A stretch of DNA of 45,866 nucleotides from Acidobacteriota bacterium (GTDB lineage Bacteria > Acidobacteriota > Terriglobia > 2-12-FULL-54-10). The stretch spans positions 1 to 45,866 of the forward strand of contig SHUM01000025.1 of NCBI GenBank assembly GCA_009691245.1, given 5' to 3'. Positions 1-45,866 of this stretch are shown here, piece after piece (within the stretch, counting starts at the first letter, position 1; each line of letters begins with the position of its first letter). A program made the translations under genes and the position numbers. The notes beneath the pieces were generated by a model that worked only from the letters and a program-made list of their open reading frames with translations, was not told the origin of the DNA and did not search any database.

Positions 1-2
1 GA

Positions 3-113
3 GAAGATCATCTATCAGCATACCGACACCTCTTCAAAAGACACTGGGCCCACGAAGCACTGCAACAGCTATTCACCGGCAATTGGGCCATACCCATTCA
101 ATTGAGTCAATGA
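3..113 (+). CDS. Possible C-terminal fragment of a gene entering from the left
   Basis: Reading frame 3 is open from the window edge to a TGA at 111-113 and gives 36 residues with a protein-like composition (mixed charged, aromatic and leucine-rich, e.g. AYRHLFKRHWAHEALQQLF). The other two plus frames also stay open for a similar length, so the signal is weak. No family is recognised. If real, the gene ends about 80 bases before the convergent hypothetical gene at 194-703. Confidence 0.2.
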   Translation, partial: EDHLSAYRHLFKRHWAHEALQQLFTGNWAIPIQLSQ

Positions 114-193
114 ACCGCTGGGCCTGATTGGACGGTTGTTCCTTTTAGGTTTACGGGGGGCAGGGCAGGGCGCGGCGCAGCGACGCGCGCGCC

Positions 194-703
194 CTAGAAG
201 AATGGTTCAAGCAGCAACTGCGTGGTTTGTTCCAGGCTCATGGGCACGGCATCGGGCGAAAGCAGCAGGACTTCATTTTTGGGGTTCATATCAAACGCCA
301 ACTCGCTCTCGTAGGTGAACGTCTTGGTGCCCACACGGGCATGGCGCACCAGGCGATAGCGGACGGCATGCGCCGCATAGTCGAGCCGGCACTCCATCTG
401 CACGGACGACGGGGCCGTGCGCGTCAGCACAAAGCGGTTCAAGCTTTTCTCAATGACCACGGGGGCGCGAGCGTCGTCAACAAACTCGGCATTGACCGCA
501 GCCACCGATTGCACCATCAGCGCGGTCAGCGCGGCGAAAAACTCGTGCGAGTGCGACTCTATCACACGCGCCTTGTGCGCCCGCCAGTGCTCGTTGCGCT
601 CATCGTTCCGAACTTCCGCGGCGCGCCGCCTAATCCAATCAAAAGTTCCTCTCCCATTGCCGCTCTTCGATTCAACCACTCCGGCGATCCGGAAAAGGGT
701 CAT
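194..703 (-). CDS. Hypothetical protein, 169 aa
   Basis: I do not recognise this gene. The open frame extends upstream to 793, but the extension is Arg/Ser/Pro-rich and looks like non-coding GC-rich translation, so I start at the ATG at 701-703. The protein opens MTLFRIAGVVES, then has a basic, polar stretch with several His and Arg residues, a helix-like segment around residues 50-75, and a C-terminal half rich in alternating hydrophobic residues that reads like beta strands. There is no signal peptide and no membrane segment, so a cytoplasmic protein is likely. It stands alone, with a 756-base gap before the next plus-strand gene. Coding status is supported mainly by composition. Confidence 0.5.
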   Translation of the reverse strand: MTLFRIAGVVESKSGNGRGTFDWIRRRAAEVRNDERNEHWRAHKARVIESHSHEFFAALTALMVQSVAAVNAEFVDDARAPVVIEKSLNRFVLTRTAPSSVQMECRLDYAAHAVRYRLVRHARVGTKTFTYESELAFDMNPKNEVLLLSPDAVPMSLEQTTQLLLEPFF

Positions 704-793
704 TATAGCCCGCGGCGGACTTGCACTCCTCGTGCATTTTCCAGATGGACTCACCCTCGCACGGGACGACAGAAAACCCACCTGCCCCATCAC

Positions 794-1459
794 CGATCAC
801 GGCTCGCTCATTACCTGCTGGCAGCCCAATCGTAAAATGACAAATTCGCGAAATTTGCGGCCCTGCCCAACGTGCACACTTTCACGGTTCTGTCCAGATT
901 CCGCCTGCCGCCCTTGCCTAACGCAAGGCCACTCCCACCCGGCCACGGTCCCCTCCCAATTTCCGTAAATTTGCATTGTGTTCGTTTTTAATTCGTTGTT
1001 TGTTCGCTTTTGTGGCAGGCCGACGCGCATCTACGCGGCACAAAATTTGAAATCTTTGGATTATTTGGAAAATTTTGCAAACAATTGGTCTTCCTCCATT
1101 TTCCAATTTTTTCAACTATTCCAACTTCGCCGGAAATATGCGCCGCCGGATCCGAGCCGCGACACTGAACGCCATATTGATGGCGTTCAGGAGCGCCCAC
1201 TCTATTCGCAAACCCGAAATTGAAATAAGGAAAGAAGCCAAACCTGTAACCGAGATGCTACCCGCGATATTCGCATCGGCCCCTTTCGCATGGCGGGTCT
1301 CCCATACTGTCACGCATCTTCTGCCGCGCATCGTTTGCCACGCATTTTGGTGCTGTGCATCGTGGACGCTCCATAACTGTCGCGGCTCGGATCAAATTCC
1401 CGGGCAGCCTGACCGTGGTACAACCGGCGCTCGGAATTCTCCATCTCCGATAACGCGCG
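794..1459. other. Non-coding stretch before the methyltransferase pseudogene
   Basis: About 670 bases with no convincing gene on either strand. The part from about 960 to 1240 is clearly more AT-rich than its surroundings. It contains an 11-bp perfect hairpin (1165-1175 with 1180-1190, loop ATTG) and a pair of 16-bp perfect inverted repeats (1149-1164 and 1378-1393), annotated separately. Short open frames here overlap one another on both strands and show no domain signature. Confidence 0.6.
1149..1393. repeat. 245-bp segment bounded by 16-bp perfect inverted repeats (MITE-like)
   Basis: The sequence GATCCGAGCCGCGACA at 1149-1164 recurs as its exact reverse complement at 1378-1393. Immediately inside the left arm sits an 11-bp hairpin (1165-1190). 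The identity does not extend beyond 16 bp in either direction, and I see no target-site duplication outside the arms. Terminal inverted repeats around a short non-coding body are what a non-autonomous miniature element would look like, but a chance or regulatory repeat cannot be excluded. It lies 67 bases upstream of the methyltransferase start. Confidence 0.35.
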
Positions 1460-2735
1460 ATGAACACACTCTATTACGGCGACAATCTGGACATCCTCCG
1501 CCGCTACCTGCCCGACGAGTCGGTGGACCTGGTCTATCTCGACCCGCCGTTCAACTCCAATCAGGATTACAACGTGCTCTTCGCCGAGCGCGACGGCACC
1601 CGCTCCGCCGCGCAGTTCAAGGCCTTCGGCGACACCTGGCGCTGGGACGAATCCGCCTCACGTGCCTACACCGAAGTGGTCGAGCAGGGCGGCAAAGTCT
1701 CCGACGCGCTGCAAGCCTTCCGCAAATTTCTCGGCGATAACGACATTCTGGCCTATCTCTCGATGATGGCCCCGCGCCTAGTCGAGATGCGCCGCGTGCT
1801 CAAGCCCACCGGCAGCATCTACCTGCACTGCGACCCCACCGCCAGCCACTACTTGAAGCTGCTGATGGACGCGATATTCAACCCTCGAAATTACCGCGCG
1901 GAAATTACGTGGAAGCGAACGGGTACACACAGTGATGCAAAACGGTGGAGTCCGGTCGCCGATATCATCTTGCACTATGCCAAGGGAGACAATGCAACGA
2001 GGAACTCGCTGCATGAGCCGCATAGCGAGACTTATATCGCAGACAAGTACCGCTTCACCGATGAAGACGGCCGTCGGTACATGCTCGACAACATGACGAG
2101 CCCGAAGCCACGACCAAACATGGTGTATGTATGGAAAGGGAACTCCTCCCCAACTCTCGGTTGGAGATGCTCAAAAGAAACTATGGCGACACTCGACCGA
2201 GAAGGTCGCATTTGGTATCCCGATTCAAAAGAAAAAAGGCCGCGACGGAAGCGCTATTTGGACGAGATGGAAGGAGTTCTCACTGGCAATGTCTGGACGG
2301 ATATCGACCCCTTTAATTCGCGCGCGCAGGAACGAATGGGATATCCCACGCAAAAGCCCGAAGCGTTGCTACAGCGGATCATTAAGGCGAGCAGCAATGC
2401 GGGCGATGTGGTGCTTGATCCATTTCTCGGTGAAGGCGGGGCACACCGGAGCGGCGCATGTGCGCGACCTGCGCGGCGTGATCCAGCGCGAAAAAGCCGA
2501 GATGGGCGTGCTGATCTCGATGGAGCAGCCCACGCAGCCGATGCGCTCCGAAGCCGCCTCCGCTGGATTCTACGAAGCGCCGTGGGGCAACAAGTTTCCC
2601 AAGCTGCAACTGCTCACCGTGGAAGAATTGCTGACTGGCAAGACGGTCGAGTTCCCGCACGAAAACGTAACCTTCAAGAAAGCGCCGAAGTCGCGCCCCA
2701 CTAAACCCTCCAACGACGAATTTGACTTCAGGTAG
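1460..2735 (+). pseudogene. Broken DNA methyltransferase/restriction endonuclease fusion
   Basis: The N-terminal 324 codons encode a beta-class amino-methyltransferase: motif IV DPPF at residues 28-31, a variable middle (target recognition) region, and DPFLG at 320-324, the start of SAM-binding motif I (normally DPFxGxGT). At about 2426-2432 the frame changes abruptly. Frame 1 then runs as arginine-rich nonsense to 2704, while the +1 frame picks up VKAGHTGAAHVRDLRGVI and continues to 2735. That tail is the C-terminal end of the endonuclease-like domain that follows motif I in full-length relatives (the QVKxGH strand carries the PD-(D/E)XK lysine). The segment between DPFxG and QVKxGH, roughly a hundred residues or more in relatives, is missing. 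So this is an internal deletion joined out of frame, lacking the SAM-binding loop and most of the nuclease core. Neither activity should survive. Confidence 0.85.
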
Positions 2736-2775
2736 GGCGGGCGTCTCTTTGCAGGGCCTGCCCGCCCCTTGTGCG

Positions 2776-2801
2776 GACAGGCCCGTGGCCTGTCAGGTTT
2801 T
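2776..2801 (+). terminator. Probable Rho-independent terminator after the methyltransferase
   Basis: GACAGGCC (2776-2783), loop CGT, GGCCTGTC (2787-2794) form an 8-bp perfect GC-rich stem, followed by TTTT at 2798-2801. A second, longer-looped stem (2734-2742 with 2760-2768) lies just upstream. Both follow the end of the methyltransferase remnant. The T-run is short, so efficiency is uncertain. Confidence 0.55.
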
Positions 2802-2848
2802 AGAAAAAGTCTATTGCCTCCGTTGCTGATGCTGGACTTTCGCGGGAG

Positions 2849-2884
2849 TATAATGACATCGTTCCTTACAGGAACGATGTCATT
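2849..2884 (+). promoter_or_regulatory. -10 box overlapped by a 14-bp perfect palindrome (operator-like)
   Basis: TATAAT is at 2849-2854. An inverted repeat with 14-bp perfect arms (AATGACATCGTTCC at 2852-2865, its reverse complement at 2871-2884) and a TTACA spacer begins inside the -10 box and runs across the expected transcription start. No convincing -35 box is present at 17 bases (TTGCTG at 2823-2828 would give a 20-base spacer). Placement over the -10 and start point is typical of a repressor operator; as RNA it would also be a strong 5' hairpin. The regulated gene would be the GYD-domain gene at 2934. Confidence 0.6.
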
Positions 2885-2933
2885 GCCATGGCGTGCGCAT
2901 CTCCGCCACGCCTACCCGGAGGATTATATTCTC

Positions 2934-3254
2934 ATGCCCAAATATCTGATTCAGTTTCGTTACACGCAAGCGGGAACCAAGGGAGTACTGAAGGATGGCG
3001 GAACCAAGCGCCGCGCCGTAGTTAAGAAAGGCATCGAAAGCGTGGGCGGGAAGATGGAGAGTTTCCACTTTACCTTTGGAGAATATGACGGTGTCGTAGT
3101 GGCGGACATGCCCAACGCGGCGGCCGCCGCCGCTCTCTCGCTGCAGGTCAGCGCCAGCGGAACCGCGTCGCTGCGCACCACTGCGTTACTGGAGCCGGAA
3201 GAGATTGATGCCGCCGCACGAAAGAAAGTAACGTATCGCGCGGCTGGCAAGTAG
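2934..3254 (+). CDS. GYD-domain protein, 106 aa
   Basis: The protein starts MPKYLIQFRYTQAGTKGVLKDGG and keeps the layout of the GYD family (small ferredoxin-like-fold proteins of unknown function): an N-terminal beta strand, a helix with RRAVVKKGIESVGGK, a second strand ESFHFTFGEYDGVVVADMP containing the GEYDGV variant of the family's GYD motif at about residues 48-53, then an alanine-rich helix and a final strand. The frame is open upstream to 2769, but the ATG at 2934 has a CGGAGG Shine-Dalgarno 11 bases ahead and matches the usual family length of about 100 residues. Transcription probably starts at the palindrome-covered promoter at 2849-2884. The protein should be cytoplasmic; its substrate is unknown. 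Confidence 0.85.
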   Translation: MPKYLIQFRYTQAGTKGVLKDGGTKRRAVVKKGIESVGGKMESFHFTFGEYDGVVVADMPNAAAAAALSLQVSASGTASLRTTALLEPEEIDAAARKKVTYRAAGK

Positions 3255-3278
3255 CGCCGGGTTTCCGTCACGGTGCCG

Positions 3279-4670
<1,392 letters not shown>

Positions 4671-4697
4671 TCAACGACAACTCCAGGGCGCGACAGT

Positions 4698-4721
4698 GCC
4701 GCGCGCGTCAGCAAGCGGGCC
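4698..4721. repeat. Dispersed intergenic repeat, copy 1 (CGCGCGTCAGCAAGCGG core)
   Basis: One of three near-identical 24-bp copies in the window (also 24379-24402 and 29912-29935), each in the same orientation and between genes. Read on the minus strand it gives the recurring junk peptide PLADARGS. It sits in the divergent region between argG and hicB. Confidence 0.7.
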
Positions 4722-4771
4722 AATGGAACACAATTGTGCGATAATTGCTCCACTAGTACACCAGAGGCGTG

Positions 4772-4981
4772 ATGACCAATCATACTTTTACTGCAGTCAT
4801 CCATAAGGAAGATACGCTCTATGTGGCCGAGTGCCCAGAGATTGGTACGGTCAGCCAAGGAACTAGTATCGAAGAAGCCGTGGCCAACCTGAAGGAAGCC
4901 ACTGAACTTTACCTCGAAGAGTTCCCCATGCCGGAAGTCTCCCGTGTGCTGCTAACCACCTTCGAGGCCTCCCATGCCTAA
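4772..4981 (+). CDS. hicB: HicB-family antitoxin
   Basis: The protein of 69 residues reads as a single HicB domain: FTAVIHKEDTLYVAECPEIGTVSQG, then the helix TSIEEAVANLKEATELYLEEF, and a short tail. In the family, this partially degraded RNase-H fold binds and blocks the HicA mRNA interferase; a C-terminal DNA-binding domain is absent here, as in many short HicB proteins. A GTG lies three bases earlier (4769), but the ATG at 4772 is the better start. The stop codon overlaps the apparent ATG of hicA at 4974, the translational coupling expected of a toxin-antitoxin pair. Because the toxin frame is broken, the antitoxin may now be an orphan. Confidence 0.85.
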   Translation: MTNHTFTAVIHKEDTLYVAECPEIGTVSQGTSIEEAVANLKEATELYLEEFPMPEVSRVLLTTFEASHA

Positions 4982-5200
4982 GCTTCCTCGCGTCTCGGGG
5001 AGCAGACAATCCACGCTTTGGAGCACCTAGGCTTTCGGCGCATGCGTCAGAACGGCAGCCACGTGGTACTGCGTAAATCCCTTCCAGACGGTGATGTCGG
5101 CTGCGTTGTCCCGCTGCATCCAGAACTCGCCACCGGCACGCTTCACGGCATTTTCAAACTGGCCAAAGTTTCCCGCGACGAATTCGCGGCGAAGCTATAG
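4974..5200 (+). pseudogene. hicA: HicA-family toxin with a one-base frameshift
   Basis: From the ATG at 4974 the frame reads MPKLPRVSG, exactly the usual HicA start, then hits TAG after 18 codons. The frame entered at the GGGG run 4997-5000 continues with EQTIHALEHLGFRRMRQNGSHVVLRK, which carries the HicA core with the catalytic GSHxxxR/K histidine, and ends ...VSRDEFAAKL at 5200. One extra G in the run would restore a continuous reading frame of about 75 residues. An alternative start at TTG 5018 in the second frame would give a 60-residue product missing the first strand. So the toxin is either inactivated, made by a -1 frameshift, or miscalled in a short homopolymer. It overlaps hicB by eight bases. 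Confidence 0.75.
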
Positions 5201-5205
5201 CGGCA

Positions 5206-5234
5206 CTGGCACACAACCGGCTCCGGTGTATAAT
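5206..5234 (+). promoter_or_regulatory. Sigma-70-like promoter of the VOC gene
   Basis: CTGGCA (5206-5211, 4 of 6 matches to TTGACA) is followed after 17 bases by a perfect TATAAT (5229-5234). Transcription would start near 5241, giving a leader of about 23 bases with a strong AAAGGAGG ribosome site (5251-5258) before the ATG at 5264. Confidence 0.6.
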
Positions 5235-5263
5235 CTCGTCGAGTCGCAGTAAAGGAGGAACGC

Positions 5264-5731
5264 ATGGCAAACAAAGTTCTGGCAATTCCGGAGGGCTATC
5301 ATTCCATTACGCCGTATCTGATGATCACCGGCGCGGCGGCGGCCATTGAATTCTACAAGAAGGCGTTTGGCGCGGAGGAGCTAGTGCGCATGCCGTCGCC
5401 CGGCGGGCTTGTGGGACATGCGGAAATCAGGATCGGCAACTCGATGGTCATGCTGGCCGACGAATGCGACGAGGCCGCCAACAAAAGTCCTCAGACTCTG
5501 GGCGGCACGCCGGTAACGCTGCTGATCTACGTCGAGAATATCGACGCCGTTTTCCAGCGCGCCGTGGCCGCGGGAGCCAAGGTGGTCCGCGAGCCCGCCG
5601 ACATGTTCTACGGCGACCGCTCCGCTGGGGTCACCGACCCCTTCGGCCACTCCTGGTATATCCACACGCACATCGAAGACGTCTCGCCCGAAGAGATGGG
5701 GAAGCGCCTCGCCGCAATGCACAAAACATAG
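5264..5731 (+). CDS. VOC-superfamily (glyoxalase/PhnB-like) protein
   Basis: The 155 residues form one vicinal-oxygen-chelate domain made of two beta-alpha-beta-beta-beta halves: ITPYLMITGAAAAIEFYKKAFGAEELVRM then GHAEIRIGNSMVMLADE, and TLLIYVENIDAVFQRAVAAGAKVVREP then GDRSAGVTDPFGHSWYIHTH. The pattern matches the PhnB/YdcG-like branch often labelled 'glyoxalase/bleomycin resistance'. Family members bind a metal through one residue in each strand; the His in GHAEI and the Glu/His in the last strand could serve, but the substrate cannot be told from sequence. It has its own promoter and strong ribosome site. It converges with the SpoIIE gene, the stops being 16 bases apart. Confidence 0.9.
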   Translation: MANKVLAIPEGYHSITPYLMITGAAAAIEFYKKAFGAEELVRMPSPGGLVGHAEIRIGNSMVMLADECDEAANKSPQTLGGTPVTLLIYVENIDAVFQRAVAAGAKVVREPADMFYGDRSAGVTDPFGHSWYIHTHIEDVSPEEMGKRLAAMHKT

Positions 5732-5747
5732 TCGCTGAAAGCCAGCG

Positions 5748-6701
5748 TTACATTTTTTTGATCACCGCGATGGTCAAGTCGTCCTCGATGGGCGCGAAGG
5801 CGCGCATGGCGGCGACGATGGCTTCGTAGATTTCCTTGGCCGTGCCGCTCTTGGTTTTGCGCAGGACTTGTTCGAGGCGCGCGTCTTTGAACAGCACGTT
5901 GTCTTTCTCGTGCTCGGTGACAGCATCGGTGTAGAGCAGCATGATGTCGCCCTCGCCCAGCAGGTTGATCTCGTTCACCGAGTAGCGTTTCTTGGTGATG
6001 GCGGAGGGACCGAAGTGCTCGATGTCCACGTGATAATCGGATGGAAATATTCCCAACGGCATGGAAGCACGCGTGCGGTCGTCATAGAGCGTGACGATGC
6101 GGTCGAATTTTTGTGAAAAGACGATGGGCGGCGGGTGTCCGGCGGAGAGATAGCGGAAGCGGCCGTCGTTGCGCACCTCGCCGTAGATGAGCGTCAGGTA
6201 CGGCGGAACGTCCGGCGTCATGATCTGGGGCGGACCGTCGTGCGCGCCCTGCTCTTGCATCCTGTTGTAGAAAATTGTGTTGAGCATCTCGAACAGGCTG
6301 CGCGTGATCACGCCGTTGCGCGCTAGTTCATAGGCCACGCCGGTCTTGAAGGCGCCGTGCAGGAAGTTGGCGGTGATGGAGTCGCCGATGCGATGGCCCG
6401 CGGCATCGGCGATGAGGATGCCGAATCGGTCGAAGTTTTTGCGGAGTCGGATGGCGAGCGGCTCGTCGCCCTCCGCTTTGGCCTTCGCGATTTTTTCGTT
6501 GAGGTGGTACTCGGCGAAGTTGACAACGATCAGGTGGTCGCCGCTCACCGAGCCGGCCAGCGGCTCGATGGCGGCGTGATAGTCAATGTTCTTGAGCGTC
6601 GGCAGCCGGTCGCTGCGGGGCAGAATAAGAGACGCCAGGCTCTGCACATGCTCCAGTTCCCGGATCAATTCTTCCCGCGACCAGTCGTCGAATTTACTCA
6701 A
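5748..6701 (-). CDS. SpoIIE/RsbU-type serine phosphatase (PP2C family)
   Basis: A 317-residue protein with a short N-terminal helical region (about 1-30) and one PP2C/SpoIIE domain: SGSVSGDHL, ILIADAAGHRIGDS (metal-binding Asp residues), a long helical stretch, LIYGEVRNDGRFRYLSAGHPPPIVF, IMLLYTDAVTEHEK, and the final DDLTIAVIKKM. These are the metal-binding acidic motifs of phosphatases that remove phosphate from anti-anti-sigma-factor proteins. No PAS, GAF, receiver or membrane domain precedes it, so the input signal is not evident. Its start codon overlaps the stop of the upstream DEAD-box helicase by four bases (ATGA type), so the two are translated together. No anti-sigma partner is in the window. 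Confidence 0.9.
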   Translation of the reverse strand: MSKFDDWSREELIRELEHVQSLASLILPRSDRLPTLKNIDYHAAIEPLAGSVSGDHLIVVNFAEYHLNEKIAKAKAEGDEPLAIRLRKNFDRFGILIADAAGHRIGDSITANFLHGAFKTGVAYELARNGVITRSLFEMLNTIFYNRMQEQGAHDGPPQIMTPDVPPYLTLIYGEVRNDGRFRYLSAGHPPPIVFSQKFDRIVTLYDDRTRASMPLGIFPSDYHVDIEHFGPSAITKKRYSVNEINLLGEGDIMLLYTDAVTEHEKDNVLFKDARLEQVLRKTKSGTAKEIYEAIVAAMRAFAPIEDDLTIAVIKKM

Positions 6702-7813
6702 GTAGTCTCCCGCATAATCTCCATGCGAATGCCCAGGGCGCGCTCGAGCGACTTGATCTCGTTGCGCTGATCCCTGGTGTACAAAGTGGAGGCGATGCCC
6801 TTCTTGCCGGCGCGGCCCGTGCGGCCTACGCGATGAATGAAGTTCTCGGCCACGTCGGGCAACTCATAGTTTATGACATGCGCGATGTCCTGAACATGGA
6901 TGCCGCGCGAAGCGACATCAGTGGCCACCATCACGCGATAGCGTCCGGCCTGGAAGCCTTCCAGCGCGTCAATGCGCTGCGACTGGGTGCGGTCGCCGTG
7001 GATGCTGGTGCATTTGAAGCCGTCGCGTTGCAGGTTCTTAGCGAGCTTCTCGGTGCCGCGCTTGGTGCGCGCGAAGACCAGGCAGCGGCCCGTTTCCTTT
7101 TTGAGCAGGCGGGTCAGCGCGCTGTGCTTGCCATCAAAGGTAACTTCCATGGCTTGCACGCGAACGTTCTCGGCAGGCTTGCTGATCGAGCCGATGGCGA
7201 TGCGTACGGGGTCCACCATGTAGCTCTTGACGACCTGACCGACGGCGCCTTCCATGGTTGCCGAGAAGCACAGCGTCTGGCGCCCGGCGGGCAGCGCGGT
7301 GACAATGCGGCGGATGGAGGGCAGGAAGCCCATGTCCAACATGCGGTCGGCTTCGTCGAGCACCAACAAGCGGGCGCGGCGAAGATCAATCAGCTTGCGC
7401 GTCATGAAATCTTCCAGGCGGCCCGGCGTGGCCACCATCAGTGGCGCGCCGCGTTTGATGGCTTCGCGTTGCGGGCCTTCGGCCAGTCCGCCGACGATCA
7501 ATGCGCCGGAGCCCAGCTTCTTGCCGCGCAGCGTGTCATACACAGCCATGATCTGCATGGCCAGCTCGCGCGTGGGCGTCAAGACCAGCACGGAGGGGCC
7601 GCGCTCGGTAGTGTTCTTCAACATGCGCTCGATGGCCGGGATGAGAAAGGCCAGCGTCTTGCCGGTGCCGGTCTGCGCGGTGGCCAGAACGTCTTTGCCT
7701 TCCATGGCCGGAGGGAGCGAAGCCGCCTGAACCGGTGTGAGCGTGGTGAACTTCAACGCCACTAGCCGGTCCTTTAACTCTTGTGAAATGGGTAGTTCTG
7801 AAAAATTCTGCAC
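6698..7813 (-). CDS. DEAD-box ATP-dependent RNA helicase (RhlE-like)
   Basis: A 371-residue helicase containing the full two-domain core. The Q motif (FTTLTPVQAASLPPA) is followed by Walker A AQTGTGKT at 46-53, PTRELA, TPGRLEDF, DEAD (VLDEADRMLD), SAT, then in domain two RCLVFARTKRG, VMVATDVASRGIH and HRVGRTGRAGKKG. It unwinds RNA using ATP, probably in ribosome assembly or mRNA turnover. There is almost no C-terminal extension, so it is shorter than typical RhlE and has no obvious basic RNA-binding tail. The start is GTG at 7811-7813 with AAGGA about eight bases before it. It overlaps the SpoIIE phosphatase gene by four bases, an unusual pairing that suggests stress-linked expression. Confidence 0.95.
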   Translation of the reverse strand: MQNFSELPISQELKDRLVALKFTTLTPVQAASLPPAMEGKDVLATAQTGTGKTLAFLIPAIERMLKNTTERGPSVLVLTPTRELAMQIMAVYDTLRGKKLGSGALIVGGLAEGPQREAIKRGAPLMVATPGRLEDFMTRKLIDLRRARLLVLDEADRMLDMGFLPSIRRIVTALPAGRQTLCFSATMEGAVGQVVKSYMVDPVRIAIGSISKPAENVRVQAMEVTFDGKHSALTRLLKKETGRCLVFARTKRGTEKLAKNLQRDGFKCTSIHGDRTQSQRIDALEGFQAGRYRVMVATDVASRGIHVQDIAHVINYELPDVAENFIHRVGRTGRAGKKGIASTLYTRDQRNEIKSLERALGIRMEIMRETT

Positions 7814-8242
7814 GTATATTGTCCTTAAAGCTTAGTCCGGCCCCGCGAAACCCCTGGCGTGCGCACCGCCATCCCTCATAAAAAGGGGCGTTGCATACAC
7901 ATCAACGGGCACGCGATCAGGCGTGACTAGCCATTGGTTAAATTTACGCTGAAGACTAACGGAGGGACAGAAGGCGGAGTTAATCAGAGCGGGTACTTGC
8001 GATCCCAACCCAACAAACCCAGCATATGGCCGCCACCTGATCTGCTATTTCATAAACCAAGGGCGCCAACATCGACATGCGACTCGCCGCGGAATTAAGC
8101 GCAAATTGAGTATAGCACAGATTTTCTGGGATCGCGGCGATATTGTTGCAGGTGCGGAAAATGGTTCTAGCGGAAGGCTCTTTTGCTCGCGGCGAGAGAC
8201 AAATTACGCGCCAGCGGACGGCTTTACCGGGAGCACTCACGG
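7814..8242. other. Non-coding stretch between helicase and vapBC genes
   Basis: I see no supported gene in these 429 bases. A minus-strand frame (7980-8309) is open but has no domain, overlaps vapC in another frame and has an Arg/Ser-rich composition. A TATACT-like hexamer on the minus strand near 8111-8116 is not matched by a -35 box. The 60 bases next to 7813 should include the helicase promoter, but none stands out. Confidence 0.5.
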
Positions 8243-8671
8243 TTACTCGGGATTCCTCGCGCGACCGGCGATGGCCTGGGGCAGGCGCAAAAAATCCTTG
8301 GTGTTCCATGTGTAGATGACCTCGGCCCCGGCTTTAAGAGCGCAGTGCCCGAGGATCGCGTCGTAAATCGCGCCGCTGACGAGATTGGCCGCGGCGGCGG
8401 CTTCTGCCATTTGAAAATACTCCTGCTCGTCGAGTGCGACGAGCGTCAGCCGCTCCCGGATGTCGCCCAGGAACAGCAGCGCTTCGTGGCCGCTGACGCG
8501 GCGCTTGCCCGGCATGCCGGTCAGGGTGGCGTAGACCTCGGCAAGGCTGTGCGCGCCGCAGCAGGCGTCTTTTTTCCCGAAGCGCAGGAAGAGGTCGATG
8601 CTGGGCGGATGGCGCTCATGATCCGCGCAAAACGTGGCGACCAGCACGGAGGTATCGAGAAACGCCTTCAC
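8243..8671 (-). CDS. vapC: PIN-domain RNase toxin (VapC family)
   Basis: A 142-residue single PIN domain: FLDTSVLVA with the first catalytic Asp (residue 6), the mid-domain Glu in HSLAEVYATL, then SGAIYDAILGHCAL and TWNTKDFLRL with the later acidic residues. Such proteins are Mg-dependent endoribonucleases, usually cutting tRNA or rRNA. All four expected acidic positions are present, so it looks active. Its start codon overlaps the stop of vapB by four bases, giving the canonical antitoxin-toxin operon order. Expression is probably repressed by the VapB-VapC complex bound upstream of vapB; no palindrome is obvious there. Confidence 0.92.
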   Translation of the reverse strand: MKAFLDTSVLVATFCADHERHPPSIDLFLRFGKKDACCGAHSLAEVYATLTGMPGKRRVSGHEALLFLGDIRERLTLVALDEQEYFQMAEAAAAANLVSGAIYDAILGHCALKAGAEVIYTWNTKDFLRLPQAIAGRARNPE

Positions 8672-8955
8672 CGCCCCTCCCCGGCGTTCTGGCCGGCATT
8701 TTGGCGGTGGCGTTGCGCCCGTATGCTGCGGAGCGTTTCGTCCGTTTCGTCCGCGGTGAGAGGCTCGCCGGTGCGGAACACCCAGATGCCGCGCTCCTTC
8801 TGCAAGGGCGTGGCGCTGCGCCTGGGCCGCAGGGTCACTTCGTCGTCTTTGACCGTGAGGTCGAGGGTGTCGCCGGGCGAGAGGTGCAACTCGTCCCGGA
8901 GTGTCTTGGGAATGACGACGCGGCCCGCTCGATCAAGGGTAACTTTGCTGCCCAT
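8668..8955 (-). CDS. vapB: AbrB/MazE-type antitoxin (VapB)
   Basis: The 95-residue protein starts MGSKVTLDRAGRVVIPKTLRDELHLSPGDTLDLTVKDDEVTLRPR, the classic SpoVT/AbrB swapped-hairpin DNA-binding fold (about residues 3-48). The remaining 45 residues are polar and probably form the toxin-binding tail. It should bind the operon's own promoter and neutralise the PIN toxin encoded downstream. The two genes overlap at ATGA (8668-8671). It is one of two AbrB-type antitoxin genes in the window; the other, at 24962-25198, is broken and has no toxin. Confidence 0.92.
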   Translation of the reverse strand: MGSKVTLDRAGRVVIPKTLRDELHLSPGDTLDLTVKDDEVTLRPRRSATPLQKERGIWVFRTGEPLTADETDETLRSIRAQRHRQNAGQNAGEGR

Positions 8956-9026
8956 AATCCCATTATGCAGTGGGTGCGCCCATTTTGGAAATGGTATTTA
9001 TAAAACCCAGCGGCAGCAGCGTAGGG

Positions 9027-9970
9027 TTACTCCATATCCTCCACTGCCGGTATCGCCGCCGGTCTTTTCGCTCGCGTGGTCGTGATCACCACCACGCTAA
9101 TCAGAACAAACATAACCCCCAGAATCGTGCGCAGGCCAAGCGTTTCGCCGCCCAGAAAATATCCAACCAGTACGGCCACAACCGGATTCACGTACGCGTA
9201 GGTTCCGACTTTTGTTGGCGATTCATGATGAATCAGCCACACGTAGGCGGTAAACGCGATAATGGAGCCCGCGACAATCAGGTAGAGCAATGAGAGCCAC
9301 GCTCCGCGTGAGACAGCCCACGGATGAAAATTACGGAATTCTCCCAGCGCGGCGGCCGTGAGAGCCAGCAACACTCCTCCGGCAAGCATCTGCGCCCCCG
9401 CGCTCATCAATTTGGACGACGGGAGCGGCAGCTTGCGCATAAGCGCAGACGCCACCGACCAACTCATCGATGCAATGACTAGCGCCGCGGCGCCCGCCCC
9501 GTCGATTGACGCCCCGCCGAGGTTCAACGATTGACTCATCAGCACTGCCACTCCCCCCCCATCCCGATCAAGAGCGCCATTGCCAGGCGAACGGTGAGCC
9601 TCTGCGTTCGCAGGAAAATGATTTCCGACAGCGCCGTGAACACCGGGATCGTGGCCATCATGATTGCGGCAATGCCCGAAGGCACACGCTGCTCGGCCCA
9701 GAACAACAGTCCGTAGTCGAGGACGAAGATGAGCAGCCCGAGTAAGAATGCTGACATCCATTGACGCCGGCTCGGTGAGCGCTCGCCCTTTGCAATCATC
9801 CAGCCATAGAGAACGAGTCCGGCAGCCAAGAAACGCATCGCCGCAAGAAGGAATGGCGGAACTTCGCGGACGCCAATTCGAATTGCCAAAAATGTGGAGC
9901 CCCACACAAAATAGATAATCGCGAAAGCCAACAGAGTCTTCCACGTTGGGGGATGGGTTATGGCTTTCAC
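9027..9970 (-). pseudogene. EamA/DMT-family transporter split by a poly-G frameshift
   Basis: Two frames together encode a ten-helix drug/metabolite transporter of the YedA/RhaT-like EamA group. The first (9970 to 9539) starts MKAITHPPTWKTLLAFAIIYF and runs through TIPVFTALSEIIFLR to LALLIGMGG. The second resumes with VAVLMSQSLNLGG and continues through the second EamA repeat to the stop at 9027. The join is a run of eight Gs on the minus strand (9553-9560 as C's). Nine Gs, or six, would restore one frame of about 314 residues; total length is one base short of a multiple of three. A gene with a run this long can switch phase, but a base-calling error or simple inactivation gives the same picture. 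Confidence 0.85.
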
Positions 9971-10236
9971 GGCAAATTTTACCAGCTCTCTACCCGTTCC
10001 CTCGCCGGATCGCTCACACCTCGCGGATCACGGCGCACCCGGAAATTATACGCCCATGGAGGCGCAACCAGCTTGCACGGTCCCGCGCGACGCAAGAAGG
10101 TCGCGGCTTGCGCCGCCGGCTGACTTCATATCCAAATCGAAGGCATGAATCTGCGGGTTGATTACCGCTGACCAGCAGCATCCGACCGTTTCAAATCTCC
10201 ACAATCAGGCACATCTTGAATCGAACTGCTCGGGCC
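9971..10236. other. Non-coding stretch upstream of dnaA promoter
   Basis: No supported gene. The frames on both strands are Arg/Ser/Pro-rich and short. The stretch separates the divergent EamA remnant and dnaA, so it should also contain the transporter promoter. I find no clear DnaA boxes here. Confidence 0.45.
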
Positions 10237-10266
10237 TTGAGAATTTCCTCTCAGGTCTGGTAGGAT
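10237..10266 (+). promoter_or_regulatory. Probable dnaA promoter
   Basis: TTGAGA (10237-10242, 5 of 6 matches to the -35 consensus) and TAGGAT (10261-10266, 4 of 6) are separated by 18 bases. Transcription would start near 10273, leaving a leader of about 58 bases before the ATG at 10331. Confidence 0.5.
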
Positions 10267-10330
10267 GACTGCTCCTCGATTGGAAAGGCCCATCCTTTTA
10301 TTTAGGACTCTGCAGGGATACGATGCCGCG

Positions 10331-11668
10331 ATGAATCCTTGGGAACGCATTCAGGGTGAGCTGCGCAAGGTGCTCAGCCCGCAAAATTATTCGACCTGGA
10401 TCGAGCCGGCGCGCTTCAGCCACGCCGAGGGCGGCGTGTGTTTTGTCACCGTCCCCAATCGCACCTTCCGCGATTTCATCGCGCAGAACTACGGGCCGGT
10501 GTTGGAGCAAAGCTTGGGCGCCGCGGCTCCAGAGATGGACCGCATCGAGTTTGTGGACGCATCCGCGCCCAGTCGCAAGGCAGCCGCCTCGCGCGGCACG
10601 GCCGCGAAGTACGATGGCAAGTCCGATCAGCCGTCGTTTGATTTTGATTCGCCACTGGCGCTGCTGAATCCGCGCTACACCTTCGATCAATTCATCGTGG
10701 GGCCGTCCAACCAGTTCGCCCATGCCGCGGCGGTGGCCGTGGCCAACAGCCCCTCGAAGGCCTACAACCCGCTGTTCCTGTGGGGCGGCGTGGGCATGGG
10801 CAAGACGCATCTGCTGCAGGCCATCGCGCACGGCATCGCCTCGCAGCGGCGGCTGCGCCTTTGTTACGTGAACTGCAATCAGTTCGTTCACGAGATGATC
10901 AATTCCATCAAGTACGACAAAATGATCTCGTTCCACGATAAGTATCGCAACGTCGATGCGCTGCTGGTGGACGACATTCAATTCGTCAGCAACAAAGAGC
11001 GCACCCAGGAAGAGTTCTTCCATACTTTTAACGCGCTCTATGAATCGCAGAAGCAGATCGTCTTCACCAGCGACCGGCATCCGCGCGATATTCCTCACCT
11101 GGAGGAGCGCTTGCGCTCGCGCATGGAATGGGGCTTGGCGGTGGACATCCAGCCGCCGGACCTAGAGACGAAAGTGGCGATCCTGCTGCGCAAGGCCGAG
11201 GCCCAGGGCATTACTCTGGACGAAGATGTGGCAATGATGATGGCCAGCAAAATTCACGGCAATGTGCGCGAGCTGGAGGGGGCGCTGACGCGCCTGCTGG
11301 CCTGGTCTTCGCTCACCGGCGGGGAAATAAATCTGGGCACGGCTCAACAGTTGCTCAAGGGAACGCTCCAGTCGCAGGAGCGCAGAACAACCATCGAGGC
11401 CATCCAGCAGGTGGTGGCGGATGAATTTCGTTTGAAGCCGACCGACCTGAAAGCGAAAGATAATTCGCGAAAGATAGTGTATCCCCGGCAGGTGGCCATG
11501 TATTTATGCCGCGAATTGGTGGGCTCGTCGTTGCCGGAGATTGGCCGCGCCTTCGGCGGAAAGCATCACACCACGGTGTTGCACTCGGTCGACAAGATTC
11601 AGGAAGCGCGCAAGAGTGAGAAAGAATTAAATCGCCTTATCATCAAGCTAACTGATTCTCTGCGTTGA
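10331..11668 (+). CDS. dnaA: Chromosomal replication initiator DnaA
   Basis: ATP-dependent initiator that binds DnaA boxes at the origin and opens the duplex. The 445 residues show domain I at 1-75 (MNPWERIQGELRKVLSPQNYSTWI, which contacts helicase and regulators), a short linker to about residue 110, the AAA+ domain with YTFDQFIVGPSNQFA, Walker A GGVGMGKTH (152-160) and Walker B LLVDD (211-215), and the C-terminal helix-turn-helix signature GGKHHTTVLHSVDKI. The open frame extends to 10265, but MNPWERI is the normal DnaA start and lies downstream of the predicted promoter. It is followed by a 261-base gap with DnaA boxes, then dnaN. Confidence 0.98.
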   Translation: MNPWERIQGELRKVLSPQNYSTWIEPARFSHAEGGVCFVTVPNRTFRDFIAQNYGPVLEQSLGAAAPEMDRIEFVDASAPSRKAAASRGTAAKYDGKSDQPSFDFDSPLALLNPRYTFDQFIVGPSNQFAHAAAVAVANSPSKAYNPLFLWGGVGMGKTHLLQAIAHGIASQRRLRLCYVNCNQFVHEMINSIKYDKMISFHDKYRNVDALLVDDIQFVSNKERTQEEFFHTFNALYESQKQIVFTSDRHPRDIPHLEERLRSRMEWGLAVDIQPPDLETKVAILLRKAEAQGITLDEDVAMMMASKIHGNVRELEGALTRLLAWSSLTGGEINLGTAQQLLKGTLQSQERRTTIEAIQQVVADEFRLKPTDLKAKDNSRKIVYPRQVAMYLCRELVGSSLPEIGRAFGGKHHTTVLHSVDKIQEARKSEKELNRLIIKLTDSLR

Positions 11669-11929
11669 CGAATGGCGTGATTTCCAGCGGGAAGCTTGAA
11701 ATTCGCGGTGGATAAGCTGTGGGGTGCGGAGGGTTATTTTCTGGTGTGCGGCGCAAGTGGCCGGTTTATGCACAATGCTCCTCCGAATGGCCCTTGACTG
11801 TGGATTGTTTTTCACATCGGTTCCTGCTCTGTAAATAGGAGTTGGTTTATTTTTTCACGTTTTTGAGACGCTCACTATCATAAAATAGAGAGTTAACTTT
11901 CACAGGCTAATTTTGAAAGAGGTGACGCA
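11669..11929. other. oriC: Probable replication origin (oriC) with DnaA boxes
   Basis: The dnaA-dnaN spacer, partly AT-rich. Matches to TTWTNCACA are TTATGCACA (11766-11774) and TTTTTCACA (11808-11816), both perfect. One-mismatch sites are 11707-11715 (minus, TTATCCACC) and TTTTTCACG (11851-11859). A weaker site is 11799-11807 (minus, CAATCCACA). The T-rich tract 11843-11865 and the AT-rich stretch near 11876-11898 are candidates for the unwinding element. Location beside dnaA and dnaN agrees with bacterial origins generally. The dnaN promoter must also lie here. Confidence 0.65.
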
Positions 11930-13066
11930 ATGGAGTTTTCCGTGCAGCGGACGGACTTCCTCAGGGAACTTGCTCTCTCGCAAGGTGTAGTGGAACGCAA
12001 GACCACCATTCCAATTCTTTCCAATGTTCTGCTGGAAGTGCTCACCGACAGCGTGCGCATTACGGCGACTGATCTGGAACTGGGCATTCGCAGCTCCTGT
12101 CCGGCAAAAGTGAAGAAGGGCGGATCGATCACGGTCCCCGCCAAAAAGCTGCTCGACTATGTTCGGCAACTCTCCGACGATGAGATTAAATTTAAATTGA
12201 GCGAGACGGCCGGCGGCGGATCGCTTCAGGTAACGTGTGGCCGCTCACATGTGCGCATGGCAGGCATGGCCAAGGATAGCTTTCCAGTGCTGCCTGACAT
12301 GGCCAGCAAAATGGCGGCGCTGCCGCCGGCCATTCTCGCGCAGATGATTGCCAAGACCATCTTCGCCATATCGAGCGAAGAATCACGCTACACGCTGAAT
12401 GCGGCACTGCTCATCCTGAAGCCGGAAACCATGACCATGGTGGCCACCGACGGCCATCGCCTGGCGCATATCGAAAGCGATGACTCCGTGGCTCAGGACG
12501 GTTATGGCGGGGTGAGCGGCGAGCTGCGCGTGCTGATCCCCAAGAAGGCCATGACCGAACTCAGCAAATTGTTGGGCGAGGTGGCGGACGGAACCACGGT
12601 GGATTTTTGCAAGGACGACAATCACCTATTCTTTCGCATGGGCCAACGATTGCTGATCAGCCGGATGCTCAGTGGACAATTCCCCAACTACGAAGCCGTG
12701 CTGCCCAAAGGCAACGACCGCACGGTTGCTCTGGAACAAGATGAAATCGCGGCGGCGGTGCGGCGCGTGGCGCTGTTTTCCGACGAGCGATCACATTCCA
12801 TCCGCTTTCAATTGAATACCGATGAGGTGAAGATCACGGCAACCGGCTCGGAGGCCGGAGAGTCAGAGGAGGCCTTGCCGGCGGTTTATCAGGGACCGTC
12901 GTTCACCATCGGATTCAACTGGCAATACCTGCTCGATTTTTTCGCCGCTGTCGGCGCGGGCAAGGTTTCCTTTGAATTCAAAGACGAGCAAAGCGCCGGC
13001 CAGATACGGCCCGCGGCTGAGGGCAAACTGAAGTACCGCTACGTGGTCATGCCCATGCGCGTGTGA
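11930..13066 (+). CDS. dnaN: DNA polymerase III beta sliding clamp
   Basis: The ring-shaped clamp that tethers the replicative polymerase to DNA. The 378 residues show the three clamp domains: MEFSVQRTDFLRELALSQGVVERKTTIPILSNVLLE at the start, the middle domain with ATDGHRLAHIES and LIPKKAMTELSKLL, and the third with QFPNYEAVLPKGNDRTVALEQDEIAAAVRRVALFSDERSHSIRF, ending ...KLKYRYVVMPMRV. The C-terminal MPMRV is the usual end that lines the partner-binding pocket. A GAAAGAGGTG ribosome site precedes the ATG. It lies 83 bases upstream of gyrB; recF, which often occupies this place, is absent. Confidence 0.98.
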   Translation: MEFSVQRTDFLRELALSQGVVERKTTIPILSNVLLEVLTDSVRITATDLELGIRSSCPAKVKKGGSITVPAKKLLDYVRQLSDDEIKFKLSETAGGGSLQVTCGRSHVRMAGMAKDSFPVLPDMASKMAALPPAILAQMIAKTIFAISSEESRYTLNAALLILKPETMTMVATDGHRLAHIESDDSVAQDGYGGVSGELRVLIPKKAMTELSKLLGEVADGTTVDFCKDDNHLFFRMGQRLLISRMLSGQFPNYEAVLPKGNDRTVALEQDEIAAAVRRVALFSDERSHSIRFQLNTDEVKITATGSEAGESEEALPAVYQGPSFTIGFNWQYLLDFFAAVGAGKVSFEFKDEQSAGQIRPAAEGKLKYRYVVMPMRV

Positions 13067-13149
13067 GCAGGCGCGGCTCTGTAAAACCCCGCGTATTTGC
13101 GAAACGTGCGAAAATGAAGAGATGGCAGTATCGGGAGAACGCAATCTGA

Positions 13150-15627
<2,478 letters not shown>

Positions 15628-15659
15628 TTGACGCCGGATTTGATTTATAATCGCCAGCC

Positions 15660-15770
15660 ATGGAACTGAACGAGCAAACCCTTGATCAAATCCTAACGTG
15701 GCAGCGTGTGCTTCTTGATCACACGGTGCGAGAAGTGGAAGGATGTTTCGAGCACTTCATGGGTCTGTAA
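15660..15770 (+). CDS. Small open frame of 36 codons after gyrB
   Basis: An ATG at 15660 opens 36 codons (MELNEQTLDQILTWQRVLLD ... GCFEHFMGL) to TAA at 15768-15770. The composition is helical and acidic with balanced charge, unlike the Arg/Ser-rich shadow frames around it. TATAAT (15646-15651) lies just ahead, but the only -35-like TTGACG is just 12 bases further upstream, so the promoter is doubtful, and there is no clear ribosome site. It could be a tiny protein or the N-terminal remnant of a larger gene. Confidence 0.3.
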   Translation: MELNEQTLDQILTWQRVLLDHTVREVEGCFEHFMGL

Positions 15771-15853
15771 GTCGAGGCGCGGCCGTAGCGCCAGCGCCGC
15801 CGCCCCATTCGTTTTCTTTTATTTCCCAAAACAAACTGGAATGAGTTGGACGT

Positions 15854-16573
15854 CTAGCGCACGGCCATGCCGGTCTTTATTTCTTCGATGATGGAGACGG
15901 CGACCGCGGTGGGGTCTTTGGCGTCGCGGATGGGGCGGCCCACGACGAGATAGTCGGCGCCGGCCTTAATCGCAGCCGCCGGAGTGGTGGCGCGCTTCTG
16001 GTCGTCTTCCGAGACACCGGCGGGACGGATGCCGGGTGTTACGATAATCGGACCAGGGCCGGCCATGCGGCGAATGGCGCGCGCCTCAAAACCGGAGGCC
16101 ACCACGCCGTGGCAGCCTTGGGCGATAGCGTGCTCGGCGCGCTGTATCGCCAGGTCCTCCACGGAACCGCGCAGGCCCATCTCCGCCAGATCCTCCGCTC
16201 CCATGCTGGTCAACACGGTGATGGCCAATATCTTCAAGTGGGAGCCGGCGCATCCCATCGCGGCGGCAGACACGGTTCTACCGGCCTCATGCACCGTGAG
16301 GAAAGTCGCGCCCAGCCGGGCCGCCTGACGCGTGGCGCGGCGGACGGTCTCCCCGATATCGTAAAATTTCAGATCCAGAAAAACATTGTTGCCGCGGTCC
16401 AGCAGCGAGCGGATGTAGTCCGGCCCGATCACCGTGTATAGTTCCAGTCCCACCTTGTAGAAGGAGACAACGCCCAGCAGCTTATCAACCAGTTGATCGG
16501 CCTGCACGGCGGAAGGGAAGTCGAGCGCGACGATCAAGCGGTCGCTGGCGGCGAGGGAGGAAAGATCAGACAT
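15854..16573 (-). CDS. pyrF: Orotidine 5'-phosphate decarboxylase
   Basis: Converts OMP to UMP, the last step of de novo pyrimidine synthesis, in the cytoplasm. The TIM-barrel active-site motif reads NNVFLDLKFYDIGETV, with the catalytic Asp-x-Lys-x-x-Asp set at residues 67, 69 and 72 (D-L-K-F-Y-D). Earlier VALDFPSAVQA and later VTPGIRP and YLVVGRPIRDA (phosphate-binding Arg) are also canonical. The ATG at 16571-16573 (MSDLSS) gives 239 residues, the usual length; 13 more codons are open upstream to 16612 but look like leader translation. It lies opposite in strand between gyrB and gyrA. The partner gene pyrE is in the window at 24424. Confidence 0.97.
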   Translation of the reverse strand: MSDLSSLAASDRLIVALDFPSAVQADQLVDKLLGVVSFYKVGLELYTVIGPDYIRSLLDRGNNVFLDLKFYDIGETVRRATRQAARLGATFLTVHEAGRTVSAAAMGCAGSHLKILAITVLTSMGAEDLAEMGLRGSVEDLAIQRAEHAIAQGCHGVVASGFEARAIRRMAGPGPIIVTPGIRPAGVSEDDQKRATTPAAAIKAGADYLVVGRPIRDAKDPTAVAVSIIEEIKTGMAVR

Positions 16574-16886
16574 AGGGTAAAGGGCGACCGAGTTTCCAAA
16601 CGAAGGACTCAAAGCTCAGGACTAGGCCAGCAGAACAGTGTACCTGTCCTGCGCCCGCCAAACAATGCCCCCAACAATACCCCTAACAATCCCGATGATG
16701 GTGTGCTGGAAATTGGAAGGCCACGGAGCGATGTGATTGGCGCGACCCACCCCGGCAAAAATTCTTGCACAGATCCTGTTCGGGGAGCGCAATCTCAACG
16801 CTGCACGAAGTATAATAAATCTTTGGCTGCGAGGGCCGTTCGCAGCCCTCCGGTACGCCGCAATCCCTGAAGGAAAACGATAACGC
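16574..16886. other. Divergent region between pyrF and gyrA
   Basis: A 313-base gap without a gene. It contains short repeats of CAACAAT/TAACAAT (about 16668-16690) and a TATAAT hexamer at 16811-16816, about 76 bases before the gyrA ATG. No good -35 is found 16-18 bases upstream of that hexamer, so a gyrA promoter there is only tentative. GAAGGAAAACGATAACGC before the ATG gives the gyrA ribosome site (AAGGA). Confidence 0.5.
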
Positions 16887-19421
<2,535 letters not shown>

Positions 19422-19494
19422 GGTATTTGCGCGCTATACTGTTGCCGAATGGCGAAACGGTTCACAACGCCTTTTTCGACCGGACATTTGCGCT

Positions 19495-19692
19495 ATGAAG
19501 ATTAAATATTTTCAGGATACGGATACCCTGTGCATCGAGCCTCGCGCCGTTGAAGTGGCGGAGACCCGGGACCTCGACGAAAACACCCTTTTGGATTTGG
19601 ATTCGCAGGGCAATATCTGCGGGTTCACGATTGAGCACGCCAAAGATCGCGCCGAGATTACGCAGTTCTCCTTCGAGCAGATCCCGGCCTAG
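19495..19692 (+). CDS. DUF2283 protein, 65 aa
   Basis: A short protein, MKIKYFQDTDTLCIEPRAVEV then AETRDLDENTLLDLDSQGN and a final strand FTIEHAKDRAEITQFSFEQ, matching the DUF2283 family of about 60-75 residue proteins. The family is often found beside a second small gene (e.g. DUF4258) and is suspected of toxin-antitoxin function, but its role is unproven. Just ahead an 18-codon frame (MAKRFTTPFSTGHLRYED, 19449-19505) overlaps its start by 11 bases and might be the last trace of such a partner. No clear promoter or strong ribosome site is visible in the 73 bases after gyrA. Confidence 0.85.
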   Translation: MKIKYFQDTDTLCIEPRAVEVAETRDLDENTLLDLDSQGNICGFTIEHAKDRAEITQFSFEQIPA

Positions 19693-19860
19693 CCGTGCGC
19701 CTGCTGCGAGTTGACAAAGGTGATCACAATACCTGATCGCATCCAAGCGAAATATCCGCTGCCTGTTGTCGCACGGCGTAATGTTTCATTATCCCGAAGA
19801 AAAGTTTGAAAATTGGAGGTCACCAATTGTGACAGCCAATCCGACCGCGACAGTATCCCA

Positions 19861-20688
19861 ATGAAAATGGGCGCCAACAAAATCGCAGGAAAAGCAGAAT
19901 TGCTGGAGAAAAAACTCGGAGCTCTGCAATCCGCACTCGTGGCCTATTCCGGCGGGGTGGATTCGGCTTACCTGGCGTGGGCGGCGCGGCGGGCGCTGGG
20001 CGACAGGATGCTTGCGGTGCTGGCTGATTCGCCGAGCCTTGGCGAGTCGCAACGTGAGCACGCCATCGCGTTTGCCCGCGATTTCGATATTCCGCTGGAG
20101 ATTATCCGCACGGCGGAGTTTGATAATCCTACTTACATCGCCAACGCGCCGGACCGCTGCTTTTATTGCAAGGATGAGTTGTTTGGGAAATTGTCGGACC
20201 TGGCGCGCGCGCGCGGATACGCCGCGATTGCCTACGGCGTAAACGCGGACGATGTTCACGACTACCGCCCCGGGCATCGCGCCGCCGCTGAGCATGGCGT
20301 GTGTTCGCCTCTGCTCGATGCGGGATTGACCAAGGCGGAGATTCGTCAGCTTGCGAAAGAGGTCGGCCTTCCGGTGTGGGATCGTCCGGCGTCGCCGTGT
20401 CTTTCTTCGCGCATCCCTTACGGCACTCCGGTTACAATTCAAACCGTGAAGACCATCGACCACGGCGAAGACTCTCTCCGCGCGCTCGGCTTCCGCCAGT
20501 TCCGCGTGCGCCACCACGGCGAGCTGGTGCGCATCGAGATCGCCGCGGACGAACTGCCTCGCGCGCTCAATCCGCAGATGGCGCAGATTCTCGCAGAGAA
20601 GTTCAAGGCGCTAGGCTATAAGTACATAACGCTGGACATGGAAGGCTTCCGCTCCGGCTCCCTCAACGAAGTCCTGAAAGCGGATTAG
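19861..20688 (+). CDS. larE: LarE-type ATP-dependent sulfur transferase
   Basis: A 275-residue PP-loop enzyme. SGGVDS (residues 30-35) is the ATP-pyrophosphatase loop; later segments DRCFYCKDELF (Cys100, Cys103) and PASPCLSSRIPYG (Cys180) are typical of LarE. In the lactate-racemase pathway, LarE adenylates the nicotinate-derived precursor and adds sulfur to build the nickel-pincer cofactor. The CxxC pair plus the downstream Cys is the three-cysteine set known to hold a [4Fe-4S] cluster in some LarE proteins, as opposed to the single sacrificial Cys of the Lactobacillus enzyme. No larB, larC or larA is present in the window. I use the ATG at 19861; a TTG at 19813 is less likely. It converges with the Nramp gene three bases away. 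Confidence 0.9.
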   Translation: MKMGANKIAGKAELLEKKLGALQSALVAYSGGVDSAYLAWAARRALGDRMLAVLADSPSLGESQREHAIAFARDFDIPLEIIRTAEFDNPTYIANAPDRCFYCKDELFGKLSDLARARGYAAIAYGVNADDVHDYRPGHRAAAEHGVCSPLLDAGLTKAEIRQLAKEVGLPVWDRPASPCLSSRIPYGTPVTIQTVKTIDHGEDSLRALGFRQFRVRHHGELVRIEIAADELPRALNPQMAQILAEKFKALGYKYITLDMEGFRSGSLNEVLKAD

Positions 20689-20691
20689 CGC

Positions 20692-21972
20692 CTAGCCGCC
20701 GGTGGAGATCATCTTGCCGCTGAGTTGCAGGTAGCCGACGTAGGCGAACAGCAGGACGGTGGCGACCAGCGTGGCGTTGATCCACCAGGGGTTGCGGAAG
20801 CGCGCGCCCACCCAGCGGGTGCGATTGTTCAGCACCAGTAGGGTCAGCGCCAGCATGGGCATGAACATCGCGCCCATCACGGCGTAGGCGAGCTGAATTT
20901 TTTCGACTGTCATGAACAGGTTGGCCATGGGCACCAGCGCGATGGCGATCAAGTAGCCGCGATACGCGCCGGTCTTCTTCAGGTCGATGGAGCGCAGCGT
21001 TGCGACTACTTCGACAGAAGACGCGGCGCCCTTGTGCTTGCGCAGCGAGAGGAAGTCGGCGAACAGGTATGGCGCGCTCTGCCATACGCCGATTAGGCTC
21101 GAAAATACCGCGCCCCAGAAGCCAAAGAGAAATATCCAGCGACCCGAGGGGCCGAGCACCATCTCCAGTTGCTCGGCGAGTTGTCCGGCGAGGCGGATGC
21201 CGGAGCCTTCGAGCTGAATGCGCGATCCGATTATGACCATGGACACGCCGAAGATCGCAGTCAGAATGTAGCAGACGGCAAGATCAATGCGGCAGATGCG
21301 CGCGCCCTCTTCGCCGGTGCGGCCTTTCTCGCGAATCCAGTAGCCGTAGGAGAGCAGCGTGACTGTTCCGCCCACTCCGCCCAGCACTCCCAGCATCCAC
21401 GGCAGTGTTTCAAACGAGATGCTCGGGACGATTAACCCGTGCGCCACCGCTCCCCAATTCTGAACAAGCAGGAATGCGGTTACCAGAACGGCGACAAACT
21501 TGAAAGCGATGAACGTCTGCATCACCTTCTCGAAGATGGCGAAGCCGCCCAGCCAGACCACCGCCAGTCCCGCGATGGAGTGGGCCACGCCCCAGATATT
21601 TTTCGACGTGGTAGGATCGCCCAGCGGGATAATCGACGCCGCGGCCACGCCGCAGGCCGTGATCAGCGCTCCGCCCACGAAGAAAGTCCAGAGCAGGAAA
21701 TAGGCGATGAACACCCATTGAATCCAACGACCGAGCTTGGTGACCCAACCTTCCAGCAGCGTGGTGTCGGTGGCCATCTGCCAGCGCGCGATGCCTTCGT
21801 TGAGCGTCCACTTCATAAACGAGCCAATCACCGCCGACCACAGAATCGCGAGGCCAGCCTTCGACCCGGCAATGCTGGCGGTGAGCAGGTCGCCCGCGCC
21901 GACCCCAGTTGTCGCCACCAGAATTCCCGGCGCGATAATGGCCATCCAGGGTAGCTTGTGTTTACCGCTCAT
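20692..21972 (-). CDS. Nramp-like divalent-metal transporter
   Basis: A 426-residue inner-membrane protein with about ten or eleven hydrophobic helices, matching the Nramp (SLC11, APC-fold) family by overall pattern (e.g. IWGDGS is absent, but PGILVATTGVGAGDLLTA in helix 1 and LLSYGYWIREKGRTGEEGARICR mid-protein). Classical Nramp proteins carry DPGN in helix 1 and a Met/His motif in helix 6. Here helix 1 reads GVGAGD and helix 6 reads FWGAVFSSLIGVWQSAPYL, so the Mn/Fe-binding residues are not those of MntH. It may move another ion. I start at 21972 (MSGKHKLPW); the 34-residue upstream extension looks untranslated. It diverges from purS. Confidence 0.85.
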   Translation of the reverse strand: MSGKHKLPWMAIIAPGILVATTGVGAGDLLTASIAGSKAGLAILWSAVIGSFMKWTLNEGIARWQMATDTTLLEGWVTKLGRWIQWVFIAYFLLWTFFVGGALITACGVAAASIIPLGDPTTSKNIWGVAHSIAGLAVVWLGGFAIFEKVMQTFIAFKFVAVLVTAFLLVQNWGAVAHGLIVPSISFETLPWMLGVLGGVGGTVTLLSYGYWIREKGRTGEEGARICRIDLAVCYILTAIFGVSMVIIGSRIQLEGSGIRLAGQLAEQLEMVLGPSGRWIFLFGFWGAVFSSLIGVWQSAPYLFADFLSLRKHKGAASSVEVVATLRSIDLKKTGAYRGYLIAIALVPMANLFMTVEKIQLAYAVMGAMFMPMLALTLLVLNNRTRWVGARFRNPWWINATLVATVLLFAYVGYLQLSGKMISTGG

Positions 21973-22101
21973 CAGTAAAGACCTCGTTGGCGATCTCGTT
22001 GCCGAGCAATGGTAACATAGTGTTTCGCATCCGCGGGTCCCGCAGGAATTTGCAGCGCCCGAACGAATGCCCATGAGGCAGACAGGTGGGTGTCAACAAA
22101 A

Positions 22102-22371
22102 ATGAGTACCGCAGAAAAAACAACCATTCGCGCCAACGTATACGTGAGTTTAAAAAAGACAGTGCTGGACCCGCAGGGGCAGACCATTCAGTCCGCGCTG
22201 CGCGGACTCGGGTTTCAACATGTGGAGGGCGTGCGGCAGGGCAAATACTTCGCCATCGACCTCGACGCTTCGCTGAGTCCCGATGCGGCCCGCGCGGAGG
22301 CCGACCGGATCGCGCGCGAAGTGCTCACCAACCCGGTCATCGAAGAGTATCAGATCAGCATGGGCAGCTAA
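22102..22371 (+). CDS. purS: FGAM synthase subunit PurS
   Basis: A small dimeric subunit that, with PurQ (glutaminase) and PurL (synthetase), makes formylglycinamidine ribonucleotide. The sequence VYVSLKKTVLDPQGQTIQSALRGLGF, then VRQGKYFAIDLDA, and finally a helix with IAREVLTNPVIEEYQI is the standard PurS pattern. The start may be ATG 22102 or GTG 22090 (four residues more); GAGG near 22076 and AGGTGG near 22084 could serve either. PurS is normally beside purQ and purL, but here those lie 12 kb away on the other strand (purL ends at 34666). A palindromic repeat and then glmS follow. Confidence 0.93.
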   Translation: MSTAEKTTIRANVYVSLKKTVLDPQGQTIQSALRGLGFQHVEGVRQGKYFAIDLDASLSPDAARAEADRIAREVLTNPVIEEYQISMGS

Positions 22372-22380
22372 TCGAATGAT

Positions 22381-22464
22381 TGTCATTCCGAGCGTAGCGA
22401 GGAATCTGCTTTGCTACCACTCTGGGAAAGCAGATTCCTCGTCGCGGTGCTCCGCGGAATGACA
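22381..22464. repeat. Palindromic intergenic repeat, copy 1
   Basis: Left arm TGTCATTCCGAGCGTAGCGA and on to AATCTGCTTT; right arm AAAGCAGATTCCTCG... ending GGAATGACA. The arms pair over most of 84 bases with a small internal asymmetry. A second full copy is at 30621-30704 and partial copies at about 29870-29979 and 40059-40091. It lies between purS and glmS; whether it terminates or stabilises transcripts is unknown. Confidence 0.8.
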
Positions 22465-22489
22465 AATTGCTACACGCCCGGAGAAAATT

Positions 22490-24361
<1,872 letters not shown>

Positions 24362-24378
24362 GTGATAAATCCCACAAT

Positions 24379-24402
24379 GCCGCGCGCGTCAGCAAGCGGA
24401 CC
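24379..24402. repeat. Dispersed intergenic repeat, copy 2 (CGCGCGTCAGCAAGCGG core)
   Basis: Second copy of the 24-bp repeat seen at 4698-4721 and 29912-29935. It sits 21 bases upstream of the pyrE ATG, between the glmS stop and the pyrE ribosome site. Confidence 0.7.
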
Positions 24403-24423
24403 CCCACGAAGGAATCACAAACG

Positions 24424-24993
24424 ATGGATACCCGCACACGATTAAAGAACATCCTCTGCGAGAAGTCGGTGAAGCTCGGCGACTTCACGCTGTCGTCGGG
24501 GAAGAAGAGCAACTTTTATCTCGACTGCCGCACGACAACGCTCGATGCCGAAGGCGCGTACTACACCGCGCTGAGCGTGCTGGAAGTGCTGCAGCATCTG
24601 AAGCCGTATCCGCTGGCCATCGGCGGGCTGACGCTGGGCGCCGACCCTATCGTGGCGGCGGTCGCGGCGATGAGCCACCTGCACCATGCCGAGAAGAAGA
24701 TCATCGCGCCGGTCTCGGCGTTCATCGTGCGCAAGGAGACCAAGAAGCACGGCATGCAGAATTTGATTGAGGGCTGGCGCGGGCCGGAAGGCTCGCCCGT
24801 GGTGATCGCGGAGGACACCTGTACCACAGGCGGCTCGGCTATTCAGGCCATTGAACACGCCAAGGCCGCTGGCTGGAACGTCGTGGCGGCGGTCTGCCTG
24901 GTGGACCGCGAAGAAGGCGGCCGCGAGGCCATCGAGCCGTTGTGCCCGTTTTACGCGCTGTTCACCGCGCGCGAGCTGGTCGCTGCAAAGTAG
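24424..24993 (+). CDS. pyrE: Orotate phosphoribosyltransferase
   Basis: Joins orotate to PRPP to make OMP, the substrate of PyrF. The 189 residues follow the type I phosphoribosyltransferase fold: FTLSSGKKSNFYLDCRTTTLD near the start, IGGLTLGADPIVAAVA for the flexible region, and VVIAEDTCTTGGSAIQAIEHAKAAG as the PRPP-binding loop (Asp in EDTCTTGGS). Length is typical. An AAGGA ribosome site lies just ahead of the ATG, and glmS ends 62 bases upstream on the same strand, so both may share a transcript. Its 3' end overlaps the minus-strand AbrB-type pseudogene by about 30 bases. Confidence 0.96.
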   Translation: MDTRTRLKNILCEKSVKLGDFTLSSGKKSNFYLDCRTTTLDAEGAYYTALSVLEVLQHLKPYPLAIGGLTLGADPIVAAVAAMSHLHHAEKKIIAPVSAFIVRKETKKHGMQNLIEGWRGPEGSPVVIAEDTCTTGGSAIQAIEHAKAAGWNVVAAVCLVDREEGGREAIEPLCPFYALFTARELVAAK

Positions 24994-25198
24994 TCGCAGG
25001 GGCACGCGAAGCGCGAACAGTCCTCGTTGCGCGAACACGACCAAACTTCTTCTGATCGGCAGCCTTCGCGCGCTTTACTGTGATCCCTCTGCCTACTGCC
25101 CTGACCTCGACCACATCTCCGACCTTAATCTTGGCCTGATCGCGAAACGGCGAAGGGATAGTTAATTAGAAATTTTTCTGGACCTTTACGATCGACAT
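24962..25198 (-). pseudogene. AbrB/SpoVT-type antitoxin interrupted by a nonsense codon
   Basis: From the ATG at 25196-25198, behind a TAGGAG ribosome site, the minus strand reads MSIVKVQKNF, then TAA (25166-25168), then in the same frame LTIPSPFRDQAKIKVGDVVE and VRAVGRGITVKRAKAADQKK, to TGA at 24962. Joined through the stop, the protein is a typical AbrB-like swapped hairpin: the stop stands where relatives have Gln (KNFQLTIP), a CAA-to-TAA change. No toxin gene follows; pyrE occupies that place and overlaps the last 30 bases. It therefore looks like a decayed antitoxin, or a reading error at one base. Confidence 0.75.
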
Positions 25199-25465
25199 GT
25201 ATTTTCTCCTAATTACGCTCACAGCTCAAACGGTGTTCAGGGGACGGCACCAACGGTGCCAGTCTAAGCTACTCTCAGGATTGCTGTAGAGAAGTTCTCA
25301 GCCCCGTAGGGGCGGCATAAAGTAGCCCCGGGCGTGAGCCAGGGGCTTACAAACGTAAATAACAAATAGCCCCGGCAGGGGCGAAAGAGTTTTCTTCTCA
25401 CTTTCTATCACCCCTACCGGGGCTCGGTTGGAATTCGGAAACTCCACACCATTTATTAAAATGGG
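25199..25465. other. Non-coding stretch with repeats between AbrB remnant and MFS gene
   Basis: No gene is supported. It contains a small hairpin GGCACC-AAC-GGTGCC (25246-25260) and the GGGGCT palindromic repeat at 25300-25425. The 40 bases next to 25466 hold no clear terminator. Confidence 0.5.
25300..25425. repeat. GGGGCT-type palindromic repeat cluster
   Basis: AGCCCCGTAGGGGCGGCATA, then TAGCCCCGGGCGTGAGCCAG and GGGCT, AATAGCCCCGGCAGGGGCGAAAGA, and finally CACCCCTACCGGGGCT: alternating AGCCCC/GGGGC hairpins over about 125 bases. Similar repeats are found between genes in several bacterial phyla, including Acidobacteria. Its first and last parts can pair with each other as well. Confidence 0.7.
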
Positions 25466-26776
25466 CTACGCCCGGCCGAGCTGCCGGATGGCGTCCACCA
25501 CGACGGCGCGGCGGCGGTCGAAGATCAGTGCGGCGATGATGCAAGCGGCGGCGGTAAGCGCGACGGTCCAGCGCACGCCGATCCAGTCGCCGAGCCACCC
25601 GGCTATCAGGCTGCCGATGGGCACCATGCCGAGGAACATCATTCCGTAATAGCCGACGACGCGCCCGCGCAGGTGATCGGGCGTGATGGATTGCAGCGCG
25701 GTGTTGGTGGAGGCGATCTGGGTCATGATGCCGCCGCCGGTGATGGCCACCAGCAGGCAGGCCAGCGGCAGCCAGCTTACGAAGGCGAAGCCGAGCAGTG
25801 CGACGCTGTAGATCAGCGTGGAGCGCACGATGCGGCGGCTGATGCCGCTCAGGTCGATGCGCGAGGCCATCATCAGCGCGCCTACCATAGCACCGGCGCC
25901 GAAGCTGGTCAGCAGGTAACCCAGCGTTTTAGGCCCGCCGCCCAGCAGGCGGTCGGCGAAGACGGGCATCAGCACGATGGCCGGATAGCTAAAGACGCTG
26001 AGGATGCCCAGGTTGATGAGCAGCGCGCGCGTGGGCTTGCTTTGCAGGACATAATTCGCTCCCTCGCGGAGTTGCGCGACCGGCGAGCTATGGTTCGTGC
26101 GCGGCGGCGTTGGCGGCAGACGCATCATCAGCAGGCCGATGATGACGGCGATGAAAGAAACCGCGTTGACGGCGAAGCACCAGCCCTCGCCGATGGACGC
26201 CAGCAGAATGCCCGCCACCGACGGCCCGATGACGCGGCCCAGATTGTACATGCTGGAGTTCAGCGCGATGGCGTTCATCAGGTCTTCCTTGCCCACCATC
26301 TCGACTACGAACGACTGCCGCGCCGTCAGTTCGAACAGGCCGATGACGCCGAGCGCCAGCGCCATATAAAAAACCGTCCAGTGCTCAATGCGGCCATTGA
26401 GCGTCAGCCAGGCGAGCACCACGGCCTGCGCAGCCATCAGCGTTTGGGTAAGGATCAGCAGCTTGCGACGATTGAAGCGGTCGGCGAGCACGCCACCGAT
26501 GGGCGAGAATAAGTAAGGAAACTGCGAGGCGAATCCCACCAGCCCCAGCATCACCGTCGAGCCGGTGAGTTTGTAGACCAGCCAACTCTGCGCCACCGAC
26601 TGCACCCATGTGCCGATCACGCTGAGCAGTTGGCCCGTGAGGAACAACCTGAAATTGCGATGCTTCAAGGCGCGGGTGGTTACGCGCAGGCGGGCGAACA
26701 CGTCATCGTGGGAGGGAGGGACGGAGCCCGCCGGCGCGGTGGAATCGGAATGTGAAGATGAGTTCAGAAATGACAA
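25466..26776 (-). CDS. MFS exporter (EntS/MFS_3-like)
   Basis: A membrane protein of about 436 residues with twelve predicted helices. After a polar, Ser/Pro-rich cytoplasmic N-terminus comes ALKHRNFRLFLTGQLLSVIGTWVQSVAQSWLVYKLTGS, the hallmark start of the MFS_3/enterobactin-exporter group, then the loop 2-3 motif GGVLADRFNRRKLL. Such transporters move siderophores or drugs out by proton antiport. GGAGGAG on the minus strand lies six bases before a TTG (26774-26776), which I take as the start, giving MSFLNSSSHS; GTG at 26797 is the other choice. It diverges from rlmB with a 136-base shared region. The substrate cannot be named. Confidence 0.9.
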   Translation of the reverse strand: MSFLNSSSHSDSTAPAGSVPPSHDDVFARLRVTTRALKHRNFRLFLTGQLLSVIGTWVQSVAQSWLVYKLTGSTVMLGLVGFASQFPYLFSPIGGVLADRFNRRKLLILTQTLMAAQAVVLAWLTLNGRIEHWTVFYMALALGVIGLFELTARQSFVVEMVGKEDLMNAIALNSSMYNLGRVIGPSVAGILLASIGEGWCFAVNAVSFIAVIIGLLMMRLPPTPPRTNHSSPVAQLREGANYVLQSKPTRALLINLGILSVFSYPAIVLMPVFADRLLGGGPKTLGYLLTSFGAGAMVGALMMASRIDLSGISRRIVRSTLIYSVALLGFAFVSWLPLACLLVAITGGGIMTQIASTNTALQSITPDHLRGRVVGYYGMMFLGMVPIGSLIAGWLGDWIGVRWTVALTAAACIIAALIFDRRRAVVVDAIRQLGRA

Positions 26777-26912
26777 AAAACGCTCTCCTCCGAGCACGGC
26801 CTACTCTCCATTATATGCGCAGGTCGTGCGCCGTGGTTCGTTTAGCGGGGGCCATCGTTGTGATAGATTGGTGAATCCTGAACACTGTGCTCGGCTGGTC
26901 GTGATAAGGGCT

Positions 26913-27641
26913 ATGGATAAAATTTGCGGAATCCATTCCGTGCGCGAAGCAGTCGAAAGCGGGACTCAAACCGTGGAGCGTCTGCATGTGCTCCAAGGCC
27001 AGCAGAAACCGAATTCACGATTGCAGGAATTAGTGGAGCTATGTCGCCAGCGCGGAATCGCCGTGCGCTTCGAGCCGAGTGCTGCGCTCGATCGGCTGGC
27101 AGGGCGTGCGCATCATCAGGGAGCGGTGGCGGTGATTGGCGGCTATGGCTACGCGGAGTTAGAAGACGTCATCGCAAAGTTACCCGAAAAAGCGCTGCTG
27201 TTGCTGCTCGATGGCGTGCAGGATGTGCACAATCTGGGCGCGTTAATCCGCACGGCGTGCGCCGCCGGTGCCGCCGCGGTGGTCATCCCGGAACGTCGTG
27301 CCGCCGGGCTGACGCCAGCCGTTGTGCAGGCCGCCAGCGGCGCGCTGGCGCATCTTCCCGTTGTCCAAGTGGGAAACCTGGTGCGCGCCATGGAGCGGTT
27401 GAAGGAAGAATCCTTCTGGACCATCGGCCTCGATGAGCGCGCCGAAAAGTTTTATGACCAGGTGGACTATCGCGGTCGCGCGGCCATCATTGCGGGCGGA
27501 GAAGAGAAGGGCCTGCACGAATTGACGCGCAAGAACTGTGATTTTCTGGTGAGCATTCCCGCGCCCGGAAAAATCTCGACGCTCAACGTCAGCGTGGCCA
27601 CCGGCATCGTGCTGTTTGAAGCGGCGAAGCAGCGTCGCTGA
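26913..27641 (+). CDS. rlmB: 23S rRNA/tRNA 2'-O-methyltransferase, TrmH/RlmB family
   Basis: A 242-residue SPOUT-class enzyme. The N-terminal substrate-binding domain (MDKICGIHSVREAVESGTQT ... HHQGAVAVIG) is followed by the trefoil-knot domain with LLLLLDGVQDVHNLGALIRTACAAGAAAVVIP, AIIAGGEEKGLHELTRKNCDFLVSIPAPGKISTLNVSVATGIVLFEA. These three segments are the family motifs; the Asn-Pro-Arg-Asn catalytic Arg is in NLGALIRTA. RlmB modifies G2251 of 23S rRNA; TrmH-like relatives act on tRNA, so the exact target is uncertain. The frame is open far upstream into the divergent MFS gene, but ATG 26913 matches the family start. Confidence 0.93.
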   Translation: MDKICGIHSVREAVESGTQTVERLHVLQGQQKPNSRLQELVELCRQRGIAVRFEPSAALDRLAGRAHHQGAVAVIGGYGYAELEDVIAKLPEKALLLLLDGVQDVHNLGALIRTACAAGAAAVVIPERRAAGLTPAVVQAASGALAHLPVVQVGNLVRAMERLKEESFWTIGLDERAEKFYDQVDYRGRAAIIAGGEEKGLHELTRKNCDFLVSIPAPGKISTLNVSVATGIVLFEAAKQRR

Positions 27642-27708
27642 ATGGCTGCTGACAGCGCGAGGGAGCAAGTGTAGAATCTGCAACAGAAGAATTTGTAGGA
27701 GGACTTTC

Positions 27709-28722
27709 ATGAGACTACGACGACGGTTAGTATCACTTCATGTTGTAGCGGCCATCCTCTGCATCTGTGCGGTGGCCCGCGCGCAGCAGAAAATCCCTAT
27801 TCAAATTGCGCTCGGGGATGTCGAGATTCAGAAAGTTCCGTTTCAGATCGCGCTCGATCAGGGCATCTACGCGAAGAACGGCCTCGACGCGGACGTGTTC
27901 TACACCACGGGCGCGGCGGATTTTGCGCGGCGCAGCGGCGTGAATGTCCCAGCGAACCTGGTGAAGAGCGATGAAGCGGCGATCCTCATCTCGGGAGGCA
28001 CGCCCCTAACCGTCGGCGTGGTTACTGACATTCGCAATTGGGACCGCGTGATTCTGGCCACCACGGACCCGGTGGTCCATTGGTCGATCATCGCGCGGCC
28101 CGACATCAAGCGCGTGGAGGATCTGAAGGGCAAGCGCATCGGATTTTCCGGCGTCGGGGCAATGACTCATTACATCGCGCTGAGTTTGTGCAAGCGCATG
28201 GGCTGGGATCCGGTCTTCGATGTGTCGATGATGGCCGGCGCGCTGACCGTCGATGGCCTGCAAACCGGGCGCGTGGACGCCATCATCGGAGATAACTTGC
28301 ATGGCACCATGGCGCGCGCGGCGGGCTTTCCCGTGCTATTCAATCTGACGGAATGGAAGATGCCCATCGCCGGCTCCGGCGTGCGCACGACGAAGACCTG
28401 GGTGCGCGAGAATCGCGAGGCGGCGCGACGCTTTACCAAATCCATGGTGGAAGCGATCGCGCTTTTCAAGAAAGACCCGAACGTCGCCTACGAGTCCATG
28501 AAGAAGTGGTGGGGCATTACAGATATAGAAAAGCTGAAGGCCATGTACGCCGACGCCGCCACGCTGCCGCGCAAACCGTATCCGTCCATCGAGGGCATCA
28601 AGACAACCATGCAGATCTACGACTCGCACGAGATGCGCCGCCATAAGCCGGAGGACTTCTTCGACGCGAGCTTCATCAAGGAGCTTGACGACAACGGCTA
28701 CATCGACAGCTTGTACAAGTAG
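27709..28722 (+). CDS. Periplasmic NMT1/SsuA-like ABC substrate-binding protein
   Basis: A 337-residue secreted protein with a signal peptide (MRLRRRLVSLHVVAAILCIC to AVARAQ, probable cleavage after ARA at about residue 24). The mature part follows the NMT1/THI5-like class II binding fold: VPFQIALDQGIYAKNGLDADVF, ISGGTPLTVGVV, VEDLKGKRIGFSGVGAMTHYIA, then a second lobe with GLQTGRVDAIIGDN. Relatives bind aliphatic sulfonates, thiamine precursors or similar small molecules for import. AGGAGG lies seven bases before the ATG. No ABC ATPase or permease gene is next to it, so it either serves a distant transporter or has another sensing role. Confidence 0.9.
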   Translation: MRLRRRLVSLHVVAAILCICAVARAQQKIPIQIALGDVEIQKVPFQIALDQGIYAKNGLDADVFYTTGAADFARRSGVNVPANLVKSDEAAILISGGTPLTVGVVTDIRNWDRVILATTDPVVHWSIIARPDIKRVEDLKGKRIGFSGVGAMTHYIALSLCKRMGWDPVFDVSMMAGALTVDGLQTGRVDAIIGDNLHGTMARAAGFPVLFNLTEWKMPIAGSGVRTTKTWVRENREAARRFTKSMVEAIALFKKDPNVAYESMKKWWGITDIEKLKAMYADAATLPRKPYPSIEGIKTTMQIYDSHEMRRHKPEDFFDASFIKELDDNGYIDSLYK

Positions 28723-28755
28723 TTTGGAAGGTAGCAGACCAACAACGCCTTGTGA

Positions 28756-29298
28756 TTACTTCGTGGAATGTGCTGCGGCCCACTCAGCACGAGTGATTTC
28801 GTAGATTACGTGCGGCAGGTTTTCGTACATACCTTCGCGGTTGTACTTCATGCCAACCTTTTCCAGAACGCGGCGCGAGGCGGCATTTCCCGGCGCAGTC
28901 AGCGCGATGATGCTTTCCATCCCTAAGCGTGCAAACGACAGACCAACCAATGCGCCGGCGATCTCTGTCGCGTAGCCTTGGCCCCAATAGCCGGGCTTTA
29001 ACAGGTAGCCGAGCGTTACTTCCGGCCAATCGTCAACCGTCATGCAGCGAAACCCCGCCAGGCCAACGAGCGCGCCGCCGTCTTTTTCAAACCACACCCA
29101 GCGGCCAAAACCATATTGATCCCAGTGCTCAACAGCGGCGCGGAACATCCCGCGGCATTGCTCGCTTGACTGGACACCTCCTGACCAAGCCATGACCTGC
29201 TCCTCACGCCATAGGCTACAGAGGTCGTCGAAATGATGATCGAAAACCTGCACGGCGCGCAGGCGGGAGGTCTCAAACGAGGTGATGCTCTGGGTCAT
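28756..29298 (-). CDS. GNAT-family N-acetyltransferase (RimJ-like)
   Basis: A 180-residue protein with one GNAT domain: FETSRLRAVQVFDHHFDDLCSLW at the start, FEKDGGALVGLAGFRCM (beta strands), EVTLGYLLKPGYWGQGYATEIAGALVGLSFARLGMESIIALT with the acetyl-CoA pyrophosphate loop GYWGQGYATE, then PGNAASRRVLEKVGMKY. This is the RimJ/RimL-like ribosomal-protein or amino-group acetyltransferase pattern; the substrate is unknown. I start at the ATG 29296-29298; the 56-residue Arg-rich extension is not coding. It overlaps the upstream secreted-protein gene by four bases, so the two are likely co-translated. Confidence 0.92.
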   Translation of the reverse strand: MTQSITSFETSRLRAVQVFDHHFDDLCSLWREEQVMAWSGGVQSSEQCRGMFRAAVEHWDQYGFGRWVWFEKDGGALVGLAGFRCMTVDDWPEVTLGYLLKPGYWGQGYATEIAGALVGLSFARLGMESIIALTAPGNAASRRVLEKVGMKYNREGMYENLPHVIYEITRAEWAAAHSTK

Positions 29299-29822
29299 TG
29301 TGTTGCCGGAGATGTGGCGGGGGCTTCTTCTCCGTCGGCGGGGTCGGCGGGACCATTCTTGATCTCTTCGGGAATATCGCTCAACCGCTCCAGATCGTGA
29401 GTCTGCTGGCCTTCGGCCCAATAAACCTGGCGCACGGTCGGCTTGCCCACGAATCCCTTTTCCCACGCTCCCACAGCCACCAACACGCCGAATTCACGAC
29501 CGTCCGGGAGGAATGCGGAGACCTGCACGCAGGCGGGGAAGTCGCGCCCCTCATCCACGGAAGGGTCGCCAGTCTGCTCGCCGCAATCGTTGACTTCCAA
29601 GAATATTTTGGCTTGGGGGCCGGCCACGCGCGGGAGCCATGCGCCGAACGGCTCCTTGGGAAGCTTGGCATCAAGTGCGGAGGCGGGAAGCTTTCTCACC
29701 CGCTCCTCGGCTTCCGCGTCGTCGAGTTCGGCGTGAAGCACGGATGCAGTGTGCAGGAAAAACGCAACGAGAAGGAGCGTCACCCAAAGCAAGTGCCGAG
29801 ATATGAAATGGCTGGATTGCAT
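29295..29822 (-). CDS. Hypothetical secreted protein, 175 aa
   Basis: I do not recognise the family. It has an N-terminal signal peptide: a basic start MQSSHFISRH, a hydrophobic stretch LLWVTLLLVAFFLHTASVL, and AELDD after it, with cleavage likely near HAE. The mature part has two cysteines (NDCGEQ and FPACVQ, about 24 residues apart) that could form a disulfide, and predicted strands KIFLEVNDCG and ACVQVSAFLPDGREFGVLVAVGAWEKGF. The tail is Ala/Pro/Asp/Glu-rich and probably disordered. Its stop overlaps the start of the GNAT gene. Confidence 0.7.
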   Translation of the reverse strand: MQSSHFISRHLLWVTLLLVAFFLHTASVLHAELDDAEAEERVRKLPASALDAKLPKEPFGAWLPRVAGPQAKIFLEVNDCGEQTGDPSVDEGRDFPACVQVSAFLPDGREFGVLVAVGAWEKGFVGKPTVRQVYWAEGQQTHDLERLSDIPEEIKNGPADPADGEEAPATSPATQ

Positions 29823-29869
29823 CGCATCCTCTAGAATAAAGATCGCTTGTCTTTCCTAGCGGCCTGTCC

Positions 29870-29979
29870 CGACAAATCGGGAAGCGAGGAATTTGTTGTT
29901 TCCTTCACAGAGCCGCGCGCGTCAACAAGCGGACCCGTCAGCAACAGCAGATTCCTCGCCACGCTCGGAAGGACAGTGT
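29870..29979. repeat. Degenerate copy of the palindromic intergenic repeat
   Basis: The arms AAGCGAGGAATTTGTTGTTT (about 29882-29901) and AGCAGATTCCTCGCCACGCT (29947-29966) are decayed copies of the element seen at 22381-22464, but the middle is occupied by copy 3 of the CGCGCGTCA repeat. The two elements are therefore nested. Confidence 0.6.
29912..29935. repeat. Dispersed intergenic repeat, copy 3
   Basis: Same 24-bp sequence as at 4698-4721 and 24379-24402, with one change (GTCAACAAG for GTCAGCAAG). It sits inside the degenerate palindromic element between purN and the hypothetical secreted-protein gene. Confidence 0.7.
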
Positions 29980-29990
29980 AGTGAGCAAAA

Positions 29991-30596
29991 CTAACTCGAC
30001 AGCACGCGACGGCCCACAATGCGCCAGCGGTCCGACAATACAATATTAATCGCCTCGGAGTAGATGCGATGCTCCTCTTTCAAGATGCGCGCGGAAAGAG
30101 TTTCGGCGGTGTCGGCATCCTCCACCGGCACTGCGGCCTGCAGGATGATCTGCCCGGCATCGAGGTTCTCGTCCACAAAGTGCACCGTGCAGCCGGTGAT
30201 CTTCACGCCGTGATCGAGCGCTTGGTGCTGCGCCTCCAGCCCCGGAAACGACGGCAGCAGCGATGGATGGATATTCAGGATGCGCTGCGGAAATTCGCTC
30301 ACGAAGTACGGGCTGATCAGCCGCATGAAGCCGGTCAGGCAAACCAGGTCCACCTGCTTCTCCTTCAGCACCGCAACGACCTGCCGGTCGTACGCCTCGC
30401 GCTCGAGGCCCTTCGAGGGAATCACGCGCGCGTCCAGCCCGCGCCGCCGTGCTTCATCAATGCCGACCGCCGCCGCGCGATTCGAGATGACCACCGCAAC
30501 CTCGGCGTCAATCCTGCCCGCGGCAATATTGTCCGCAATGGCCATGAAGTTCGACCCGCGCCCGGAAAGCAAAATACCGATACGTTTCTTTGCCAT
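29991..30596 (-). CDS. purN: Phosphoribosylglycinamide formyltransferase
   Basis: Transfers a formyl group from 10-formyl-tetrahydrofolate to GAR, the third step of purine synthesis. Motifs: MAKKRIGILLSGRGSNFMAI, CLTGFMRLISPYFV, and NIHPSLLPSFPG followed by TGCTVHFVDENLDAGQIILQAAVPV, the catalytic Asn/His/Asp set. The 201 residues are full length. The open frame continues to 30731, but that part is translation of the palindromic repeat (30621-30704), so I use the ATG at 30594-30596. Downstream of purM on the same strand, with the repeat between the two. Confidence 0.97.
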   Translation of the reverse strand: MAKKRIGILLSGRGSNFMAIADNIAAGRIDAEVAVVISNRAAAVGIDEARRRGLDARVIPSKGLEREAYDRQVVAVLKEKQVDLVCLTGFMRLISPYFVSEFPQRILNIHPSLLPSFPGLEAQHQALDHGVKITGCTVHFVDENLDAGQIILQAAVPVEDADTAETLSARILKEEHRIYSEAINIVLSDRWRIVGRRVLSS

Positions 30597-30620
30597 GAGT
30601 CCTCTTGCAGCCTTATTAGT

Positions 30621-30704
30621 TGTCATTCCGAGTGTAGCGAGGAATCTGCTTTTGGTTGCGCGCGAAGGCTGAAAAGCAGATTCCTCGCTACGCTCGAAAT
30701 GACA
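30621..30704. repeat. Palindromic intergenic repeat, copy 2
   Basis: TGTCATTCCGAGTGTAGCGA at the left, then GGAATCTGCTTT, and AAAGCAGATTCCTCGCTACG ending GAAATGACA: near-perfect arms of about 32 bases. It separates purM and purN on the same operon-like strand. It could form a hairpin in that transcript. Its translation gives the FERSEESAF and RFLATLGMT peptides. Confidence 0.85.
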
Positions 30705-30734
30705 ACGCAAGTGATCCGAGTCGCACCGCAACGG

Positions 30735-31772
30735 CTACAGATAGACAACTTCGCGGGTGCCTTTGGCCGTGGTGCCGATCTGAAAACATTTCTCTTTGGC
30801 CTTCTTCAGTACGGCGGTGGTCTTCGCCAAATCCTTCGCGGCTACCACGAGTATCATCCCGATACCCATGTTGAAGGTGCGCGACATGTCGTTTTCGGGG
30901 ACGTTGCCAATGGCGCGCAGCAGGCCGTAGAGCGGCAGTTCCGGCCAGCTTCCGCGCGTGATGCGAGCTTCGATTCCTTTGGGAAAAATGCGCGGCAGGT
31001 TGCCGGTGATGCCGCCGCCGGTGATGTGCGCCGCGCCCTTCAGCAGCCCCGCGTCGTTTAGCGCGAAAATCGCCTTGGCGTAGCTGCGGTGCGGCTTGAG
31101 CAATTCATCGGCGACGGTGCAGCCGAGGCGCGGGATGAACTCATCAAGCTTATATCCAGCGGTTTCGAGCAGCAGCTTGCGGGCGAGCGAATAGCCATTC
31201 GTGTGCAGGCCCACGCTGGGCAGGCCGAGCAGCACGTCGCCAGGGCGAATGCCCGCGCCGTTGATCACTTTCTTCTTGTCCACGATGCCGGTGATGAAGC
31301 CCGCGAGGTCGTACTCACCGTCGGCGTAGAAGCCGGGCATCTCGGCGGTCTCGCCGCCGATGAGCGCGCAGCCGTGCGCGCGGCAGGCGTCGGCCAGACC
31401 AGAAACAATTTGCTCGATTACCGACGGCTCGATGCGCCCGCTGCCGATGTAGTCGAGAAAGTAGAGCGGACGCGCGCCTTGCACGGCGATGTCATTCACG
31501 CAATGGTTGACCAGATCCGCCGCCGCCGAGCGGTGCCGCCCAGTGGCGAACGCCACCTTCAACTTGGTGCCCACGCCGTCGGCGCTGGAGACCAGCACGG
31601 GCGACTTGAGACCCTTTAGATTGGGCCCGTAGAGCGCGCCGAAGCCGCCGATGCCCGCCAGCACCTGCGGCGTGAAGGTGCGCTTGGCCAGCGCCCCGAT
31701 GCGCTTCTTGGTTTTCTCCGCGCGGTCAATATTGACCCCGGAGTCGGCGTAAGTAATAGTTTTCGTTTTCAT
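30735..31772 (-). CDS. purM: Phosphoribosylformylglycinamidine cyclo-ligase (AIR synthetase)
   Basis: Closes FGAM to 5-aminoimidazole ribonucleotide with ATP. The 345 residues start MKTKTITYADSGVNIDRAEKTKKRI and carry SSADGVGTKLKVAF, NHCVNDIAVQGARPLYFLDYIG, CALIGGETAEMPGFY, GLHTNGYSLAR and AHITGGGITGNLPRIFP, all PurM-typical. The ATG at 31770-31772 has a GGCGGA site before it; the open frame continues three codons to a GTG. It starts 17 bases after the Fic gene's stop, so it probably lies on the same transcript. Confidence 0.97.
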   Translation of the reverse strand: MKTKTITYADSGVNIDRAEKTKKRIGALAKRTFTPQVLAGIGGFGALYGPNLKGLKSPVLVSSADGVGTKLKVAFATGRHRSAAADLVNHCVNDIAVQGARPLYFLDYIGSGRIEPSVIEQIVSGLADACRAHGCALIGGETAEMPGFYADGEYDLAGFITGIVDKKKVINGAGIRPGDVLLGLPSVGLHTNGYSLARKLLLETAGYKLDEFIPRLGCTVADELLKPHRSYAKAIFALNDAGLLKGAAHITGGGITGNLPRIFPKGIEARITRGSWPELPLYGLLRAIGNVPENDMSRTFNMGIGMILVVAAKDLAKTTAVLKKAKEKCFQIGTTAKGTREVVYL

Positions 31773-31789
31773 TCCGCCCACAAATCTTC

Positions 31790-32983
31790 CTATTGAAACA
31801 TGTTGTGAGTTCTTGCCTTCGGAAGATGCTTGATGCGTGAAAAGAACTCGGTTTCTGTTATCTCCGTGGGCCAGTCCAAATTAACTGAAAGTAGAGGGCC
31901 ATCGCGGAGTGGATTTCCAGAGGCGGATGTCACTGCCTCCAGCGACACGAGCTCGGTCAAGTCTCTGGCAAAGGCCTTTGTTGGCGCCTTCATAGAATTG
32001 TACAAAGGAAGAGTAGCATTGATCAGCGGCCATAACTGCATCGACTCCTTCAGCAGCAGCTTCAATATTTCAAGTTGTCGCTCTACGATCACGCGGCGTT
32101 TCGGGGTGCGGAGACGTTGAAACAGATCAAACATCAAATTCCGGAACAGCGCCTTCTGCACGTTCACTCGGATATCGGCCAGCACGCGGCGCGATTGCTC
32201 CGCGATGCCCTTAAGCCCGAATTTCAGAAATCCAGTCAGGTCATGATCTGCTGCGCGCACGCCTGCGAGCGTCGACAGATAGCTCTCTTTTTCATCGCAA
32301 TAGTAATTCGACATTGGTATCGAGCAGATCGACCGCAGTCCCGCCCGCTGCAACAATAGCGCCTCCATTGCGCGAGCCGTTCGACCGTTGCCGTCCAGAA
32401 ACGGATGCATCGCAGCGATATGGTAATGCACGGCCAGAGCCTGGATTAGGGGGTCATGATCCCTGAATTCCTGCTGTATGGAACGGCATAGCTTTGCAAA
32501 TACTCTCTCGCATTCCTCTCCCCCGCTTACGCCGCGATGCAAGGGAATGCTAAAAGTTACGTTTTGATCTGGACCACGCAGCCGACCCGGGGGGCGGTGA
32601 TCATCATCCGCGCCTGCGATCATGCGGGCATGAATCTCAAAAATTAACGCCTGATCGATCGGTCGATCAACTGGAATCTCACGAATCCACTTATAAGCCA
32701 ATTGCGCGGCACGGGCTTGTTTCTGCGACCGGGTAAAATGCTGTCCTGGGGAGTCAGCCAGCGCGGCGTCGAGCTCCTGCTCGGTGAACTCCGCGCCCTC
32801 AATGCGCGAGGTGCCCGCAACCTCCCGCTTTAGTTGCAGCTCCTGCAAATCCTCCACCCACTCGCGCTGGTATGGAACGGTCTGTAACGATAGCACCGCA
32901 GCCTTGGCTTCCGCCAAGGCAACCATTAATTGGTCCGGCTGATAGCGTAGCCAGCCTCTGGGTTCAAGGTAAGAAATATGCAC
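31790..32983 (-). CDS. Fic-family enzyme (probable AMPylator, N-terminal inhibitory motif)
   Basis: A 397-residue protein. The Fic motif HPFLDGNGRTAR (residues 193-204) has the catalytic His and the anion-binding loop for transfer of AMP or another phosphate-containing group. An N-terminal TSRIEG at 58-63 fits the (S/T)xxxE(G/N) inhibitory helix motif, making it a class II Fic protein that needs release of its own inhibition. The N-terminal part reads DLQELQLKREVAGTSRIEGAEFTEQELDAAL. The C-terminal third has a helical region (about 270-345) that may be a winged helix. The start is GTG at 32981-32983 after an AT-rich region. It sits inside the purine gene run between purF and purM, an odd place for it. 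Confidence 0.93.
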   Translation of the reverse strand: MHISYLEPRGWLRYQPDQLMVALAEAKAAVLSLQTVPYQREWVEDLQELQLKREVAGTSRIEGAEFTEQELDAALADSPGQHFTRSQKQARAAQLAYKWIREIPVDRPIDQALIFEIHARMIAGADDDHRPPGRLRGPDQNVTFSIPLHRGVSGGEECERVFAKLCRSIQQEFRDHDPLIQALAVHYHIAAMHPFLDGNGRTARAMEALLLQRAGLRSICSIPMSNYYCDEKESYLSTLAGVRAADHDLTGFLKFGLKGIAEQSRRVLADIRVNVQKALFRNLMFDLFQRLRTPKRRVIVERQLEILKLLLKESMQLWPLINATLPLYNSMKAPTKAFARDLTELVSLEAVTSASGNPLRDGPLLSVNLDWPTEITETEFFSRIKHLPKARTHNMFQ

Positions 32984-33143
32984 GAAATAATCATACTAAA
33001 TTCCAACTACAAATACCAATAATTTCCAATTTATTTCGTTATTTATTATATAGTTACAAACTTATTTTGTACATAAATTTCCATATAATTTCCAGAATGT
33101 ATCCGCCCCAATTGCATCCTGATCGAAGATAAGGGCGTTGCAG
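32984..33143. promoter_or_regulatory. AT-rich region with repeated AATTTCCA before the Fic gene
   Basis: The 160 bases between purF and Fic are strikingly AT-rich in a GC-rich window. AATTTCCA occurs at 33021-33028, 33076-33083 and 33087-33094, with an AAATTCCA at 32998-33005 (read on the minus strand as TGGAAATT). Such tandem-like repeats suggest binding sites for a regulator, and the base composition suggests the Fic promoter came from elsewhere. Confidence 0.55.
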
Positions 33144-34613
33144 TTAGCGCCGATGCAAGGCCTCCAGATTGGAGGGCGTCAGCTTGGTCGGGTAGTTGCC
33201 CGTGTAGCAGGCGGTGCAGAACTCGCCGGCCTTGTCGTTGACGGCGTTGCGCAGTCCTTCCAGCGAGAGATAGGCCAGGCTGTCGGCGCCCACGTATTCA
33301 CGGATGCCATCGACGCTGTAATTGGCCGCGATCAACTCTTTCTGGTTGGGGGTATCGATGCCGTAATAGCACGGCGCGACCGTGGGCGGACAACTGATGC
33401 GCAGATGCACCTCGCGCGCGCCGCCCTCGCGCATGATGCGGACAATCTTGCGGCTGGTTGTCCCGCGCACGATGGAGTCATCCACCAGCACCACGCGCTT
33501 GCCCTCGAGCAAGCTGCGCACCGGATTGAGTTTCAGGCGCACGCCGAAGTCGCGGATGTTCTGCTCGGGCTCGATGAAGGTGCGGCCAACATAGTGATTG
33601 CGGATAAGCCCGAACTGAAAGGGCAGGCCGGATTCAGCCGCATAGCCGATGGCCGCGGCCACGCCGGAGTCCGGGACGGGAACCACCAGATCAGCGTCAG
33701 CGGGAGCCTCGCGCGCCAGTTGCCTCCCCAGAGCATCGCGCGAAGAATTCACGGAGCGGCCAAACAACATGCTGTCGGGACGCGCGAAGTAGACATGCTC
33801 GAAGATGCAGAACGAATGCTGCGCCTCGGGCGCGAAGCGGAAGCGATGCGGGCCGGCGGCGTCCACGCGAACAATTTCGCCGGGAGCAACTTCGCCGACG
33901 TACTTCGCGCTGATCAGATCGAAGGCGCAGGTCTCGGAGGCGAAGACGTAACTTTCTTCCCGGCCCAGCTCCGGGCCCAGCGGAAGATTCTCGCTGCGTG
34001 AGATCACGCCCATCACCAGCGGACGGAAGCCGCGCGGATCGCGCATCGCGAAGATGCGGTCGCCATGCAGCAGGACGATGGAGAATGCGCCTTCAATCTG
34101 CGCCAGCGACTCAGCCAGCGCCGATTCGAAGTCCTTTTTGAGCGAGCGGGCGATGAGGTGGAGAATGACTTCGGTGTCCGAGGTGGTCTGAAAGATCGAG
34201 CCGCTGTCTTCGAGTTGGCGGCGGAGCTGACGGGCGTTGGTGAGATTGCCGTTATGCGCCAGCGCGACGGTGCCTTTGTTGAAGCCGGCGATCAGAGGCT
34301 GGGCGTTGAGCAGCACAGTGTCGCCCGCCGTGGAGTAGCGGGTGTGTCCGATGGCCAGCCAGCCGCGCAACTCGCGCATCTTGTCTTCTGGAAAAACTTC
34401 GGCGACCTGTCCCATGCCCTTGTGATGCCAGATACGGCGCCCGTTGCTCGAGACAATTCCGGCGCTCTCCTGCCCGCGATGCTGCTGGGCATAAAGACCG
34501 AGGTAGGAAAGATTGGCGGCCTCCGGATGGCCATAGACGGCCATGACGCCGCACTCATCGTGAAACTTGTCGTCGTCGATCACATTCTTTTTTGCGGCTT
34601 GTTCCTGAAACAT
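33144..34613 (-). CDS. purF: Amidophosphoribosyltransferase
   Basis: The first committed step of purine synthesis: PRPP plus glutamine gives phosphoribosylamine. The 489 residues begin with a 20-residue propeptide, then Cys21 in [11 protein letters not shown], the glutaminase nucleophile after cleavage. [19 protein letters not shown] follows, and the PRTase loop is [18 protein letters not shown]. Cysteines at [23 protein letters not shown] and [11 protein letters not shown] fit the [4Fe-4S]-containing Bacillus-type enzyme. The ATG at 34611-34613 (MFQEQ) is chosen; the earlier open frame to 34994 is an Arg/Ser-rich shadow of purL. It follows purL by 52 bases. Confidence 0.97.
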
Positions 34614-34665
34614 CCGTAATCTCCTTCCCCGCGGGGGGACCCACCAGAAACGTTGCAACAAACGT

Positions 34666-37005
34666 CTAGACGCGAACCTCTTCAATCGTAGCCGGGAAAA
34701 TGTCTTCGTAGGCCGACCGCAGCGATTCCAGAGAAACGCTGAATAGTTTATGGCCTTGTTGCGAGACGACCAGCGCCTCGCCGCCCGTAACGCCGATCTC
34801 ATCGGCGCGGATATTATATTGCGAAACGATGTGGTCGATCCGCGCGCGCGACTCCTTCGTCGCCGAAAGCAATATGCGCGAGGCGTCCTCGCCAAACAAT
34901 AATCGGCGGGCATCATCTGCTTGATTGAGCTTGACGCTCGCGCCGACGCCGCTCGACAACGCGCACTCGGCCAGCGCCACGGCCAGGCCGCCATCGCTCA
35001 GATCATGCGCGGATTCGACCAGGCCTTCCGCAATCAGATGGCGGCAGCAGGCCTGCACGCGCTGCTCATAAGCCATCTCCACATACGGCGGCAAGCCCCA
35101 CAACTCTCCTAAGATCGTTTGCGCATATTGCGACGAGCCGAAGCTCACCGCGAAACTCTCATCTGTGGTGGTTACGCCGCCCAGCACGATAATACTGCGA
35201 CCGGCGTGACTGCCCGTGGGGCGGAACCACGCCGTGGCATGAGCCTCAGCCTTCTCCAGCAAGCCGACCACGCCGATCACGGGAGTGGGATAGATAGCGC
35301 GGCCTTCCGTCTCGTTATAGAAACTGACGTTGCCTCCGGTGATGGGAATTGACAGCGCCTCACAGGCCTCGGTGATGCCGTCGATGACTTCGCTGAACTG
35401 CCACAGGATCGAGGGCTTCTCCGGATTGCCGAAGTTGAGGCAGTTGGTTCCGCCAATGGGCTCGGCCCCGGTGGCGCTGACGTTGCGCGACGCCTCGGCC
35501 ACGGCCAGCCGCGCGCCGCGCCTGGGATCGAGATAACAGTAGCGGCCATTGCCGTCAAGAGCCATGGCCAGCCCCTGGCCCGTCTCCTTGATGCGGATCA
35601 CTCCCGCATCTCCGCCGGGACCGGTAATGGTGTTGGTGCGCACCATGCTGTCGTACTGCTCGGTGATCCAGCGCTTCGAGGAGATATTCGGTGCGGCGAG
35701 CAGACGCACCAGGTCCAGGGCCAGATCCTCTCCGCTGCGCGCATGATCGAATTGCGCCTTTACCGCGGCGGGCGGATCGAGCGGCTCCAGGCGCGACCGC
35801 GGCGCCCAGGGCCGGTCGTACACGGGAGCTTCGTCGGTAAGCGCGGTGTTGGGAATTTCGGCCACCACCTTGCCGCCCTCTTTGACGCGCATCACCGGCT
35901 CGGGAATCACCGTGCCGATCTCCACGGCATCGAGTCCCCACTTCTTGAAGATGCCGATGACTTCCTGCTCATGCCCACGCTCGGCAACCAGGAGCATGCG
36001 TTCCTGCGATTCGCTGAGCATAATCTCGTAAGCGGTCATGCCGGTCTCGCGCTGCGGCACAAGGTCCATTTCAATCTCGACGCCCACGCCGCCGCGTCCG
36101 CCCATCTCGCACGTCGAGCAGGTCAGTCCCGCCGCGCCCATGTCCTGAATGCCCAGCACGCGCCCGGAGTGCATGGCTTCGAGGCAGGCTTCCAGCAGAA
36201 GCTTCTCCAGGAACGGATCGCCCACTTGCACGTTGGGGCGCTTCTGCTGGCCGTCCGCGCCGGAGAACTGCGCCGATGCCAGCAGCGAGGCACCGTGAAT
36301 GCCGTCGCGACCCGTCTTGGCGCCGACGTAGATTACGGGATTGCCCACGCCCTCCGCCTTGGCGAAGAAGAGTTCGTCCTTGCGGGCCAGACCCAGCGCG
36401 AAGGCGTTCACCAGCGGGTTGTCCTGATAGCAGGCTTCGAAGACCGTTTCGCCGCCCACGTTGGGCACGCCAAAGCAATTGCCATAATGTCCGACGCCGC
36501 CCACAACGCCGCGCAGGATGCGGCGGTTCTGGGTGATCTTCACGGGTACGCCACCTGGCAAGGAAAGCGTGCGGTCTTCGACGATGGGACCAAAACGCAG
36601 CGAGTCCATGATGGCCACGGGTCGCGCGCCCATGGTGAAGATGTCGCGTAGAATGCCCCCCACGCCAGTGGCCGCGCCCTGAAATGGCTCGACGAAGCTG
36701 GGGTGGTTGTGCGACTCCACCTTAAAGACGCAGGCCAAGCCGTGGCCGAGGTCCACCACGCCGGCGTTCTCCCCAGGGCCTTGCAGCACGCGAGCGCCGC
36801 GCGTGGGCAGCCGCTTCAGATGCATGCGCGAGCTCTTGTAGCTGCAATGCTCGCTCCACATCACGCTGAAGATGCCCAGCTCGGTGAGCGAAGGCTCACG
36901 GCCCAGCAAGGTCAGGACGCGGGAATACTCCTCCGGCGTGATCTGATGCTGCTCAATCAACTCTGGCGTGATGGTCGACAAGGGTTCTTCTGCCTTGGTA
37001 GCCAC
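34666..37005 (-). CDS. purL: Phosphoribosylformylglycinamidine synthase subunit PurL
   Basis: The ATP-using synthetase of the three-part FGAM synthase (PurS-PurQ-PurL). Motifs: [79 protein letters not shown] and [12 protein letters not shown]; two repeated AIRS-like halves follow. Family length is matched (about 770-780 residues). The start is not settled: GTG at 37003-37005 ([10 protein letters not shown]) lies in the arm of a 39-bp hairpin, and TTG at 36979-36981 (MSTITPEL) lies just after it; the frame stays open to 37107. The hairpin (36997-37084) therefore sits at or just before the start codon. It follows purQ on the same strand and precedes purF. Confidence 0.95.
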
Positions 37006-37084
37006 GGTGAGCGGTTTTCTCGCCGTGGGTTTTTGGTTCGCTTCGCAAAAGCCCACGGCGAGAAAACCGCTCACCGTGGCTACC
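36997..37084. repeat. 39-bp near-perfect inverted repeat at the purL start
   Basis: The left arm 36997-37035 (GGTAGCCACGGTGAGCGGTT...) pairs with 37046-37084 over 39 bases with one mismatch (a G-U pair in RNA), loop 37036-37045. In the purL mRNA this would be a very stable hairpin directly at the possible start codons. It looks like an inserted palindromic element: it also makes the extra N-terminal frame ...[11 protein letters not shown]...[13 protein letters not shown]. Confidence 0.8.
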
Positions 37085-37121
37085 CGTGCCTCGCACAAAA
37101 CTTCCAATCCGCCGCCGCGGC

Positions 37122-37859
37122 TTAGCGGTGCGGCGCAACCGCCTCTGTAGCCTTGGGCCGCGCATACGCTCCGCTAATTGCGTTGATGGCCGATTGAAAA
37201 ATGGTGCGCCCATCGGTGGAGCCGAGCAGCGCCTCGCAGGCACGCTCCGGATGCGGCATCATGCCCATCACATTGCCGCTGCGGTTGCAGATGCCGGCGA
37301 TGTGATGCAGCGAACCGTTGGGGTTGGCGCGATCCGACAAGCCGCCATCCGCCTCGCAATAGCGGAAGACAATCTCCCGGCGCCGCTGCAGGGTTTCCAG
37401 CGTTTCGTCATCGACGTAGTAGTTGCCCTCGCCGTGGTTGATGGGAATGGACAACACCTGGCCGGGGCGCAGAGCGTTGGTAAAGGGCGTGTCGACATTC
37501 TCGACGCGCAGATGCACGGGGCGGCAGATGAAACGCAAGTTGCGGTTGCGCAGCATCGCGCCCTTCAACATGCCGGATTCGAGCAGGATCTGAAAGCCAT
37601 TGCAGATGCCCAACACCAGCCCACCGCGCGCGGCAAACTTTTTCACCGACTCCATGATGGGCGCGAAGTGGGCGATGGCGCCCGTGCGCAGATAGTCGCC
37701 GTAGGAAAATCCGCCAGGAAGGATGATGGCGTCCGAGCGCTCGAGGTCAGTTGATTGGTGCCACAAGAATGCGGCTTGTTGCCCGAGGGCGTCCTGGACC
37801 GCATGAAAAGCGTCGTGGTCGCAGTTGCTGCCCGGAAATACCACTACCCCGAATTTCAT
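37122..37859 (-). CDS. purQ: Phosphoribosylformylglycinamidine synthase subunit PurQ
   Basis: The glutaminase subunit that supplies ammonia to PurL. The 245 residues begin [18 protein letters not shown] and carry the class I amidotransferase nucleophile Cys86 in [16 protein letters not shown], and the His/Glu pair in [14 protein letters not shown]. Full length. It is first in the minus-strand run purQ-purL-purF-Fic-purM-purN. TATAAT on the minus strand (37918-37923) lies about 60 bases before its ATG, with no good -35 box. A short terminal extension ([10 protein letters not shown]) is unlike most relatives but harmless. Confidence 0.97.
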
Positions 37860-37976
37860 GAGCCCCCGCGGATAGTTGAACCGATTTGAAAACGATGTCG
37901 AGTGGAGTTAAGAAGAAATTATATCACGGCGGCGAAGGATCATGCAGCGGGAAGGGAACGAGGAGGGAAAGAAAAT

Positions 37977-38441
37977 CTAGTTGGCGGGTTTCAGTTCCAG
38001 CGTGACCTGGACTTCGTCACGGTCGTCGAAGGAGCTGACAGTTTTCTTGTCGCTGACGCCGCCCTGAAACTCGGCGTGAACTTCGTAGTCGGTGTCGCGA
38101 TCCAGGCCGCGAATCACGAAGCGGCCTTCCGCTCCCGCGATGCGCGTGCGAACCTCGGAGGTTTTCTTATTCTTCAGATGCACCACCGCCTGGGCGACGC
38201 CCAGCTTCTGGTCATTTGGCCCGGCTTGCACCACCTGGCCGGAGAGGTTCTTCATGACCTGCTGCTCGCGCTTGGACGGGCCGGGAAAGGTTACGTTGGG
38301 GGTTCCGCGGTTCTGCGCAACCAGCGCCATGGGTGCAGCGAGGAAGCCAGAAGAGGCCAGCAGCGCAATGGCGCACGCCCGCGCCACTCCAGAAAACACT
38401 CCGCGACTTCCTGAGAACTCGATTTTGCGAATACTATGCAT
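37977..38441 (-). CDS. Secreted carboxypeptidase-regulatory-like domain protein
   Basis: A 154-residue protein with a signal peptide: basic MHSIRKIEFSGSRG, then a hydrophobic stretch ACAIALLASSGFLAAPMAL and cleavage around VAQ/NR. A linker with PSKREQQVMKNLSGQVV leads to a beta-sandwich domain: GVAQAVVHLKNKKTSEVRTR, GAEGRFVIRGLDRDTDYEVHAEFQG, VSSFDDRDEVQVTLELKP. This is the pattern of carboxypeptidase-regulatory-like (transthyretin/CNA-B-like) domains common in secreted Acidobacteria proteins; G-x-F-x-I-R-G-L is typical. Its function is unknown; probably periplasmic or surface. It stands alone. Confidence 0.8.
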   Translation of the reverse strand: MHSIRKIEFSGSRGVFSGVARACAIALLASSGFLAAPMALVAQNRGTPNVTFPGPSKREQQVMKNLSGQVVQAGPNDQKLGVAQAVVHLKNKKTSEVRTRIAGAEGRFVIRGLDRDTDYEVHAEFQGGVSDKKTVSSFDDRDEVQVTLELKPAN

Positions 38442-38523
38442 GACTGTCTACTTAGATGCTACCACGTCTCACGCAGTTGGCCTCAATAACGGTGCTTGGC
38501 AAGGACCCGCCGAAACAAGTCGG

Positions 38524-38790
38524 CTACTCCTTATCGTCGTCTTTGTCGTCGCCGTAAGGGTCGTCCTCGTCGTCGTCCTCATCGTCATCCTCATCCTCGT
38601 CGTCGGGATCATCCTCTTCATCATCATCATCATCAATAGCATCCTCGTCCTTGGCCAGATTGAACTCCAGCGGATTGGTGCTGATGACCTCCAGCTCGGC
38701 GGCGCAGTCGGGACAACTCACCAGTTCGCCTTCCTCGATTTCATCAGGATCGATATCAATCATCGCTTCACATTCAGGACACTGCGCCAT
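38524..38790 (-). CDS. LysW-like zinc-ribbon protein with long acidic tail
   Basis: An 88-residue protein. Residues 1-46 match LysW/ArgW, the amino-group carrier proteins of lysine/arginine synthesis: MAQCPECEAMIDIDPDEIEEGELVSCPDCAAELEVISTNPLEF, with a C4 zinc ribbon (Cys4, 7, 26, 29) and the ELEV strand followed by NPLEFNLA. In carrier LysW the C-terminus is short and ends EDWGE, the last Glu being the attachment point for the substrate. Here residues 48-88 are almost only Asp and Glu, ending DDKE. The final Glu is kept, but EDWGE is not. GGAGGT lies five bases before the ATG (38788-38790). The GAC/GAT/GAG-rich DNA (38530-38640) is low complexity and could vary in length. argG is the only arginine gene in the window. 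Confidence 0.75.
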   Translation of the reverse strand: MAQCPECEAMIDIDPDEIEEGELVSCPDCAAELEVISTNPLEFNLAKDEDAIDDDDDEEDDPDDEDEDDDEDDDEDDPYGDDKDDDKE

Positions 38791-39053
38791 GCGACCTCCA
38801 ATCATTCCCCACACGGAAAATTTACTAGCCCCGGCATAGTTCGCTTCACACGCGACACCGCTTTCGCGGGACTCTCCGCGCACTTGCCCCAGAGTTCGCG
38901 AAGATGAGCGCCAAGGGAAATTATAGTATCGCTATCCGCGTTAGCAAGGTGAAAAGAATTGTGGAGTGCCCGCCAAGAGAACAGCATTATCGCGCGGTGT
39001 CAAGTGGGCCGCGGGGATGCGAGTATGATGAAAGAGCAGAGAAAGGCCAAACG

Positions 39054-39626
39054 ATGAGCGCACGCGAGTATCCGGAACGGCCGCTGGTGGGCGTCGGCGC
39101 AGCCATAGTTGACGGCGTGGGCAACTCGGCGCGGGTGCTGCTGGCGCGCCGCGGTCGCGCGCCGTCGCTGGGCGAATGGTCCATTCCGGGCGGACTGGTG
39201 AAAGTCGGCGAGACGCTCGAGCAAGCCCTCATCCGCGAAGTGCGCGAAGAGACGGGCCTGCGCGTGCGGGTCATCAAGATGATCGAAGTCCTGGATCGCA
39301 TTATCTATCAAGACGAGGACGGCGCGCCCATTTTGGTTGGAGATGCGATGCAGAGGATGCAAATGAAGCAGATGATGCAGAGGACCGGAGAAGAGCTTGC
39401 CGGTTCGCCTTCGTCCGCTGAGCCGCATACCGCAGCCGATCCGCGCCGCGTGCAGTATCACTACGTCATCATCGACTACGTTTGCCGCCTCGAAGAAGAT
39501 TCGCTGCCAGCGCATGCCCAGGCCTCCTCGGACGCCGCCGAACTTCGCTGGGCATTACGTGAAGAGCTAAGCCAGTACTGGCTGCACCCCGCGCTGCTGC
39601 GTGTGCTTGGGAAGAGCTTAGATTGA
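39054..39626 (+). CDS. Nudix hydrolase
   Basis: A 190-residue protein with the Nudix box GGLVKVGETLEQALIREVREETGL (residues about 44-66, with REVREE as metal-binding core), preceded by a strand VGVGAAIVDG and followed by VRVIKMIEVLDRII and VQYHYVIIDYVCRL. Nudix enzymes hydrolyse nucleoside diphosphate derivatives such as ADP-ribose or damaged nucleotides. A Met-rich insert (DAMQRMQMKQMMQRTGEELAG, about residues 98-120) between strands is uncommon and might shape the active site. The ATG at 39054 has GAAAGG before it; the longer frame to 38904 is not coding. It faces the LysW-like gene across 263 bases. Confidence 0.92.
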   Translation: MSAREYPERPLVGVGAAIVDGVGNSARVLLARRGRAPSLGEWSIPGGLVKVGETLEQALIREVREETGLRVRVIKMIEVLDRIIYQDEDGAPILVGDAMQRMQMKQMMQRTGEELAGSPSSAEPHTAADPRRVQYHYVIIDYVCRLEEDSLPAHAQASSDAAELRWALREELSQYWLHPALLRVLGKSLD

Positions 39627-39678
39627 GACTGTGGCAAAATCCAGCCAGCCGGCGCGAATCCCGAATGACACGAGAAGC

Positions 39679-39720
39679 AAAAAGGGGGGGTGCCTGGCCT
39701 TGCGGCTGGGCGCTCCCCCT
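39679..39720 (-). terminator. Hairpin plus U-run ending the small minus-strand transcript
   Basis: On the minus strand GGGGGAGCGC... and ...GGCACCCCCC bound a GCC-GCAA-GGC core (a GNRA-type loop), and TTTTT (39679-39683 on the plus strand as A's) follows. The stem is imperfect in the middle, but the geometry is that of a Rho-independent terminator in minus orientation. No plus-strand T-run is present. Confidence 0.5.
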
Positions 39721-39757
39721 AATCGGTATGCTGTGGAGATTTGCTGAGGCGGTCAAC

Positions 39758-39853
39758 TCAATGGTCAAAATGATCGCCGAGCCGAACGATTAAAAGGTCG
39801 AAATCGATCCGGCTGGGCGCGACCACGAACTGAGCCACCGCTTGCAGCGGCAA
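39758..39853 (-). CDS. Second tiny open frame in the candidate transcript, 31 codons
   Basis: Starts at TTG (39851-39853) and ends TGA (39758-39760). The residues include AVAQFVVAPSRIDFDLLIVR followed by LGDHFDH: balanced, hydrophobic/acidic, unlike the Arg/Ser shadows of neighbouring frames. There is no ribosome site before it. It could be a true small protein, a leftover of a larger gene, or chance. Confidence 0.25.
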   Translation of the reverse strand: MPLQAVAQFVVAPSRIDFDLLIVRLGDHFDH

Positions 39854-39879
39854 ACCCGGTCAGCTCAAGAGCCGAGCGC

Positions 39880-39924
39880 CTAAGCCTCAGCCACCTCACT
39901 AGGTCTTTTGTCTTCTGTCAACAC
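39880..39924 (-). CDS. Tiny open frame with a strong ribosome site, 14 codons
   Basis: AAAGGAGG (minus strand) is followed after six bases by GTG TTG ... giving MLTEDKRPSEVAEA and TAG. A promoter lies just upstream and a terminator about 160 bases downstream, so this may be a leader peptide or microprotein. No family is recognised. Confidence 0.35.
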   Translation of the reverse strand: MLTEDKRPSEVAEA

Positions 39925-39951
39925 GGACCACCTCCTTTCCTGTGTGACTGC

Positions 39952-39981
39952 ATCGTAATGTCGGACGGCGGAGCGTGTCAA
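39952..39981 (-). promoter_or_regulatory. Sigma-70-like promoter of the small transcript
   Basis: On the minus strand a perfect TTGACA (39976-39981) and TACGAT (39952-39957, 4 of 6 matches to TATAAT) are separated by 18 bases. Transcription would start near 39945, about 20 bases ahead of the GTG of the 14-codon frame. Confidence 0.5.
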
Positions 39982-40058
39982 GAAAAGTTTGCGTGGAGGG
40001 AAGCCGTGTGCAAAGTGGGGCACGGCGGGCGCGGAACTTGTTCACTCCACCGAATAAC

Positions 40059-40091
40059 AAAAGCAGATTCTTCACTGCGCTCAGGATGGCA
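40059..40091. repeat. Half copy of the palindromic intergenic repeat
   Basis: AAAAGCAGATTCTTCACTGC and the following GCTCAGGATGGC resemble the right arm of the 22381 and 30621 elements with several changes; no left arm is present. Confidence 0.5.
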
Positions 40092-40123
40092 GGCGGATGA
40101 CCGGGGATGGCGGTGGGCCAAAT

Positions 40124-40150
40124 AAAAACGCCCCGCGGGGCGGGGCGTTT
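40124..40150 (-). terminator. Terminator of the beta-barrel protein gene
   Basis: AAACGCCCCG ... CGGGGCGTTT (minus strand) forms a 10-bp GC stem with a short CCCCG loop, followed by TTTTTATTT. It lies 30 bases beyond the stop at 40181. Near-symmetry may let it also act on the plus strand. Confidence 0.75.
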
Positions 40151-40180
40151 GGGAAGCAATTCATGGATGACAGAGAAAAC

Positions 40181-40771
40181 TTACTGAGCACGCTCGCCTA
40201 GACGCAGAACAAATCCAGTGGAGATGCGCGCGCCCTGCACCTTTCTGGATTCCTGGCCACGCAGCAGGAAGTAATCGAACTGAATCAAGCGGTAAGTAAA
40301 CTTGCCTTCGTTGCCGATGTCCACGCCGCCGCCGGCCACCAGGCCGAAACCATTCACTCCACCGGAAAACTGGAATGAGGTGGCGGCAGTACCCACGTTG
40401 GCGATCTCTTCGTTAATGCGCGCATAACCCATCAGCACGTGGACAAACGGAGTGAACATCTTGGTGGAGCGGTCCGTGATGCGTGGGCCAATCAGAACGG
40501 TATGCACGCTGGTATCGATATCCGTATCGCCAAGAACCGTTGAAAAGGATTCCTTCCCGTACCCACCCGCGGCCTCGACAACGATGCCCAGGTGCTCATT
40601 GAGGTTTCCGGCTACGTTCACGTTCCAGCCATTGAAATTGACGCCTTCACTGCGCGAGTAGGCGTAGCCACCGAAGACCTCGCCCTTGGGCACGGACTGG
40701 GCCTTCCCAACAGCGGGGCCAACAGCGGGCAATAGCATGAGCAGTACTGCGGTTAACAACATCTTACGCAT
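40181..40771 (-). CDS. Outer-membrane beta-barrel protein (OmpA/OmpW-like porin fold)
   Basis: A 196-residue exported protein: signal peptide MRKMLLTAVLLMLLPAVGPA, cleaved near GKA/QS, then alternating strands typical of an 8-stranded barrel (GEVFGGYAYSRSEGVNFNGW, GIVVEAAGGYGK, VHTVLIGPRITD, FTPFVHVLMGYARI, NGFGLVAGGGVDIG, KFTYRLIQFDYFLL), and a last strand ISTGFVLRLG. The ending lacks the final aromatic residue preferred by the BAM machine. An AGGAGG site lies nine bases before the ATG. Function (adhesion, channel or structure) cannot be said. A strong terminator follows. Confidence 0.85.
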   Translation of the reverse strand: MRKMLLTAVLLMLLPAVGPAVGKAQSVPKGEVFGGYAYSRSEGVNFNGWNVNVAGNLNEHLGIVVEAAGGYGKESFSTVLGDTDIDTSVHTVLIGPRITDRSTKMFTPFVHVLMGYARINEEIANVGTAATSFQFSGGVNGFGLVAGGGVDIGNEGKFTYRLIQFDYFLLRGQESRKVQGARISTGFVLRLGERAQ

Positions 40772-40924
40772 GGGTCGATCCTCCTAAGGATATCGTCAAA
40801 ATTCGGTTACTGTCCGCAGGCCTCGCGTATGCCGGTAAATCCGGTTGTGCGATGACCCGCACCGCGGCTGGTATTCTGCTTCGTCAAAATTGGCCCGCAC
40901 GGGGGGCCAACCGCTGGCGTACAA

Positions 40925-43006
40925 TTACCGCCGAACGTTTGTAATGGTGGTCACGAAACTGCCGCCCAACTGCACGGACTGGGCCGGGGTGGTCCCGCTT
41001 CCTCCGACAGCAATGGTCGCGTGGATGGTTCCCACGATGGAATCGCCCACCGCAAAATCCGGACGCTTGAAATCAATGCTGACCGCTCCGCCCGTGATGG
41101 GTGCGGCGATGGTAGCCGTTACCGTGCGAGTCGGGGAAGCGCCGCTGCCTACATAGAAGAATTGGTTGACGCCAGCCGGCTGCCTGATGGTGAAGATCAG
41201 TTTGTTATCCACGAACTGTCCGTCTTTGAAAGCCATGAGAATGGCGATCAGGCTGGCTGGATTGGAGTAATCCTGGCAATGAACCTGCCCGGAGTAGGTC
41301 GGTCCAACCGAGCCGGCGATGGCGATGGTGCAACCCGCGCCTCCCACCAACTGGTTGAAGAATGCGATCTCTTCAATTTCCTCGCCCGCCGCCGCCGGAT
41401 TGGGCGACTTGACCTTCAAGCCGAAGCTGGCGACATAACTTCCCGCCAAATTGGCCTGGAAGAAAGTCGGAGGTTGGGGGAACAGGAAGCCTACGCTCAA
41501 CCCTGCGGACTGACTCGACTTACCCGCCGCCGAGACCACCACGGCTTTTTCACCGGCATTCAGATCCGGCACGGAGACCGTAATCCGGTACCGTCCCACT
41601 GCGCCAATCTCGGCTACCGAGGAGAGGACGCGGGCCACTGAACCGCCGATGGAAACGCTAGCGGAAACGATCGTTGTCTGTCCGCCACCGTTCTCGCCGG
41701 AGGCCAGAGTGCCAGCGGTAGCGGAAGTAAGTGTCGCTCCCATGCCGTTTACCAGGATGCTGATCGCCTCACCAGGAAGTGCGGGAAATGCCTCACCCAC
41801 GAGGGTTCCATTGGCGTGAAATGCCAGCACTGAACCTGCTCCTCCGCCGTCCACGGTATAAATTCCCGGGGCAGCCGTCACCACTTGCAAAGGCTCGGCC
41901 CTGCTGATTCCGTTCTCGGTCCGCACCACAATATTCACGGACGAGCCGGGTTGAATTTCAAACGGCACCTGAGCGTTAATCTGACCGCTCGAAACCAACA
42001 GCAAGGGAGCCGGTATATTTCCAATGGTTACCGAGGTGCCTAGAAGCTGCCGGGGAAGCGGAGCGCCTGCGCTCACGGCGGAGCCCGAAGCCAGATTGCT
42101 GCCGAAGATGGAAATAATGCTGCCCGGCGCGGCGGTCCTGTCCGGAGACAAAGCCAAGCTGGCGCCATTCAAAACTTGCCCAGTAAAGATCAACGGACTG
42201 ATGGGGCTGCTGGTCTCGGAGAGGCCGACGCGAACCGTGGTGGAGGCGCGTGAGGACCGCCCATCGGAAGTGATGCTGACCACATGGTCTCCTACGGGAA
42301 CATCAGGAACAATCATGCGAACCATGTATTGTCCCACTTGTCCGCTTACCGCGCGGGCGGATACCACAGCTGCCGGGGTGCCGCCGATGCTGGCTGTGGG
42401 GACGAACAGCGTCGGCTGATCGCCGCCCGGTCCACCGGTTACCAGCGCGACTCCGCCTGCGGAGATCGTGGCTCCCAGGCCGGTCGTCAGTACCTGTATC
42501 TCCTGACCGATCTGCGCCGGATTGGTGCTGTTGATCAGTCTGTTGGCTGTGTTGAAAACCAAGGCCGCCCCGCCACCGGAAGAGTTGGCCGTGAACACGC
42601 CAGGCGCTGTCGGTCGAACGGTAACGAATACCGTTGCGCTCGGCTGCCCTCCCACCCAGACCGTCATTTGGGACGGGCCATTCGTGGGAGTCTCGAAAGG
42701 TACTTGCGCGTTGATCTGATTGGGAGAGACAAACAGCAGTGGGATAAAGCTATCACCGAGCAGCACGGCCGAGTTGCCGATCACCGTCGGCAGCGGGAAA
42801 CTGCCCGCCTAAGCCGTGGTGTTGCCCAGGCCCTGACCAAATATCGTAATGATGCTTCCGGGCGCCGCCACATTCGTGGGGTCGGAGGCCAGGCTGGCTG
42901 CGTTCAGCACCCCGCCGCTACCGACGTTAGGCCCGCTCTGAGCTTGGGCCACGCCTACGAATAGTATTGCCGCCAAAACCGCACTCAACCATGATGGGTT
43001 GCGCAT
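40925..43006 (-). pseudogene. TIGR03437-type surface protein with an in-frame stop
   Basis: If read through one TAG (42809-42811) the frame spans about 693 residues. It has a signal peptide (MRNPSWLSAVLAAILFVGVAQAQ), then two copies of the Acidobacteria TIGR03437 domain, each with a GxxISIxGxxL opening (PGSIITIFGQGL, PGSIISIFGSNL), a QINAQVPFE motif and APGIYT/APGVFT, and a C-terminal region (about 490-693) with a beta-rich fold of its own. The stop falls in the first domain (GNTTA-stop-AGSFPLP), where relatives have Gln or another residue. Without the stop everything is in one frame, so this is a single nonsense change: a fresh pseudogene, readthrough, or a reading error. The ribosome site GGGAGAAAG precedes 43006. 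Confidence 0.8.
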
Positions 43007-43250
43007 TGCTTTCTCCCTCGAAGTGGCCACGAATTTTGTCCCAAGGCCTGATTTCTCACTAGAAACACAAGTAGAGTATCCCGCTAGTCAAACACGAAGA
43101 TAATGCTACTGCAACATCCCGCCAAGGCCCATTAGACCCCGATCTTCCGCGTGTAATGTATAGGTTACTAGCGTGGGGAGGAGGCAAACAGAGCCGGGGT
43201 GTCCCGGATGTCCCAACGCGGCTCGGTTTGCAAAAGACCTGTTCGCCGCG

Positions 43251-44693
43251 CTAGCGCGGGAAGCGCAGCGAACTGAGCATCTGTTGGAAGCTCGGCTCCC
43301 AGGCTTTGTAATCCGATTCCGGCGCGATGAAGACCACGTACCAAAGGCCTTCCGGGCGGAAGGAGGTAACGATCAAGTTTGATTCATTTTCCCCTTGTAG
43401 CGGCGAACGGCCTGTTGCGCTCACCGACATCATCTCCTGATTGTCATTGCCGCGGAACGTGCGCGGCTTGCCGACCACTTTCAAGTCGGCGTTGCTCTTT
43501 TGCAGATCGCGCACCAACTGCCCCGTGGCGGCTTCCAGAGTCAGACGACGCCCGGCCTCGGGAGTAGCCTCAAAGATGCTGATGAGCGCGCCGTAAGCCA
43601 GTGCCGGCTGCGAGTTGGGGCCGGCCTGCACCACGCCTTCCGGAGGCAGCAGCGTGATGGTCGACGTTCCTTCACCATAGACTTGCCAATTATCGGGATA
43701 CTGCAGATTGAACTGTTCCGTGTTCAGCGCGCGCAGCTTTTTGGAGGGCGCGCCGGGCCGCGCTCCGTTGGTATTGGCCGCGGGAGCGGTGGGCGGGCGA
43801 ACCGCCGGAGCGGGCAGTCCACCCACCCGCGCTTTGATGGTTGCGAACTCCGGGCTGTCGGACGCAAATTGCTTCGCTGCTCCCAGTGAAGGAACCAACT
43901 TGGCCACATCGTTTTTGCGGTTGCCCGGATTGGGGTGGCTCGCGAAAAACTCCGGGCCGCCGCGCCCGCCTTGCTGTTCGAGCACCGCGAAGAAGTCGGC
44001 CATCGCTTTCGGGTCGTACCCGGCATCGTAGAGAATCTGCGCGCCTTGCTCATCGGCCTGCTTCTCGGCGCCCCGTGAGAATTTCAGAAACGTGGACTGC
44101 AGCCCGAAGCCAATGCCCATCGCCGCCAATTGTCCGCCGACTCCACCGCCGGAGAGCACGCCGCCGAGGATGGCCAGCGGCGCCTGCGCCAGCATGGCTT
44201 TGGACGCCTGATTGGTGGAGTGCCGTATGGCCACGTGCGAAATTTCGTGAGCCATCACGCCCGCCAGTTGCGCTTCGTTGGCGGCGGCGATGATGGCGGT
44301 GTGAATGTAGATGGGTCCGCCGGGCAGCGCGAAGGCGTTCAGCTCTTTGTTGTTGACCAGCTTGAAGGTGTATGGAAACTTGTGTCCTGGAGCGAAGCCC
44401 ACCAGCTTGCGTCCCAGCCGATTGATGTAATCATTCAACTCGGCATTATTGACCAGCTCGATTTCCTTCTCGATTTCCTTGATTGCCTCGCGACCCATCT
44501 CGATATCCTGGTCCGGCGAAAAGGAGTTGTATCCCGGCTTGATGTTTACCCGCGCCTCGGCGGGCAGCGCGGTGGTCAGCAGCATCACGCCGGCCATGAA
44601 GACCGCCACCGCCGCGCGTCCGGCGGATTCGCCCTGCGGGGGTGGATTCAGGCGAAGATGATTCCGGGTGAGTCGGGACATTGGTTCGCTCAT
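43251..44693 (-). CDS. M48-family periplasmic metalloprotease
   Basis: A 480-residue protein with an N-terminal hydrophobic segment (about 27-48) that should export it. The M48 domain has MAHEISHVAIRHS, the zinc motif HExxH at 149-153, and the downstream Glu ligand in GAEKQADEQGAQIL; ASHPNPGNRKNDVA is also typical of BepA/Oma1-like proteases that check outer-membrane assembly. A Pro/Ala-rich linker (about 290-320) leads to a C-terminal domain (FNLQYPDNWQVYGEGTSTI ... YVVFIAPESDYKAWEPSF) that resembles PsbP-like/DUF1795 binding domains. The 12-base direct repeat GAGCGAACCAAT at the start gives two possible ATGs; the first (44693) has AAGGAG at the right distance. Confidence 0.93.
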   Translation of the reverse strand: MSEPMSRLTRNHLRLNPPPQGESAGRAAVAVFMAGVMLLTTALPAEARVNIKPGYNSFSPDQDIEMGREAIKEIEKEIELVNNAELNDYINRLGRKLVGFAPGHKFPYTFKLVNNKELNAFALPGGPIYIHTAIIAAANEAQLAGVMAHEISHVAIRHSTNQASKAMLAQAPLAILGGVLSGGGVGGQLAAMGIGFGLQSTFLKFSRGAEKQADEQGAQILYDAGYDPKAMADFFAVLEQQGGRGGPEFFASHPNPGNRKNDVAKLVPSLGAAKQFASDSPEFATIKARVGGLPAPAVRPPTAPAANTNGARPGAPSKKLRALNTEQFNLQYPDNWQVYGEGTSTITLLPPEGVVQAGPNSQPALAYGALISIFEATPEAGRRLTLEAATGQLVRDLQKSNADLKVVGKPRTFRGNDNQEMMSVSATGRSPLQGENESNLIVTSFRPEGLWYVVFIAPESDYKAWEPSFQQMLSSLRFPR

Positions 44694-44886
44694 TGGTTCG
44701 CTCCTTCGGACCCGACAACAATCGGCTGGATGCAGTTTGCCGATGGTGCGCGCGGGGCATCAATATCTTAGACCATATTTACCATCTCCAAGTTGTCCTA
44801 ATTTCGTTCCCAGGCAACGGTCCGTCCGTGGCTGGGTTATACTGACGCGAGCATTTGCTGAGAGGATCGCCAGGGAATAGCCGACT

Positions 44887-45831
44887 ATGGAATGGCATGA
44901 CATCTGCGACCCGAACGACCCGGAGCTGGACCGGCTGGCCGAGCGCTACGGTTTGCACTCTCTACACATTGAAGACTGCCGTCACGGCGGGCAGAATGCC
45001 AAACTCGAAGAGCAGCCCGGCTATTTATTCGTCGTGCTGAAGCCCGTCGAGATCGGCGCGCAGGGGGAGTTGGAGTTCTCCGATCTCGATCTATTCGTTG
45101 GTCCCGATTTTCTGATCACCGTGCAGGAGTCGGCGTGCCAGCCGGTACGCACGCTACTCGATCAGTTGCACAGCGCCGCAGGCCGGCCAAGTTCCCTTCA
45201 CGGGCAGCAGCCTGACCCCAGCCTGGCGCTGCGTCCGCATCACGTTCCCGCCGGAGATTCTGCATCGCGCCCCGATCAGCTTTTCTACCGCATCGCCGAC
45301 GGCGTGGTGGATGCCTACCTGCCCGCCCTCGATTTTTTCTATGACCTAAGCGATTCTCTCGATGAAGAGGTTCTGCAAGACCCCTCGCCCGGCGCGCTGG
45401 ACCGCATCTTCGGAGCCAAGCGCAGCCTGATCGAGCTGCGCCGCGTGCTGGCCAACACCCGCGACGTCGCCCTGCACCTGCAACACACCGAAAGCGATTT
45501 AATTGGCCGCGATCTGTGGCCCTTCCTGCGCGACATCTACGACCACGTGGCGCGCAATCTGGACACGGTCGAAGTCCAGCGCGATCTGCTCAGCGGGGCG
45601 ATGGAGATCTATCTCTCCTCGCAGGCGCAGCGCACCAATCAGGTGATGAAAGTTCTGACCATCCTGGGCACCATCGCCCTGCCCGTCCTGACCATCTCCG
45701 GCATCTATGGCATGAACCTGCACGGCCTCCCCTGGGCCGACCACCCCCTCGGCGGCTGGCTGGCCATCGCCCTGATGGCCACCACCACCGCCGCCCTGCT
45801 GGCCCTGCTCAAGCGCATGGACTGGCTGTAG
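44887..45831 (+). CDS. corA: CorA-type Mg2+/Co2+ transporter
   Basis: A 314-residue inner-membrane protein. The cytoplasmic funnel domain (1-245) starts MEWHDICDPNDPELDRLAERYGLHSLHIEDC and carries the long alpha helices (LDEEVLQ, RRVLANTRDVALHLQ, WPFLRDIYDHVARNLDTVEVQRDLLSG). Two membrane helices follow (about 256-275 and 290-309) with the selectivity motif YGMN in ISGIYGMNLHGLPW at 274-277. That is the hallmark of CorA pentameric channels. The ribosome site AGGGAA lies 11 bases before the ATG. It diverges from the M48 protease gene; TATACT at 44838-44843 may be its -10 box. Confidence 0.95.
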   Translation: MEWHDICDPNDPELDRLAERYGLHSLHIEDCRHGGQNAKLEEQPGYLFVVLKPVEIGAQGELEFSDLDLFVGPDFLITVQESACQPVRTLLDQLHSAAGRPSSLHGQQPDPSLALRPHHVPAGDSASRPDQLFYRIADGVVDAYLPALDFFYDLSDSLDEEVLQDPSPGALDRIFGAKRSLIELRRVLANTRDVALHLQHTESDLIGRDLWPFLRDIYDHVARNLDTVEVQRDLLSGAMEIYLSSQAQRTNQVMKVLTILGTIALPVLTISGIYGMNLHGLPWADHPLGGWLAIALMATTTAALLALLKRMDWL

Positions 45832-45866
45832 CTCGAGCAAGGGGTGCCCGGATCACCGGTGGCGCG

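What the first reader, a model, noticed from the sequence alone, without database searches (positions are those of the whole stretch)
38524..38790. LysW-like carrier fold fused to a low-complexity Asp/Glu tail
The first 46 residues are a clear LysW/ArgW zinc ribbon, but the C-terminus is about 40 almost purely acidic residues instead of the short EDWGE that carries substrates. The final residue is still Glu. Either this is a carrier with a new tail, or a LysW-derived protein repurposed as an acidic, perhaps metal- or DNA-mimicking factor. No lysX/argX ligase is nearby to say which. The GAC/GAG repeats could also change length between strains.
Basis: partly seen in the sequence, partly recalled or inferred. 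Interest (0 to 1): 0.65.

Follow-up and report, generated by a model that had tools for sequence, protein, structure and literature searches.

The report
Carrier-derived zinc protein with acidic tail
This small bacterial gene encodes a zinc-binding protein descended from an amino-acid-carrying protein; across much of the phylum Acidobacteriota it has lost the carrier's attachment tail and partner enzyme and gained a long, highly acidic tail, so it is probably a repurposed protein of still unknown role.

Summary
The gene lies on the minus strand (38790 to 38524): 88 residues, a LysW-type zinc ribbon (Pfam PF21344, E 9e-16) plus a 41-residue tail with 33 Asp/Glu. It is not an artefact: 141 distinct Acidobacteriota genes share this build, all four cysteines kept. 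The own genome (100% complete) has no RimK-type ligase, and none of 33 genomes of its class (own included) has LysX. Across 188 distinct LysW-domain genes, 46 of 47 with the EDWG[EQ] tail have LysX nearby; none of 141 acidic-tailed ones does. A syntenic pair of loci (L191/L183) shows the change: lysX-lysY-lysZ are gone, while LysW stays with an altered tail. The family therefore looks like a LysW-derived protein turned to another use. What it does now is not shown; I favour a zinc ribbon with a disordered polyanionic arm acting through protein contacts. One rival has concrete support: in Vicinamibacteria-type lineages the gene sits directly before larE (50 of 60 cases within about 60 bp), yet at least six genomes carry it without LarE. 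New variant of a known kind.

The parts
38524..38790 (-). the gene: 88-aa acidic-tailed LysW-like protein, stop codon included
   Evidence: the only PF21344 hit in the genome
38650..38790 (-). LysW-type zinc ribbon, residues 1-47 (Cys4, Cys7, Cys26, Cys29)
   Evidence: PF21344 E 9e-16; model pLDDT about 78-90, best PDB matches LysW at 43-48% identity, rmsd 0.8-1.5
38527..38649 (-). acidic tail, residues 48-88, 33 of 41 Asp/Glu, predicted without structure
   Evidence: pLDDT about 56-60, no secondary structure
38795..38799 (-). ribosome-binding site GGAGG ahead of the ATG
   Evidence: read directly from the sequence
37977..38441 (-). conserved neighbour downstream on the same strand, 82 bp away: small secreted-looking CarboxypepD_reg protein, 154 aa
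   Evidence: PF13620; a homologue lies beside the acidic gene in 45 of 141 distinct family loci
19813..20688 (+). larE (CxxC-C type sulfur transferase), 18 kb away and on the other strand; context only, because it adjoins the acidic gene in other lineages
   Evidence: TIGR00268 E 2.4e-93; motif and adjacency elsewhere

Best explanation
The gene belongs to a family, found here only in Acidobacteriota, that arose from the amino-group carrier LysW/ArgW. The zinc ribbon was kept. The EDWGE attachment tail and the dependence on LysX/ArgX were lost, and the C-terminus grew by in-frame indels into a disordered Asp/Glu arm, often with an aromatic residue near its end. Shown here: the family, the loss of tail motif and ligase, and the retained fold. 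Inferred: LysW's ability to dock on protein surfaces was the starting point, and today the ribbon docks on a protein partner while the polyanionic arm competes with nucleic acid or shields a basic surface, as the acidic tail of Hfq does. My probabilities: LysW-derived and not an amino-group carrier, 0.93; this polyanion mechanism given that, about 0.45. The target is not identified.
For: Tail type against LysX over 188 distinct genes: EDWG[EQ] 46 of 47 with LysX nearby, acidic 0 of 141; the exception, L027, has its LysX about 4 kb away, outside the fetched piece. No LysX above cut-off in any of 33 genomes of the class (own included), although 31 of them carry the gene. No RimK ATP-grasp in the own genome. 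On a domain-only tree the tail type changes twice, against 42 for shuffled labels. L191 and L183 share flanks (DAHPS 85%, PheA 65%, M20 92% identity) and a LysW domain 87% identical; L191 has lysX-lysY-lysZ and EDWGE, L183 has none of the three and ends GDEDDEEWEG, and no LysX scores above cut-off in L183's genome. Several genomes carry both kinds of gene (G131, G063, G062, G253, G041, G107, G167, G213), so the two are not interchangeable. All four Cys in 141 of 141; an aromatic in 111 of 141 tails. Tail median 27 aa, 75% Asp/Glu. Domain modelled as LysW, tail unstructured. Precedent: acidic C-termini autoregulate Hfq (PMC5606850, title and abstract only) and the C-terminal D/E-rich domain of MBD3 is a putative Z-DNA mimic (PMC6294567, title and abstract only).
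Against: No interaction partner, expression or binding datum is available; the polyanion role rests on composition alone. Neighbours differ by lineage, so they do not point to one process. Tail length varies from 5 to 53 residues, and the shortest tails (for example APQDEDDWEE) hardly make a polyanionic arm. The domain tree has 44 columns and weak support.
Confidence: 0.45

Rival explanations
1. LarE partner. The protein assists the [4Fe-4S]-type sulfur transferase LarE (nickel-pincer nucleotide pathway), as docking factor, metal or sulfide handler, or as a target of LarE chemistry; in Terriglobia the two genes have separated.
For: larE lies on the same strand beside the acidic gene in 60 of 141 distinct family loci and beside none of 47 carrier-type genes; estimated start within about 60 bp of the stop in 50 of 60, with the CxxC-C motif in 59 of 60. 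LarC, the nickel-insertion enzyme, is present in 16 of 17 genomes checked, including the own genome. CxxC-C LarE is [4Fe-4S]-dependent (PMC9283937).
Against: Near-complete genomes G073, G121, G141, G189, G227 and G283 carry the gene without LarE above cut-off. G014 has the gene beside larE but no LarC. In this window larE is 18 kb away on the other strand. In several Terriglobia larE sits beside larC instead (coordinates).
Confidence: 0.2
2. Envelope-linked role: the protein works with the secreted CarboxypepD_reg proteins encoded just downstream, or regulates them.
For: CarboxypepD_reg neighbours in 45 of 141 acidic loci, with a rhomboid protease and an M28 peptidase often divergent in Terriglobia.
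Against: The neighbour is already present at the carrier-type locus L191 with lysX, so the linkage may simply be inherited. Other lineages lack it. The LysW-like protein has no signal peptide that I can see, so the two would be in different compartments.
Confidence: 0.12
3. Amino-group carrier with a new tail, charged by a ligase that is not of the LysX/ArgX type.
For: Zinc-ribbon fold kept; this copy ends in Glu.
Against: No RimK/LysX in the genome. LysX/ArgX recognises EDWGE through its GSWGR motif, and changing the final Glu of ArgW causes arginine auxotrophy (PMC10433800); here EDWGE is absent and the final residue is not conserved. ArgJ present.
Confidence: 0.04
4. Metal store or buffer: the Asp/Glu arm binds divalent metals with low affinity.
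For: Composition only.
Against: No metal-transport or metal-resistance genes were recognised as recurrent neighbours.
Confidence: 0.1

Closest known systems
LysW / ArgW amino-group carrier proteins (TIGR01206, NF041070; PDB 3wwl, 5k2m)
   Same: zinc-ribbon fold, four cysteines, acidic make-up, small size; 43-48% identity to solved LysW over the domain
   Different: no EDWGE end, no LysX/ArgX partner, below both curated LysW cut-offs, 41-residue acidic tail
LarE-linked form of the same family in Vicinamibacteria-type lineages
   Same: same domain and acidic tail
   Different: there directly upstream of larE; here next to a CarboxypepD_reg gene, with larE 18 kb away
Acidic disordered C-terminal tails such as that of Hfq (PMC5606850)
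   Same: folded module with a disordered acidic C-terminus
   Different: no sequence relation; Hfq is an RNA chaperone; nucleic-acid competition is untested here
YacG and Elf1-type zinc proteins with acidic ends (from memory, a lead only)
   Same: small zinc module with acidic C-terminal region
   Different: YacG matches the domain only at E 0.018, below its Pfam cut-off; no relation to Elf1 was seen

Membership tests
LysW/ArgW amino-group carrier | LysW zinc-ribbon fold with four Cys | tested here: met
   PF21344 E 9e-16; Cys in 141 of 141 relatives; Foldseek top hits LysW
LysW/ArgW amino-group carrier | C-terminal EDWGE motif | tested here: not met
   tail ends DDPYGDDKDDDKE
LysW/ArgW amino-group carrier | conserved C-terminal Glu as attachment site | tested here: not met
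   Glu in this copy, but only 72 of 141 in the family
LysW/ArgW amino-group carrier | LysX/ArgX ligase in the genome | tested here: not met
   PF08443 absent; best TIGR02144 match E 3.9e-9, cut-off not reached
LysW/ArgW amino-group carrier | curated LysW family score | tested here: not met
   TIGR01206 40.1 of 53.2 bits; NF041070 41.7 of 75 bits
LysW/ArgW amino-group carrier | covalent substrate on the C-terminus | not testable with these tools
   needs mass spectrometry
LarE / nickel-pincer nucleotide system | LarE and LarC encoded in the genome | tested here: met
LarE / nickel-pincer nucleotide system | gene adjacent to larE in this genome | tested here: not met
   larE at 19813-20688 (+), 18 kb away
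LarE / nickel-pincer nucleotide system | gene never present without LarE | tested here: not met
   G073, G121, G141, G189, G227, G283
Nucleic-acid-mimicking acidic proteins | long disordered Asp/Glu stretch | tested here: met
   33 of 41 residues, low model confidence without structure
Nucleic-acid-mimicking acidic proteins | competition with nucleic acid for a partner | not testable with these tools
   needs biochemistry

The most novel reading that the evidence does not exclude
A LysW-derived protein has become a dedicated partner of [4Fe-4S]-type LarE, for example presenting sulfide, metal or itself as a protein substrate to a PP-loop sulfur transferase, so that a former amino-acid carrier now serves cofactor sulfuration.
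Probability: 0.12. Interest if true: 0.75.

Novelty: new variant of a known kind. Interest (0 to 1): 0.5.

Why it matters
The family is common in Acidobacteriota, including nearly all sampled relatives in the window's class. By domain match alone it would be read as LysW and taken as a sign of carrier-based lysine or arginine synthesis; tail motif plus LysX separates the two kinds cleanly. The L191/L183 pair gives a near before-and-after view of a metabolic carrier protein turned to another use, and the larE operons give a concrete partner to test.

Tried and rejected
Artefact or assembly error: rejected, because 141 relatives and a close homologue keep frame and acidity. Carrier with a distant ligase: rejected by whole-genome search. 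LarE as obligatory partner: rejected by six genomes without LarE. Phage or virus origin: two weak IMG/VR hits of 40% over 30 residues and no match in phage records, not followed. Paper searches for LysW with an acidic tail, for LysW in Acidobacteria and for YacG gave nothing relevant.

Full report
What is there. The gene runs on the minus strand from ATG at 38790 to the stop at 38524-38526, with GGAGG just upstream. The 88-aa product has a LysW-type zinc ribbon (PF21344, E 9e-16; below the curated LysW cut-offs of NCBIfam) and a 41-residue tail with 33 Asp/Glu. AlphaFold gives a confident ribbon and an unstructured tail; Foldseek's five best PDB matches are LysW structures, and a profile search of PDB sequences gives the same answer.

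It is a family. PF21344 occurs in 147 of 297 sampled Acidobacteriota genomes and once in the own genome. From about 200 fetched loci I compared 188 distinct genes. Forty-seven end in EDWG[EQ]; 46 have LysX nearby, and the other (L027) has it about 4 kb off, beyond the fetched piece. The remaining 141 carry an acidic tail (median 27 aa, 75% Asp/Glu) and none has LysX nearby. All 141 keep both CxxC pairs. The C-terminal residue is Glu in only 72. In the named scan the non-Acidobacteriota hits (Chloroflexota, Thermoplasmata) that I read were carrier-type with LysX, apart from two records whose titles look mis-binned (L169, L170). LysX reaches its cut-off in 34 of 297 genomes and in none of the window's class.

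How it arose. The domain-only tree needs two changes of tail type, against 42 for shuffled labels, but has only 44 columns and weak support. The second change comes from L191, a carrier-type gene that sits beside the acidic L183. These two loci share DAHP synthase (85%), PheA (65%), M20 peptidase (92%) and a LysW domain at 87% identity; L191 has lysX, an argC-like lysY and a lysZ-like kinase (Pfam), and L183 has none of them. No LysX scores above cut-off in L183's genome. I read this as loss of the three enzymes with retention and remodelling of LysW; gain in the other direction is less likely but not excluded. Several genomes hold both kinds of gene.

Tail change between relatives. The window gene and L192 (88 versus 95 aa; the locus about 91% identical in DNA) differ in the tail by in-frame indels; over the first 47 codons there are 9 synonymous and 3 non-synonymous differences.

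Context. In Terriglobia one or two CarboxypepD_reg proteins usually follow; the window has one, 82 bp downstream. In Vicinamibacteria-type lineages larE follows directly: 60 acidic loci, 50 with an estimated gap within about 60 bp, 59 with the CxxC-C motif of [4Fe-4S] LarE. This is the strongest functional lead, but at least six near-complete genomes have the acidic gene without LarE, and in several Terriglobia larE pairs with larC instead (coordinates).

Mechanism. Carrier function is very unlikely: no ligase, no EDWGE, which LysX/ArgX recognises, no conserved end residue, and ArgJ is present. What remains is inference: a zinc ribbon that docks on a protein, with a polyanionic arm that competes with nucleic acid or shields basic surfaces. 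A LarE-linked role is the main rival.

Limits. Neighbours were counted within about 4 kb of fetched pieces; genomes from the genome search are unnamed; gaps to larE are estimated from alignment starts; no expression or binding data exist here.

Noticed in passing
window 19813-20688: larE of the CxxC-C ([4Fe-4S]) type; larC is on another contig of the same genome (C5:19744-20958), so the nickel-pincer nucleotide pathway is probably present.
   Followed up: partly
window 36987-37123, between purQ and purL: The window holds 137 bp where relative L192 has about 40 bp; translations of both strands here contain near-identical peptides ([21 protein letters not shown]), which suggests an inserted inverted-repeat element.
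   Followed up: no
window 1460-2735: A DNA methyltransferase-like ORF appears to change frame near its 3' end (the frames at 1460-2704 and 2127-2735 overlap); possibly a pseudogene or a sequencing error.
   Followed up: no
window 30650-30731: Similar peptides (FERSEESA type) appear in the ORF translations of both strands here, which looks like another short inverted repeat.
   Followed up: no
L056 and L061: The acidic LysW-like gene lies beside a small thioredoxin-fold-like protein, cytidylate kinase and accA in one family.
   Followed up: partly
L191 6001-11311: A CarboxypepD_reg gene sits inside a lysW-lysX-lysY-lysZ cluster, between lysY and lysZ.
   Followed up: yes
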